DNA of 64,000 bases from positions 62,001 through 126,000 of the forward strand of contig JAJZQX010000003.1 in the NCBI GenBank assembly GCA_021806645.1, read 5' to 3'. This stretch comes from Myxococcales bacterium. GTDB taxonomy: Bacteria; Myxococcota; Myxococcia; Myxococcales; Anaeromyxobacteraceae. The position numbers were made by a program, and so were the translations under genes. Under the pieces are notes generated by a model. The model ran no database searches. It saw nothing but the letters and a program-made list of their open reading frames with translations, and was not told the DNA's origin. Below are positions 1 to 64,000 of this stretch, one piece after another. Each line of letters starts with the position of its first letter. Within the stretch, counting starts at the first letter, position 1.

Positions 1-1490
1 TCGAGGCCGCCGTGGCCGGCATCGACCACGATCCGCCGGACCGGGCGCCTGCTCCCCTCCCCCTCCCCGGAAGTGGCGGGCGCGCTGGCGGTGGCGCCGC
101 CGGCAGGTGGCGGGGTGGGCGTGGCCTGGTCCCTGGCCGAGTCGCGCGCCTCCCGCTCGGCCAGCCGGATCCCCACGTCGACGATGAGCCGCGGCGGATC
201 GTCGAGCCGGTAGAAGCGGACGTCGTCGCTCCCGGGGAGGTCGAGCACCACGCGGACCGTCTCGGCATCGTGCTGCGCCGAGCGGACCCGATCGACCTGG
301 TCGCCCTCCACGCGGCGCGCCTGGGCCGAGCCCTCCAGCCTGGCCGGGCGGAAGTCGAGCGCCAGCCGGCGAGGCGCGCCGCCCGCCGCGGGCAGCTCGA
401 ACCTCTGCCAGCCGACCCAGTGGTCGAGCGAGATGGCGACGCGCGTGTAGTCCTCGCCGGCCCAGGCCCTGACCTCGCCGATGCTGGCGGTGCCGGCGCC
501 GTTGGAGCTGCCGAGCTCGAGCGCCGGGGGCGCCTTGAGGTCGGCCACCGCCGCCTCCAGTTCCGGCTCGGGCACGGGATCCAGTTCGGGCCCGGCCGGC
601 GGTGGCGCGGGCGGCGCCGGGAGGCGGGCGGGTCCTCCCCGGGAGGGGGCGGTCGCCACCGCCGGCTTCCGCTGGCGCGGCGCCGCCGGGTGATCGTCGC
701 CCGCCTCGCGCCGGATGGCGGCCGCGAAGCGCGCGGCGTCGCGGGCGCCCAGCCTCTGGGCCCGCCGGGCCAGCAGGAGGGCGGCGTTGCGGTCGGCCTC
801 GTTGGCCGACCAGCGGTATAGGGCGTAGCGGGCGCGCGCCGCCTCCAGCGTGGCCACGGGAGCGTCCTTGCCGACGGCGGTCTTCAGGAGCGCCCTGATG
901 GCCCTGTCCCACAGGTGATGGTAGCGCCGCCTCACCGGGTCGCGCATCAGCGCCTTGAGCTGCGTGCGGGCCCCCTCGAACCTGGCGCCGTGCGCCGGCG
1001 GGCGAGGCGCGACCCGGGCGGCCGGCGCGGGCGCGCGCGCGGAACTCCCCCGGGCCCGGGCCATCGCCACCGCCCCCTTCTCCTTTCGCCGCACCCCATG
1101 CGGGCGATCTTCACCCGCCTCGCGCCGGATGGCGGCACTCAGCTTCGCGGCGTCGCGGGCGCCCAGCCTCTCCGCCTTCCTGGCCAGGCGCAGCGCGGCG
1201 TCGCGGTCGGACTCGCGGGCCGACCAGCGATAGAGCGCGTAACGGGCGCGGGCCGCCCCCAGCGTCGCCACCGGCGCGTCCTTGCCGACGGCGGCGGCCT
1301 GCAGCGCCTTGATGGCCTTCTCCCAGTTCTGGTGGTAGCGCCGCTTCACCCGGTCGCGCTTCAGCGCGTTCAACCGCGCGCTCGCCGCCTCGAACCTGGC
1401 GCCGTGCGCGGGCCGGCGCTGCGCGCTCCGGGCGGCCGGCGCGGGCGCGGCCAGCAGGACCGAGAGGATCAGCGGAAGGGCGGCACCCAT
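1..1490 (-). CDS. N-acetylmuramoyl-L-alanine amidase, AMIN and Amidase_3 domains (partial, C-terminus beyond left edge)
   Basis: Hydrolyses the amide bond between N-acetylmuramic acid and the stem peptide of peptidoglycan, acting in the periplasm during cell separation. I read 496 residues from ATG at 1490. A hydrophobic leader (about residues 1-20) looks like a signal peptide. Two near-identical basic, Ala-rich helical units follow (about residues 13-125 and 151-263), then a Pro-rich linker, an AMIN domain (about 333-440) and, at the window edge, the start of the zinc amidase domain with the motif RRIVVDAGHGGLD, whose His is the first expected zinc ligand. The rest of the catalytic domain lies outside the window. 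The N-terminal units recall TPR-like regions. There is no clear Shine-Dalgarno sequence, so the start rests on the signal peptide. The family call is strong from AMIN plus the DAGHGG motif. Confidence 0.9.
   Translation of the reverse strand, partial: MGAALPLILSVLLAAPAPAARSAQRRPAHGARFEAASARLNALKRDRVKRRYHQNWEKAIKALQAAAVGKDAPVATLGAARARYALYRWSARESDRDAALRLARKAERLGARDAAKLSAAIRREAGEDRPHGVRRKEKGAVAMARARGSSARAPAPAARVAPRPPAHGARFEGARTQLKALMRDPVRRRYHHLWDRAIRALLKTAVGKDAPVATLEAARARYALYRWSANEADRNAALLLARRAQRLGARDAARFAAAIRREAGDDHPAAPRQRKPAVATAPSRGGPARLPAPPAPPPAGPELDPVPEPELEAAVADLKAPPALELGSSNGAGTASIGEVRAWAGEDYTRVAISLDHWVGWQRFELPAAGGAPRRLALDFRPARLEGSAQARRVEGDQVDRVRSAQHDAETVRVVLDLPGSDDVRFYRLDDPPRLIVDVGIRLAEREARDSARDQATPTPPPAGGATASAPATSGEGEGSRRPVRRIVVDAGHGGL
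702..1451 (-). repeat. In-frame tandem duplication, period 414 bp, inside the amidase gene
   Basis: Two direct copies, about 702-1037 and 1116-1451, match over most of their length at a constant offset of 414 bp (138 codons). Shared landmarks are the string cgcctcgcgccggatggcgg at 702 and 1116 and ccgggcggccggcgcgggcg at 1014 and 1428. Both copies encode the same helical unit, including VGKDAPVATL and ARARYALYRWSA. Confidence 0.9.
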
Positions 1491-1574
1491 TCGCGCTGAC
1501 TGTCACCCCGCCCGATATCGCAGTCCACTTTTCGGCGGCGGGGGTATCATCCTCGTCTCTCCAGGAGGTCCGAC

Positions 1575-2240
1575 ATGGCGAACGGGAAGCGGGTGGGCGT
1601 GCTCCTCTCCGGCTGCGGGTTCCTCGATGGCGCCGAGATCCACGAGGCGACCTGCACCCTCCTCTCCCTCGACCGGCGCGGCGCGACGCTGGTGGCGATG
1701 GCGCCCGACAAGCCGCAGCTCCATGTGATCGACCACGTGGCCCAGAAGCCGCAGGCCGGCGCGACGCGCAACGTGCTGCAGGAGGCGGCGCGGATCGTCC
1801 GCGGCCGGATCACCCCGCTCAAGGGGGTGAATGCCGACCAGCTCGACGCCCTCATCCTGCCTGGCGGGTTCGGCGCGGCCAAGAACCTCTGCACCTACGC
1901 CGTGGACGGTGCGGCCATGAAGGTCGATCCCGACGTCGAGCGGCTGGTGCTGGCGATGCGCGCCGCCAGGAAGCCGATGGGCTTCATCTGCATCGCCCCG
2001 GTCATCGCCGCCAGGCTCTTCGGCTCGGACCACGTCAAGGTCACCATCGGCAACGACCCGGCCACCGCCGGTCACATCGCCTCCTGGGGTGCCGAGCACG
2101 TGGAGTGCGCCGTGGACCAGATCGTGGTGGATCAGCGGCTAGAGCTGGTCTCCACGCCGGCCTACATGCTGGGACCGTGGATCGCTCCGGTGGCGACCGG
2201 CATCGACAAGCTGGTCGGCGCCGTGCTCGAAATGGCCTGA
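1575..2240 (+). CDS. elbB: ElbB/SCRP-27A family DJ-1/PfpI-like protein (glyoxalase III-like)
   Basis: A 221-residue class I glutamine-amidotransferase-like (DJ-1/PfpI superfamily) protein of the ElbB family. The E. coli member has weak glyoxalase III activity and was linked to isoprenoid biosynthesis; its physiological role is not settled. The sequence shows the family N-terminus (VGVLLSGCGFLDGAEIHE), the LILPGGFGAAKN strand-turn, and the nucleophile elbow GFICIAP with Cys139; Glu22 fits the usual acidic partner. Length is normal. A very good ribosome site (aggagg, 7 nt upstream) fixes the ATG at 1575. The gene is divergent from the amidase, and a short dyad (2234-2248) covers its stop codon. 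Cytoplasmic, probably single-gene unit. Confidence 0.93.
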   Translation: MANGKRVGVLLSGCGFLDGAEIHEATCTLLSLDRRGATLVAMAPDKPQLHVIDHVAQKPQAGATRNVLQEAARIVRGRITPLKGVNADQLDALILPGGFGAAKNLCTYAVDGAAMKVDPDVERLVLAMRAARKPMGFICIAPVIAARLFGSDHVKVTIGNDPATAGHIASWGAEHVECAVDQIVVDQRLELVSTPAYMLGPWIAPVATGIDKLVGAVLEMA

Positions 2241-2414
2241 AACAGGCCGTGACTCAGGGTGGGTGAATGTACCCAACCGGGGCCTAACGCGACTTAGTCT
2301 CAAGGCCGCGACATTCCGTCACTATTTGCTGGCCATCCGATGAATTCTGGCTAGCATCGCGCGTCCAATCAAACGGGCGGGCTGGTCCGCCCCAGGTTCC
2401 CAGGAGCAGGAAAA
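2241..2414. other. Intergenic region upstream of the cytochrome gene
   Basis: 174 bp of lower GC than the flanks, expected to hold the cytochrome promoter. I see a small hairpin at 2234-2248 (GGCCTG/CAGGCC) over the elbB stop codon. I see no convincing -35/-10 pair. A GG-N10-GC pair at 2349-2362 has the spacing of a sigma-54 site but a poor match otherwise. Confidence 0.4.
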
Positions 2415-2705
2415 GTGAACAAGATCTTCGCTGGTCTCGTCGCCGCCATCGTCTTCTCCGCCGGCGTCGCTGCCGCCGCCGAGTCCCCCGCCACCATCAC
2501 CTTCGACACCAAGAACGGCAAGGTGACCTTCCCCCACAAGGCGCACCAGGACCGGTTCAAGGGCGACTGCACCAAGTGCCACGCCGACAAGACCGGGGGC
2601 AAGATCGCTGGCTGGTCCAAGGACAAGGCCCACGGCCTCTGCCGGAAGTGCCACCAGACCGAGAAGAAGGGCCCCACCAAGTGCGTGGACTGCCACAAGA
2701 AGTAG
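2415..2705 (+). CDS. Periplasmic triheme cytochrome c7 (PpcA-like)
   Basis: A 96-residue periplasmic electron carrier. A signal peptide covers about residues 1-22. The mature part carries three CXXCH heme sites (52-56, 76-80, 90-94) and three further His residues (41, 44, 73) that would serve as distal ligands, giving three bis-His hemes. The spacing, the FPHKAHQ segment and the GPTKC..CHKK ending match the Geobacter PpcA family, which shuttles electrons between the inner membrane and outer-membrane or extracellular acceptors. The start is GTG at 2415, with an AGGAG ribosome site upstream. It stands alone, with no other redox gene nearby. It is followed by a hairpin terminator shared with mutS. 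Confidence 0.95.
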   Translation: MNKIFAGLVAAIVFSAGVAAAAESPATITFDTKNGKVTFPHKAHQDRFKGDCTKCHADKTGGKIAGWSKDKAHGLCRKCHQTEKKGPTKCVDCHKK

Positions 2706-2734
2706 TCGCGCCGCGACGAGCTGCTTGAAGTGCC

Positions 2735-2764
2735 GAGGGGCCGGGCTACCGGCCCCTCTTCTAT
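2735..2764. terminator. Bidirectional intrinsic terminator between cytochrome c7 and mutS
   Basis: A perfect 10-bp stem (2735-2744 with 2749-2758) closes a GCTA loop and is followed on the + strand by cttctatt. It sits between two convergent genes and includes no coding sequence, so it can end both transcripts. Confidence 0.75.
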
Positions 2765-5421
2765 TGTCGCCCCAGCTTCTTCTTCCAGCCCGCCAGCAGG
2801 TTGAGCGCGTCGAGCGGCCGCAGCGCGTCCATGTCGAGCGCCTGCAGCTCGTCGCGCAGCGCCATCAGCGCCGGGTCCGGCGCCGCGCCGAAGAGGCCGA
2901 GCTGGCCTTCCAGGCCCCTGGCGGCCGGCCGCCCCTTCGACTGGCGGCCGTGAGCCAGCTGCGGGTGGCCCGCCTCGTCCAGCTCCATCGCCTCGAGGTT
3001 CTTCAGGACCTCGCGCGCCCGGGCCAGCACCTCGGCCGGCAGCCCCGCCAGCCGGGCCACCTCGATGCCGTAGCTGCGCGAGGCGCCGCCGGCCACCAGC
3101 TTGCGCAGGAAGACCACCTTGTCGCCCACCTCGCGCGCCGAGATGGAGACGTTCTTCACCCGCGGCCGCTCGCGGTCCAGCTCCTGCAACTCGTGGTAGT
3201 GGGTGGCGAAGAGGGTCCGGCAGCCGATCCGATCGTGGAGGTGCTCGGCGACCGCCCAGGCGAGCGAGACCCCGTCGAAGGTCGAGGTGCCGCGCCCGAT
3301 CTCGTCGAGCACCACCAGCGAGCGGCGGGTGGCGTTGTGGAGGATGGCGGCGGTCTCGGTCATCTCCACCATGAAGGTGGAGCGGCCCCGCGCCAGGTCG
3401 TCGGAGGCCCCCACCCGCGTGAAGATCCGGTCGGCCAGGCCGATGCGGGCCCGTCGCGCCGGCACGAAGCTGCCCATCTGGGCCAGCAGCGTGGCCAGCG
3501 CCGCCTGCCGCATGATGGTGCTCTTGCCCGACATGTTCGGGCCGGTGATGATCAGCAGCGAGCCGTGGCGCGCCGACGCCGCCTCGCCCGACGACGAGAC
3601 CGCCACGTCGTTGGGGACGAAGCCGCCCGAGTCGGCCGGCAGCATCGCCTCGACCACCGGGTGCCTGGCGTCGGTCAGCTCCAGCGTCTCCGACCCGTCC
3701 ACCTCCGGGCGGCAGTAGCCCTTCTCCGAGGCCACCTCGGCCAGGGCGCGCAGCACGTCGGCCACCGCCACCGCCTGCGCCGCGGTCCGCAGCCGGGCCC
3801 CTTCGGCCACCACCCGCTGGCGCAGCGCCTCGTAGAGCGTCTGCTCCAGCGCCCCGCGCCGCTCCTCCGCGGTCAGCACCTTCTCCTCGAACCCCTTCAG
3901 CTCCTCGGTGACGAACCGCTCGCCGCCCACCGTGGTCTGGCGCCGCTGGTAGTCGGCCGGCACGGCGTGGAGGTTGGCCCTGGTGACCTCGATGAAGTAG
4001 CCGAAGACCTTGTTGTAGCGGACCTTGAGCGAGTTGATGCCGGTCCGCTCCTTCTCCCGTGCCTCCAGCCTGGCGATGTACCCCTTGCCGTCCTCGGAGA
4101 TGGTGATCAGCTCGTCCAGCTCCGCCGAGTGGCCGCGCCGGATCAGGCCGCCCTCGGTCAGCGTGGTGGGCGGCTCCTCGGCCACGGCGGCGTCGAGCTC
4201 GGCGGCCAGCGGCTCCAGCCCCCGCAGCCCGGCCCCGGCCCGCGCCAGCAGCGGCGAGGCCCGGGCCTCCAGCAGCTCGGCCAGCGCCGGCAGCGCCAGC
4301 ATCGCCCCGCAGAGCGCCCGCAGGTCGCGGGCGTTCCCCTGCCGCAGCGTGAGGCGCGAGACCAGCCGCTCCACGTCGGCCACCGGCTTGAGCGTCCGCT
4401 CGAGCTCGCCGCGCAACACCGCCGAGGTGAAGAGCTCCTCCACCGCGTCTAGCCTGGCCTGGATGGGCGCCAGCTCGGCCAGCGGGTAGCGGAGCCAGTC
4501 GGCCAGCAGCCGGGCGCCGGGCGCGGTCACGGTCCGGTCGAGCTGCGCCAGCAGCGTCCCCTTCTTCTTGCTCCCCTGCAGCGTCCGCTCCAGCTCCAGG
4601 TTGGCCCGGGTCGCCTCGTCGATGAGCAGCACCCCGTCGGTGGCCAGCCGCGAGATCCGGTCGACGTGGCTGGCCGGCGCCCGCTGGGTCTCGGCCAGGT
4701 AGGCGAGCGCGGCTGCGGCCGCCCCCAGCCCGAGCCGCTGCCCGGTCACGCCGTAGCCGTCGAGCGACGGGACCCGCAGGTGGCGCTCGAGCTGCTGCTC
4801 GCCCCGCTCGAACTCGGCGTCGTCGCGCAGCACGTAGGGCGCCCCGGCCGCGGCCGCCACCGCCTTGACCCGCTCCAGCGGCGTGGCCCGAGCGAAGAGC
4901 AGCTCGCGCGCCCCGGCCCGGCGCAGCTCGTCCACCAGGCGGGCCTCCGACTCGACCTCGCCGCAGCGCAGCTGCCCGGTGGTGGTCTCGAGCAGCGCCA
5001 GCCCCGCGCCCACGTCACCGAACGCGATGGCGGCCAGGCAGACCGCCTCGCCCGGCTCGATGGTCTGGTCGTCGAAGACCGTGCCGGGCGTGATGACGCG
5101 GGTGACGTCGCGCCTCACCAGCGTGCCCTTGCCGGGCTCCTCGACCTGGTCGCAGATGGCGACCTTGAACCCCTGCGCCAGCAGCCGCGCCACGTGGCCG
5201 CGGGCCGCGTGGTAGGGGACGCCGCACATGGGGACCTTGTCGTCCCCCTTGGAGCGGGCGGTGAGCGTGATCTGCAGCGCCCGCGAGGCCACCACGGCGT
5301 CCTCGAAGAACATCTCGTAGAAGTCGCCGAGCCGGAAGAAGAGGATGGTGTCGGGGTACCTCTCCTTCAGCTCGAGGTACTGCCGCATCATCGGCGTGGG
5401 CGCCGCCGCGATCTCCGCCAT
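2761..5421 (-). CDS. mutS: DNA mismatch repair protein MutS
   Basis: Recognises base mismatches and small loops and recruits MutL. 886 residues, normal for MutS1. The N-terminal mismatch-binding domain has the Phe-Tyr-Glu motif in FRLGDFYEMFFEDA. The connector, lever and clamp regions follow, then an ABC-type ATPase with Walker A TGPNMSGKST near residue 625, DEIGRGTSTFDG (Walker B and signature region) and ATHYHEL. The start is the ATG at 5421, giving MAEIAAAPTPMMRQY; a longer in-frame start exists at 5472 but would add non-homologous residues and overlap the divergent gene. Only 50 bp separate it from the UbiB-family gene. mutL lies about 15 kb away on the same strand. Confidence 0.98.
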   Translation of the reverse strand: MAEIAAAPTPMMRQYLELKERYPDTILFFRLGDFYEMFFEDAVVASRALQITLTARSKGDDKVPMCGVPYHAARGHVARLLAQGFKVAICDQVEEPGKGTLVRRDVTRVITPGTVFDDQTIEPGEAVCLAAIAFGDVGAGLALLETTTGQLRCGEVESEARLVDELRRAGARELLFARATPLERVKAVAAAAGAPYVLRDDAEFERGEQQLERHLRVPSLDGYGVTGQRLGLGAAAAALAYLAETQRAPASHVDRISRLATDGVLLIDEATRANLELERTLQGSKKKGTLLAQLDRTVTAPGARLLADWLRYPLAELAPIQARLDAVEELFTSAVLRGELERTLKPVADVERLVSRLTLRQGNARDLRALCGAMLALPALAELLEARASPLLARAGAGLRGLEPLAAELDAAVAEEPPTTLTEGGLIRRGHSAELDELITISEDGKGYIARLEAREKERTGINSLKVRYNKVFGYFIEVTRANLHAVPADYQRRQTTVGGERFVTEELKGFEEKVLTAEERRGALEQTLYEALRQRVVAEGARLRTAAQAVAVADVLRALAEVASEKGYCRPEVDGSETLELTDARHPVVEAMLPADSGGFVPNDVAVSSSGEAASARHGSLLIITGPNMSGKSTIMRQAALATLLAQMGSFVPARRARIGLADRIFTRVGASDDLARGRSTFMVEMTETAAILHNATRRSLVVLDEIGRGTSTFDGVSLAWAVAEHLHDRIGCRTLFATHYHELQELDRERPRVKNVSISAREVGDKVVFLRKLVAGGASRSYGIEVARLAGLPAEVLARAREVLKNLEAMELDEAGHPQLAHGRQSKGRPAARGLEGQLGLFGAAPDPALMALRDELQALDMDALRPLDALNLLAGWKKKLGRQ

Positions 5422-5471
5422 GGGTGAGCGGTTGTACCGTGAAGGGACCCCGGGTGCTACCATCCGCCCCA

Positions 5472-7223
5472 ATGCTGCGCGAGGCCTTCCAGGACCTGAA
5501 CCGGTTGCGCCAGATCGCGGCGGCGGTGGTCCGGCACGGCTTCGGCGCCTACCTGGCCCGCAGCCGCCTGGCCGAGCAGATCGGCGGCACCCCCGCCGTC
5601 GCCGGCGCCCCCACCAACGGAGAGCGCTCCACCGCGGCCCGCTTCCGCGAGCTGCTGGCCGAGCTCGGCCCCACCTTCATCAAGCTCGGGCAGCTCCTCT
5701 CCACCCGGCGCGACGTGCTCCCGGCCGAGTGGATCAAGGAGTTGGAGACGCTGCAGGACGACTGCCCGCCGCTCCCCATCGCCGACATCCGCCAGGCCCT
5801 GGAGCGCGGCCTGGGGCAGCCCATCGAGGCGGTCTTCGCCGAGCTCGATCCGGTGCCGCTGGCCAGCGCCTCGATCGCCCAGGTCCACCGCGCCCGGACC
5901 CATGGCGGCGAGCAGGTGGTGGTCAAGGTGCAGCGGCCCGACATCCGCTCCCGCATCGAGTCGGACCTGGCGCTCCTCTACTACCTGGCCAGGTTGCTGG
6001 AGGCGGTGGTCGAGGAGACCGGCGTCTACACGCCCACCGCGGTGATCGAGGAGTTCGACCGGACCATCCACGAGGAGCTCGACTTCGAGCACGAGGCGGG
6101 CAACGCGCGCGCCATGCGCGCCGCCAGCGAGGGGCGGGAGCAGATCGTCATCCCGCGCGTCCACGACGCCCTCTCCTCCAGCCAGGTGCTCACGCTCGAC
6201 TACGTCGAGGGGACGCGGCTCAACGACGTCACCACCGAGGGCGGCTTCGACACCGAGCAGATCGCCCGCACCATCATCGAGACGGCCTTCCGCCAGCTCT
6301 TCGAGGACGGGCTGTTCCACGGCGACCCGCACCCGGGCAACATCCTCGTGCAGCCCGGGAACAGGCTGGCGCTCCTCGACTTCGGGCTGGTGGGGCGGCT
6401 CTCCCGCTCGCAGAAGGAGGTGCTGGTAACGCTAATCGTGGCGGTGGCGCTGCGCGACCCCGACTCGATGGCCCGGCTGCTCGACAAGATCGGGGCGCCC
6501 GACTCGCGCGCCCCGGTGGGCGCGCTGCGCGCCGACATCGAGACCATCCTCGACCGCTACCTGGGCCTGCGGCTCGACCAGATCCGGACCGCCACGCTGC
6601 TGGGTGACCTGCTCGACCTGGCGGTGCGCCACAAGATCCGCGTCCCCAAGGAGTACGCGGTGCTGGCCAAGGCGGCCATGACGGTGGAGGGGATCATCCG
6701 CCGGCTCTACCCGACCCTCGACATCCTCGAGGTGGGGCTCCCCTACGCCCGCGAGCTGCTGCTGGCCCGCTTCACGCCGGACGACGCCTCCGGCACCTTC
6801 ATGCGCAGCCTGCTGCGCCTGCAGGGGCTGGCCGAGGACGTGCCGAACCAGCTCTCGCAGGTCCTCGCCGATCTCGAGGGGGGCAAGCTGCGCGTCAACG
6901 TCCGCTCGGCCGACGTCGAGCGGGTCGGCGAGCAGGTTCGAGCGCTCGGCACGCTGGTCTTCCTCGGGCTCATCGCCGCGGCGCTCACCGCCGGAGGGCT
7001 GGTGGTCCTGGCCTTCCGCCCTTCCCCGCTCCCCGGGCTGGCCGCGCTGGCGGCCGCGGCGGTGGTGGCGGGGTTCGCCCTCACCCTCCACCTCGCCCCT
7101 TTCCGGCTCCGCAAGATCTCGATCCGGCGGTTCATCCCTCGTGAGCGGCCAGCACCGTCAGGCTCGCCAGCCACCAGACCTCCAGCGCCGCCGCCAGCAC
7201 CGTCGCCACCGCCGACAGCATGA
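5472..7223 (+). CDS. ABC1/UbiB/AarF-family atypical kinase
   Basis: A 583-residue member of the UbiB/ADCK family, membrane-associated atypical kinases or ATPases that support quinone biosynthesis. Seen in the sequence: the family KxGQ element in [13 protein letters not shown], the Ala-rich nucleotide loop [11 protein letters not shown], the ATP-binding Lys in VVVKVQRP, the catalytic-loop equivalent [12 protein letters not shown], and [10 protein letters not shown] in place of DFG. Two hydrophobic segments near the C-terminus (about residues 495-515 and 520-545) should anchor it in the inner membrane. A Pro-rich tail of about 27 residues extends 92 bp into the convergent neighbour and may be a recent readthrough extension. 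The start is ATG 5472, chosen from the [13 protein letters not shown]-terminus; no strong ribosome site is visible. Confidence 0.93.
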
Positions 7224-8031
7224 GCGCCGGGCCGAGCATCACCAGCATCGGGGCGCTGGTGGCGAACCCGGTGGCCACGCCACCCACCGACTGGACCGCC
7301 GCGCTCGCCACCAGCGAGAGCACGCCGAAGGCGAGCAGCGCCAGCAGGTAGGCGGCCGGCCGGGCCAGCACCCGGCTGGCGGCCTGCAGCACCGCCTCGA
7401 CCGGGCCGTCGCCACGCACCGCGGTCCGGACCAGGGCCGCGTCGGCCACCGCCGCCGCCAGCAGCGCCACCAGCAGGGCCAGCACCAGCGCCGCGGCCAC
7501 CGCCGCAGCCAGGGCCACCCGCCCGCTCCCCATGGCCACCTGGGAGATCTTGAACGCGGCGAGGGCGACTCCCGCCAGGAACAGCTGCCCGGTCCACTCC
7601 AGCACCAGGCCCAGGACGGCGGTCGGGAGCAGGTGCGGCAGTCCCCAGGCCACACCGGTCGCGAAGCGTGGCTCCCGGTCGCCGGCGGGCCCCATGGCGC
7701 CGGCCAGCGCCGGGAGCGCGCCCGCCACGAAGGCGAGCCGCAGGAGCCAGCCTAGCAGCGCGGCGCACGCCGAGAGCCCCACCACCAGCGCCACGAACCG
7801 CGGCTGCACCAGGACCCAGGCGCCCCCGAGCGCCGGCGCCTCCCCGGAGAACGGGGCCAGTTGGTGCGCCCGCCACGCCCCACGCAGGAGGAGCAGCAGC
7901 GCCACGGCCGTCGCCGGCAGCCCGAGCGCCCGCCGGATCAGGGTCGTCAGGAAGCCGACCGGCACCAGCCAGCGCTCGCGCCACAGCCCGGACATCCCCA
8001 GCCGCATCGCCTCGCCCAGCGTGGCCACCAT
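7132..8031 (-). CDS. Multi-pass membrane protein of unknown function
   Basis: About 299 residues, very rich in Ala, Leu and Val, with roughly six predicted membrane segments and basic loops ([20 protein letters not shown] near the N-terminus). I do not recognise a family with a known function. The start is uncertain: ATG 8031 is used here, and an in-frame start at 8070 would add 13 residues ([13 protein letters not shown]). Neither has a clear ribosome site. It runs divergently from lexA, so its promoter may overlap the SOS control region, and its last 92 bp overlap the 3' end of the UbiB-family gene. The reading frame is supported by clean membrane-protein composition on this strand. Confidence 0.7.
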
Positions 8032-8130
8032 GCGGCCACCGTACCGGCCAAGGGGGGTGGGCGGCAACACCGGAGCCGGTTCCGCTCCGGGGGGTGCGTT
8101 CGGGCTCGCGCGCCGGGAACTTGCGGTGGA

Positions 8131-8162
8131 CTGAACGGCGTGACAGGATACCCCTGTTCAGG
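8131..8162 (+). promoter_or_regulatory. LexA box / lexA promoter region
   Basis: The 17-mer at 8146-8162 (GGATACCCCTGTTCAGG) matches the published Myxococcus xanthus LexA consensus CTRHAMRYBYGTTCAGS at 14 of 17 positions. A CTGAAC at 8131-8136 forms a wider inverted repeat with GTTCAG at 8156-8161. A weak -35 (TTGCGG, 8121-8126) lies just upstream. The site ends 7 nt before the lexA start codon, as expected for autorepression. Confidence 0.65.
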
Positions 8163-8169
8163 AGGCGTC

Positions 8170-8859
8170 ATGACCGGATTGACCGACCGCCAGCTCGAGG
8201 TGCTTCGCTTCATCGCTCGCGAGATCGAGGAGCGTGGCTATCCGCCCACCATCCGGGAGATCGGCGAGGCGCTCGACATCCGCTCCACCAACGGGGTCAA
8301 CGACCACTTGAAGGCGCTGGAGCGTAAGGGCTTCCTCACCCGCGATCCGGTCAAGTCGCGCGCCCTCATCCCCACCGAGGCGGCCCGCGGCGCGCTCTCC
8401 GGGGCGAGCGGCTCCAGGGGGGCCAAGGTGCTCCACTTCCCCGTCCCCTCCCGGCCCGGCTCGCGGATGGTCGAGGTGCCCATCCTCGGCCGGGTCGCCG
8501 CCGGCCAGCCCATCCTGGCGCAGGAGCGGATCGAGGACACCGTCCAGGTCGACTCCTTCCTGCTGGGCACCAACAAGAAGGTCTACGGCCTGCGGGTGCA
8601 GGGCGACTCGATGATCGGCGACGGCATCCTGCCGGGCGACTACGTCTTCGTGAAGAAGCAACTCAACGCCGAGGACGGCGAGATCGTGGTCGCCATGATC
8701 GACGACGAGGCGACGGTGAAGCGGATGTTCCGCGAGGGCAAGCGGATCCGCTTCCAGCCATCCAACCCGCGCATGGCACCCATCTACGTCGCCGAGGACG
8801 ACTTCCGCTCCACGATGATCCTGGGCGTGGTGGTCGGCGTCTACCGGAAGATGCAGTAA
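8170..8859 (+). CDS. lexA: LexA repressor, SOS response regulator
   Basis: 229 residues. The N-terminal winged helix (about 1-65) contains [26 protein letters not shown], the DNA-recognition region. The C-terminal peptidase domain has the self-cleavage bond Ala111-Gly112 (RVAAGQPI), catalytic Ser147 (QGDSMIGDG) and Lys184 (ATVKRM). In the presence of RecA filaments it cleaves itself and derepresses SOS genes. The ATG at 8170 has an overlapping ribosome site (aggagg) embedded in the LexA box. A linker of about 25 residues before the cleavage site is a little longer than in E. coli LexA. It is convergent with the next gene, with a 31-bp gap. Confidence 0.98.
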
Positions 8860-8890
8860 CGCCCGACGCAGGCCGGGATCACGCGCCGAC

Positions 8891-10138
8891 CTACCTGGTC
8901 TTCGCTTGGCGGATGTACCGGTCCAGGTCCTCCCGGTCGATCACCGAGAGGATCTCGACGGCGTCCTGCCGCGCCTCGCCGCGCCGGTAGATGAGCCGCA
9001 CGTCGGTGGCCACCCGCACCCGGTAGTAGCCCGGGATCCCGCCCAGCGGCAGCGCGCGCAGGCTCGGGTGGCGATGGTCCTGCGCCAGCAGGAAGGCCTG
9101 CTTCACCGCGGCCCGCTGGATGCGCCGGTCCCAGCCTCGCAGCGAGTCGTAGAACTCCTCGGTGAAGACCGGCAGCAGCCAGCTGGCGGGCGCCTCCTCC
9201 GGCTCCTCCACCGTGTCGGCGGCCGGTCCGGCCGCCACGCCGGGCGCCCCGGTCTCCCGCGCCTCGGCCGCACGCAGCGCCTCCTCGAGCCGGCCCACCT
9301 GCTCGGCCAGCTTCTCGCTCCGTGCTTCGGCCACGTGACGCGCGGTCTCGGCCTCGCGGGCGGCGCCCCTGACCCGCTGGAGCTCGACCGCCTCGTCGGT
9401 CGCCCTGGCCTCGGACAGCTCCGCCTCGGCCCGCCCCCTCGCCTGCCGGGCCTGATCCGCCTGTTCCCTGGCGCGCGCCGCGTCGCCGACGGCCCTGGCC
9501 GCCTCCGCCCGCGCCTCCTTCACCTGGGCCTGCAGCTTCTCGCGAGCCTCGTCGGCCTTCCGCCGCGCCTCCACGGCCCGAGCCTCGGCCCGGGCCAGCT
9601 TCTCCTCCGCCGTTCGCAGCTTCTTGCCGAGCTCGGCCTCGACGTCCACCGCCGCCTCGGGACGACCCCGGCCCACCGCACCGGCTCCGGCGGGACCCGG
9701 CCCGTACCAGTCGGCCGCCAGCTGCTCCAGCGCCGCGGCCCCTCGCGCCCGCACCTGCGGCTGCGGATCCGCCAGCAGCCGCCAGAGGGCGATGGCCAGG
9801 CCGTGGTCGGAGCCCGCCACCTCCAGCAGCTCGTCGGCGGCGACGGCGTCGAGCGGGCTCTGCGCGAAGGCCGGCTCCTTCAGCCCCTGGCGCAGCGCCT
9901 CCAGCACCGGCGCTCGGGACGCCGGCACCGCGCGCACCTCGTCCGCCAGCAGGTCGCACAGCTCGACCTCGGAGAGCCCCTCGGTGCGGAAGCCGGGCGC
10001 CGAGAGCCCCATCGACTTCACCAGCGCCAGCGCCTCCTCGGGCAGGAGCGCGGCGTAGAAGAACGCCGAGAGCGCGTCCCGCGACAGCTCGTGCAGCGGG
10101 GCGTCGCCGACCGGGGGCGGGAGCGGATCGCCGGTCAC
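8891..10138 (-). CDS. Coiled-coil protein with C-terminal RelE/ParE-like domain
   Basis: 415 residues; function unknown. The N-terminal 160 residues are helical with a HEAT-like segment (LLADPQPQVRARGAAALEQL). Residues about 166-292 are a long, charged coiled coil full of Ala, Glu and Arg. After a Pro/Ala linker, residues about 325-410 resemble the RelE/ParE toxin fold: basic helices, then GGIPGYYRVRV, DVRLIYRR, VEILSVIDREDLDRY. No antitoxin gene is adjacent. The start is taken as GTG 10138, which overlaps the upstream stop codon (GTGA) and implies translational coupling; a longer frame to 10324 would run inside the upstream gene. The RelE-like similarity is my reading of motif order and should be confirmed by structure comparison. 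Confidence 0.75.
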   Translation of the reverse strand: MTGDPLPPPVGDAPLHELSRDALSAFFYAALLPEEALALVKSMGLSAPGFRTEGLSEVELCDLLADEVRAVPASRAPVLEALRQGLKEPAFAQSPLDAVAADELLEVAGSDHGLAIALWRLLADPQPQVRARGAAALEQLAADWYGPGPAGAGAVGRGRPEAAVDVEAELGKKLRTAEEKLARAEARAVEARRKADEAREKLQAQVKEARAEAARAVGDAARAREQADQARQARGRAEAELSEARATDEAVELQRVRGAAREAETARHVAEARSEKLAEQVGRLEEALRAAEARETGAPGVAAGPAADTVEEPEEAPASWLLPVFTEEFYDSLRGWDRRIQRAAVKQAFLLAQDHRHPSLRALPLGGIPGYYRVRVATDVRLIYRRGEARQDAVEILSVIDREDLDRYIRQAKTR

Positions 10139-11052
10139 CGGGAGGGGACCGCACCCTCGCGGATCTCGGCCTTGTAATCGACGCCGGCCGGGAGCCGCCA
10201 GGCCTCGTCGATGGGGAGCGCCACCGTGAAGACGGCCAACCGATCGTGGCCCGCGGCGCTCCGCACCGCGGCGGTCAGCTCGAGTTCCATCGACGTCGGA
10301 GGGCGAGGTAGCAGCTCGAGCCACCAGGTGCCGAAGAGGATCGACGGCGGCAGGTCATCGGTGAAGCGCTCCGGGTCGGCCAGCTTGATGGCCGGCTCGC
10401 CGCCGCCCTGCATCCCACCGAAGAGCTGCCCCCTGGCGTCGAGCAACCGGATCGCCAGCTGCCGGAAGGTAACGCCGAGGACGGTGCGGCTGGTGGTCTT
10501 CTCGCCCGAGCCCTCGCGCTCCAGCGAGCGCGGCATGCCCCAGAGGGCGAAGTCGATCCGGAGCCCGGGGCCGCCGCCGTCCGGGTTTGGACCGGCCTGG
10601 ACGGCGAGGATGTCGAGCCGCAGCCCATCGGCCACGGCCGAGGCCACCGGGACGTAGCGGTCGCTCTTCACCAGCGCCACGCGCCCGTCGGCGTACTGCT
10701 GGAACTCGGCGATGGTAGCGCGATCCTTGTCGGGGAGGTTCCCCTTCCTCGCCGCGGTGGCGGCCGCCAGCGCGCTCGGCCGCGGCGCCTCGCGCGGAAA
10801 CCGGTTGCGGAGCGCCGAGCTGGCCTCGAGGTACTGGCGCAGCAGCGCCGCCGCCTCCTCTCGCCACGGCTCGGGTGGCTGCACCGCCATGGTCCGGGCC
10901 ACGGCCGACTTCTCGACGAACTCGCGCTTCACGCGAGCGCGTTCGAGCCGGGCCTCGAAGGACTCGGCCCGGGCGCGCCACGAATCGAGGGAGAACAGGG
11001 CGGCCAGCAGCACCAGGCCGGCCGGGAGGGCGACGAAGAGAAGACGCTTCAT
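10135..11052 (-). CDS. Membrane-anchored protein of unknown function
   Basis: 305 residues. One hydrophobic N-terminal segment (MKRLLFVALPAGLVLLAALFS) followed by a charged helical stretch (about 25-110) and a mixed alpha/beta part (about 130-300). It is therefore probably a periplasmic protein tethered to the inner membrane, or secreted. I recognise no family. It is the first gene of a two-gene unit with the coiled-coil/RelE-like gene, whose start overlaps its stop by four bases. The start ATG at 11052 is natural because it opens the signal-anchor sequence. Confidence 0.75.
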   Translation of the reverse strand: MKRLLFVALPAGLVLLAALFSLDSWRARAESFEARLERARVKREFVEKSAVARTMAVQPPEPWREEAAALLRQYLEASSALRNRFPREAPRPSALAAATAARKGNLPDKDRATIAEFQQYADGRVALVKSDRYVPVASAVADGLRLDILAVQAGPNPDGGGPGLRIDFALWGMPRSLEREGSGEKTTSRTVLGVTFRQLAIRLLDARGQLFGGMQGGGEPAIKLADPERFTDDLPPSILFGTWWLELLPRPPTSMELELTAAVRSAAGHDRLAVFTVALPIDEAWRLPAGVDYKAEIREGAVPSR

Positions 11053-11072
11053 GTGAGGGCTCCGACCCAGGC

Positions 11073-12011
11073 TCAGGTGCCGCCGCTGACCAGCGCCTCG
11101 ACGCCCTTCAGGCCGCTGGCGTCGAAGTCGTAGACGTAGGCGCGGGCGCGCCGCACCGGCTCATCGGCGACACGCGACGCCGACCCGGCGCAGAGGATCG
11201 GCGTGGGATGGTCGGCGCCGGGGATGTCGACGCGGAAGGCGCAGTGCCGGTGGCCGTGGAGCACCGCCGCGACCGGCAGCTCCGCCACCAGCCGGATCAC
11301 CTGGTCGGCGTCGGCGAGCGGCATCCTGGCGACCAGCACGTCGGAGGGAATCCGCTCGGGTGGCAGCACCACGTGGTGGTGGAAGGCCAGCACCGTGGCC
11401 TTGCCGGCCTTCTGGTGCTGGCGGCAGAGCTCGCGGGCGCTGCGAAGCTGGTCGGCGCCGATGCGGCCGGCAGTCTGGTGCGGGGTCTCACCGAAGCGGG
11501 CGCTGTCGAGCGCGACCAGCACCACCTCGCCGAGCGGGACCACGTGGGGGTAGGTCGGCGCGGGGCGGCGCATCCCCTTCCCGTCGGGACCGATGGCTCG
11601 CAGGAAGCGCCCGGAGTCGACGGCGTCGGCCGTCCAGACGTCGTGATTGCCCGGCACCACGGTGAGCTTGCCGGCGGCGGCCCACCACCTGAGCATGTCG
11701 GCGGCCCGCTCGAACTCGCGCGGCTCCGACGAAAAAGTCAGGTCCCCGGTGAGCACCAGGTGATCGACGTCCACCTCCCGGAGGGCGTCGAGCAGCCCCT
11801 TGGCCAGCTTGGTCGAGTGGCGCTCGCAGTCCCTGGCGGAGAAGCCGTTCCGAGGGTAACGCGCGCGGTCGGCGAGGTGCAGGTCGCTGATGTGGCCGAT
11901 GCGGACGATGGCGGACTCCTCGGGTGGTGCGAGCCCGAGGATGCTAACGGCCCCTTCCGTCTCGGTCAAACTGGTGACGATGGCCGCCCCAGGCACGCCC
12001 CGAATCGCCAT
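11073..12011 (-). CDS. Calcineurin-like metallophosphoesterase (CpdA/class III phosphodiesterase type)
   Basis: About 312 residues with the full set of dinuclear metal motifs: RIGHISDLHLAD, LVLTGDLTFS, VVPGNHDVW, FHHHV and HGHRHC. The layout resembles class III cyclic-nucleotide phosphodiesterases such as CpdA and Icc, so the substrate may be cAMP or another phosphodiester; the sequence alone does not decide. The domain begins about 35 residues after the ATG at 12011. In-frame starts exist at 12032 (ATG), 12011 (ATG) and 11996 (GTG), none with a good ribosome site. The gene is divergent from lon, and the upstream start would overlap the putative lon promoter. It lies 20 bp upstream of the membrane-anchored gene that follows, so the three leftward genes may form one transcript. 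Confidence 0.85.
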   Translation of the reverse strand: MAIRGVPGAAIVTSLTETEGAVSILGLAPPEESAIVRIGHISDLHLADRARYPRNGFSARDCERHSTKLAKGLLDALREVDVDHLVLTGDLTFSSEPREFERAADMLRWWAAAGKLTVVPGNHDVWTADAVDSGRFLRAIGPDGKGMRRPAPTYPHVVPLGEVVLVALDSARFGETPHQTAGRIGADQLRSARELCRQHQKAGKATVLAFHHHVVLPPERIPSDVLVARMPLADADQVIRLVAELPVAAVLHGHRHCAFRVDIPGADHPTPILCAGSASRVADEPVRRARAYVYDFDASGLKGVEALVSGGT

Positions 12012-12023
12012 GTGGACGCGCCG

Positions 12024-12052
12024 ACTTGACATGTGTGGAACGGGCTACAAGT
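12024..12052 (+). promoter_or_regulatory. Putative lon promoter/operator
   Basis: A perfect TTGACA (12026-12031) lies 94 bp upstream of lon, but the best -10 (TACAAG, 12046-12051) is only 14 bp away. The two elements also form an inverted repeat, ACTTG (12024-12028) and CAAGT (12048-12052). The short spacer suggests an activated or alternative-sigma promoter; this is inference. Confidence 0.4.
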
Positions 12053-12125
12053 TGTTGCCTTGGGGGGCCGCCACCGGTATCCCTTGGGCAGCGGTCCCAG
12101 CAGGACAAGGCCGAAGGAGATCCAG

Positions 12126-14621
<2,496 letters not shown>

Positions 14622-14760
14622 ACACGACCGCCCACGCCCTGGTTGGCGGCTCCGCCCTCGGGTGGCCCTGACCCGGGCGCCCGTGTCATAGTCGTGCCCC
14701 CATGCCCCGCCATGGTTGTCGCAGCGCGGTCGGCGGGACGGATCCGGTGAGGGGCCGAAC

Positions 14761-16572
14761 GTGATCAGGATGCTGGGGCGCTACCAGTTGCTCGAGCAGG
14801 TCGGGAGCGGTGGCATGGCGATCGTCTACCGCGGCCGCGACACCGCGCTCGATCGCGAGGTGGCGGTCAAGCTGCTCCACCCTCACCTCGCTCAGGCGGC
14901 CGAGAGCCGCGCCCGCTTCTCCCGCGAGGCGCGCGCCGTGGCCCGGCTGGCACACCCCGGCATCGTCGAGATCTACGACTACGCCGGGGATGGCGCCCCC
15001 GAGGCCTACCTGGTGACCGAGTTCATCCGCGGCCAGACCCTGCGGACCTTCGCGCAGGAGATCGGCTTCGCCAACCCCGAGGCCGGCCTGCTCATCGGCC
15101 GGGCGCTGGCCGACGCTCTTGCCCACGCCCACTCCGCCGGAGTCATCCACCGCGACCTCAAGCCCGAGAACGTGATGGTGCAGGAGGGCGACCGCCCGGC
15201 GGTGAAGCTGACCGACTTCGGCATCGCCCGCATCCTCGCCTCCGACGAGCGGATGACCATGACCGGCGCGCTGGTGGGCTCGCCCAACCACATGGCGCCC
15301 GAGATCATCGAGGGGAAGGAAGCGGACGAGCTGAGCGACCTCTTCTCCCTCGGCACCATCCTCTACTGGCTCGCCACCGGGCAGCTCCCTTTCGCCGCCT
15401 CGAACCCGACCGCCACCCTTCGCCGCGCCATCACCGGCGAGTTCGACGATCCGCGCGACGTCTCCGCCAGGGTCTCCGGACCGCTGGCCGCCCTGCTGAC
15501 CCGCTGCCTCGCCCCCGACCCGGCCGCGCGCCCAGCCAGCGCCATGGAGGTCCGGGCCACGCTCGACGAGATCCTGGCCGAGGTCGGAATCGACCGGCCC
15601 GACGAGGAACTGGCCCGCTTCCTGGCCGACCCAGCGGCCTTCCAGGCCGCCTTCCCGGCCCGTGCGGTGGCCGCCCTCATCCCGCGGGGCGAGGCCGCGC
15701 TCCGTTCGCGCAACACCGCCCTGGCGCTGGCCTGCTTCGACCGCGTCCTGGAGATCGAGCCCGGCAACGCCCTGGTGGCGGCGCGGCTGCGCGCCCTCTC
15801 CCGGCGGCGCCGCTGGCGCCGCGCGGCCTGGAGTGGCGCCGGCGTCGTGGCCGCCGCCGCGCTGCTCCTGTTCTCCGTGCGATGGTGGAACGGCCGCCCC
15901 GCCGCCGCGCCGGGACCGGCCGCCGTGGCAAGCCCCGTCGCTTCCGCCGCCGGTCTCACCGACCCGGCGTCAGCGGCCCAAGGTCCTTCGCGGGCCGAGG
16001 CGGTGACGCCGGGGGGCGACGGCGGCGAGCCCCGGCCCAGGCCCGCCGTGGCGACCGGCGCCGTGGCTACCGGCGCCGAGTCGCCGGTCGCCACGGGACC
16101 GCCGGTGGAATTGCTGGTCCGGGTCCGCCCGTACGCGCAGCGCGCCCTGCTCGACGGTGCCGAGGTCCCGAGCGGTGACCAGCTGGTCCGCTTCAGGCTG
16201 TCGCTCGGGCGTCCTCACACCATCCAGATCGAGCACGCCTGCTGCGTCCCCTTCCACCGGGAGGTCACCGCCGCGGAGGCCGTGGCGCAGGGTGAGTTGA
16301 GGGTCTCCCTCGAGCCGAAGCCGGCCCGCCTCCGCGTCGAGGGCGACCCCGCCACGCGGATCCTGCTGGACGGGCAGCTGGTCGGGACCGCCGGCGACTC
16401 CCAGCGCACCCCGCTTCCGGTCGCCGTCCCGGCCGGCGGCGAGACGCCCTACGAGGCCAGCGGACGCATCGTCCTGGAGCCACCCAGCGGCCCGCCGCGC
16501 ACCGTCGTCGTCAAGCTGCGCGCCGGCGTGGAGCTGGTCGTCGCCGCGCCCACCACCGAGGGGCCCCCGTGA
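14761..16572 (+). CDS. Transmembrane Ser/Thr protein kinase (Hanks type) with PEGA-like C-terminus
   Basis: 603 residues. The kinase domain (about 1-280) is complete: glycine loop GSGGMAIVYRG, VAVKLL Lys, HRDLKPENVM near residue 129, LTDFGIAR, and MAPEIIEG. A helical, TPR-like piece follows (about 300-350), then one membrane segment (about 355-377), a Pro/Ala/Gly linker with repeated VATG units, and an extracytoplasmic part with a PEGA-like fold (LRVEGDPATRILLDGQLVG). This gives a cytoplasmic kinase linked to a periplasmic sensor or anchor. The start is GTG 14761, with GAGGGG just upstream; TTG 14716 is possible. It heads a four-gene operon; the next start codon overlaps its stop. Likely substrate and sensor partners are the downstream genes, by inference. 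Confidence 0.93.
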   Translation: MIRMLGRYQLLEQVGSGGMAIVYRGRDTALDREVAVKLLHPHLAQAAESRARFSREARAVARLAHPGIVEIYDYAGDGAPEAYLVTEFIRGQTLRTFAQEIGFANPEAGLLIGRALADALAHAHSAGVIHRDLKPENVMVQEGDRPAVKLTDFGIARILASDERMTMTGALVGSPNHMAPEIIEGKEADELSDLFSLGTILYWLATGQLPFAASNPTATLRRAITGEFDDPRDVSARVSGPLAALLTRCLAPDPAARPASAMEVRATLDEILAEVGIDRPDEELARFLADPAAFQAAFPARAVAALIPRGEAALRSRNTALALACFDRVLEIEPGNALVAARLRALSRRRRWRRAAWSGAGVVAAAALLLFSVRWWNGRPAAAPGPAAVASPVASAAGLTDPASAAQGPSRAEAVTPGGDGGEPRPRPAVATGAVATGAESPVATGPPVELLVRVRPYAQRALLDGAEVPSGDQLVRFRLSLGRPHTIQIEHACCVPFHREVTAAEAVAQGELRVSLEPKPARLRVEGDPATRILLDGQLVGTAGDSQRTPLPVAVPAGGETPYEASGRIVLEPPSGPPRTVVVKLRAGVELVVAAPTTEGPP

Positions 16573-17426
16573 ACGCCTTCATCCCGCTGCTGCTGGCCCT
16601 CTCCCTCGCCGCCCCGCCCGAGCTGAAGCGGGCCAAGGACCGCTTCGAGTTCGGCGCCTGGGCGGACTGCGCCGGGACGCTGCAACCCTTCCTGGCCCGT
16701 GAGCCGCTCCTCAGCGACGACGAGGCGGTCGAGGCGTGGCGCCTGCTCGGCCTCTGCGAGTACCACCTCGGGGATCGGGCGGCGGCTCGAACCGCCTTCG
16801 TCAACCTGCTCTCCTTCGACCCCGACTACACCCTGGACCCGTTCCTGGTGCCGCCACCCATCGTGGACTTCTTCGACAAGGTGAAGCGGGAACACGAGCC
16901 CGACCTGGCCCCGCTGCGGGAACGAAAGCGGGCGATGCGCGAGCAGCAGCGCCTGGCCGAGGAGGCCAAGCGCCGCCTGCTGGCCGAGGAGCAGGCGCGC
17001 AACGGGCCGCCGACCAAGGTGGTGAAGGTCCAGGAGCGGATCTACCTGCTCAACTGGATGCCCTTCGGCGTCGGCCAGTACCAGAACGACGAGAAGAGCA
17101 AGGGGACCGCCCTCGCCATCGGCGAGTTCTCGCTGGGGATCATCAACATCGCCGCCATCGTGGCCCACGGCCAGATCGCCGACGACCGGACCAGGATGTG
17201 TACCTCCAGCCAGCCCAACTGCACCTCGCCGCCATACACCAGCGGCGACCGGAAGCTGCTGGGACGGCTCGAGACGGTGAAGTACGTCTCGGCCGGCCTG
17301 TTCTGGGTGCTCTACGGCTACGGCGTCTGGGACGCGCACCGCCACTTCGTGCCCGTGGTCGAGACCGAGGTGGGGCCGGGTGGCGAGCCGTCGGGCGTCA
17401 AGATCGGCCTGCAGGGGAGGTTTTGA
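16569..17426 (+). CDS. Secreted/membrane TPR-like protein of unknown function
   Basis: 285 residues. A short signal-like N-terminus (about 1-15) precedes a TPR-type helical region (about 18-95: [46 protein letters not shown]), a highly charged helix (about 105-145), and a C-terminal half with two or three hydrophobic segments ([49 protein letters not shown]). The C-terminal arrangement recalls DUF5683-like membrane regions. The gene starts at GTG 16569, overlapping the kinase stop (GTGA), and ends 2 nt before the next start. The tight coupling suggests work with the kinase, possibly in the envelope. Function unknown. Confidence 0.8.
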
Positions 17427-17428
17427 GC

Positions 17429-19248
<1,820 letters not shown>

Positions 19249-19252
<4 letters not shown>

Positions 19253-19899
19253 AGCCCCCCCTGCCCGCGCTCGGCGCGCTGGCCATCCTGCTCGGCGCCA
19301 TGCTCGGCGGTTGCCCACTGCCGCAGACGCTGCCGGAGTACCCGACCAGCGGGACCATCACGCCGCCGAGGATCCAGTCGGACAATGTGACCCCGATCGA
19401 GAGCGTGATCCTCGTGGACGCCGGCTGCGCCGGGCTCGACACCGACCACGTCTTCCGGCTCAGCGCCACCCTCATCGACGAGAACACTTTCGAGCCGGTC
19501 GAGTATCGCTGGTTCGTCGACTACGACCCGCAGCGCTCCACCGTCCGACCGCTCTTCCCGACCGGGCAGTTCATCCCGGGTCCCAACGACGGCATCACCA
19601 TCGAGCGGGTGGTGCCCCCCCTCGACCTCCAGCCTTACACCTTCGATCCCCCGCTGTTTGGATCCCCGACCGAGTCGCGGCCTGGCCAGAACTTCCGGGA
19701 CGGCGGTGGCCTGCACATCGTGGAGTTGGTGGTCTCCAACGCCTTCGCCTCGGAGGACCCGGCGCCGGTCCCGGCGCACACCCGGCCATGGAGGACGCCG
19801 CTCAAGACCGACACGCAGACCTTCGAGACCCAGGTCTACCGCTGGGTCTTCCACTACGTGCCGACAGGCACCGCCGGCGCGCTCTGCAGCTACCCCTGA
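19249..19899 (+). CDS. Lipoprotein of unknown function
   Basis: 216 residues. The signal sequence ends in the lipobox LGGC (Cys23), so the protein should be a lipidated envelope protein. The mature part is rich in beta-type sequence and Pro, without a family I recognise. Two further Cys (about 55-60 and the last residues) could form a disulphide. The ATG overlaps the activator stop (ATGA) and has a good ribosome site (gaggagg). As the last gene of the kinase operon it may be the envelope component of the same system. It is convergent with the next gene, with a 10-bp gap. Confidence 0.8.
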
Positions 19900-19909
19900 A
19901 CCGGGCCGG

Positions 19910-20497
19910 CTACGGTTGCCGGCTGGCCTGCCTCCGCGCCGCCTCGATCGCGGCGGCGGCGCCGCGCGCCAGCTCGGCCTGTTCGGCGGCGAACCGGTTC
20001 ACCTGGGCCCGGTAGGCCCGGTGGAGCTCCAGCACCGCGTCGCGGGCCCGCGCCAGCTCCTCGCGGCCGGTGAAATCGCCCGGAGCGCCCCTGGAGATGT
20101 CGAGGCGGCACCGCTCGCCGAGATCCTCGAGCCGCTGCTCCCACTCCAGCGACCAGGTGTTGAAGCGAGCGATCGCCTCGACGTTGCCGATCTCGCCGCC
20201 CAGCTTCCACGCGCGCTGGTTCAGGTCCCGGTTGAGGGTGTCGAGCTCCTCCACGCAGACGCGCGCCGCGGCGCGGGTCGGAAGTGCCCCCTTGGCGGGC
20301 TGGCGGGTCCCGGTGAGGTTCCCGGTGATGCTGGCGACCATGGCGCCAACCGCCAGCGCGATGGCCAGGAGGTAGGCGGTCCACATGACGGCGCGAAATG
20401 GCCGGAGGCGCGGATCCCGCTGGAGCACCCGGTGAATCTGCCCGAGTGTCGCCCCGCCGTCCACCGCCCCGATCGATTCCGATTTCGAATCCTTCAA
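19910..20497 (-). CDS. Single-span membrane protein with coiled-coil tail, unknown function
   Basis: 195 residues. A short cytoplasmic N-terminus is followed by one membrane segment (about 40-60, MWTAYLLAIALAVGAMVASI) and then a helical, charged region (about 75-190) that should form a coiled coil outside the membrane. No family recognised. The start is uncertain: TTG 20497 gives the full length; a GTG 11 codons on (20464) is an alternative. It lies 19 bp downstream of mutL on the same strand and is likely co-transcribed, although nothing in it suggests mismatch repair. Confidence 0.65.
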   Translation of the reverse strand: MKDSKSESIGAVDGGATLGQIHRVLQRDPRLRPFRAVMWTAYLLAIALAVGAMVASITGNLTGTRQPAKGALPTRAAARVCVEELDTLNRDLNQRAWKLGGEIGNVEAIARFNTWSLEWEQRLEDLGERCRLDISRGAPGDFTGREELARARDAVLELHRAYRAQVNRFAAEQAELARGAAAAIEAARRQASRQP

Positions 20498-20516
20498 CCC
20501 CGGGAGGTGCCCCCGG

Positions 20517-22343
<1,827 letters not shown>

Positions 22344-22476
22344 GCCGTCTTCTAGCACGCGGCTCCCACGCCAACCGGAAGCGAGCTGGCGCACCGGCCT
22401 GGGGATCGTTTGGGATGGGACCAGTGGCTCGTTCGGGCTATCTTGCCAGGTCCGAGACAACCCCCAGGAGGCATCG

Positions 22477-22743
22477 ATGGCCAGTGCGAAGGTGAGTGGA
22501 GTTCAGTGCCGGGTCACCGCGGACAAGGACCTGGGTGACAGCTGGGCGGTCGCCGTCCTCCCGCCCGCCGGCTCCCCGCTCGCTCCACGGATCGTGAAGC
22601 TCCAGGGGAACGACCGCGCCGCCGTCATCAAGGGCGCCCTGACCACGCTCAAGGCTCGCGGCCAGATCGACAGCTTCGAGCTCGACCCGGCCCCGCCCGC
22701 GCCCCCGGTCACCCCACCCGCCACGCCGCCGGCCGCGACGTAG
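22477..22743 (+). CDS. Small conserved-looking protein with Pro-rich tail, unknown function
   Basis: 88 residues ([20 protein letters not shown]...), soluble, with one compact region (about 1-70) and a tail of repeated Pro-Pro/Pro-Ala motifs (about 70-86). The ATG at 22477 has an excellent ribosome site (caggagg, 7 nt upstream), which is the main evidence that it is a real gene. No family recognised. It sits alone between divergent mutL and the convergent cinA-like gene. Confidence 0.7.
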
Positions 22744-22770
22744 GCGGCTGCCCCTCCCCCGCCTCGCGCG

Positions 22771-23550
22771 TCACGACGTCCGGTCGGTGGGCGAGGACTC
22801 CGGGAGCGGCGGACGGGAGACCCGGACCACCGAGCCGGCCGGCAGCGCGGCCAGGAGCGCGTCCAGCGCGGCCAGGACCGCCTCCCGGTCGCGGGCCTCC
22901 AGCGTCAGCTTCACGGCGTGGTCGGCCTCGTCGAACCGCGGGTAGCTCCCCAGCTCGACGCCGGGATGGGCCGCGGCGACGGCCGTCAGCCCGGGCGCGA
23001 TCTGGTCCTCCAGCACCGAGACGAAGACGCACGCCAGGTGGAACGGCGCCCCGCTCATGGCCGGAGCGAACCGGTCGAACTGGTAGCGCAGGAACTTAGG
23101 CACCCCTGGCAGCATGACCACGCCGTCGCAGACCAGCGTGGGAAAGGCCGGGTCACCCAGCAGCTCCGTCCCCTGGGGCAGGTCGGCCATCCGCAGCCCG
23201 GCCTCGGGCAGCTCCGCGCCTCGCAGCCGCCGGTGGATGGACCTGTAGACCTCCGCCAGCCGGTGGTCGCGGACCACCGACCGCCCGAGCGCCGAGGCCA
23301 CCGCCGCCACGGTCACGTCGTCGTGCGTGGGCCCGACGCCGCCCGAGGTGATGATCCACCCGGCGCGCGGCCGCTCGCGCAGGATCGCCTCCACGATCTC
23401 GTCCACCCGATCCCGGACGGTCTGGATCGAGCGCAGCTCGACGCCCAGCTCGTGGAGACGGCTGGCGAGCCAGGGGCCGTTCTCGTCCACCACCTTGGCG
23501 GAGAGCACCTCGTTGCCCACCACCACCAGCGACGCGGACGGGGCACGCAT
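22771..23550 (-). CDS. CinA-like molybdopterin-binding domain protein (competence/damage-inducible family)
   Basis: 259 residues with the MoaB/MogA-type fold of the CinA N-terminal domain: VVVGNEVLSAKVVDENG, ITSGGVGPTHDDVT and VMLPGVPKFLRYQFD. The C-terminal half (about 165-259) matches the KH-like region that follows in stand-alone CinA N-domain proteins; the nicotinamide-mononucleotide deamidase domain is absent. Stand-alone members are usually annotated competence/damage-inducible protein A, with biochemical activity uncertain (ADP-ribose pyrophosphatase activity is known for some relatives). It lies 6 bp downstream of tmk. Confidence 0.88.
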   Translation of the reverse strand: MRAPSASLVVVGNEVLSAKVVDENGPWLASRLHELGVELRSIQTVRDRVDEIVEAILRERPRAGWIITSGGVGPTHDDVTVAAVASALGRSVVRDHRLAEVYRSIHRRLRGAELPEAGLRMADLPQGTELLGDPAFPTLVCDGVVMLPGVPKFLRYQFDRFAPAMSGAPFHLACVFVSVLEDQIAPGLTAVAAAHPGVELGSYPRFDEADHAVKLTLEARDREAVLAALDALLAALPAGSVVRVSRPPLPESSPTDRTS

Positions 23551-23556
23551 GGGGAG

Positions 23557-24195
23557 CTACCGGCGCCGCAGCTTAGCCACCAGCCGCGCCACCGCCTCCG
23601 CCACGACCTCGACCGGCCGCTCGCCGTCGAGGACCTCGATCCGCTGCCCGCCCGCCTGGAGCGAGACCACCGCGCGCTCGTAGCTCCGCGCCACCTGGCG
23701 CTGGAAGGCGTCCTCCTCGTAGAGTTCCGGCCTGGTGCCGGCGCCGCGCCGCCGTCCCAGGGCCATCCCGGGGCGAACCCGCAGGAAGATGGTCAGGTCC
23801 GGCGCCCGCGCCCGGCCGTTGATCTCCTCGACCCAGCCAGGGTCCCTGGTGGTGAGCGACTGGTAGGCGAGCGAGGAGAGCGTGTAGCGGTCGGAGACGA
23901 CGTCCTCCCCGGCGGCCAGCCGAGGCAACACCTCGGAGGAGAGGTGGTCGAGCCGGTCGGCGGCGAAGAGGAGCGCCAGCGCGCGCGGGTCGAACTCGTC
24001 CCCCGCGCCGCCGTTGACCCGCTTCTGCAGCACCAGGCGGAGGAGCGCGCCGACCGGACCACCCGAAGGCTCCGCGGTCACGTGGGCCTTCCGGCCCTCG
24101 GCCCGCAGCCGCTCGCCGAGGAGCCGCGACTGCGTGGTCGTCCCCGCCCCGTCGAGCCCCTCCAGGACGACGAAGCGACCCGAGGCCCGGCTCAC
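23557..24195 (-). CDS. tmk: Thymidylate kinase
   Basis: 212 residues. Phosphorylates dTMP to dTDP. P-loop in VVLEGLDGAGTTTQSRLL; SDRYTLSSLAYQ carries the DR-Y substrate/lid contact. Length is normal. The GTG start at 24195 overlaps the upstream stop (GTGA). The Pro-free Arg-rich C-terminus is ordinary. Likely translated with the small membrane protein upstream and the CinA-like gene downstream. Confidence 0.95.
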   Translation of the reverse strand: MSRASGRFVVLEGLDGAGTTTQSRLLGERLRAEGRKAHVTAEPSGGPVGALLRLVLQKRVNGGAGDEFDPRALALLFAADRLDHLSSEVLPRLAAGEDVVSDRYTLSSLAYQSLTTRDPGWVEEINGRARAPDLTIFLRVRPGMALGRRRGAGTRPELYEEDAFQRQVARSYERAVVSLQAGGQRIEVLDGERPVEVVAEAVARLVAKLRRR

Positions 24196-24557
24196 GTGTC
24201 CAGCTCCAGCTCCTTGCGGAGCGCGAGCAGCCGCTGGAACTTCTCCGCCTCGACCGCGCGCAGCACCTTGGCGCGCAGCAGCTCCCGGACGGTGAACACG
24301 ACGAGCGCCAGCGCCACCAGGGCCGCCGCCAGGAACCAGGCCGGCACGCCCGGCGGGGGCGGCGGCTTGTCGACCGGCAGCCAGCCCCAGCGGTCCCAGG
24401 CCAGCTTGGCGGTGAGACCGGCGCTGATGAGCGAGAAGAAGGCCAGGACGCCGCCGTTCTGCACGTGGTCCACCGAGAGGCGGGTCCCGATCTCCTCGGC
24501 GATCCGGTCGTGCTCGGCCCGCAGCGCCGTGCGTCGCTCTTGCTCCTTCAGGTCCAT
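24192..24557 (-). CDS. Small membrane protein, two spans, unknown function
   Basis: 121 residues: a charged N-terminal helix (MDLKEQERRTALRAEHDRIAEEIG), a hydrophobic segment (about 35-55), a Pro-rich loop (KPPPPPGVPAW), a second span (about 70-92) and a charged helical tail. No family recognised. It is 3 bp downstream of thrC and overlaps tmk, so it belongs to the same transcript. The start ATG 24557 is clear. Confidence 0.75.
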   Translation of the reverse strand: MDLKEQERRTALRAEHDRIAEEIGTRLSVDHVQNGGVLAFFSLISAGLTAKLAWDRWGWLPVDKPPPPPGVPAWFLAAALVALALVVFTVRELLRAKVLRAVEAEKFQRLLALRKELELDT

Positions 24558-24560
24558 CGA

Positions 24561-25952
24561 TCAGCCTCTCGTGACGCGCCCGTGGCGGGCGGCGATGGCG
24601 TCCTGCACGGCGCCGAGCGTGGCGGCGACCCGGACCGCCGGGTTGCGGAGCGGCGACCGGAGGCCGGGCAGCGTCTCGTCATGGTAGCCGACCTTGAAGT
24701 CAGAGAACTTGAGCCCGTGGGCGGTGGAGATGACCACCACCCGTTCGCCCGGCCTGATCACGCCGCGGCCGGCCAGCTTCTCCAGCGCCGCCAGGGCCAC
24801 GCCGGTGTGCGGGCAGGTGAAGAGCCCGGCCCGGTCGGCGCGCGCGGCGGCGTCGGCCAGCTCCTGCTCGCTGGCCTGCTCCACCAGGCCGTCGAGCGCC
24901 CCGAGCGCCCGCAGCGCCCGCCCCGCCGAGACCGGGGCGCCGATCTGGATAGCCGAGGCCAGCGTCTTCCTGGCCGCCATGGGCCGCACCGTCACGCCCG
25001 GCCGGGGCTTCACGCCCGCGGCGGTGGTGGCCTGGTAGAGCGGGTTGGCGTGCTCGGCCTGCGCCACCACCAGCCGGGGCAGCCGGTCGATCAGCCCCAG
25101 CGCCTTCATCATGGTGAAGCCCTTGCCCACCGCGCTCGCATTGCCCAGGTTGCCGCCCGGGATCACCACCCAGTCCGGCACGGTCCAGCCCAGCTGCTGG
25201 GCGATCTCGATCGAGGCGGTCTTCTGCCCCTCGATGCGGAGCGAGTTCATCGAGTTGGCGAGGTAGATGTCGGGCGTCTCGGAGAGCGCCCGCACCACCT
25301 TCATGCAGCCGTCGAAGTCGGTGTCGAGCTCCAGCACCAGCGCGCCGTTGGCGATGGGCTGCACCAGCTGCGCCGTGGAGATCTTCCCGCGCGGCAGCAG
25401 CACCACGCTGGGGATGCCGGCCGCGGCACAGTAGGCCGACAGGGCCGCCGAGGTGTCACCCGTCGAGGCGCAGGCCACGGCGCGGATCGGCGTCCCGCGA
25501 GCCCGCATCTCCTGGACCGCCGAGACCAGCACGGTCATGCCGAGATCCTTGAAGGAACCGGTGTGGGTGACGCCGCACTCCTTGACCCAGACGTCCTCCA
25601 GCCCGATCTCCCGGGCGTACCGGTCGACCCGGAGGAGCGGGCTGCCTCCCTCGAACATCGACACCACGTTGGCGTCGGCCAGCTGCGGGTAGATCCACTC
25701 CTTCTTGCCCCACACCCCGGAGCCGTACGGCCACGGCCCCAGCTTGAAGCGGCCGTCGAAGGTCGCCTTCCAGGCCGCGGCGCTCCGGGCGCCCAGGGCG
25801 GCGAGATCGTGCTCCACCTCGAGCAGGCCGCCGCACTTCGGGCAGTGGTAGATGACGCCGGTGAGCGGGGCCTGGAAATCGCACCCCTCGCCGCAGGTGA
25901 AGCGGGCGGTGAAGGGCGCTGCGTCGGGGGCGATGGCGGCAGATGCGGTCAT
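24561..25952 (-). CDS. thrC: Threonine synthase
   Basis: 463 residues. Converts O-phosphohomoserine to threonine with PLP. The PLP Lys is Lys135 in TGSFKDLGM; the phosphate loop is PGGNLGNA. The N-terminus has a Cys4 zinc-ribbon-like patch (Cys20, 24, 37, 40) that many long threonine synthases carry. Length is normal for this type. The start ATG 25952. It stands between the zinc-ribbon protein gene and the small membrane protein gene. Confidence 0.95.
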   Translation of the reverse strand: MTASAAIAPDAAPFTARFTCGEGCDFQAPLTGVIYHCPKCGGLLEVEHDLAALGARSAAAWKATFDGRFKLGPWPYGSGVWGKKEWIYPQLADANVVSMFEGGSPLLRVDRYAREIGLEDVWVKECGVTHTGSFKDLGMTVLVSAVQEMRARGTPIRAVACASTGDTSAALSAYCAAAGIPSVVLLPRGKISTAQLVQPIANGALVLELDTDFDGCMKVVRALSETPDIYLANSMNSLRIEGQKTASIEIAQQLGWTVPDWVVIPGGNLGNASAVGKGFTMMKALGLIDRLPRLVVAQAEHANPLYQATTAAGVKPRPGVTVRPMAARKTLASAIQIGAPVSAGRALRALGALDGLVEQASEQELADAAARADRAGLFTCPHTGVALAALEKLAGRGVIRPGERVVVISTAHGLKFSDFKVGYHDETLPGLRSPLRNPAVRVAATLGAVQDAIAARHGRVTRG

Positions 25953-26008
25953 GTGGGGCGAGCACTTTGCGACGCGAGAGGCCGCATTTCAAGGGTTGGC
26001 GGGCGGGA

Positions 26009-26545
26009 TCATTCCACCCGGTTGCGGGACCCGCAGGCGGGGCAGAGCGACCGGGTGATGGGCGTGCCACAGGAGCAGAACCGGATCCCGGCCCCGGCCG
26101 GCCCCGTGGCCGGCCCCGCCTGGACCTGCAGCCGCATCCCGCAACGGGCGCAGAGCATGTCGCCCGGTCCGGCCGGTGTCCGGCAGTAGCGGCAGGTCAG
26201 GAAGAGCGGCAGCTCGGTCGGCGCGTCTCCGGACGGCGGCGCGGCGGTCGGCTCGAGATCCGGCACCAGCTCGCCGGGCGCCTCCACCCGCTCGGCCGCC
26301 GTCGGCTCCAGCTCCGGGAGGCGGACCGTCTCCACCGGGCCGGCGCTCGGCTGCAGCGTCGGCTCCAGCTCGGGGAGCACGGCCACGTCGCTGGCCGGGA
26401 GCCCGCCGTCCAGCAGCGTCGGCTCCAGGCCGTCCAGCGGGGCCACGGGGGCGTCCACGCCACCGAAGGCCGCCAGCGCGCGGCCGCACACCTCGCACTC
26501 GGCCCCGTCCGGCTGCTGGTGCTCGCAGACGGGACAGGTGATCAC
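26009..26545 (-). CDS. Zinc-ribbon protein with four LEPT motifs, unknown function
   Basis: 178 residues. One Cys4 ribbon at the N-terminus (Cys4, 7, 17, 20), two more near the C-terminus (Cys118, 121, 132, 135 and Cys157, 159, 168, 171), joined by an acidic, Pro-rich linker. The linker holds the motif L-E-P-T four times (residues 40-43, 60-63, 79-82, 97-100), spaced 18-20 residues, most with a preceding Asp or Glu. This even spacing suggests a repeated binding or phosphorylation motif. The GTG start at 26545 overlaps the aminotransferase stop (GTGA); the gene is 56 bp upstream of thrC. Function unknown; zinc-ribbon plus acidic linker suggests a scaffold or regulator. Confidence 0.75.
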   Translation of the reverse strand: MITCPVCEHQQPDGAECEVCGRALAAFGGVDAPVAPLDGLEPTLLDGGLPASDVAVLPELEPTLQPSAGPVETVRLPELEPTAAERVEAPGELVPDLEPTAAPPSGDAPTELPLFLTCRYCRTPAGPGDMLCARCGMRLQVQAGPATGPAGAGIRFCSCGTPITRSLCPACGSRNRVE

Positions 26546-27921
26546 CGGCCCTCCGCCGCGCGCCGGGTGAAGCGGGCGTGGAACTCGCCCATCCGCCGAA
26601 CCACCTCCTCGATCCGATCGAGCGGAGGCAGGATGGTGGTCCGCAGGTGCCAGGTGCCGGGCCGCTGGCCGAAGCCGGTGCCGTCCACGACGCAGATGCC
26701 GGTCTCCTCCAGCAGCGCCATGCAGTAGTCGCCGTCGGTGACCCCGGGCGGCAGCGTGATGCGCGGGAAGGCGTACATGGCGCCGGCCACAGGCTGGCAG
26801 TGGATGCCCGGGACCGCGTTCAGCCCCCGCTCCACCACCCCGGCCTTGCGCGCCAGCGGCTCCAGCACCGCGAGCTTCTCCTTGGCCCAGAGCTGGTACG
26901 ACGGATCCCCCGGCCTGGGTGGCCGCACCAGCAGGTAGAGCACCACCTGCCCGGCCGTGTTGGCGCAGAGCGCCACCGACTGGAGCTTGGTCAGCTCGGC
27001 CTGCACGTCGGCCGGCACGTTGCGGCACTCGACGTACCCGCCCCGATGCCCGCACTCGCCGAGATAGCCCTTGGACGTGGAGTGGAAGCTGAAGAGCGAC
27101 ACCTCGCTCCAGCCGAGCCTGGCCAGCACCTTGGCGAAGGAGACGAAGCGCGCCCCGGCCCGGTAGACGTTCTCCTGGTAGACCTCGTCGGCCAGCACGG
27201 CGAGATCATGCGCGTGCGCGAACTCGAGCACCGCCTCGACGTTCTTCTCGTCGAGCACGGCGCCGGTCGGGTTGCCCGGGTTGATGACCACGATGGCGCG
27301 CGGCCGGATCCCCCTGGCCACGGCCGCGGCATGAGCCGCCTCCAGCGTGGCCCGTGAGAAGGCCCAGTCGGCCGCCTCGTCCAGCTCGTAGGGCACCGCC
27401 GTGCCCTCGTAGAGCGCGATGGTCGCCGAGTAGAGCGGGTACTGCGGGATGGGGATGAGGATGCCGTCCTTCGGCCCGGCGATGAGCAACCGCAGCACCG
27501 CCTGCACCGCCTTGCTGGCGCCGTCGGTCAGGTAGACGGCCTCGGGATCCGACACCAGCCCGTCGCGCTCCTCGATGAACGCGGCCACCGCCTCGCGGAT
27601 GAAGCGGAACCCCTTGCTCTCGGTGTAGGCGCCCAGGCCGTGCTGGCTCCTCGCACCGATGTGCCGGGCGGTGGCGACCACGTCCTCGGGGAAGGTCCCG
27701 GCAGGCACCCGCTCCAGCAGCTCCGGGTACTCGGCCAGCGCCAGCACCTGGCGCACCCAGGTGAGCGGCCGCTGCCCGAGCGACTGCGGGTTGCCGATGT
27801 TGCAGTAGATGATCTCCCGCCCGGCCCGCTCCAGCTCGGCGGCACGGGCCACGATGGGGCCTCGCACGGCGTACTCGGTGGAGCGGACCTGCGGGGAGAT
27901 GTCATCCAGCTTGAGCGCCAT
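26542..27921 (-). CDS. Alanine aminotransferase (class I/II, GPT-like)
   Basis: 459 residues. Transfers the amino group between alanine and 2-oxoglutarate with PLP. The PLP Lys is Lys284 in HSTSKGYLGECGHRGG, a form typical of the eukaryote-like GPT subgroup; INPGNPTG and LADEVYQ are also present, as is the N-terminal IIYCNIGNPQSLGQ. Length fits the GPT type. The start ATG 27921 has AAGGCC upstream, not a strong site. Between recG and the zinc-ribbon gene. Alanine is the likely substrate from the subgroup; the sequence alone does not prove it. Confidence 0.9.
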   Translation of the reverse strand: MALKLDDISPQVRSTEYAVRGPIVARAAELERAGREIIYCNIGNPQSLGQRPLTWVRQVLALAEYPELLERVPAGTFPEDVVATARHIGARSQHGLGAYTESKGFRFIREAVAAFIEERDGLVSDPEAVYLTDGASKAVQAVLRLLIAGPKDGILIPIPQYPLYSATIALYEGTAVPYELDEAADWAFSRATLEAAHAAAVARGIRPRAIVVINPGNPTGAVLDEKNVEAVLEFAHAHDLAVLADEVYQENVYRAGARFVSFAKVLARLGWSEVSLFSFHSTSKGYLGECGHRGGYVECRNVPADVQAELTKLQSVALCANTAGQVVLYLLVRPPRPGDPSYQLWAKEKLAVLEPLARKAGVVERGLNAVPGIHCQPVAGAMYAFPRITLPPGVTDGDYCMALLEETGICVVDGTGFGQRPGTWHLRTTILPPLDRIEEVVRRMGEFHARFTRRAAEGR

Positions 27922-27987
27922 TCGGCAAGGCCTCCGTGGGGGAGCGCGCGACGCGCGCTCCGGGCCAGACAGTCTACCAGACTCGCT

Positions 27988-30462
27988 CTAGCCCACCTGC
28001 GCCAGGGAGAGGCGCCCCGCCCACCGCGTGGCCAGCGCCCTGGCGGCGGCCCGGTGTCCCGGAGCGGTGAGGTCCGGGTCGGCCTCGACCAGGGCGAAGG
28101 CCTCCTCCCGAGCCTCGTCGAGGATCGCCTCGTCCCGGTAGAGGTCGGCCACCTCGAGCAGCGCCTGCCCCGACTGGCGCGTCCCCAGCAGTTCCCCGGG
28201 GCCGCGGAGCTTCAGGTCGACGCGGGCCAGCTCGAACCCGTCCTGCGTCCGGCAGAGCGCATCCAGCCGCTCCCGGGCGTCCACCCCGGCCTGCCGCAGC
28301 TGGGCCAGCAGGAGGCAGTGGCTCTTCTCGGCGCCGCGCCCCACCCGGCCGCGCAGCTGGTGGAGCTGCGAGAGGCCGAACCGCTCGGCATGCTCCACCA
28401 CCATCACCGTGGCGTTGGGCACGTCTACCCCCACCTCGATGACGGTGGTGGCCACCAGCACCTTCAAGGCCCCGCGGCGGAAGGCCCCCATCACCGCCTG
28501 CTTCTCCTCGGCCTTCATCCGGCCGTGGACGAGCCCGACCGCGTGCGGCGCCAGCGCCCTGGCCAGCTTCTCCGCCCCGGTGGTCGCGTCGGCCAGGTCG
28601 GTCTTCTCCGACTCCTCCACCAGCGGGTAGACGACGTAGGCCTGCCGCCCCGCCTCCAGCTCCGCCTTCACCGCGTCGAGCACCTTCTTCCGCTGCGACT
28701 CGCCGAAGAGCCGCGTCTCCACCGGCGTCCGCCCGGGCGGCAGCTCGGTGATCTTGGACTGGTCGAGGTCGCCGTAGAAGGCCAGCGCCAGCGTCCGCGG
28801 GATGGGCGTGGCCGTCATGACCAGCACGTCGGGGCGGGTCCCCTTGCCGATGAGCGAGGCCCGCTGCCGGACGCCGAAGCGGTGCTGCTCGTCCACCACC
28901 GCGAGGCCGAGCTCCTTGAAGGCGACCGACTCCTCGAGCAGGGCGTGCGTCCCCACCGCGATCCGGGCGCGCCCGGAGCGGACCGCCGCGCGCGCCTCCT
29001 TCTGGGCGGCGCCGCGGGCCAGCGCCCCGACCAGCGCGACCTCGATGCCGCTCCCCTGCAGCCAGCCGCGCAGCGTGCCGACGTGCTGCTCGGCCAGGAT
29101 CTCGGTGGGAGCCATGAGCGCCGCCTGCCAGCCCGACTGGACCGCCAGCAGCGCCGCGGCGAAGGCCACCGCCGTCTTCCCGCTCCCCACGTCCCCCTGG
29201 AGGAGCCGGTTCATCGGCTCCGGCCGCGCCATGTCCCTGGCGATCTCGCCGAGCACCTTCTGCTGCGAGCGGGTGAGCTGGAAGGGCAGCCGCGCCACCG
29301 CCGCCGCCACCGCCCCGGGCCCCGCGTCGAAGGCGATCCCCGCCTCCACCTTCACGCCGCGCCGCCGCCGCGCCAGCGCCAGCTGCAGGAAGAAGAACTC
29401 CTCGAAGACCAGCCGCCGGAAGGCCGGCGTGGCCCGCGCCGCGGCCGCCGCCAGGTCGGTGCCGGCCGCGGGGAAGTGGGCCTGGCGCAGCGCCTCACCC
29501 CGCCCCAGCAGCGCGCGCCGGCGCAACACCGGCGCCGGCAGGTCCTCCGGCGCCCGCGGCGCCAGCTCGTCGCAGAGCCGCTTCATCACCTTGCGCAGCG
29601 CCGGGTGCTGCCAGCCGGCCGGTCCCGGGTAGATGGGCACGATGCGGGAGAAGTTGGCCGAGTCGCCCGGCTGGTAGCGCTCCAGCTCCGGGTTGGTCAT
29701 CTGCCGCCGAGCGCCGAACCCCTCGCTCACCTTGCCCCAGCAGAGGAGCGAGTCGCCCGGCTTGACCTGCTTCTCCTTCCAGGGCGGGGCGTTGAAGAAG
29801 ACCAGGCCGAGCGGCGCCGACCCGTCGGTGACCGACACCTCCAGCATGGCGCGCCCGTTGCGCATCCGCCTCTGCCGGACCGCCTGCACGGTCGCCAGCA
29901 CGATCCCCTCCTGCCCCACCGGGAGGTCGGCGATCCTGCGCAGCGTGCTCCGGTCCTGGTAGGCGCGCGGCCAGAACTCCAGCGCCTGCCCGGCGGTGAG
30001 CCGGCCGCGTTCCTCGAGCAGGCCGCGCGGCGAGGCGTGGACCCCGGGGAGCGCGGCGAGCGGCGTGTCGAGCGTGACCGACGGGCCCCAGGGCGGCGGC
30101 GGGACGGGGGCGGCCGCGGGCGCCGGCGGCTTCACCGTCCCCAGCCGCGCCGCCTCGGCCACCTCGCGCGGCACCTCCACCAGCGCCGCCAGGTGGCCCG
30201 CCACCCGGATCAGCGCCGCGCGCCGCGCCTCGCCGGCCAGGGCGTCGAACCGCTCGGCCTCGGCCAGCAGGCCCCGCAGCGGCGCGTCGGCGGGCGCGCC
30301 CAGCGCCCTGGCCCGGGCCACCGTCTCACGGAGCGTGGAGGAGAACCCGGCCAGCCGCCCCGCGCCGGCGAAGTCGTCCTTGACGGCGAACCGCACCGGG
30401 GCGACCAGCGCGGAGAGCGCGCTGGCCGCGGCGGCGGGAGGTGCTCCAGCGCTGGGGTCCAC
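27988..30462 (-). CDS. recG: ATP-dependent DNA helicase RecG
   Basis: 824 residues. Reverses stalled replication forks and branch-migrates junctions. N-terminal wedge domain with an OB fold (about 130-290), preceded by a long Ala/Pro-rich extension; superfamily II helicase core with Walker A GDVGSGKT near residue 424, VVDEQHRFG (DEQH box) near 522, TATPIPRT, and the C-terminal QLRGRVGRG motif. Start GTG 30462. About 18 bp upstream lies the greA stop, so it may be read with greA. Confidence 0.97.
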   Translation of the reverse strand: MDPSAGAPPAAAASALSALVAPVRFAVKDDFAGAGRLAGFSSTLRETVARARALGAPADAPLRGLLAEAERFDALAGEARRAALIRVAGHLAALVEVPREVAEAARLGTVKPPAPAAAPVPPPPWGPSVTLDTPLAALPGVHASPRGLLEERGRLTAGQALEFWPRAYQDRSTLRRIADLPVGQEGIVLATVQAVRQRRMRNGRAMLEVSVTDGSAPLGLVFFNAPPWKEKQVKPGDSLLCWGKVSEGFGARRQMTNPELERYQPGDSANFSRIVPIYPGPAGWQHPALRKVMKRLCDELAPRAPEDLPAPVLRRRALLGRGEALRQAHFPAAGTDLAAAAARATPAFRRLVFEEFFFLQLALARRRRGVKVEAGIAFDAGPGAVAAAVARLPFQLTRSQQKVLGEIARDMARPEPMNRLLQGDVGSGKTAVAFAAALLAVQSGWQAALMAPTEILAEQHVGTLRGWLQGSGIEVALVGALARGAAQKEARAAVRSGRARIAVGTHALLEESVAFKELGLAVVDEQHRFGVRQRASLIGKGTRPDVLVMTATPIPRTLALAFYGDLDQSKITELPPGRTPVETRLFGESQRKKVLDAVKAELEAGRQAYVVYPLVEESEKTDLADATTGAEKLARALAPHAVGLVHGRMKAEEKQAVMGAFRRGALKVLVATTVIEVGVDVPNATVMVVEHAERFGLSQLHQLRGRVGRGAEKSHCLLLAQLRQAGVDARERLDALCRTQDGFELARVDLKLRGPGELLGTRQSGQALLEVADLYRDEAILDEAREEAFALVEADPDLTAPGHRAAARALATRWAGRLSLAQVG

Positions 30463-30479
30463 GCCGCCAGCCTAGCCGA

Positions 30480-30980
30480 TCACTCCGACTCCGCGACCTC
30501 CTCCTCGAGGAACTCGATGAGCTGGATCTCGTACTCACGGGCCCCGCCGGGCGTCTGGACCGCGACGGTGTCACCCTCGACCCGGCCGATGAGGGCGCGG
30601 GCGATGGGCGAGGTGACGGAGATCTTCCCCTGCTTCAGGTCGGCCTCCAGCTCGCCGACGATCCGGTAGCGAACCTCGTCGCCCGAGTCGGAGCCCTCCA
30701 GCGTCACCGTGGCGCCGAAGATGACCCGGTCGCCGGCGTGCTTGGTGACGTCGATCACCTCGGCCGACGCGATCCAGTGCTCCACCTGCAGGAGCCGCCC
30801 CTCCACGTGCGACTGCTTCTCCTTCGCGGCGTGGTACTCGGCGTTCTCGGAGATGTCGCCGTGGGCCCTGGCCTCGGCGATCTCCTTGACGATCTTGGGG
30901 CGCTCGACGGTCTTGAGCCGCTTCAGCTCGTTCTTCAGCCGGATCAACCCGGACCTGGTCATCGGTACGCGGTCGGACAT
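30480..30980 (-). CDS. greA: Transcription elongation factor GreA/GreB family
   Basis: 166 residues. Stimulates cleavage of backtracked RNA by RNA polymerase. The N-terminal coiled coil carries the acidic tip GDISENAEYH (Asp42, Glu45) needed to place the catalytic metal; the C-terminal FKBP-like domain follows (about 85-160). The start ATG 30980 has a perfect ribosome site (ggggagg, 6 nt). The longer frame to 31046 would start inside a GC-rich hairpin. The C-terminus carries an acidic tail (EEEVAESE). Confidence 0.95.
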   Translation of the reverse strand: MSDRVPMTRSGLIRLKNELKRLKTVERPKIVKEIAEARAHGDISENAEYHAAKEKQSHVEGRLLQVEHWIASAEVIDVTKHAGDRVIFGATVTLEGSDSGDEVRYRIVGELEADLKQGKISVTSPIARALIGRVEGDTVAVQTPGGAREYEIQLIEFLEEEVAESE

Positions 30981-30999
30981 CGCTTGCCTCCCCGAAAAT

Positions 31000-31034
31000 G
31001 CGGGCGGCCGACCCGGGGAGTCCGGGCGGCCGCG
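31000..31034 (-). terminator. Hairpin between carB and greA
   Basis: On the minus strand a GC-rich stem (CGGCCG 31027-31032 with 31005-31010, and CCCGG/CCGGG inside) with a short loop is followed by ATTTTC. It lies after the carB stop and before the greA ribosome site, so it may end or attenuate readthrough from carB into greA. Confidence 0.45.
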
Positions 31035-31071
31035 ATCTGGCCTCAATTCCTAGAGAACCCGCGGGCTCCTG

Positions 31072-34317
<3,246 letters not shown>

Positions 34318-34376
34318 GGGTCGGGCAACCTAGCATGAAACGGGCCAGGTTTTCCGCACCGAGATCCGGGTCCAGC

Positions 34377-34829
34377 TCAGGCTCCCAGCCGCTCCGCGGC
34401 GTCCTTTTCGCGAGCGGTCCGGACCGCTTCCAGCATCCGCCGAACCTTGGGAAACCGCTCCACCACGGCCGCCATCACCGGCGCCGGGAAGGTGACCACC
34501 GACACCGCCGTCCGGGCCACCAGCGCCCCGGGGAGCGGCTCGCCCAGCACCCGCCCCTCGCCGTAGATGGCGTTCCGCTCCAGCGACCCGACCTCGACGG
34601 CCACCCCATCCCGCGAGCGCAGCACGGTCGCCGTGCCGTCCCGGACCAGGTAGAGCCGTTCGTCCCCGTCGTTCGCCGCGATCGACTCACCGGCCAGGTA
34701 GTCCTCGACCTGGGCGAGTCGCAGCAGGTCCTGGCGGGCCTCGTCGTCCAGCGAGCGGAACAGGGCGTTGGCCTCCACGAAGGCCGTGGCGGCCAGATCT
34801 CCCCAGACCTCTCGCGGTGCGCTGGGCAC
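34377..34829 (-). CDS. Cyclic-nucleotide-binding-domain protein (cNMP/Crp-like sensor, no DNA-binding domain)
   Basis: About 150 residues. The cNMP fold is recognisable from LFRSLDDEARQDLLRLAQVEDYLAGESI, DGDERLYLVRDGTATVLRS and YGEGRVLGEP. There is no helix-turn-helix, so it would act as a stand-alone sensor or partner domain. The start is uncertain: GTG 34829 is used; TTG 34859 would add 10 residues. It sits between coaD and carB with about 60 bp on its carB side and should be in the same transcript. Confidence 0.75.
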   Translation of the reverse strand: MPSAPREVWGDLAATAFVEANALFRSLDDEARQDLLRLAQVEDYLAGESIAANDGDERLYLVRDGTATVLRSRDGVAVEVGSLERNAIYGEGRVLGEPLPGALVARTAVSVVTFPAPVMAAVVERFPKVRRMLEAVRTAREKDAAERLGA

Positions 34830-34904
34830 GGAGAAAACGCTACCACGATGGGCCGACAAGGTGGCGCTCGGTGAGTCAACCCCGGCCGCGACGCGGCGAC
34901 GGGA

Positions 34905-35387
34905 TCAGCGAATCGACTTCTTTCGCAGCTCCGAGGCCACGTGGGGCGGGACCAGTCCGGTCACGTCCCCGCCGAAGGTGGCCACCTCGCGGACCAGCCG
35001 CGAGGACACGTAGAAGTAGTCCTCCCCGGTCATGACGAAGACCGACTCGAACTCGGGCAGCAGCTTCCGGTTCATGTTGGCCAGCTGGAACTCGTAGTCG
35101 AAGTCGGAGACCGCCCGCAGGCCGCGCAGCACGGTGTGGACGCCGCGCTGGCGCGCATAGTGGACCAGCAGCCCGTCGAAGCTGTCCACCTCGACGCGCG
35201 GATCGTTCTTGACCGCCTCTAGAATGAACCCCTTGCGCTCGTCCAACGTGAAGAGCGGCGTCTTCTGGGGGTTGTTGGCGACCGAGACGATGAGCCGGTC
35301 GAACAGGTTCAGGCCGCGCTGGATGATGGCGACGTGCCCGTTGGTGAGGGGGTCGAAGCTGCCGGGGTAGATGGCGACTCGGGCCAT
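34905..35387 (-). CDS. coaD: Phosphopantetheine adenylyltransferase
   Basis: 160 residues. Forms dephospho-CoA from ATP and 4'-phosphopantetheine. Nucleotidyl-transferase motif [12 protein letters not shown] at the N-terminus, then [22 protein letters not shown] and [14 protein letters not shown]. Length is exactly typical. The start ATG 35387 is natural from [11 protein letters not shown]. Confidence 0.97.
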
Positions 35388-35405
35388 GAGGCCGCGGAGT
35401 ATCGC

Positions 35406-35942
35406 TCACTCGCGGACGTAGATCGAGATCCCGGTGCCCCCGTACTTGCGCGAGTCGGCCAGCGAAAGTGGACCGATCCGCTCCGGAGGAGGCCGCTTCG
35501 AGTCGTGCTCCGCCACCGCCCGGCCACCCGGCAGGAGCAGCGGCCCGGCCAGCGCCAGCCCGGCCTCGGGCCCGTCCCGGTAGGGTGGATCGACGAAGGC
35601 TAGCGCGAAGCCGGCCGGGAGCCGCGCCGCCACGTCGCCGACGCGGCCGAGCCGGACCTCGACGCGCGCCGAGAAGCCGAGCCCCTCGGCGTTGCGGCGC
35701 AGCAGCTCCGCGACCTGGCGGTCGGTCTCGACGCAGACGGCGCGCGCGCAGCCCCGCGACAGCGCCTCGAGCGCCAGCGCGCCGGTGCCGGCGTAGAGGT
35801 CGAGCACCGCGCCACCGTCGAAGAACTGGCCGAGCATGTTGAAGACGGCGGCGCGGACCTTCTCGCTGGTGGGGCGGGTCCCCTGGCCCGGCGGCACCTC
35901 CAGTCGCCGCCCCTTGGCGCTCCCGGCCACGATCCGGGTCAT
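35406..35942 (-). CDS. rsmD: 16S rRNA (guanine(966)-N(2))-methyltransferase RsmD
   Basis: 178 residues. Methylates G966 of 16S rRNA on the small subunit. The N-terminal IVAGSAKGRRLEVPPGQGTRPTS is diagnostic; the AdoMet site is LDLYAGTGALALEAL, and the catalytic DPPY motif is present (FVDPPYRDG). The ATG at 35942 overlaps the stop of the gene upstream (ATGA). It is followed by coaD, a common pairing. Confidence 0.96.
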   Translation of the reverse strand: MTRIVAGSAKGRRLEVPPGQGTRPTSEKVRAAVFNMLGQFFDGGAVLDLYAGTGALALEALSRGCARAVCVETDRQVAELLRRNAEGLGFSARVEVRLGRVGDVAARLPAGFALAFVDPPYRDGPEAGLALAGPLLLPGGRAVAEHDSKRPPPERIGPLSLADSRKYGGTGISIYVRE

Positions 35943-36934
35943 GGCCCGATCTCGGCGAGCAAGCGCTCCAGGTGGTGTGTCACGCGCTGGGCGCTCCCGG
36001 ACGCCCCGAGCCGCTCCAGGAAGTCGAGCACCTCGCCATAGGCCCGCGCCTCCAGCCGCGCCAGGTCGTCGCTCCCGAGCGCCGCCTCGGCCCGCGCCAG
36101 CGGCGTGTCACGGCTGCTCGCCGCCCCCGCCCCGGCCGCCAGGTCGAGCGCCAGCAGCGCCACCTCGGCCGCGGCCCCGCCGTCGTCGCAGCCGGCCACC
36201 GGCGAACCGGCCAGGCTCCGGAGCAGCTCGGGCGTCACCGGGCCGCGCCGCAGCACCGGGGTGCCCGAGAGCGCCGCGCACAGGGCGAGCAGCTCGCGCA
36301 CCTGCGCCCGGACCGCCTCGGCGGTGGCCGGCGCCTCCAGTGGCAGGCTGGCCACGTCGGGTGTCGAGGCGTTCCTGGCCAGGTCCCCGAAGAGCACCCC
36401 CGCCTCCAGCGCGCCGCCGCGTGCCACCAGGCAGTCGAGCCCCAGGCCGGCCTCCAGCGCCGGCGCCGCCACCCTGGCCAGCACCTCGGCCTGCGCCTCG
36501 ACCGGGACCGCCCCGAGATCGACGGTGAGGTGGGTGAGCCCGGCGTCGGCCAGCGCCCACGCCTCCTTGAACGCCGACTCCACCTCGACGTCTCGCCGCC
36601 CGGCCACGCTGACCTCCCCGGCCAGGAAGATCGGCAGCCCGGCCGCCACCTCGTCGGCGGCCTGCGCGACGGCCTTGAACCAGGGCTCTGGTGGCGAACC
36701 GGCCGGCAGCGCCAGGCCGAGCACGCTCTGCAGTTGCTTGGCCGCCACCAGGGCCGCGCGGGCCACCCCGGGCGTGGGCGCCCGGACCAGCGGCAGCGTC
36801 AGCCGCAGCGCGGCGGCGGCCCGGATCAGGTCCTTGGAGGAGAGCGGGCAGGCGGCGCTGCGCGACTCGAGCCGCTCCACCACGCGGGCCGGGCGGAAGG
36901 CGAGGACGGGCGAGAACACGCCCGAACATACCAC
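35939..36934 (-). CDS. Protein of unknown function, possible TIM-barrel fold
   Basis: 331 residues, soluble, rich in Ala/Leu with regular alternation of beta-like (LPIFLAGEVSV, THLTVDLGAV, LGLDCLVARGG) and helical segments, consistent with an alpha/beta barrel. No catalytic motif is clear to me, and I do not name a family. The start is GTG 36934, with GTG 36919 as an alternative. It overlaps rsmD by four bases and follows the metal exporter gene with a 7-bp gap, so the three genes are probably one transcript. Confidence 0.65.
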   Translation of the reverse strand: MVCSGVFSPVLAFRPARVVERLESRSAACPLSSKDLIRAAAALRLTLPLVRAPTPGVARAALVAAKQLQSVLGLALPAGSPPEPWFKAVAQAADEVAAGLPIFLAGEVSVAGRRDVEVESAFKEAWALADAGLTHLTVDLGAVPVEAQAEVLARVAAPALEAGLGLDCLVARGGALEAGVLFGDLARNASTPDVASLPLEAPATAEAVRAQVRELLALCAALSGTPVLRRGPVTPELLRSLAGSPVAGCDDGGAAAEVALLALDLAAGAGAASSRDTPLARAEAALGSDDLARLEARAYGEVLDFLERLGASGSAQRVTHHLERLLAEIGP

Positions 36935-36941
36935 GGGGGCC

Positions 36942-37910
36942 CTAATGGTCCCGCGGGCAGACCGCGTGCACGTGGGCGTAGTCGGCGGTCTCGATCTGGA
37001 GCGTGGTGTGGTCGACCCGGAAGCGATCGCAAAGCACCCGCTTCACCGCCGTCAGGATCTCGTCGTTGCGCCCCAGCGCCTCGGCCCTGATCACCACGTG
37101 GGCCGAGAGCGCGTAGAGCCCGCTCGAGATGGTCCAGAGGTGCAGGTCGTGGATGGCCGCGATCTCGGACGACGCGGCCGCCATGGTGGCCTGCACCTCG
37201 GCCAACTCGAGGTGCTTCGGAACCCCCTCCATCAGCACCTCGGTGATCTCGCGGATGAGCCCAAGGGTGCCCCAGAGGATGAGCAGGGCGATGGCCAGCG
37301 AGAGGCCGGGGTCGAGCCAGGTCCACCCCGGCTCGAGCCACATGATGCCGGCCCCGACCAGGATCGCCACCGACGAGATGGTGTCCGCCACCACGTGCAG
37401 GAAGGCGGAGCGGGCGTTGAGGCCATGGTCGTGGCGGAGCACTCCGAGGATCGCCAGGTTGGCCGCCAGCCCCACCGCCGCCACCACCGCCATCAGGCCG
37501 AGGTCGATCGGCGGCGAGCCCGCCCGGAGCCGGCCGATGGCCTCCCAGGTGAGCCAGCCGGTCAGCAGCACCAGCGCCGCGACGTTGAGCTGCGCCGCCA
37601 GCACCTCGGCCCGCCGGAAGCCGAAGGTGCGCCGGTCGTCGGGCTTGCGGTTGGCCACCCAGGCCGCCAGCAGCGCCAGCGCCAGCGCCCCGGCGTCGGT
37701 CAGCATGTGGCCGGCGTCGGAGAGGAGGGCCAGCGAGCCGGACCAGAGGCCGCCGACGGTCTCGGCCACCATGATGGTGGCGGTCAGCGTCAGCGACAGG
37801 CCGAGCCGCCGCACGCCCGCTCCCGCCGCGTTAGCATGGGGCGGACAGCCATGCTCGTGGTCGTGATGCTGGCCACCGGGCGGGTGGCCCTGGTGCGCTC
37901 CGCTCGACAT
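36942..37910 (-). CDS. Cation diffusion facilitator (Zn/Co/Cd efflux), CzcD/ZitB type
   Basis: 322 residues. Proton-coupled export of divalent metals from the cytoplasm. A His-rich N-terminus (HQGHPPGGQHHDHEHGCPPH), six membrane segments, and the two metal-site motifs SDAGHMLTDA and HVVADTISS of transmembrane helices 2 and 5 are visible, followed by a cytoplasmic C-terminal domain (about 230-322). Zinc is the most usual substrate of this subgroup. Start ATG 37910. Confidence 0.95.
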   Translation of the reverse strand: MSSGAHQGHPPGGQHHDHEHGCPPHANAAGAGVRRLGLSLTLTATIMVAETVGGLWSGSLALLSDAGHMLTDAGALALALLAAWVANRKPDDRRTFGFRRAEVLAAQLNVAALVLLTGWLTWEAIGRLRAGSPPIDLGLMAVVAAVGLAANLAILGVLRHDHGLNARSAFLHVVADTISSVAILVGAGIMWLEPGWTWLDPGLSLAIALLILWGTLGLIREITEVLMEGVPKHLELAEVQATMAAASSEIAAIHDLHLWTISSGLYALSAHVVIRAEALGRNDEILTAVKRVLCDRFRVDHTTLQIETADYAHVHAVCPRDH

Positions 37911-37989
37911 CGGGCTTGAACCTCCGGGCTGGAGAGTCTACGTCAAGGGAATGGCCGCGCGCACGTGGCGCCGCCCGGAGCGCAAGACC

Positions 37990-38883
37990 ATGGAGCGACA
38001 GTCGCACCTCAGCGCGGCACGTGACGGGACTCGCCTCCACTGGAGCTCCGCCGGGACCGGCGCGCCCACCGTGCTGCTCACCGACGGGGTCGGCTGCGCC
38101 GGCTACATCTGGCGGTTCCTCCGGCCGGAGCTGGCCAGGCGCCACCGGGTGATCCACTGGAACTACCGCGGGCATGGCGAGAGCGAGGCCCCGGCCGATC
38201 CGGCCCGGGTCTCGATCGCCGACTGCGTCGACGACCTCTTCGTGGTCCTCGACGCCGCCGCGGAGCGCAAGGTGGTAATCGTGGGCCACTCCATGGGCGT
38301 GCAGGTGGCGCTGGAGGCTCACCGCCTGGCGCCCGACCGGGTGGCCGGCCTCATCCTGGTCTGCGGCGCCCCCGGTCGGGCGCTCGACGCCGTTCACGAC
38401 GTCCCGTTCGCGGCCGCGGCGCTCCCCTACGCCCAGGCGGCCGTGGCGCGCTTCCCCGGCCTCTCCCGGCTCCTCTTCCGCTCCATGGTCCCGACCGAGC
38501 TGGCGCTCAAGCTGGCGCTCACCTTCGAGGTGAACGAGAAGCTGGTGGCGAGGGAGGACCTGGTCCGGTACCTCGGCGATCTCGCCGACGTCGACCCCAC
38601 CCTCTTCGTCAAGCTGCTCGGCTCGGCGGCGCTCAGCGACTCCACCGACCACCTCCCCTCCGTCGGCGTCCCGACGCTGATCATCGCCGGCGAGCAGGAC
38701 GAGTTCACGCCCATGTGGCTCTCGGTGAAGATGCACGCCGCCATCCCGGCCAGCGAGCTGCTGGTGCTGCCGGGCGGCAGCCACGTAGGCCCGCTGGAGC
38801 ACCCGGAGCTCTGCGCGCTGCGGGTCGAGAAGTTCTTCACCGATCACTTCCGCGGCGCGGTGCCGGAGGAGGCGGTCCCGTGA
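37990..38883 (+). CDS. Alpha/beta-hydrolase fold protein
   Basis: About 297 residues. The catalytic triad is complete in order: Ser in VIVGHSMGVQ, Asp in IAGEQDEFTP and His in GGSHVGPLE. The oxyanion-loop equivalent is LLTDGVGCAGYIW, unusual in having Cys. Substrate not predictable; such single-domain hydrolases include esterases and haloalkane-like enzymes. The start ATG 37990 has GGAGCG about 8 nt before; ATG 37951 would add 13 residues. The stop overlaps the GTG of the following secreted protease-like gene, with the GGAGGAGG ribosome site inside this gene, so the two are translationally coupled. Confidence 0.88.
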   Translation: MERQSHLSAARDGTRLHWSSAGTGAPTVLLTDGVGCAGYIWRFLRPELARRHRVIHWNYRGHGESEAPADPARVSIADCVDDLFVVLDAAAERKVVIVGHSMGVQVALEAHRLAPDRVAGLILVCGAPGRALDAVHDVPFAAAALPYAQAAVARFPGLSRLLFRSMVPTELALKLALTFEVNEKLVAREDLVRYLGDLADVDPTLFVKLLGSAALSDSTDHLPSVGVPTLIIAGEQDEFTPMWLSVKMHAAIPASELLVLPGGSHVGPLEHPELCALRVEKFFTDHFRGAVPEEAVP

Positions 38884-41789
38884 GCCGATCCGGGCCGCGA
38901 GCGGCGCTCCTGGCCTTGCTGCTCCTCGAGCCCGCCCTGGCGCCCGCCCAGCCCTACGACCCCGACTTCCGCTGGCAGACGCTCGAGACGCCGCACTTCC
39001 AGGTCCACTACCACCAGGGGCTCGGGGCCCTGGCGCAGCGGGCCGCGCGCGAGGCGGAGCGGGCCCACGCGCGGCTGGCGCCCCTGCTCGGCCACTCGCC
39101 GAGCCAGAGGACGCAGCTGGTCCTCTCCGACGACACCGACTCGGCCAACGGCTCGGCCACGCCGGTCCCCTACAACACCATCCGGATCTACGCGGTGCCG
39201 GCCGAGTCGGACTCGGTGCTCAACGACGAGCGCGACTGGCTCGAGGCGGTCATCACCCACGAGTACGTCCACATCCTCCACCTCGACAACATCGGGGGCA
39301 TCCCGGCCCTGGTGAACGGGGCCTTCGGCAAGATCTGGCCGCCCAACGGACTGACGCCCGGCTGGATGATCGAGGGGCTGGCGGTGTCGCACGAGGCCCC
39401 CGCCGCCGGCGGCGCGGGGCGCAACCAGAGCGCCGTCTTCGACATGTACCTGCGGGCCCTGGTGGTGGAGCCGCCCGGCTTCCCGTCGGTGGCGGAGGCC
39501 TCCAACCCGTTCCTGGAGTGGCCGCGCGGCAACATCGCCTACCTGCTGGGTGGCCGCTTCATGGCCTGGCTGGAAGCACGCTCGGGCCCCGGCGCCATGC
39601 GCGGCTTCCTCGCCGACCAGGGCTCGCAGGTCTGGCCGTGGGCGCCGTCATGGGCGACCGAGCGCTGGTTCGGCGCCGAGCTGCCGCCGCTCTGGAGCCA
39701 GTTCACCTCGGACCTGGAGCGCCAGTATGCGGCCCAGCTGGCCCAGGTGCGCCAGCGGCCGGTCACCCGGCCGGCGCCGCTGACCCGGCGAGGCGGGACC
39801 ATCGGGAAGCCGAGGTGGCTGCCGGACGGCTCGGGGCTGGCCTACCTCGACCGCGGCCTCGACGAACGGGCCGGGATCCGGCGGGTTACCCGGGCCGGCC
39901 AGGACCTGGGCCGAGCGCTGGTGGTGGACATGGACGGCGCCTTCGCCCTCCGCTCGGGGCGCGAGGCGGTGGTGGCGAAGGGGCAGGTCTGGCAAGAGTT
40001 CCGCCTCTACAACGACCTCTATCTCGCCGATCTCGACCAGGGGACCGATCGCCGACTCACCGACGGTGAACGAGCCACCGACCCGGCGCTGACGCCCGAC
40101 GGGCGCGAGGTGGTCTACGTCGCCCTGGCCGGCGGGGGCGAGCAGGCGCTGCGGCGGCGGGCGATCGACGGCGGTCCCGCCGAGGCGCTGCTCCAGCTCC
40201 CGGGCGTGCAGCTCTACGAGCCGGCCGTCTCTCCCGACGGGCGGCGGATCGCCCTCTCCATCCAGCGTGACGGGCGGCGCGACCTCGTCATCCTCGAGGA
40301 TGGCCGGCTGCTCGACGTCACCAGCGACGACGCCCTCGACCGGGCCCCCAGCTGGACGCCCGACGGCCGCTGGCTGCTCTTCTGCTCCGATCGCGGCGGC
40401 ATCTACAACGTCTACGCCTGGGAGGCGGCCGGCGGCGCCATCCGCCAGGTGACCAACGCCGAGACCGGCGCGCTCGACCCGGTGGTGTCGCCGGACGGCA
40501 CCACGCTCGCCTTCGTCACCTACTCGCGGCACGGCTACGACCTCGCCACCATCCCCTTCGATCCGGCCACCTGGCTCGAACCCACCCCGGCCGCGCCGGC
40601 CGTGGCGGCCCCGGTGCCGGCCCCCGGGGCCGACCTGGCGCTGCGCTCCTACTCGCCGGCCGAGACCGTCCTTCCCACCTTCTGGCTGCCCATCCTCGGC
40701 CTCGGCAGCGCCGGCAACACCTACGGCTTCTTCACGGCGGGCAGCGACGTGCTGGGGCTCCACACCTGGCAGCTCGAGTCCACCGCCGACACGGCGTCGA
40801 TGACGCTCGGCTACTCCCTCTCCTACGTCGGCGGCTGGTCGTGGCCGGGCCTCGACTTCTACTCGACGCGGTACGTGACCGGTTCACCGGGCTACCCGGC
40901 GCGACTGGTGTCGGCCTGGACGCCCTTCGCTCCCGGCGCCACCTTCACCTTCACGCGGCTGGAGCGGCAGCTGGCCTTCCGCGTCGGCTGGACCCCCACG
41001 CTCGTCGAGTCGCTGCGCCCACCGCCCCCGACCACCGGTTACCCGCCAGGCCGGCTCTTCGCCGACGGGTTCCTGTCGGAGGCGGCGCTCTCGGCCGCCT
41101 ACGGCGACGCGCGCCGCTACGCGCTCTCCATCTCCACCGAGGAGGGGCGCAACCTCACGCTGCGGCTGCGCTACGCCGGCGCCGCCACCGGCAGCGACTA
41201 CGACCTCTGGCGGGCGCGCGCCACCTGGGCCGAGTTCACGCGCGTCCCGTTCACCCGCCACGTGGTGCTGGCCACGCGCCTCTCCGGCGCCATCGGCCAC
41301 GGCTCGCTGGGCGGCTCGCCTCCCTTCGCCCTGGGCGGCATACCGTCCACCAACCTGCTGTCGCTCACCCCCGTGCAGTCCTTCTCGCCGTCCGACCAGC
41401 TGCGCGGCTACCCGACCGGCCTCTTCGAGGGCAACGGCACCCTGTCGGCCAGCGTCGAGCTGCGCTTCCCGCTCTTCGCCCCGGAACTCGGCTACTCCAC
41501 CTGGCCGGTCTTCCTCCGGCGGGTCCACGGCGCCATCTTCGCCGACCTCGGCGAGGCCTTCGTGCAGGGGACGGAGCGCGGCTACGCCGGCCCCGACTTC
41601 CACTGGAAGCGGCTGAGAGCCGGCGCCGGCGCCGAGCTGCGACTGGAGACGGCGCTGGCCTACTGGCTGCTCACCGACATCCGGCTCGGCGTGGCCCGGG
41701 GCCTCGGCAAGCCGCTCGGCGGCCTCAGCCCCACGCAGGACCCGTGGGCCATCTGGCAGTGGTACGTGGTGCTCGGGCCGAGCTTCTGA
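38880..41789 (+). CDS. Secreted/outer-membrane metalloprotease-like protein with TolB-like propeller and C-terminal beta-barrel
   Basis: 969 residues. A signal peptide (about 1-24) is followed by a gluzincin-type region with HEYVHILH near residue 126 (zinc-binding HExxH) and a Glu in WMIEGLAV near 161 as the likely third ligand. From about 300 to 560 there are repeated TolB/PD40 propeller blades (KPRWLPDGSGLAYL, DPALTPDGREVVYV, EPAVSPDGRRIALS, APSWTPDGRWLLF, DPVVSPDGTTLAFV). From about 590 the sequence alternates polar and aromatic residues and ends in Phe (VVLGPSF), typical of an outer-membrane beta-barrel. The start GTG 38880 overlaps the hydrolase stop (GTGA). The three-part fusion is unusual; substrate unknown. 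Confidence 0.85.
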   Translation: MSRSGPRAALLALLLLEPALAPAQPYDPDFRWQTLETPHFQVHYHQGLGALAQRAAREAERAHARLAPLLGHSPSQRTQLVLSDDTDSANGSATPVPYNTIRIYAVPAESDSVLNDERDWLEAVITHEYVHILHLDNIGGIPALVNGAFGKIWPPNGLTPGWMIEGLAVSHEAPAAGGAGRNQSAVFDMYLRALVVEPPGFPSVAEASNPFLEWPRGNIAYLLGGRFMAWLEARSGPGAMRGFLADQGSQVWPWAPSWATERWFGAELPPLWSQFTSDLERQYAAQLAQVRQRPVTRPAPLTRRGGTIGKPRWLPDGSGLAYLDRGLDERAGIRRVTRAGQDLGRALVVDMDGAFALRSGREAVVAKGQVWQEFRLYNDLYLADLDQGTDRRLTDGERATDPALTPDGREVVYVALAGGGEQALRRRAIDGGPAEALLQLPGVQLYEPAVSPDGRRIALSIQRDGRRDLVILEDGRLLDVTSDDALDRAPSWTPDGRWLLFCSDRGGIYNVYAWEAAGGAIRQVTNAETGALDPVVSPDGTTLAFVTYSRHGYDLATIPFDPATWLEPTPAAPAVAAPVPAPGADLALRSYSPAETVLPTFWLPILGLGSAGNTYGFFTAGSDVLGLHTWQLESTADTASMTLGYSLSYVGGWSWPGLDFYSTRYVTGSPGYPARLVSAWTPFAPGATFTFTRLERQLAFRVGWTPTLVESLRPPPPTTGYPPGRLFADGFLSEAALSAAYGDARRYALSISTEEGRNLTLRLRYAGAATGSDYDLWRARATWAEFTRVPFTRHVVLATRLSGAIGHGSLGGSPPFALGGIPSTNLLSLTPVQSFSPSDQLRGYPTGLFEGNGTLSASVELRFPLFAPELGYSTWPVFLRRVHGAIFADLGEAFVQGTERGYAGPDFHWKRLRAGAGAELRLETALAYWLLTDIRLGVARGLGKPLGGLSPTQDPWAIWQWYVVLGPSF

Positions 41790-41816
41790 AGGGGCGGGCG
41801 CGACCTCATGGTCGCC

Positions 41817-41843
41817 TTGCAGGGCTGGTAGTCTGGTGATAAA
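41817..41843 (+). promoter_or_regulatory. Putative tRNA-Thr promoter
   Basis: TTGCAG (41817-41822) and GATAAA (41838-41843), spacer 15 bp, 14 bp before the tRNA 5' end. The spacer is short for a sigma-70 promoter. A 6-bp hairpin (GCGACC/GGTCGC, 41800-41815) just upstream may end the preceding gene. Confidence 0.35.
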
Positions 41844-41856
41844 CAGGCGCGCCTTC

Positions 41857-41929
41857 GCCGACATAGCTCAGTTGGCAGAGCAGCTGATTCGTAATCAGCA
41901 GGTCCTCAGTTCAAATCTGAGTGTCGGCT
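41857..41929 (+). tRNA. tRNA-Thr, anticodon CGT (reads ACG)
   Basis: A full cloverleaf of 73 nt: acceptor GCCGACA (41857-41863) pairs with TGTCGGC (41922-41928); D arm GCTC...GAGC; anticodon stem GCTGA/TCAGC with loop TTCGTAA (anticodon CGT at 41890-41892); T arm CTCAG-TTCAAAT-CTGAG. No CCA is encoded at the 3' end. It is followed by a strong terminator and, beyond it, by a HicA/HicB-like pair. Confidence 0.97.
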
Positions 41930-41937
41930 TCAGGAGA

Positions 41938-41972
41938 CGGGCGCCAGGGTCGATCCCAGGCGCCCGTTTTCC
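41938..41972 (+). terminator. Intrinsic terminator of tRNA-Thr
   Basis: An 8-bp stem CGGGCGCC (41938-41945) / GGCGCCCG (41959-41966) with an additional inner GGG/CCC pair, followed by TTTT (41967-41970). The stem plus T run is a textbook rho-independent terminator. Confidence 0.85.
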
Positions 41973-42040
41973 TTCGAGGGACGATCTTCGTGTGGCTGGC
42001 GTGGGTCCGCGGCTCCCGAGCCGGGCTTGAAGACGACCGG

Positions 42041-42262
42041 CTAGAGCTTCCGCATGAACTCGTCCAGGTCGAGACCGAAGGTGCGGCACAACGCCTTCAG
42101 GTAGACGTCTGAGATCTCGGACCGCTCCCCGTTGTGACAGGGCAGCGTGTAGACCTTGCCTGTCTGGTCGCGCAGCTTCCAGTGAGACCCGCTGGCCGGC
42201 GGCTCGGCGGTGATGGCGAAGCCGGACAGGGCTCGCTTGATGTCGCGGAAGCGCGCCGGCAA
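42041..42262 (-). CDS. hicA: HicA-family mRNA interferase toxin
   Basis: 73 residues, the usual HicA length. Conserved features are MPARFRDIKRALS at the N-terminus, the catalytic His27 in SGSHWKL (GSH motif), the CHNGERSEIS segment and the YLKALCRTFGLDL C-terminus. HicA cleaves mRNA at the ribosome unless held by HicB. It lies downstream of the HicB-like gene on the same strand, the reverse of the hicA-hicB order in E. coli but found in other loci. The stop is 98 nt from the tRNA-Thr terminator. Confidence 0.92.
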   Translation of the reverse strand: MPARFRDIKRALSGFAITAEPPASGSHWKLRDQTGKVYTLPCHNGERSEISDVYLKALCRTFGLDLDEFMRKL

Positions 42263-42287
42263 GTCCCCCTCCTCCCGACCGCAGCGG

Positions 42288-42719
42288 TCAGGCGGCCTGC
42301 GCGCGGGGGTGTGCTGCGATCTCCTGAAGCGCCGCCGGATGCACGTTGGCGACGGACACGAAGTTCAAGATCAGGGGAGCGAGAGCGAAGTGCAGCTCGC
42401 TCTCCCGCTCGAACAGCTCGGTGAGCGTGTACAGTTTCGGATTGCGTGACTGCACTGTCTTGTACGCGGCTTCCCATTCATCACGCGGGGCGGACCGCAG
42501 GGTAGGCTCGCGTCCAAGGGTGAGATCGTCGAGGATGACCAGTTCGACAGCCTCCCGGGTCATCTCGTACGCGTGACGCAACGAATCGCCCTGGCTGACC
42601 ACGTCCACCTCGAGACAATGCCCTACCCACTGCCCCGGGAGATCGGGCGCGGGCGTCAAGAACACGTTGAGGCTGAAGGTCCGCGCTGCGGTACCGTTCG
42701 GCACGCTGAATGCCTCCAT
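42288..42719 (-). CDS. hicB: HicB-like antitoxin
   Basis: 143 residues. The HicB core is visible: FSLNVFLTPAPDLPGQWVGHCLEVDVVSQGDSLRHAYEMTREAVEL, the degenerate RNase H-like fold that neutralises HicA. It is longer than many HicB proteins and I see no helix-turn-helix or ribbon-helix-helix, so how it would autoregulate is unclear. ATG 42719 is preceded by CCAGG and by a small GTAA/TTAC dyad (42732-42743). It lies 25 bp before hicA. Confidence 0.8.
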   Translation of the reverse strand: MEAFSVPNGTAARTFSLNVFLTPAPDLPGQWVGHCLEVDVVSQGDSLRHAYEMTREAVELVILDDLTLGREPTLRSAPRDEWEAAYKTVQSRNPKLYTLTELFERESELHFALAPLILNFVSVANVHPAALQEIAAHPRAQAA

Positions 42720-42731
42720 GACCTGGACTTG

Positions 42732-42743
42732 GTAACCACTTAC
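42732..42743 (-). promoter_or_regulatory. Short dyad upstream of the HicB-like gene
   Basis: GTAA-N4-TTAC, 13 nt before the HicB-like start codon. Toxin-antitoxin operons are usually autoregulated through short dyads overlapping the promoter, so this could be an operator; arms of 4 bp are too short to be sure. Confidence 0.2.
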
Positions 42744-42873
42744 AACGACGGTGGAAACCACGACACACCCGCCGCCACCCACTGGAACCACGGGAAGTCT
42801 ACTGCCGCGGGCCCCAACGCGCCAATCCGGAATGTCGGCCCCCCGCTCGGGGGTACCTGACCACCCGGGCCCT

Positions 42874-44373
42874 TCACCGCCTCGTCGCCACCACCTCCAG
42901 CCGCCTCCCCATCGCCTGCCTGAAGAACGCGGCCTCGCGCGCCACGTCCCAGAGCTCCAGGTCGAGCGGCGACCGCGCCCGCGCCGCCACCCGGACCCGG
43001 CCGTCCGGGACCGAGGCCCGCACCGACAGCACCGCCTGGGAGTGGCTCCGGTCGAGGGCGTCGGCCACGCGCAGGAGCGCCACCAGCCGGCGCACCAGCC
43101 GGAGCTGGCCCGGGGCGAGTTCCTTCAGGTCCGGCCGGCCGGCCTCGGGCGGCGAGCGCCGGTGGTAGCGGGCCACCAGCGCCACGATCTGCCGGTCCTG
43201 GTCCGAGAAGCCGGCCACGTCGGCGTTGGCCACCAGGTAGAAGGTGTGCTTGTGGTGGCGTTGCGGCGAGACGGCGTGCCCCACGTCGTGGAGCAGCGCG
43301 GCCGCCTCGAGCAGGCCGCGGGCCGAAGCCGGGAGCCGGTGCAGGTCGGCGAGCTGGTCGAAGAGGGCCAGCGCCAGCCGCGCCACCTGCAGGGCGTGGC
43401 GCTCGTCGAACCCGAAGCGCCGCCCCAGCGCCAGCACCGCCTCGGTCCGCCCCTCCGCCGCCTCGGCCGCCGCGGCCGGGGAGCGGCGCGCCAGGTCGCG
43501 CAGGACGCCGTTGCGGAGGCCGGTGCTGACGGCGCTGATCCCCTCCAGCCCGAGGTGGCGCATGCAGCCCTCGAGGATGACCGCCCCGGCCACGATGATC
43601 TCGGCGCGCTTCGGCTCGAACCGCTTGCGCCGCTCGGCCAGGCTCTGGCCGGCCAGCTCCCCGACCACGCGCTCCAGCCGGCGCCGCGTCAGCCGCTTCG
43701 AGTCGGTGCCGTCCGCGACGATGGCGTTGATGGTGCCGGACGAGCCGAGCGCCACCCGGGGGCCGGGGAGCCGCCTGGGGAGCGCCTCGCGCAGCGCCTC
43801 GGCGACGTAGGAGCGCATCACCTCTAGCCGCTCCTCGGAGACCCGCCCGGAGGAGCCGAAGATCTCGGTGAGCCGCACAGCGCCGAGCGCCACCGAGTGG
43901 AGCGAGGTCGGCTTCTCCCCCTGGCCGGTGGCGATCTCGGTCGAGCCGCCGCCGATGTCGATGAGCAGCGAGCGAGCCGACGGCGGGCGCCCTTCCAGCA
44001 CGCCGAGGCAGATGAGCCGGGCCTCCTCGCGGCCGCTCACCACCTCGAGGTTGAGCCCCGCCTCGTCACGGGCCCGGCGCACGATCTCCTCGCGATTGCG
44101 CGCCTCGCGGACCGCCGAGGTGGCCACGGCGCGCACCTTGGCCCGGTGGCGGTGGCAGAGAGCCGCGTACCGGCGCAGCGTGGAGATGAGCCGGTTGGCG
44201 ACCGGCTTGGCGATGGTGCCGCCGCTGAAGACCCCCTCCCCCGGACGGACCGGATCGCGCTCCTGGTGGAGCGTCTCGAGCGTGCCGTCGGGGAGCGGGC
44301 GGGCGATCTCGAGCCGGACCGCGTTGGTGCCCACGTCGATGGCGGCCAGGATCCGGTGCTGTCCGTTCTTCAT
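42874..44373 (-). CDS. ppx: Exopolyphosphatase / pppGpp phosphohydrolase (Ppx/GppA)
   Basis: 499 residues. Degrades polyphosphate (and, in many members, pppGpp). The ASKHA ATPase domain (about 1-310) has AAIDVGTNAVRLEIA, LLIDIGGGSTEIA and GSSGTINAI; the C-terminal HD-type helical domain has LLHDVGHAVS and HKHTFYLVANADV. Start ATG 44373, chosen from MKNGQHRILAAIDVG; the longer frame would read into the intergenic region. It is divergent from ppk1, a logical synthesis/breakdown pair. Confidence 0.95.
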   Translation of the reverse strand: MKNGQHRILAAIDVGTNAVRLEIARPLPDGTLETLHQERDPVRPGEGVFSGGTIAKPVANRLISTLRRYAALCHRHRAKVRAVATSAVREARNREEIVRRARDEAGLNLEVVSGREEARLICLGVLEGRPPSARSLLIDIGGGSTEIATGQGEKPTSLHSVALGAVRLTEIFGSSGRVSEERLEVMRSYVAEALREALPRRLPGPRVALGSSGTINAIVADGTDSKRLTRRRLERVVGELAGQSLAERRKRFEPKRAEIIVAGAVILEGCMRHLGLEGISAVSTGLRNGVLRDLARRSPAAAAEAAEGRTEAVLALGRRFGFDERHALQVARLALALFDQLADLHRLPASARGLLEAAALLHDVGHAVSPQRHHKHTFYLVANADVAGFSDQDRQIVALVARYHRRSPPEAGRPDLKELAPGQLRLVRRLVALLRVADALDRSHSQAVLSVRASVPDGRVRVAARARSPLDLELWDVAREAAFFRQAMGRRLEVVATRR

Positions 44374-44503
44374 CCAGTGCCACTGTAACTCCCGGCTCTG
44401 ACTGGCGTTGGTGCCCGCTCCCTCCAAATGTGAACTTCGCGGGTTCGTCACACATGGGGGCGGGTGGTTCGCCCGTCCCCGGGCCATACTGGAAGGGAGT
44501 CCC
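44374..44503. promoter_or_regulatory. Divergent ppx-ppk1 control region with an imperfect dyad
   Basis: 130 bp between the divergent start codons. An inverted repeat, TGTGAAC (44429-44435) with GTTC-g-TCACA (44443-44452), separated by ttcgcgg, looks like a regulator binding site. The spacer is longer than in the classic CRP palindrome and I see no clear Pho-box pair. Confidence 0.5.
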
Positions 44504-46684
44504 ATGTCCCCCACCACGCCCACCACCGCCGGCGCCCCGGAGACCCCGGCCGACCCCGGTCCGCCGCGCGGCATCGAGCTTCACGATCCGTCGCTCTTCC
44601 TCAATCGCGAGCTCTCCTGGCTCGAGTTCGACGCCCGCGTCCTCGAGGAGGCCCAGGACGCCTCCCTGCCGGTGCTGGAGCGGCTCAAGTTCCTCGGCAT
44701 CTCCTCCTCCAACCTCGACGAGTTCTTCATGGTCCGGGTGGCGGGCCTGAAGCAGAAGATCGCCGGCGGCGTGGCCGACGCCGCGGCCGACGGCCTGCTC
44801 CCGGCCGAGGTGCTGGCCGCCGTCGCCAGGCGGACCCATGCGCTCGCCGCCGAGCAGGACCGCACCTGGCTCGAGGAGATCGGGCCGGCGCTCACCCGGA
44901 CCGGCCACCGGCTGGTCGCGCCCAGGGACTTCGCACCCCGGCAGGCCGAGACGGCGCGCCAGCGCTTCACCCAGGAGATCCTCCCGGTCCTCACGCCGCT
45001 CGCCGTCGATCCGGGCCATCCCTTCCCGCAGCTCCGCAACAAGTCGCTCAACGTGGCCCTGATCCTGCGGCGGGCCGGGCGGAAGCGGCGGCGCGACATG
45101 GAGGTGCTCCTGGCGGTGGTGCAGGTGCCGGCGGTGCTGCCGCGCCTCATGCGCCTGCCGTCCGACGCCGGCGTCGAGCACGCGCTCCTCGACGAGGTGA
45201 TCGCCGCCTACGCCGGAGACCTCTTCCCCGGCTTCTCCGTCCTGCACGCCGCCGGCTTCCGCGTCACCCGCAACTGGGACCTGGAGATCGACGAGGAGGA
45301 GTCGGAGGACCTGGTCTCGGCGGTGCAGGAGGAGCTGCGGCGGCGCGATCGTGGCGCGGCGGTGCGGCTCGAGATCGCGGCGGCGGCGGCCGACCCCATC
45401 GTCACTGCGCTGGTGCGGGCGCTCAAGCTCGAGGCCGCCGACGTCTATCGCGTGGCCGGCCCGCTCCAGGTCCAGGATCTCCTACAGCTCGGCGATGGCG
45501 ACCCGCGCCCGGAGCTGCGTCAGGAGCCCTGGACGGCCGTGCCTGCCAGGGCCTTCGATGACGGGGGGCCGGTGCGCGTGGCCATCGCCGCCGGCGAGGT
45601 GCTGCTCCACCACCCTTACGAGGCCTTCGACCCGGTGGTCCGGTTCGTCGAGGAGGCGGCCGACGATCCCGACGTCCTCGCCATCAAGCAGACCCTCTAC
45701 CGGACCAGCGGCGACAGCCCCTTCGTGCGCGCCCTCTCCCGGGCCGCCGAGAACGGCAAGCAGGTCACCGCCATCGTCGAGATCAAGGCCCGCTTCGACG
45801 AGGCCAACAACATCGCCTGGGCGCGGCGGCTCGAGGAGTCGGGCGTCCACGTGGTCTACGGGCTGCTCGGGCTCAAGACCCACTGCAAGGTGGCGCTGGT
45901 GGTCCGGCGCGAGGGGGCCAGGCTCCGCCGCTACATCCACCTCGGCACCGGCAACTACAACCCGCAGACGGCCCGCGTCTACACCGACCTCTCGCTCTTC
46001 TCGGCGGCGCCGGAGCTGGGCGAGGACGTGGCCAGCCTCTTCAACCTCCTCACCGGCTACGCCGAGCCGCCGCGCTGGAAGAAGCTGACCGTGGCCCCGT
46101 TCGGGCTGCAGGAGCGGCTCATCGAGCTTGTCGGCCGCGAGGCCGAGAAGGCCCGCCACGGCGAGCCGTCCCGCATCATCGCCAAGATGAACTCGCTGGT
46201 GGACGCCGCGGTGATCCGGGCGCTCTACGCGGCCAGCCAGGCCGGCGTCGAGATCGACCTGCTGGTGCGCGGGATCTGCTGCCTGCGCCCCGGCGTGCCC
46301 GGCGTCTCCGAGCGGATCCGCGTCATCTCGGTGGTGGACCGGTTCCTGGAGCACTCCCGCATCTTCGTCTTCGGCGCCGGCGACAGCCCCGACTGCCTGC
46401 TCTCGAGCGCCGACTGGATGCCGCGCAACTTCCACTCCCGGGTCGAGGTGATGTTCCCGGTCGAGGACAAGGCGCTCAAGGCCCGGCTGGTCGGCGAGAT
46501 CCTCGGTCTCCCCTTGCAGGACCAGGTCCGGGCCCGCCGGCTCCAGCCGGACGGGACCTACCGCCAGCCGGAGGGTGGCCCGGGCGCGGTGCGGAGCCAG
46601 CAGGCGCTCTGCGAGGCGGCCCAGCTCGGCCGCGGCGTGACCCGCCCGACGGTGGTGCTTCGCCCGGCACCGGCGCCGGCCTAG
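44504..46684 (+). CDS. ppk1: Polyphosphate kinase 1
   Basis: 726 residues. Makes polyphosphate from ATP via a phosphohistidine. The N-terminal domain opens SLFLNRELSWLEFDARVLEEA; the catalytic domains show LKTHCKVALV (His near residue 459, the phosphorylated His), YIHLGTGNYNP, and HSRIFVFGAGDSPDCLLSSADWMPRN (second His). The start ATG 44504 has AAGGGAG just upstream. Divergent from ppx; convergent with the ABC transporter permease with an inverted repeat spanning both stop codons. Confidence 0.97.
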   Translation: MSPTTPTTAGAPETPADPGPPRGIELHDPSLFLNRELSWLEFDARVLEEAQDASLPVLERLKFLGISSSNLDEFFMVRVAGLKQKIAGGVADAAADGLLPAEVLAAVARRTHALAAEQDRTWLEEIGPALTRTGHRLVAPRDFAPRQAETARQRFTQEILPVLTPLAVDPGHPFPQLRNKSLNVALILRRAGRKRRRDMEVLLAVVQVPAVLPRLMRLPSDAGVEHALLDEVIAAYAGDLFPGFSVLHAAGFRVTRNWDLEIDEEESEDLVSAVQEELRRRDRGAAVRLEIAAAAADPIVTALVRALKLEAADVYRVAGPLQVQDLLQLGDGDPRPELRQEPWTAVPARAFDDGGPVRVAIAAGEVLLHHPYEAFDPVVRFVEEAADDPDVLAIKQTLYRTSGDSPFVRALSRAAENGKQVTAIVEIKARFDEANNIAWARRLEESGVHVVYGLLGLKTHCKVALVVRREGARLRRYIHLGTGNYNPQTARVYTDLSLFSAAPELGEDVASLFNLLTGYAEPPRWKKLTVAPFGLQERLIELVGREAEKARHGEPSRIIAKMNSLVDAAVIRALYAASQAGVEIDLLVRGICCLRPGVPGVSERIRVISVVDRFLEHSRIFVFGAGDSPDCLLSSADWMPRNFHSRVEVMFPVEDKALKARLVGEILGLPLQDQVRARRLQPDGTYRQPEGGPGAVRSQQALCEAAQLGRGVTRPTVVLRPAPAPA

Positions 46685-46701
46685 TGCCGCCCCACTAGGC
46701 C
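46678..46701. terminator. Perfect inverted repeat across the two convergent stop codons
   Basis: GGCCTAGTG (46678-46686) and CACTAGGCC (46693-46701) form a 9-bp stem with a CCGCCC loop. The ppk1 TAG and the permease TAG lie in the two arms. There is no T run on either side, so it may be a rho-assisted or RNA-stability element. Confidence 0.5.
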
Positions 46702-48347
46702 TCGTCGCCCGTCACCACGGCCAGCAGCTCCTCCCGGCGCCCCTGGAGGAGCCGTGCGGCGGCCGGCAGCGTCTTCCACCAGAGCAGGCCGCCCAGCGCC
46801 CCCAGCGCGAGCCACGCCGGCGGCAGCAGCCACCCGGCGTCCACCTTCAACGCCAGCAGCACCGGCAGCGCGAAGAGCCCGGTCACCCCCGAGAAGATGA
46901 CCATCCCCGCCAGCGCGGAGAGCGCCGGCAGGCTGCCGCTCCGCTGGAGCGTCAGCGACGCCACCCGGGGATTCCAGATGGCCACGGCGTTGCCGAGCAG
47001 GAAGAACCAGGGCGCGGCGCCGAGGTGGAGCGCCAGCGTGCCGGCCAGCGCCCAGCCCGGCGGCAGGCCGCCGGCCAGCACCATCACCAGCACCGAGACC
47101 AGCTCGATGCAGAGCGCCAGCGCGCCGACCGCCAGGTTCTTGGCCAGCATCACCTGCTCCAGCCGGACCGGCGCCAGGAAGTAGAGCCTGGCCCCACCCC
47201 GCTCCCAGCCGAAGCCGTTGAGCCAGAAGCTCTGCATGGCGAGGTGGACGTAGAGGGCCACGCCGAGGATCGGCAGGGCGCGCACCACCTCCCCCGACTC
47301 GGCCGGGAGGTACGGCCTCATCTTCCAGGAGACGAGCCCGGCCACCGCCGGCAGGATGATCCCGAGCACCAGCGGCAGCGGGTGACGCGTCAGGAAGGTG
47401 ACCTCCCGTTCCAGCAGGGCCCCGAGCGGTCCGGGCCAGAGCCGCCCGGCCACGGCGCCGAGGCCATCGCCCACCCCGGCCTTGCCTCCAGCTCCGCCGT
47501 CGCGCGCCTCGGCAAGGGCCAGCCGGAAGGCCGCCCAGCCACCCGCCGCCGTGGTGGCCGCCAGCGCCACGACCCAGGGCAACGACCCGAGCACGTCGCC
47601 GCGGAAGAGCCGCCGCGCGCCACCGGCCGCCATGGCCCCGGGCCAGGCCAACCACTGCATCCACTTGACCGCCGCCAGCGCGTCACGCAGGACCGGCCTG
47701 TGGCGATCGAGACCGGCCAGCAGCGCCACGCCCAGCGCCAGCGCGACGTAGAACGCCGCGAAGAGGAGCGCCTTCAGCCGCGCCCGCCGCAGCACCCGCG
47801 CCCCGAGCTCCTGGATGAGCGCCAGCCACGCCAGCGTCGCCGCCGCGAAGAGGACCAGCAGCACCGCCAGCATGAGGAGCCAGGCGCCGAACCGGCCCAG
47901 CGCCGCGCCGACCAGGGCGCCGCCCAGCAGCACGCACCAGAAGAGCGCCAGCGGGTCGCCCAGCAGCCCGGCCGCCTGACCGTGGAGCCAGAGCGCCACT
48001 GGCCGCAGCGGGTAGACCAGGTGGCGGCGCAGGTCGAGCGACTCCTGGTCCTGCATGGCCAGCGTCGCCGCCGTCCAGGCCTGCCAGAGGCCGAGGAACA
48101 TCGCGGTGACCGGCAGGTCCACCTGCAGGCCCAGCTGCGGGCCGCCGTGGAGGGCGGCGTGCGCCGCCCGGAAGGTCCCGGCGCCGATCCCGATCGACAC
48201 CACCAGGCCGATGGGGATCAGGAGCAGGTACCCGATGACCTTGGCCACCAGCTCGCCGATGCCCCGGCGCCCCAGCAGCCGGCGCCAGGTCAGCCGGAAG
48301 CGCAGCTCGGCGAAGGCGGCCAGCGGCGTGTCGCGAAGTCCGGCCAC
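46695..48347 (-). CDS. ABC-2 type transporter permease
   Basis: 550 residues. About ten to twelve membrane segments (for example LVAKVIGYLLLIPIGLVVSIGIGAG... and LFWCVLLGGALVGAAL). The long loop near residues 240-320 is Ala/Arg-rich. Together with the neighbouring ATPase it makes an exporter of unknown substrate. The GTG start at 48347 overlaps the ATPase stop by one base (TAGTG), so expression is coupled. Confidence 0.88.
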   Translation of the reverse strand: MAGLRDTPLAAFAELRFRLTWRRLLGRRGIGELVAKVIGYLLLIPIGLVVSIGIGAGTFRAAHAALHGGPQLGLQVDLPVTAMFLGLWQAWTAATLAMQDQESLDLRRHLVYPLRPVALWLHGQAAGLLGDPLALFWCVLLGGALVGAALGRFGAWLLMLAVLLVLFAAATLAWLALIQELGARVLRRARLKALLFAAFYVALALGVALLAGLDRHRPVLRDALAAVKWMQWLAWPGAMAAGGARRLFRGDVLGSLPWVVALAATTAAGGWAAFRLALAEARDGGAGGKAGVGDGLGAVAGRLWPGPLGALLEREVTFLTRHPLPLVLGIILPAVAGLVSWKMRPYLPAESGEVVRALPILGVALYVHLAMQSFWLNGFGWERGGARLYFLAPVRLEQVMLAKNLAVGALALCIELVSVLVMVLAGGLPPGWALAGTLALHLGAAPWFFLLGNAVAIWNPRVASLTLQRSGSLPALSALAGMVIFSGVTGLFALPVLLALKVDAGWLLPPAWLALGALGGLLWWKTLPAAARLLQGRREELLAVVTGDEA

Positions 48348-49120
48348 TAGCCTCCCGCGCCCGGCTCGACCAGCCAGGAGAGCCGCCGGTTGGTCAGGTC
48401 CTCGCCGATGGTACGGATGAAGACCTCCTCGAGCGTCCCCGCGCCACGCACCTCCTCCAGCGTCCCCTGCGCCACCAGCCTGCCGTGCTGGATGATGCCG
48501 ACGTGGGTCACCAGCCGCTCCACCACCTCGAGCACGTGGCTGGTGAGGAAGATGGTCATCTGACCGCCCTGCACCAGCTCCTGGAGCATGCGCCGGATGC
48601 CGCTCACCGCCACGGCGTCGATCCCCTCGAACGGCTCGTCGAGGAAGAGCAGCCTGGGCCCGTGGATGAGCGCGCCGGCCAGCGCCAGCTTCTTCTTCAT
48701 GCCGTGGCTGTAGTCGCCCACCAGCTTGCCGGCGTCGCCGGTCAGCTCCATCGCCACCAGCAGCTCGTCGGCCCGCCGGGCCGCCTCGGCCCGGGGGAGC
48801 CCGTAGAGCTGCCCGTGGAGCCGGAGCTGCTCCACGCCGGTGAGCCGCTCGAAGAGCGAGAGGCCGTCCGGCACCACCCCCACCAGCCGCTTCACCTCGA
48901 GCGCCCGCCGGCCGTCGGCCAGGTCGTGGCCGAGCACGCTGGCGCGTCCGCTGGTGGGCGCCAGCAGCCCGGTGAGCAGCTTCATGGTGGTGGACTTGCC
49001 GGCGCCGTTGGGGCCGAGGAAGCCGTAGAAGGCCCCCCCGGGAACGGCCAGCGAGAGGTCCGAGACGGCGGGCTTCCCGTCGAATAGCCTGGTGAGCCCG
49101 TGCGTCTCGATGGCGAGCAT
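48347..49120 (-). CDS. ABC transporter ATP-binding protein
   Basis: 257 residues. Walker A LGPNGAGKSTTM, Q-loop region VPDGLSLFERLT, signature YSHGMKKKLALAGALIHG and Walker B LLFLDEPFEGID, then the H-loop TSHVLEVVER. Typical ABC-2 exporter ATPase. The ATG 49120 (MLAIETHGLT) is used; 49138 is a longer alternative. It is 56 bp upstream-adjacent to the PilZ gene. Confidence 0.93.
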   Translation of the reverse strand: MLAIETHGLTRLFDGKPAVSDLSLAVPGGAFYGFLGPNGAGKSTTMKLLTGLLAPTSGRASVLGHDLADGRRALEVKRLVGVVPDGLSLFERLTGVEQLRLHGQLYGLPRAEAARRADELLVAMELTGDAGKLVGDYSHGMKKKLALAGALIHGPRLLFLDEPFEGIDAVAVSGIRRMLQELVQGGQMTIFLTSHVLEVVERLVTHVGIIQHGRLVAQGTLEEVRGAGTLEEVFIRTIGEDLTNRRLSWLVEPGAGG

Positions 49121-49176
49121 CCGCCTCCCCGGTAACACGGGGGCCGGCGCGAAGCCACAGTCCGGACCGGAAGGGA

Positions 49177-49554
49177 CTAGTGCAACGACTCGAACGGCGC
49201 GCTGGCCGCCTCGAAGCGGACGAAGCGGATGCCCATCCCCCGCACGCCGACCGGCACGTCGGGCCCTTCGCTGCCGGGCGCGCGGCGGCCGACCAGGTGG
49301 CAGACGTACCGCACCTCGCCCACCGCCACCAGGCCGCCACCAGAGAAGCTGGTGAAGTTGACGCGCACCTCGGAGCCAATCGGTTGCGTCTCCGGCGTCT
49401 CGACGAAGAGGCCGCCCGGGGAGATGTTCCGGGCGATCCCATGCGCCTCGCCGCGCTCGCCTTCGAGCCAGACGGCGAAGACCTTGTCGAGCCGCGCCGC
49501 GGAGCGCCGCTCGGGGCTGCTGGTGACTTCGGTCGGCTTGGTCCGCCAGAGCAT
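49177..49554 (-). CDS. PilZ domain protein (c-di-GMP sensor)
   Basis: 125 residues. The PilZ fold is recognisable from RSAAR (the RxxxR motif) followed by NISPGGLFVET (the [D/N]xSxxG motif) about 28 residues later. Such proteins bind cyclic di-GMP and regulate motility or exopolysaccharide. ATG 49554 has a strong ribosome site (GGGGAGG, 5 nt). No partner gene is adjacent. Confidence 0.85.
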   Translation of the reverse strand: MLWRTKPTEVTSSPERRSAARLDKVFAVWLEGERGEAHGIARNISPGGLFVETPETQPIGSEVRVNFTSFSGGGLVAVGEVRYVCHLVGRRAPGSEGPDVPVGVRGMGIRFVRFEAASAPFESLH

Positions 49555-49640
49555 GTCGCCTCCCCTGTTGAAGAGGAGGCTAGACCGGTAGGCGGATGTA
49601 GGCAAGAAACCGACCTTACCCTACCTGGAAGCGAGGTCGG

Positions 49641-51173
49641 CTACTTCCGCCCTCCGACCGGCACCGCCACGAAGGCGGAGACAGCGCCCCGGCGGATGCG
49701 GAGCAGCGCCATCTCGCCCTCCTTCATCCTTTCGACGATGCCGACCAGGTCGCCGGGCCTGGACACCGCCTTCTGGTTCAGCTCGACGATGAGGTCGCCG
49801 CGCTGGACGCCGGCCTGTTCGGCCGGGCCGCCCTCGACCACGTCGGTGACCACCACGCCCTTCAGGTCTGGCGGCAGCTTGAGCTCGCGGGCCGCCTCGG
49901 CGTTGAGCGCCGCCACCTTGAAGCCGAGCTTCGGGGTCTTGCTCGCGTCGCCGCCCGCCTGGCCCTCGTCCCAGTCCTCGCGGCCGATGGCGCCCTCGTT
50001 CTCGGGCCGCTGCGCCACCTTGAGCGTGACCGTCTTCGGCCTTCCCTTGCGGGTCAGGCCGAGCGTCACGCTCTGGCCCGGCGGCACCAGGGCGACGCCG
50101 CGCGAGAGGGCCGTCGACGACTCGACGGCCTTCCCGTCGAGCGTGGTGATGACGTCCCCGGGCTCGAGGCCGGCCTTCTCGGCGGGCGTCTTCGGCATGA
50201 CCTGCTGGATGAGCGCCCCCTTGGTGCCGGCCGGCAGCCCGAAGGCCTGCGCCAGGTCGGGGGTCAGCGCGCCGAGCGACACACCTACGTAGCCGCGAAC
50301 CACCTTGCCGCCCTTGAGCTGCGGCAGGAGCGCCTTGGCCAGGCTGATGGGGACTGCGAAGCCGATCCCCGAGCCGAGCTGGGGCGAGACGATGGCGGTG
50401 TTGATGCCGACCACCTCGCCGCGCATGTTGAAGAGCGGGCCGCCGGAGTTGCCGGGGTTGATGGCCGCGTCGGTCTGGAGGAAGTCGTCGTACGGGCCGC
50501 CTCCGCCCCCGACGCCGCCCCGGTGCTTGGCCGAGACGATCCCCATGGTGGCGGTACCGGAGAGGCCGAACGGTGAGCCGAGCGCCAGCACGAAGTCACC
50601 CTGCCGGAGGACATCCGAGTCGCCCAGCACCACGGTGGGCAGGTCCCGGGGCGGCGCGTTGAGCTTGATGAGCGCCACGTCGGTGAGCGGGTCCTTGCCC
50701 ACCACCCTGGCGACGAACTCCCGGTCGTCGGCCAGCTTCACGCGGATGTCGGTGGCGTTGGCGACGACGTGGTTGTTGGTGAGGATGTACCCCTCCGCGT
50801 TGAGCAGGAAGCCGGAACCGAGCCCTTGCCCGCGCAGCTCGTCGGGTCCGCCACCGCCCGGGCCGGGGATCCCGAAGAAGCGCTCGAACCCCTCGGGCAG
50901 CTGGCCGCTTCGGCCCACGTGCGGGTTCTTGGTGACCGTGGTGGTGGAGATGTTGACCACGGCCGGCTTGAGCCGCTCGATGAGCGGAGCCAGCGAGTGG
51001 CTGCCGGGGACGTCGGCGTCGGCCGGCGCGGGCGAGGCCAGCACCGCCTCCTGGAAGAGGGCGTTGCCGGCGCGGGCCGGTTGCTCGGCCCCGGCGCGAT
51101 CGCGCCCGGTACAGGCGACGAGGGCGGCGATCAGGGCGGTGGCGGCGACGAAGCTGAGCAGGAAGCGGCGCAT
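49641..51173 (-). CDS. HtrA/DegP-type periplasmic serine protease, lipoprotein
   Basis: 510 residues. The signal ends in the lipobox LVAC, so it is probably a lipidated DegP. Trypsin-like triad: His in ILTNNHVV (near residue 130), Asp in LTDVALIK (near 163), Ser in NPGNSGGPL (near 243). Two PDZ domains follow (about 280-380 and 420-500). It handles misfolded envelope proteins. ATG 51173 has GAGGAG upstream. A Gly-rich loop (RGGVGGGGGPYDD) is inserted before the catalytic Ser region. Confidence 0.96.
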   Translation of the reverse strand: MRRFLLSFVAATALIAALVACTGRDRAGAEQPARAGNALFQEAVLASPAPADADVPGSHSLAPLIERLKPAVVNISTTTVTKNPHVGRSGQLPEGFERFFGIPGPGGGGPDELRGQGLGSGFLLNAEGYILTNNHVVANATDIRVKLADDREFVARVVGKDPLTDVALIKLNAPPRDLPTVVLGDSDVLRQGDFVLALGSPFGLSGTATMGIVSAKHRGGVGGGGGPYDDFLQTDAAINPGNSGGPLFNMRGEVVGINTAIVSPQLGSGIGFAVPISLAKALLPQLKGGKVVRGYVGVSLGALTPDLAQAFGLPAGTKGALIQQVMPKTPAEKAGLEPGDVITTLDGKAVESSTALSRGVALVPPGQSVTLGLTRKGRPKTVTLKVAQRPENEGAIGREDWDEGQAGGDASKTPKLGFKVAALNAEAARELKLPPDLKGVVVTDVVEGGPAEQAGVQRGDLIVELNQKAVSRPGDLVGIVERMKEGEMALLRIRRGAVSAFVAVPVGGRK

Positions 51174-51246
51174 GGTGCTCCTCGGGACTGGTTGGCGGGG
51201 ATCGGTGGTCGCCAGGCAAGACCGGCGGGTCGGGCGATCTATTCCC

Positions 51247-51636
51247 CTACAACCCCAGCAGGAGGCCGATGGTCTTCTCGTCGGCCGGCGGGAACTGGTA
51301 GTGGTCCAGCTCCCGCGCCAGCACCCAGCGGTGGTCGTTGATCCGCTCGTGGCGTGGCGCTCCCGAGACCAGCCGGCACCGGTAGACGCAGAAGTCGATG
51401 TCGTAGGCGTCGTACCCATGCTCGACGTGGACGACCCGGTCGCCCGGCTCCACCAGCAACCCGACCAGCTCGAGCACCTCGCGCGCCAGGGCGTCCTGGT
51501 CGGTCTCGCCCGGCTCGACCCGGCCACCGGGGAACTCCCAGAGCAGGGGCAGCGACGCCGTGGCCGGGCGCTGCGTGATGAGATAGCGCCCGTCCTGCTC
51601 GATCATCGCCCCCACGACTCGGATCTTCCGGCGCAT
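51247..51636 (-). CDS. Nudix hydrolase (MutT-like)
   Basis: 129 residues. Hydrolyses nucleoside diphosphate-linked compounds, possibly oxidised nucleotides. The Nudix box is GRVEPGETDQDALAREVLEL, then VGLL; the usual REUxEExGU reads REVLELVGL, so one metal-binding Glu of the motif is Leu. Start ATG 51636 with AGGGGG upstream. Between htrA and the divergent homocysteine methyltransferase gene. Confidence 0.9.
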   Translation of the reverse strand: MRRKIRVVGAMIEQDGRYLITQRPATASLPLLWEFPGGRVEPGETDQDALAREVLELVGLLVEPGDRVVHVEHGYDAYDIDFCVYRCRLVSGAPRHERINDHRWVLARELDHYQFPPADEKTIGLLLGL

Positions 51637-51769
51637 CAACAGCCCCCTGGTCCATCGCCCCGCGTCGGGCGGCCCCGGCCATCGCCGTGGCTGGCCGGTG
51701 ATTGTAGAATCGCCGTCTCATGCCGTCCATCCACCCACCCCACCTGCCCGCCCTGGCCGGGTGGCTCCC

Positions 51770-52648
51770 GTGAACATCGACCCGCGCCTCGGTCCCGTGT
51801 TGCTAGACGGCGCCATGGGGACGGCGCTCCAGGCGGCCGGCCTGCCGTCCGGCGTGCTTCCGGAGCAGTGGCTGAGCGAGCGGCCCGAGGCGATCCTCGC
51901 GGTTCACGCCGCGCACGCGGCCGCCGGCGCCCGCGTCCTGCTCACCTGCACCTTCAACGCGGCGTCGCCACGGCTGGCCTCCGCGCTCCCCAGCGCCTGG
52001 CAGGCCAGGCTCTTCGAGGCGGCGGTGGCGCTGGCGCGCGAGGCGGCTCCTCACGCGCGGGTGGCCGGAGCGCTCGGGCCGCTCGCCCTGGCCCGCCCCG
52101 GCGGCGAGGCCCCGCCGGCGGCCAGGCTCCGCGCGCCGTTCGAGCGACCGCTGGCCGCGCTGGCCGAGGCCGGCGCGGACCTGCTCTGGCTGGAGAGCCA
52201 GTACGACTGGCGCGAGGCGGAGGCGGCGCTCGCAGCCGCGGTGGCGGTCGGCCTGCCCGTCGCCGTGACCTTCACGCTGGCCGAGCGGGCCGGCCGGTTC
52301 GAGGCGCCCGACGGGACGCCGGCGGCCACGCTCCTGTCGCGAGCGGCCCGCTTCGCCGGCGTTGGCCCCCGCGCGGGCCGGGTGGTGGCGGTGGGGGTCA
52401 ACTGCGTGCCGGCCGGCGCGGCCCTGACGGCGCTGGCGGCCTGGGCGCGGGCCACCCTGCCGGTGCCCTTCGTCGCCAAGCCGAGCCCGGGGCTGCCGGG
52501 CGCCGTGCTCTCTCCCGCCGCCTTCGCGGAGGCGCTCGCTCCCGCGGTCGCGGCCGGCGCCAGGCTGGTGGGGGGGTGCTGCGGCGCCTCCGCCGACCAC
52601 GTCGCCGCGCTCGCCGCCGTTCTTCAGTCGAGCGAGGCCCGCGGATAG
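51770..52648 (+). CDS. Homocysteine S-methyltransferase family protein
   Basis: 292 residues. Transfers a methyl group to homocysteine to form methionine, usually from S-methylmethionine or betaine. The zinc-binding Cys motifs are present: GVNC near the middle and GGCCGAS near the C-terminus; the N-terminus has LLDGAMGTAL. GTG 51770 is used as start because it opens NIDPRLGPVLLDGAMG; the extension to 51698 crosses unconserved sequence. Its 3' end overlaps pheA by 25 bp. Confidence 0.9.
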   Translation: MNIDPRLGPVLLDGAMGTALQAAGLPSGVLPEQWLSERPEAILAVHAAHAAAGARVLLTCTFNAASPRLASALPSAWQARLFEAAVALAREAAPHARVAGALGPLALARPGGEAPPAARLRAPFERPLAALAEAGADLLWLESQYDWREAEAALAAAVAVGLPVAVTFTLAERAGRFEAPDGTPAATLLSRAARFAGVGPRAGRVVAVGVNCVPAGAALTALAAWARATLPVPFVAKPSPGLPGAVLSPAAFAEALAPAVAAGARLVGGCCGASADHVAALAAVLQSSEARG

Positions 52649-53454
52649 GAGCCGAGCAGGTGGAGCCGGTGGACCAGCTTGCCCAGGCTCTCGAGGGCGG
52701 CGGCGCAGGGCGCGTCGAGCCGGTGCCCCTCGAAGTCGAGGAAGAAGACGTAGTGGCCGAGCGCCTGCTTCATGGGGCGGCTCTCCACCTTGGAGAGGTT
52801 GATGGCCCGCGAGGCGAACTCGCCCATGACCTCGTGGAGCCCGCCCGGCCGGTCGCGGTCGAGCGTGAAGGCGATGCTGGTCCGGTCGCGGCCGGTCGGC
52901 GCCTCGTCGGTGCGCGCCACCAGCAGGAAGCGGGTGGTGTTCTCGTCCGAGTCCTGGATCGACTCGGCGATGATGGACAGCCCGTAGCGCCCGGCAGCGG
53001 CGCGTGAGCCGATGGCCGCCGCGTTGGCGAGCCCCTGGCTCACCTGGATGGCGGCGTCGGCGGTGGAGTGGGTCGCCTCGAGCCGGGCCGCCGGGAGCCG
53101 CTCGCGGAGGTAGCGGGCGCACTGGCCGAGCGGCTGCGGGTGGGAGAGCACGCGGGTCACCTGCGCCAGCGTGGTCCCGGCCGGAGCCAGCAGCTGCTGC
53201 TCGACCGGCAGCAGCACCTCGCGGCGGATCATCAGCCCGGCCCGGTGGACCAGCAGGTCGAGGGTGGTGCCGATGGCCCCCTCGATCGAGTTCTCGACCG
53301 GGAGCAGCGCCGCGTCGGCCTTCCCGGCCAGCACCGCGTCCCAGGCGTCGGCGAACGACGCCAGCGGCAGTGGCTCGTCGCCGGCGGCCAGGTCGCAGCG
53401 GGTGACGGCCTCTTCGCTGAAGGTGCCCGGGGGGCCGAGGTAGGCGATTCGCAT
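52624..53454 (-). CDS. pheA: Prephenate dehydratase
   Basis: 276 residues. Converts prephenate to phenylpyruvate in phenylalanine synthesis. The PDT domain (about 1-185) starts RIAYLGPPGTFSEEA and has the NTTRFLLV motif; the C-terminal ACT domain has the allosteric ESRPMK motif. There is no chorismate mutase domain. Start ATG 53454 fits the family N-terminus. 25-bp convergent overlap with the methyltransferase gene. Confidence 0.95.
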   Translation of the reverse strand: MRIAYLGPPGTFSEEAVTRCDLAAGDEPLPLASFADAWDAVLAGKADAALLPVENSIEGAIGTTLDLLVHRAGLMIRREVLLPVEQQLLAPAGTTLAQVTRVLSHPQPLGQCARYLRERLPAARLEATHSTADAAIQVSQGLANAAAIGSRAAAGRYGLSIIAESIQDSDENTTRFLLVARTDEAPTGRDRTSIAFTLDRDRPGGLHEVMGEFASRAINLSKVESRPMKQALGHYVFFLDFEGHRLDAPCAAALESLGKLVHRLHLLGSYPRASLD

Positions 53455-53504
53455 GGAGCGGCGAAGATAGCAGAGCGCCGCGCGCGGCCGAAGCGGAGCA
53501 ACGC

Positions 53505-54167
53505 TCAGCGCCGCCGGGCCGCCTGGAGCGCGGCGACGAGCGGCGCGATCCCGTCCATCTCGTCGAGGAGGTGGTCGGCGAGCGGCGCCAGCGCCTCTGG
53601 GGTGGCCGCGCCCCAGCAGACCCCGACCGTGGTCGTCCCGGCTCCCCGGCCGGCGGCCAGGTCGTGGGGCGAGTCCCCGATCATCACCGCCTCGACCGCC
53701 AGGCGGCCCACCTTGCCGAGCGCGTAGCGGACCGGCATGGGATCGGGCTTGCACCGCTCCACCGTGTCGGCGGCCACGATCACGTCCACCTGCTCGCGCA
53801 GCCCGACATGGCGCAGCGTCCGCTCCGCCCCGGCCTCCAGCTTGGCGGTCACCACGCCGATGGGATGGCCGGCCGCACGGAGCGCCCGGACCGTCTCGCC
53901 GGCGCCGGGGAAGAGCCTGGTCTCGGCGTCGTGGTGCTGGAGCCAGTAGGCCCGGTAGCGCTGGAGGAGCGGCTCGACCCGCTCCGGTCCGACCGCGAAC
54001 TGGGCCAGCTGATCGCGGAGCGGGGTGCCGATGCCGGCGATCCACTCGGCGTCGCTCGGTCCGCGAGGCTCGCCCTCGAAGGCGTGCCGGACGCCGGCGA
54101 GGATGAACGGGACGGTGTCGACGAGCGTGCCGTCGAGGTCGAAGAGGACGGCGATGGGGCGGGCCAC
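53505..54167 (-). CDS. HAD-superfamily phosphatase, phosphoglycolate phosphatase-like
   Basis: 220 residues. HAD motif I FDLDGTLVDT, motif II around GVVTAK, the Lys in CKPDP and motif IV in MIGDSPHD are all visible; the cap is of the small helical type (C1). Substrate may be 2-phosphoglycolate but is not fixed by sequence. The start GTG 54167 fits the domain; a longer frame reaches into the tRNA-Val region without a start codon on good evidence. Confidence 0.88.
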   Translation of the reverse strand: MARPIAVLFDLDGTLVDTVPFILAGVRHAFEGEPRGPSDAEWIAGIGTPLRDQLAQFAVGPERVEPLLQRYRAYWLQHHDAETRLFPGAGETVRALRAAGHPIGVVTAKLEAGAERTLRHVGLREQVDVIVAADTVERCKPDPMPVRYALGKVGRLAVEAVMIGDSPHDLAAGRGAGTTTVGVCWGAATPEALAPLADHLLDEMDGIAPLVAALQAARRR

Positions 54168-54263
54168 GGTGGGGTGAAGGTAGGACGCGCGAGGCGGAGG
54201 CGCAACGGGAACTGGCCCGTGGCGCAGGTCACGCTGCAGTCGCCGCTGCCGGAGCAGTTGCTG

Positions 54264-54307
54264 CAAACCAGGCCGGGACCCTCGGATCTCTCCGTGAGTT
54301 CCCGGCC
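54264..54307 (-). terminator. Terminator of tRNA-Val
   Basis: On the minus strand, GGCCGGGA and TCCCGGCC (plus coordinates 54300-54307 and 54271-54278) form an 8-bp stem that is extended by CTC/CGGA inner pairs around a GAGA loop, followed by TGGTTTG. Confidence 0.55.
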
Positions 54308-54318
54308 CGTTCCTTCAG

Positions 54319-54390
54319 TGGGCGATGAAGGTTTCGAACCTTCGACCCCTGCCGTGTGAAGGCAGTGCTCTACCGCTGAGCTAATCGCCC
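54319..54390 (-). tRNA. tRNA-Val, anticodon CAC (reads GTG)
   Basis: 72 nt cloverleaf on the minus strand: acceptor GGGCGAT (from 54390) pairs with ATCGCCC (54326-54320); D arm GCTC...GAGC; anticodon stem CTGCC/GGCAG with loop TTCACAC; T arm GAAGG-TTCGAAA-CCTTC. Discriminator A at 54319, CCA not encoded. The 342-bp gap between flanking genes holds this tRNA with its promoter and terminator. Confidence 0.97.
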
Positions 54391-54409
54391 GGATGTTGCG
54401 AGGGCGCGG

Positions 54410-54438
54410 AGTATGCCGTCGCGCCCATTCGGTGTCAA
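54410..54438 (-). promoter_or_regulatory. Sigma-70-type promoter of tRNA-Val
   Basis: On the minus strand a perfect TTGACA (54438-54433), a 17-bp spacer and CATACT (54415-54410, 4/6 to consensus) lie 20 bp before the tRNA 5' end. Confidence 0.7.
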
Positions 54439-54509
54439 CGACGCCGGCACCGCCTTCCCTCACGCACTCCGGGTGCGCAGATCGCGCCACGTGTGGCGTG
54501 AGCCGCCGG

Positions 54510-56129
54510 TCACTTCCCGCCCTTCAGCCAGCCGAAGAGCCCGCCCCGCTTCTCGCCGGCCGCCGGCTGCGCCTCGCCCTCCTTCGGCTTCTGGGCCTCG
54601 GCCGCGTCGGCCAGCGCCCGGCGCAGGGCGTCGGGCGTGTCGCGCGTGGCGATCTTCAGCTCGGTCATCCCCTTCTCCGGGTCGTCGAAGCTCACCTTGA
54701 GCAGGCACTCCTCGTCGAGCTTGAAGTCGATGCGCCGCCCGGTGGCGGCGGCCGGGAGCCGGATGGAGCCGAGGAACTCGTTGTCTACGATCTGGTCGGA
54801 GGCCCCCTGGTAGATGTCGATCTCGATCTGCTGGCCCGGCTCGCGCGGCGGTGGCAGCCGGAAGGAGCGGCTCGACGGGATGGTGCTGTTCTTGTCGAGC
54901 ACGCGCCGGAACTGGCTGGTGGGCGTGGCGATGCCGATGGGCATGGAGAGGACGTCCACCAGCGTCACCGAGTCGATGCTGTCGAGCGAGTCGCCCAGCA
55001 GCGCCGCGCCCAGCGCCACGCACTCGTCGGGGTGGACGCCCTTGCGCGCCGGCTTGCCGAAGTGGCTCCGGATCAGCTCCTGCACCAGCGGCATGCGGCT
55101 CTGGCCGCCCACCAGGATCACCTCGTCGATGTCGTCGGGCTTGAGCCCCTTGTCGCCCAGCACCTGGTCGCAGAGCTGGAAGGTCCGCTCCACCAGGTCG
55201 AGGGTCAGCTCGTTGAGCCGCTGGCGAGACAGCGCCACCCGGATGTCGAGGGGCTTCCCCTTCTTCTCCTCGATGAAGGGCAGGTCGATGACGGTGTTGG
55301 GGACCAGCGACAGGTCGATCTTGGCCGACTCGGCCCCGTTCTTCACGCGCTGCATGGCGATGGGCGAGTCGGCGAGGTCGATCCGGTGGGACCGCCAGAA
55401 GTCCTCGAGCACGAAGTCGATGATCCGGTTGTCGAAGTCCACGCCGCCCAGGAAGGTGTCGCCGCCGGTGGCCAGCACCTCGAAGACGTTGCCGTTGAGC
55501 TGCAGCACCGAGACGTCGAAGGTGCCGCCACCCAGGTCGTAGACCAGGATCTTCTGGTCCAGCCCGCGCGAGAAGCCGTAGGCCAGCGCCGCCGCGGTCG
55601 GCTCGTTGACGATCCGCTTCACCTCGAAGCCGGCCAGCTTGCCGGCCTCGCGGACCGCCTGCCGCTGGGGGTCGGAGTAGTAGGCCGGCACCGAGATGAT
55701 GGCCTCGGGGATGGGCTTCTGCAGGAAGGCCTCGGCGATCTTCTTCAGGTGCGCCAGCACCATGGCGCTGATCTGCGGCAGGGTGTAGACCTTGCCGCCC
55801 AGCAGCACCGCCGCCTCGCCGTTGGGCCCCTCGACGATGTCGTAGCTGTAGTAGCTCCGCAGCTCCTGGACCACCCGCGAGTTCCACTTGCGCCCGATGA
55901 GCCGCTTGGCGCCGTAGATGGTGTTCTTGGGGTTGACGACCAGCTGGTCCTTGGCCACCCCGCCGACCAGGAAGTCGCCGCGCTCGCCGAGCGCCACCAC
56001 GCTGGGCAGGATCAGGTTGCCGCGGTCGGTCGGCACCACCCGCGGGATCCGGTTGCGCACGTGGGCCACGCACGCATTGGTGGTACCGAGATCGATCCCG
56101 ATGATGGCCTTCTCGCGCGGACCCGCCAT
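54510..56129 (-). CDS. DnaK/Hsp70-family ATPase lacking the helical lid
   Basis: 539 residues, about 100 shorter than DnaK. The ATPase domain (about 1-380) shows GIDLGTTNACVA, YDLGGGTFDVSV, NEPTAAALAYG and VILVGGQSRMP; the substrate-binding beta domain (about 390-500) is present, but the C-terminal helical lid is missing, replaced by a charged linker and a short end GGLFGWLKGGK. Myxobacteria have Hsp70 homologues with special roles, for example SglK and StkA in social motility; whether this is one is not shown. The start ATG 56129 is clear. Confidence 0.9.
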   Translation of the reverse strand: MAGPREKAIIGIDLGTTNACVAHVRNRIPRVVPTDRGNLILPSVVALGERGDFLVGGVAKDQLVVNPKNTIYGAKRLIGRKWNSRVVQELRSYYSYDIVEGPNGEAAVLLGGKVYTLPQISAMVLAHLKKIAEAFLQKPIPEAIISVPAYYSDPQRQAVREAGKLAGFEVKRIVNEPTAAALAYGFSRGLDQKILVYDLGGGTFDVSVLQLNGNVFEVLATGGDTFLGGVDFDNRIIDFVLEDFWRSHRIDLADSPIAMQRVKNGAESAKIDLSLVPNTVIDLPFIEEKKGKPLDIRVALSRQRLNELTLDLVERTFQLCDQVLGDKGLKPDDIDEVILVGGQSRMPLVQELIRSHFGKPARKGVHPDECVALGAALLGDSLDSIDSVTLVDVLSMPIGIATPTSQFRRVLDKNSTIPSSRSFRLPPPREPGQQIEIDIYQGASDQIVDNEFLGSIRLPAAATGRRIDFKLDEECLLKVSFDDPEKGMTELKIATRDTPDALRRALADAAEAQKPKEGEAQPAAGEKRGGLFGWLKGGK

Positions 56130-56206
56130 GGGTGATCTCTAGCACGGATCGGCCCTACTCCCGGTGCCGGTCCCTAGGCCCTGGAAAGGGGCCTCGCCAC
56201 CGTCGC

Positions 56207-57331
56207 CTACCCGAAGACGTCGAACCGGCCACAGGAGCGGCAGCGCCACTCGCGCGCCGAGGCCTCGGCGCCGCAGCGGACGCAGCCAGGCGGCTCGGCC
56301 TTGCGCCGCAGGGCCTCCATGGTCAGGGCGTGGCGCGCCCCCAGCTCCTCCGGCTCGTTCGGCGTGGGCGTCTCGGAGCGGCGCAGGAGGTCACGCAGCG
56401 CCAGCGTCACCTCGCCCGTCCGGTCGAGCCGCAGCGCCTCCCCGGCCGCTTCCAGCGCCACGCGCCGCCGCCCGACCCGGTGAAGGAGCCGGGCGCGCAG
56501 CAGCCAGAGCGCCGCGTCGTCGGTCCGGTCCTCCACCAGCGGCTCGATCCGGGCCAGCGCCCGCGCCGGCTCCGTCACCCGTTCCAGCGCCGGTCCCGCC
56601 AGCAGGGCGTTGCCCGGCTGGAGCTGCAGCGCCTCCACCACGTCGTCCAGGGCGCGCTCCGCCTCCCCGGCCACCGCCAGCGCCTCGGCCCGGGCCAGCC
56701 GCGCGTCGGCGCACTCCCCGTCGGCCTGGACCGCCTCGTCGGCGGTCGCCCGCGCCGGCCCGGCGTGCCCCGCCACCAGCTCGGCGCGCGCCGCCGCCGC
56801 CAGCAGGTGCGAGCGCAGCCGCGCCGATCCCGGCCCCGGGAGCGCCGCCTGCAGCGCCGCCGCCTCGCGCCAGAGTCCCTGGTCGGCCCGCACCTCGCGC
56901 AGCGCCTCGGCCGCCTCGCGCTCGGTGGCCGCCCGCGGCGCCAGCAGCTCCGCCGCCTCGGCCAGCATGCCGCTGCGCCGGTAGTCCTGCGCCAGCTCCA
57001 GCTCGACCTCGCCCCGCCGCGCCGGGTCGAGGTGGCCGGAGACCAGCATGTTCCGGTGAAGCCGGATGGCCCGCGACAGGTCGCCGTTCCGGCGGAAGAG
57101 CGCGCCCATCGCCAGGTAGGTGTCGAGCGCCTGTGGCGTGCCGAGCCGGGCGGCGCTGGAGAGCGCCTCGATGGCGGCGTCCGGGTCGTCGGAGATCATC
57201 GACCGGACACCGGCCAGGATCGCCTTGGCCTCGCTCCGGCGCCGGCGATGACGGCTCATGACCAGGAGGATGGCCGCCAGCGCCGCCCCGGCGGCCAGCA
57301 CCTCGGCGAGCTGCCGGTTGGCGAGCTCCAC
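56207..57331 (-). CDS. LapB/YciM-like TPR protein with C-terminal zinc ribbon
   Basis: 374 residues. An N-terminal membrane segment (about 10-25), then many TPR units (LGTPQALDTYLAMGALFRRNGDLSRAIRLH, LELAQDYRRSGMLAEAAELLAP) and a rubredoxin-type Cys4 motif at the end (CVRCGAEASAREWRCRSC). LapB in E. coli adapts FtsH to LpxC and limits lipopolysaccharide synthesis. The GTG 57331 follows the HIT gene stop by 5 bp and gives VELANRQLAEVLAAGAALAAILL. Members outside the Enterobacteria with the same TPR-plus-ribbon layout are common, but the function here is inferred. Confidence 0.88.
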   Translation of the reverse strand: MELANRQLAEVLAAGAALAAILLVMSRHRRRRSEAKAILAGVRSMISDDPDAAIEALSSAARLGTPQALDTYLAMGALFRRNGDLSRAIRLHRNMLVSGHLDPARRGEVELELAQDYRRSGMLAEAAELLAPRAATEREAAEALREVRADQGLWREAAALQAALPGPGSARLRSHLLAAAARAELVAGHAGPARATADEAVQADGECADARLARAEALAVAGEAERALDDVVEALQLQPGNALLAGPALERVTEPARALARIEPLVEDRTDDAALWLLRARLLHRVGRRRVALEAAGEALRLDRTGEVTLALRDLLRRSETPTPNEPEELGARHALTMEALRRKAEPPGCVRCGAEASAREWRCRSCGRFDVFG

Positions 57332-57336
57332 CGGGG

Positions 57337-57834
57337 TCAGGGCCCCGCCCCGCCGAAGCCGGCGCGGACCTTCTCCCAGCTGCTGTCGAGGTGGTCCACC
57401 ATCACCCGGATGTCGGCCAGCACCGGCATGAAGTTGTTGTCGCCGACCCAGCGCGGCACCAGGTGCCAGTGGAGGTGGTCGACGATCCCCGCCCCGCCCG
57501 CCTTGCCGAGGTTCATGCCGACGTTGAGCCCCTCGGGCTTGTAGGTGGCGCGCAGCACCGCCGCGGCCCGCCGGAGCAGCTCCTGCAGCCCCACCCACTC
57601 CGCCGGCGGCAGCGCGTCGAGGTCGGCGCCGTGCCGGCGCGGCACCACCATGAGGTGGCCGGAGTTGTAGGGGTAGCGGTTGAGGATGACGTAGGCGTGC
57701 TCGTCCCGGTGGACGATCAGGTTCTTGCGATCGTCCGACGCCGGCGCCGCCGGGAAGTCACAGAAGATGCAGCCGGTCGGCTTCTCGCCGGCGATGAACT
57801 CCATCCGCCACGGGGCCCAGATCGGCCGCTCCAT
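57337..57834 (-). CDS. HIT-family nucleotide hydrolase
   Basis: 165 residues. The HIT motif HLHWHLVPRW is complete; a Cys2-type patch GCIFCDF near the N-terminus fits the HIT-zinc subgroup. Such proteins hydrolyse or transfer nucleotides (Ap4A, AMP-linked). Start ATG 57834 (MERPIWAPWRMEF) is natural. It is 5 bp upstream of the LapB-like gene. Confidence 0.93.
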   Translation of the reverse strand: MERPIWAPWRMEFIAGEKPTGCIFCDFPAAPASDDRKNLIVHRDEHAYVILNRYPYNSGHLMVVPRRHGADLDALPPAEWVGLQELLRRAAAVLRATYKPEGLNVGMNLGKAGGAGIVDHLHWHLVPRWVGDNNFMPVLADIRVMVDHLDSSWEKVRAGFGGAGP

Positions 57835-57868
57835 GTCCGCTCCAAGGTGTCGCGACCGGGCTCGAGGC

Positions 57869-58972
57869 CTATCGCGACAGGAAGTAGAGACCGGGCTGCC
57901 GAGCCTCGCTCGCCTCGGCCGACAGCTCCGCCCGCACCGCCCGCGCCACCGCGCTAGCGCCGCCGCTCACGAGCTGCTCGAAGAAGCGGGCGCCGTCCTC
58001 GGGCGGGTAGACCAGCGAAGGCTCCCCGGTCTGCCCGGCCTCCTTCATGGCCAGGTCCACCGCCGTGTAGAAGTTGCCCAGCGCGTCTACCAGCCCGAGC
58101 GCCAGGGCGTCCTCACCGGTGATGACCCGGCCGTCGGCCACCGCGCGGACCTCCCGCTCCGGCAGGCCGCGCCCCTTCACCACCGCCCCGAGGAACTGCT
58201 CGAAGATCCGGTTGGTGGTCTCCTGCCAGTAGGCCCGCTCCTCCGGCGACATCTCGCGGAACGGGCTGCCCATGTCCTTCAGCTTGCCGCTCTTGATGGT
58301 CTCGAACTTGAGGTCGAAGCGCGCGATCAGCCCCTTGGCGTTGACGAACTGGCTGATGACGCCGATGGAGCCGGTCAGCGTGCCCGGCTGGGCCACGATC
58401 TTGGTGCAGCCCACCGCGACGTAGAAGCCGCCCGAGGCGGCCAGGTTGCCGAGCGAGCAGATCACCGGCTTCTTCTTCCCGACCTTCTGGACCTCCTCGA
58501 AGATCTCCTGGGAGGGGGCCACCGCGCCGCCGGGCGAGTCGATGCGCACCAGGAGGGCCTTGATGGACGAGTCGTCGCCGAAGCGGCGCAGCTGCTTCAT
58601 GGTCCGCTCGGCGTCGACGCCGCCCGGCCCACCGCCGATCGCCCCCTTCACCTCCACCACGCCGATGCGCGGGCCGCTGCCGAGGTGCGGCGCCTCTCCC
58701 TTCACCACGCCGTAAGCCAGCGCGAGGAAGCCGAAGAAGACCAGGAAGAGGCCGCCGAAGATGGAGCCGACCACCACCAGCGCCAGCCGGTCGCGGCGTG
58801 GCGGAGGCGGCGGGGCCATCGAGGGCGGCACCGGACCCCAGCCCTGGGGAGCGCCCCAGGCGGCTGGCGTTCCCGGCGGCAAGGAGGGCGGCCGCGCGGG
58901 GGGCTGCGATGCGGCCTGCTGGGGATCGACGGGGGTGGTCGGGAGCGGTTCGTTCGGGTCTCGAGGGTCCAT
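57869..58972 (-). CDS. sppA: Signal peptide peptidase SppA
   Basis: 367 residues. A Pro-rich cytoplasmic N-terminus (about 1-60), one membrane span (about 62-88), and the S49 protease domain with the Ser in ASGGFY (near 178) and the general-base Lys in IKSGKLKDMG (near 228). It degrades released signal peptides in the membrane. Start ATG 58972. The tail after the protease domain is Ala-rich and short. Confidence 0.94.
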   Translation of the reverse strand: MDPRDPNEPLPTTPVDPQQAASQPPARPPSLPPGTPAAWGAPQGWGPVPPSMAPPPPPRRDRLALVVVGSIFGGLFLVFFGFLALAYGVVKGEAPHLGSGPRIGVVEVKGAIGGGPGGVDAERTMKQLRRFGDDSSIKALLVRIDSPGGAVAPSQEIFEEVQKVGKKKPVICSLGNLAASGGFYVAVGCTKIVAQPGTLTGSIGVISQFVNAKGLIARFDLKFETIKSGKLKDMGSPFREMSPEERAYWQETTNRIFEQFLGAVVKGRGLPEREVRAVADGRVITGEDALALGLVDALGNFYTAVDLAMKEAGQTGEPSLVYPPEDGARFFEQLVSGGASAVARAVRAELSAEASEARQPGLYFLSR

Positions 58973-59103
58973 GCACCCGCGAGGTAATCACGCGCCGCCC
59001 GAGGTCGCAACTGGTGACGTCCCGGCGCCCCATGGAAAAGGGCGGCCCGCCGCAGCGAGCCGCCCTGGATGCGTCCCGATCCCGCCGGCAGCGGGACCGC
59101 CGG

Positions 59104-60810
<1,707 letters not shown>

Positions 60811-60969
60811 GCGTTTGGGCTCTTGGTTTTCTCGGAGGGCGCCGGCCGAAGTGGGCTGATGGGCCGCCGCCGCTGCGTGTTGCCCCTGGTGGTCGTTCAC
60901 GTGGATGGACCCGGGGATCGAGGCCCGCCGCGGGCACCGGGAATACCCCGGCACCATGAAAGAGGGCGC

Positions 60970-60998
60970 AAGCTACACGCCTGAAAATGACCCGTCAA
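60970..60998 (-). promoter_or_regulatory. Promoter of rpsA
   Basis: On the minus strand TTGACG (60998-60993), a 17-bp spacer and TAGCTT (60975-60970) make a good sigma-70 promoter 160 bp before the start codon. The leader is GC-rich and can fold (CCGGG at 60937-60941 with CCCGG at 60947-60951). Confidence 0.65.
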
Positions 60999-61054
60999 TA
61001 GGGGGAGACGTCCGGAAGCGGCATCCAGTCCGCCCGGCAATCGCGCCCGCTCGC

Positions 61055-61912
61055 TCAGGCCGCGCCGACGGGCTGGCCTTCCAGCCCGCGCAGCCAGCCG
61101 GCCACCCCTTCGACCACCCAGTCGGGCGTCGAGGCACCGGCGGAGAGCCCGACCACCTTGCAGCCGTCGAACCACTCCGGGCAGAGCTCCGCCTCGGTCT
61201 CGACGTGCCAGGTGCGCGGCTGGATGGCCCGGCAGATCTCGGCGAGGTGGCGGGTGTTGGCCGAGTTCTTCCCCCCCACCACCACCACGGCGTCCACCTC
61301 GGCTGCCAGCGACCGGGCGTCGGCCTGCCGCTCCTCGGTGTCGTTGCAGATGGTGTTGACGGCGCGGACCTCCTTGTGGCGGAGCGCCAGCGCCCCCACC
61401 AGCCGCTCGAAGTCGGCGCCGATGCAGGTGGTCTGGGCGATGACCGCCACCTTCTTGTCCTTGATGTCCGGGACCGCGCCGCCCGGCTTCACCACCGTGC
61501 AGGGCCCCTCCGCGTAGGAGACCACGCCCTTCACCTCGGCGTGGTTGGCGTCGCCGACGATGACCAGGTGGTAGCCCTGCTTGGAGAGCCGCTGCGCCAT
61601 GGCCTGCGGGTACTTCACGTAGGGGCAGGTGCCGTCCACGACGGCGAGGCCACGCGCCTCGGCCGACTCCAGCTCGGTCTTCACCGCGCCGTGGGTCCGG
61701 ACCACCACGGTGGTGCCGGCCGCCACCTCGGCGATGGCGTTGACGGTCCCGACCCCCTTCTCGCGCATCCGGGCCACGGCCTGGGGGTTGTGGATGATCG
61801 GGCCGAGCGTCACCACCTGGCCGACCGCCTGGTCGGCCACCTGCATCACCTGGTCGACGGTGCGCCGCACTCCCCAGCAGAAACCGGCGGTGCGGGCGAT
61901 CTTCACTTCCAT
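61055..61912 (-). CDS. ispH: 4-hydroxy-3-methylbut-2-enyl diphosphate reductase
   Basis: 285 residues. Last step of the MEP isoprenoid pathway. The three iron-sulphur Cys are Cys12 (GFCWGVRR), Cys96 (DGTCPYV) and Cys189 (NTICNDTEER); His41 and His124 match the substrate-binding His. The start ATG 61912 follows AGGAG. Length is typical. Confidence 0.97.
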   Translation of the reverse strand: MEVKIARTAGFCWGVRRTVDQVMQVADQAVGQVVTLGPIIHNPQAVARMREKGVGTVNAIAEVAAGTTVVVRTHGAVKTELESAEARGLAVVDGTCPYVKYPQAMAQRLSKQGYHLVIVGDANHAEVKGVVSYAEGPCTVVKPGGAVPDIKDKKVAVIAQTTCIGADFERLVGALALRHKEVRAVNTICNDTEERQADARSLAAEVDAVVVVGGKNSANTRHLAEICRAIQPRTWHVETEAELCPEWFDGCKVVGLSAGASTPDWVVEGVAGWLRGLEGQPVGAA

Positions 61913-61953
61913 CCAGTGCTCCTGCCCATGCCTGACGCCTGCCTCGGGCCACT

Positions 61954-61981
61954 CATATAACGGCGCCGCGCCGCATCACAA
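61954..61981 (-). promoter_or_regulatory. Putative promoter of ispH
   Basis: On the minus strand TTGTGA (61981-61976), 16 bp, TATATG (61959-61954), about 40 bp upstream of the ispH start. Confidence 0.55.
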
Positions 61982-62001
61982 CCCGGGCCGGTGCGCCCGG
62001 C

Positions 62002-62679
62002 CTACTTGTCACCCCGGTCGCCGACGAAACGATCCTTTTCGTCCCTGAAGAGGACGTTGAAGGTGGTGAGCGAGCCGTAGCACCGGGTCACGTACTGCTG
62101 CAAGTCCACCTTCTCGGCGTCGGTCAGCTTCTGGTGGGCGTTGAGCTTCGCCTCGAGCACCCGGAGCCGATCGCGGATCATCACCACCTTGTGCAGCAGG
62201 GCGTCGAGCGGGATCTCCTTGGGCTGCGCCGCCGGATCGCCCGGCTTGAGGACGATGGTGCCACCTTCCCACTTGTTGGCCAGCCGGACCTCGGCCGTCT
62301 CCTCCTGCAGCACGTCGCGGATCGCCTGGGCGAACTCTTCGCGGGTCATGTCGGTCAGCTCCTCCCGAAGCGGGGTGGGCACCGGCGAGGGCCGGGCCAC
62401 CGGGACGTAGGTGGTCACTGGGTGGGGCTCGCCGGGGCGGTGCACCACCACCGGGCGCAGCGTGGGAGCGCGGCGGTGGCGCTCCGCCTCGGGCGGCGGC
62501 GCGGTCGGGACGGCGGCGTCGCGGGCCAGGTGCCGCTCGCAGGCCGGGGCGGTGGCCGGGACGTCGCCGATGCGGACCAGCAGCCGGCAGGGGCCGACCG
62601 GGCCGCGCTGGTCGTCGGCCATGTGGCGCCAGAGCCGGCAGCCCCCGCAGGTGGCGGGGCCAGCGGGGACCTCGGTCAC
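62002..62679 (-). CDS. Cys-rich plus helical protein of unknown function
   Basis: 225 residues. The N-terminal 50 residues hold four Cys (CGGC and two later Cys) that look like a metal site; a Pro/Arg-rich linker (about 50-100) follows and then a compact helical domain (about 108-225: LREELTDMTREEFAQAIRDV, IPLDALLHKVVMIRDRLRVLEAKL) ending FVGDRGDK. No family recognised. The GTG 62679 overlaps the cmk stop (GTGA), so the gene is translated with cmk and hisC. Confidence 0.75.
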   Translation of the reverse strand: MTEVPAGPATCGGCRLWRHMADDQRGPVGPCRLLVRIGDVPATAPACERHLARDAAVPTAPPPEAERHRRAPTLRPVVVHRPGEPHPVTTYVPVARPSPVPTPLREELTDMTREEFAQAIRDVLQEETAEVRLANKWEGGTIVLKPGDPAAQPKEIPLDALLHKVVMIRDRLRVLEAKLNAHQKLTDAEKVDLQQYVTRCYGSLTTFNVLFRDEKDRFVGDRGDK

Positions 62680-63398
62680 CGGCGCGCCTCGCGCGCCTCG
62701 CGCGCCGCGAGGCGGGTCTCCACCTCGCGGGCCAGCTGCTCCACCACGCCGGCGAGATCCAGCTCGGAGGAGTCGAGGATGCGGGCGTCGGGGGCCGGCT
62801 TGAGGGGCGCCACGGCCCGCTCGCTGTCGTTCTTGTCGCGCCGGCGCTGGTCCTCCCGCACCTGGTCGAGGGTGGACGGGTCGCCCTTCTGCTGCAGCTC
62901 GGCGAAGCGGCGCTGCGCCCGCTGCCCCTCCCCGGCGGTGAGGAAGATCTTCAGGTCGGCGTCGGGGAAGACCACCGTGCCGATGTCTCGCCCCTCCATG
63001 ACGGCGCCCCGGTTCTCGGGAGCGAGCGCCAGCCGCCGCTGCAGCTCCAGCAGCCCGGCGCGCACCACCGGCCGCGCCGAGACGGCGCTGGCGCCGAGCG
63101 ACATGGGGGGCGTCCGGATGGCCTGCGAGACGTCCTCGCCGCCGAGCAGGACCTGCTGCCCGCCGCCGGGCGTCACCGGGGGCGCGAAGCGGATCTGGAG
63201 CGCCGGGAGCATCCGCGCCAGCCGCGCGTCGTCGTCGAAGGCGATCCCCTGCCGGCTGGCCGCCAGCGCCACGGTCCGGTAGATGGCGCCGGTGTCTACC
63301 AGCGCGAAGCCGAGCCGGACCGCCAGCAGCCTCGAGGCGCTCGACTTGCCCGCGCCGGCGGGGCCGTCGATGGCGACGATGAAGGGGGGCGCGCTCAT
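62676..63398 (-). CDS. cmk: Cytidylate kinase
   Basis: 240 residues. Phosphorylates CMP and dCMP. P-loop AIDGPAGAGKSSASR; the substrate Arg is in MEGRDIGTVVFPDA; DQVREDQRRRDKNDSERAVAPL is the family lid motif. Start ATG 63398 overlaps the hisC stop (ATGA). Confidence 0.97.
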   Translation of the reverse strand: MSAPPFIVAIDGPAGAGKSSASRLLAVRLGFALVDTGAIYRTVALAASRQGIAFDDDARLARMLPALQIRFAPPVTPGGGQQVLLGGEDVSQAIRTPPMSLGASAVSARPVVRAGLLELQRRLALAPENRGAVMEGRDIGTVVFPDADLKIFLTAGEGQRAQRRFAELQQKGDPSTLDQVREDQRRRDKNDSERAVAPLKPAPDARILDSSELDLAGVVEQLAREVETRLAAREAREARR

Positions 63399-64000
63399 GG
63401 CGACGGCACCGCGGCCAGCACCCGGGCCAGCGCGGCCAGGGCGCGCGTGTTCTCGGCCGGAAGCCCCACGGTGAAGCGGAGCGCCGACGGGAAGCCGTAG
63501 CCGGCCACCGGGCGGACCACGATCCCCTCGCGCAGCAGCGCCTCGAACAGCTCCTTGCCGCTCCTTCCCGGGAAGTCGGCCAGCAGGAAGTTCCCCTGCG
63601 ACGGGGCCACCGTGGCGCCGAGGGCCTTCAGCCCCGCCTCCAGCCGGGGCCGCTCCTCGCGCACCAGCGCCCGGCTCCTCTCGACGTGGTCGGTGTCGGA
63701 GAGGGCGGCCACGCCGGCCGCCTGCGCCACCAGGCTGGTGTTGAACGGGGCGCGAACGCGGTCGATGAAGCCGACCAGCTCGGCCCGGGCCACGCCGTAG
63801 CCGAGCCGGAGCCCGGCCAGGCCGTAGATCTTCGAGAAGGTGCGGAGGATCACCAGGTTCGGGTACCGCTTGCGGAGCGCCAGCGAGTCCTGGAAGCCGG
63901 GCGCGTCCACGAACTCTAGGTAGGCCTCGTCGAGCACCACCAGCGTGGACTTGGGCATGGCGTCGAGGAACGGGACCAGCTCGCGCTCGGTGAACCAGGT
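63395..64000 (-). CDS. hisC: Histidinol-phosphate aminotransferase (partial, N-terminus beyond the right edge)
   Basis: 202 residues visible, reading in from the right edge (TWFTERELVPFLDAMPKSTLVVLDEAYLEF). Class I/II PLP fold: the DEAYLEF motif and PLP Lys in FSKIYGLAGLRLGYG, then ESRP-type Arg contact near the C-terminus (LRFTVGLPAEN). It makes histidinol phosphate from imidazole-acetol phosphate. Followed by cmk in the same transcript. Confidence 0.93.
   Translation of the reverse strand, partial: TWFTERELVPFLDAMPKSTLVVLDEAYLEFVDAPGFQDSLALRKRYPNLVILRTFSKIYGLAGLRLGYGVARAELVGFIDRVRAPFNTSLVAQAAGVAALSDTDHVERSRALVREERPRLEAGLKALGATVAPSQGNFLLADFPGRSGKELFEALLREGIVVRPVAGYGFPSALRFTVGLPAENTRALAALARVLAAVPSP

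Follow-up and report, generated by a model that had tools for sequence, protein, structure and literature searches.

A conserved myxobacterial coiled-coil protein with a C-terminal RelE/ParE fold and no visible antitoxin: most likely a domesticated RelE-type domain

The window analyzed here, a 64,000-nucleotide stretch of a Myxococcales contig, contains a gene that encodes, in Anaeromyxobacter-like soil bacteria, a three-part protein that ends in a RelE/ParE-fold domain and has no recognizable antitoxin. Our analyses suggest that this is most likely not a toxin–antitoxin system, and that a RelE-type RNase (or ribosome- or RNA-binding) domain has probably been domesticated and brought under the control of the protein's own helical and coiled-coil parts. 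The original prediction had proposed a repurposed toxin fold, and this is now supported as the leading idea. To our knowledge, RelE-fold proteins have been studied almost solely as addiction or defence toxins that are paired with an antitoxin. Strong purifying selection on a conserved, antitoxin-free RelE domain that keeps its active-site positions makes this protein a simple case in which to test if toxin nucleases turn into ordinary regulators, and to ask how a cell keeps such a nuclease safe.

Results

The open reading frame at 8891–10138 on the minus strand (coding positions 8894–10138 plus the stop codon) starts with GTG and has 415 codons. The predicted coiled-coil protein with a RelE/ParE-like domain was confirmed in all its parts, namely the reading frame, the helix at residues 166–295, and the RelE-like region at residues 320–415 (Table 1). 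The full-length AlphaFold2 model, for which an alignment of 26 orthologues was the input, reached a pTM of 0.39, and the RelE domain is not confidently packed against the other domains. The helix is charged, and the strongest hydropathy period in the majority of orthologues, of moderate to strong power, is 3.5–3.6, which fits an amphipathic coiled coil; in the window copy this part is alanine-rich (28%). The sequence of the 415-residue protein has no long hydrophobic stretch that would suggest a transmembrane segment, and only the partner protein encoded upstream has such a stretch, at its N-terminus. The N-terminal domain, modeled alone, is all-helical with a pTM of 0.82, and a Foldseek search returned no fold match for it in the PDB (best E-value 1.2). 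The N-terminal part has no match to an antitoxin family in Pfam or NCBIfam. Among the 41 relatives, the N-terminal domain occurs in the fusion protein only, apart from fragments. One genome carries a fragmented second copy of it that is broken by a stop codon (G022:C1:2061966-2062233), apparently a decayed paralogue.

Table 1. Coordinates of the fusion gene, its encoded domains, and the upstream genes in the window.
Feature	Position	Strand	Evidence
Three-part 415-aa protein with a RelE/ParE-fold domain after a helical domain and a long helix/coiled coil	8891..10138 (including stop)	-	
C-terminal RelE/ParE (BECR-fold) domain, residues 320-415 (~97 aa)	8894..9181	-	AlphaFold2, Foldseek, alignment
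Disordered linker, residues ~295-317	9188..9256	-	AlphaFold2 pLDDT <50
Long Ala/Glu/Arg-rich charged helix/coiled coil, residues 166-295	9254..9643	-	AlphaFold2 single helix; hydropathy period ~3.56
N-terminal seven-helix domain, residues 15-145	9704..10096	-	pLDDT ~90 over residues 21-140
Predicted membrane-anchored 305-aa partner, family unknown, facultative neighbour	10135..11052	-	Gene directly upstream
Calcineurin-like metallophosphoesterase, starts the local run of genes on this strand	11073..12011	-	Pfam PF00149, 1.5e-10; gene call

The membership of the C-terminal domain in the RelE/ParE superfamily is secure, as it is based on the fold, on an alignment score, on profile matches of the orthologues, and on a more distant homologue that passes a curated profile cut-off. 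In the AlphaFold2 model, the elements β322–325, α327–333, α338–353, β371–377, β380–385, β393–401, and α402–414 follow each other in the order β-α-α-β-β-β-α, which is the RelE topology with its compact antiparallel sheet. The best 43 Foldseek matches of the model in the PDB all belong to the RelE superfamily (RelE/YoeB/YafQ/ParE or Cami1), and an unrelated fold, which would have contradicted the original prediction, is thereby ruled out. The top match was RelJK (RelBE3) of Mycobacterium tuberculosis (E-value 9.8e-4, TM (target) 0.73), and the RelE of Pyrococcus horikoshii, YafQ, YoeB, Escherichia coli RelE, ParE2, and Cami1 (8phj, 8phb) are among the others. On sequence level, a global pairwise alignment to E. 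coli RelE scored 42.5 versus −11 ± 9 for shuffled sequences (maximum 14), which is about 6 SD above. The best E-values of the orthologues were 2.4e-5 for Pfam ParE_toxin, 1.1e-4 for Pfam ParE_like (PF24732), and 0.0016 for NCBIfam RelE_StbE, and PF24732 matched weakly in all 18 aligned orthologues. The window copy by itself remains sub-threshold in Pfam and NCBIfam (E-value about 0.1), and its 13.2 bits with PF24732 lie under the curated cut-off of 24.4, which the homologue L082 just passes with 24.5 bits. A phmmer search of the PDB with the single C-terminal sequence returned nothing, and a C-terminal profile had E. coli RelE as its best, weak PDB matches (E-values 0.087–0.67). A PF24732 scan of the own genome gave no match, and its controls gave none either.

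The active-site positions fit a RelE-type mRNase. K52, K54, R61, R81, and Y87 of E. coli RelE align with R373, R375, R381, R402, and Y408, so that the equivalents of R61, R81, and Y87 are all present and the basic pair K52/K54 is represented by arginines in the window protein. None of the four arginines varies among 31 orthologues, and Y408 is replaced in these by tryptophan alone, in family f9 only. R45 of E. coli RelE, which also contacts the mRNA, is not kept, and glycine or glutamate is found instead. Cleavage by E. coli RelE has been shown to drop when R61, R81, or Y87 is mutated, and the two lysines to matter little (Neubauer 2009, PMC2807027); the counterparts of these three residues in M. 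tuberculosis RelE1, R65, R85, and Y89, are required for toxicity (PMC12620021). In the RelE domain, 36 of the 97 positions are invariant among 18 sequences, and dN/dS ranges from 0.02 to 0.29, below the values of both other domains in all 10 pairs compared; the RelE domain is the most constrained part of the protein. The kept active-site residues could serve RNA binding without cleavage.

Matches to the protein were found in 31 of the 41 relatives and in 41 of the 145 genomes of the order, and the rest of the phylum sample contributed one weak relative only; the survey covered Myxococcota, with metagenome bins making up many of the relatives. Within this Myxococcota sample, the fusion is confined to one myxobacterial order. 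Almost all of the 32 named GTDB loci are labeled Anaeromyxobacter, Myxococcales, Myxococcaceae, or Deltaproteobacteria, and one is labeled "Proteobacteria". The fusion is conserved across the order, and all complete orthologues that were examined have it at full length. In an orthologue at L055:1487-2788, a stop codon interrupts the RelE domain, which sequencing error or decay may explain. Inheritance is mainly vertical, since the tree has a supported clade for each of the families f1, f7, and f9; most Myxococcaceae have lost or lack the gene. The synteny of the locus is kept within f1, the family of the window genome. The absence from most Myxococcaceae also means that the gene is dispensable at the level of the order. 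An apparent natural loss in two f1 genomes (G017 and G023) was discarded, as lexA is missing there too and the region is probably absent from the bins. A mobile origin was likewise rejected with no match among 72,556 plasmid or 50,697 phage records, and so was an assignment to known defence proteins, as PADLOC matched the coiled coil only.

In the window, lexA lies downstream in convergent orientation at a distance of 31 bp, and the TGA of the partner gene overlaps the GTG start of the fusion gene by 4 nt; the metallophosphoesterase gene precedes the partner gene by about 20 bp. The gene order within f1 is lexA, fusion gene, (partner), metallophosphoesterase, lon. The original prediction had coupled the fusion protein to its membrane-anchored neighbour and expected the pair in close relatives. 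This could be upheld for the fusion gene, but not for the partner, which is present in four of the six Anaeromyxobacteraceae genera (g1, g2, g4, g5), missing at the locus in g3 and g6, and was not found beside the fusion gene in other families; in g6, the phosphoesterase gene directly abuts the fusion gene. The coupling to the membrane protein, for which Pfam and NCBIfam gave no match, is therefore a local operon arrangement and not part of the system. Elsewhere, the neighbours encode Sua5/YrdC (f2), an MBL hydrolase (f9), a rhodanese, a CAAX protease, and an SDR (f7), an SDR (f8), or a HAD or ABC ATPase (f4), and no operon partner common to several families was found. The YrdC/Sua5 gene of f2 and the MBL hydrolase gene of f9 are directly upstream on the same strand, and both are types that include tRNA enzymes; two such families are no pattern. 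An operon link to lexA and the SOS response was rejected, as lexA is convergent, not co-transcribed, and a neighbour in the own family only. Between lexA and a ubiB-like gene, the window encodes a very hydrophobic 312-residue protein without a Pfam match (7132–8070).

The claim that no antitoxin is visible held, as no antitoxin-sized gene adjoins the fusion gene in the window, where its neighbours are lexA and the 305-residue frame. No antitoxin was found among the called neighbours at any locus examined, in the own or in other families, with the neighbours outside the own family called by a simple codon-usage script that could miss a very small or unusual gene. The same genome provides an internal control: it contains two ordinary ParE/RelE toxin genes of 94 and 95 codons (loci L108:1492-2072, minus strand, and L109:1244-1782, plus strand), and each has an upstream antitoxin gene of 99 or 84 codons with a 4-nt overlap. 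A third PF05016 match in this assembly (G000:C14:105223-105438) has an internal stop and is probably a decayed toxin gene, and one relative that has the fusion protein also has a stand-alone 87-residue ParE_like/RelE-like frame (L084:2268-2531, minus strand). We agree with the original prediction that the layout is not a standard one: a type II toxin is a single domain of about 90–100 residues with an adjacent antitoxin gene, and here the domain is fused into 415 residues and no antitoxin gene is adjacent. A fused toxin–antitoxin gene is not indicated either, as Pfam, NCBIfam, and the PDB fold search with the N-terminal domain revealed no recognizable antitoxin domain.

Discussion

The fold, the active-site positions, and the distribution together suggest an antitoxin-independent, vertically inherited multidomain protein whose C-terminal RelE/ParE fold carries the RelE ribonuclease constellation and would target RNA, a view to which we give about an even chance. 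As there is no antitoxin and inheritance follows the pattern of any other chromosomal gene, a toxin fold has apparently turned into a regular cellular part. The RelE domain may still bind RNA in the manner of RelE, with the ribosomal A site as the most likely place, and would probably cleave the bound RNA. The N-terminal domain and the coiled coil, by oligomerization and/or by docking to a target or trigger, would replace the antitoxin in restraining or directing the RelE domain, much as the CARF domain does in Cami1, and the protein would then be a resident, regulated factor that controls translation or RNA, and not an addiction toxin. Several points stand against this explanation, namely the lost R45, the exchange of Tyr408 for tryptophan in f9 and in the SEC-C relatives described below, the arginines in place of K52/K54, and the dispensability in the order. 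Furthermore, an antitoxin-free chromosomal RNase should be costly unless it is autoinhibited. Intramolecular inhibition was not seen in the AlphaFold2 model, which is weak evidence because the inter-domain confidence is low.

A catalytically retired RelE fold that functions as an RNA-, ribosome- (or protein-) binding module, in which RNA is bound by the arginines and an oligomer is built through the coiled coil, is a possibility that we regard as less likely. It would agree with the lack of an antitoxin at every locus examined, with a conservation that extends over the whole domain and not the pocket alone, and with the changes at R45 and, in f9, at the tyrosine; however, throughout the order, and in the distant SEC-C relatives as well, the R61, R81, and stacking aromatic positions are all retained, beyond the needs of RNA binding. 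A disguised toxin–antitoxin system, with the N-terminal domain or the coiled coil as fused antitoxin or the membrane partner as antitoxin, appears improbable. Fused toxin–antitoxin genes do exist in several BECR families (PMC11980606), and in the window genome there is a 4-nt overlap between the partner gene and the start codon, but the N-terminal part matches no antitoxin family or PDB fold and inheritance is vertical and syntenic; the partner was rejected as an antitoxin, as two genera lack it at the locus and it was not found next to the fusion gene in other families. That the domain is a ParE-type module and contacts DNA gyrase instead of RNA is very improbable: the best Pfam matches of the orthologues are ParE_toxin and ParE_like, but the Pfam ParE family also includes E. 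coli RelE and gyrase-inhibiting ParE is described as being without the RelE catalytic residues that are kept here (PMC11980606), the best PDB sequence matches, weak as they are, are E. coli RelE, and the top fold matches are mostly RelE/YoeB/YafQ, with ParE2 appearing only from rank 14 down.

Returning to the proposed domesticated RelE-type domain, the closest described relatives are E. coli K-12 RelE and RelE_StbE, the subcluster of PF05016 with ribosome-dependent mRNases, with which the window domain has in common the fold and the R61, R81, Y87, and K52/K54 positions (the latter as arginines). Unlike E. coli RelE, it forms the end of a longer protein, has no antitoxin gene, is inherited vertically, and has not kept R45. 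Cami1, the CARF-RelE effector of type III CRISPR systems, is likewise a multidomain protein with a RelE domain and no classical antitoxin, and its RelE domain is switched by a sensor in the same polypeptide, with no antitoxin in that role (PMC11229360); unlike in Cami1, the N-terminal domain described here has no match to CARF, the domain that senses cyclic oligoadenylate, and the protein has a coiled coil and a previously undescribed helical domain instead. To PF24732 ParE_like the relation is looser, with weak matches of the orthologues and the window protein below the cut-off. As in ToxM and other multidomain BECR toxins (Gerdes 2025, PMC11980606), the BECR domain is part of a larger protein, but in ToxM the toxin domain is N-terminal, and a transmembrane segment and the antitoxin ToxR go with it (PMC11980606), whereas the RelE domain of the window protein is C-terminal, with no long hydrophobic stretch and no antitoxin gene beside it. 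The 2025 superfamily survey omitted many multidomain BECR proteins without an identifiable antitoxin (PMC11980606), the group to which our protein belongs, and it therefore fills a recognized gap and is not a new class; what is new is the architecture of a known fold.

A coiled coil with a RelE domain and no classical antitoxin may be a wider theme, as a SEC-C zinc motif, a coiled coil, and a C-terminal RelE-like domain are combined in two proteins that other families in this phylum encode (L082:6942-9017, plus strand, 691 residues; L099:1501-3564, minus strand, 688 residues). We tentatively suggest, as a possibility rather than an expectation, that a domesticated, antitoxin-free RelE ribonuclease could act in myxobacteria as a resident, regulated switch of translation that cleaves mRNA or rRNA, with a coiled coil and a new helical sensor domain to hold it in check and direct it, and with the SEC-C version in parallel elsewhere in the phylum. 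Both SEC-C proteins keep the equivalents of R381 and R402 and have tryptophan at the position of Tyr408.
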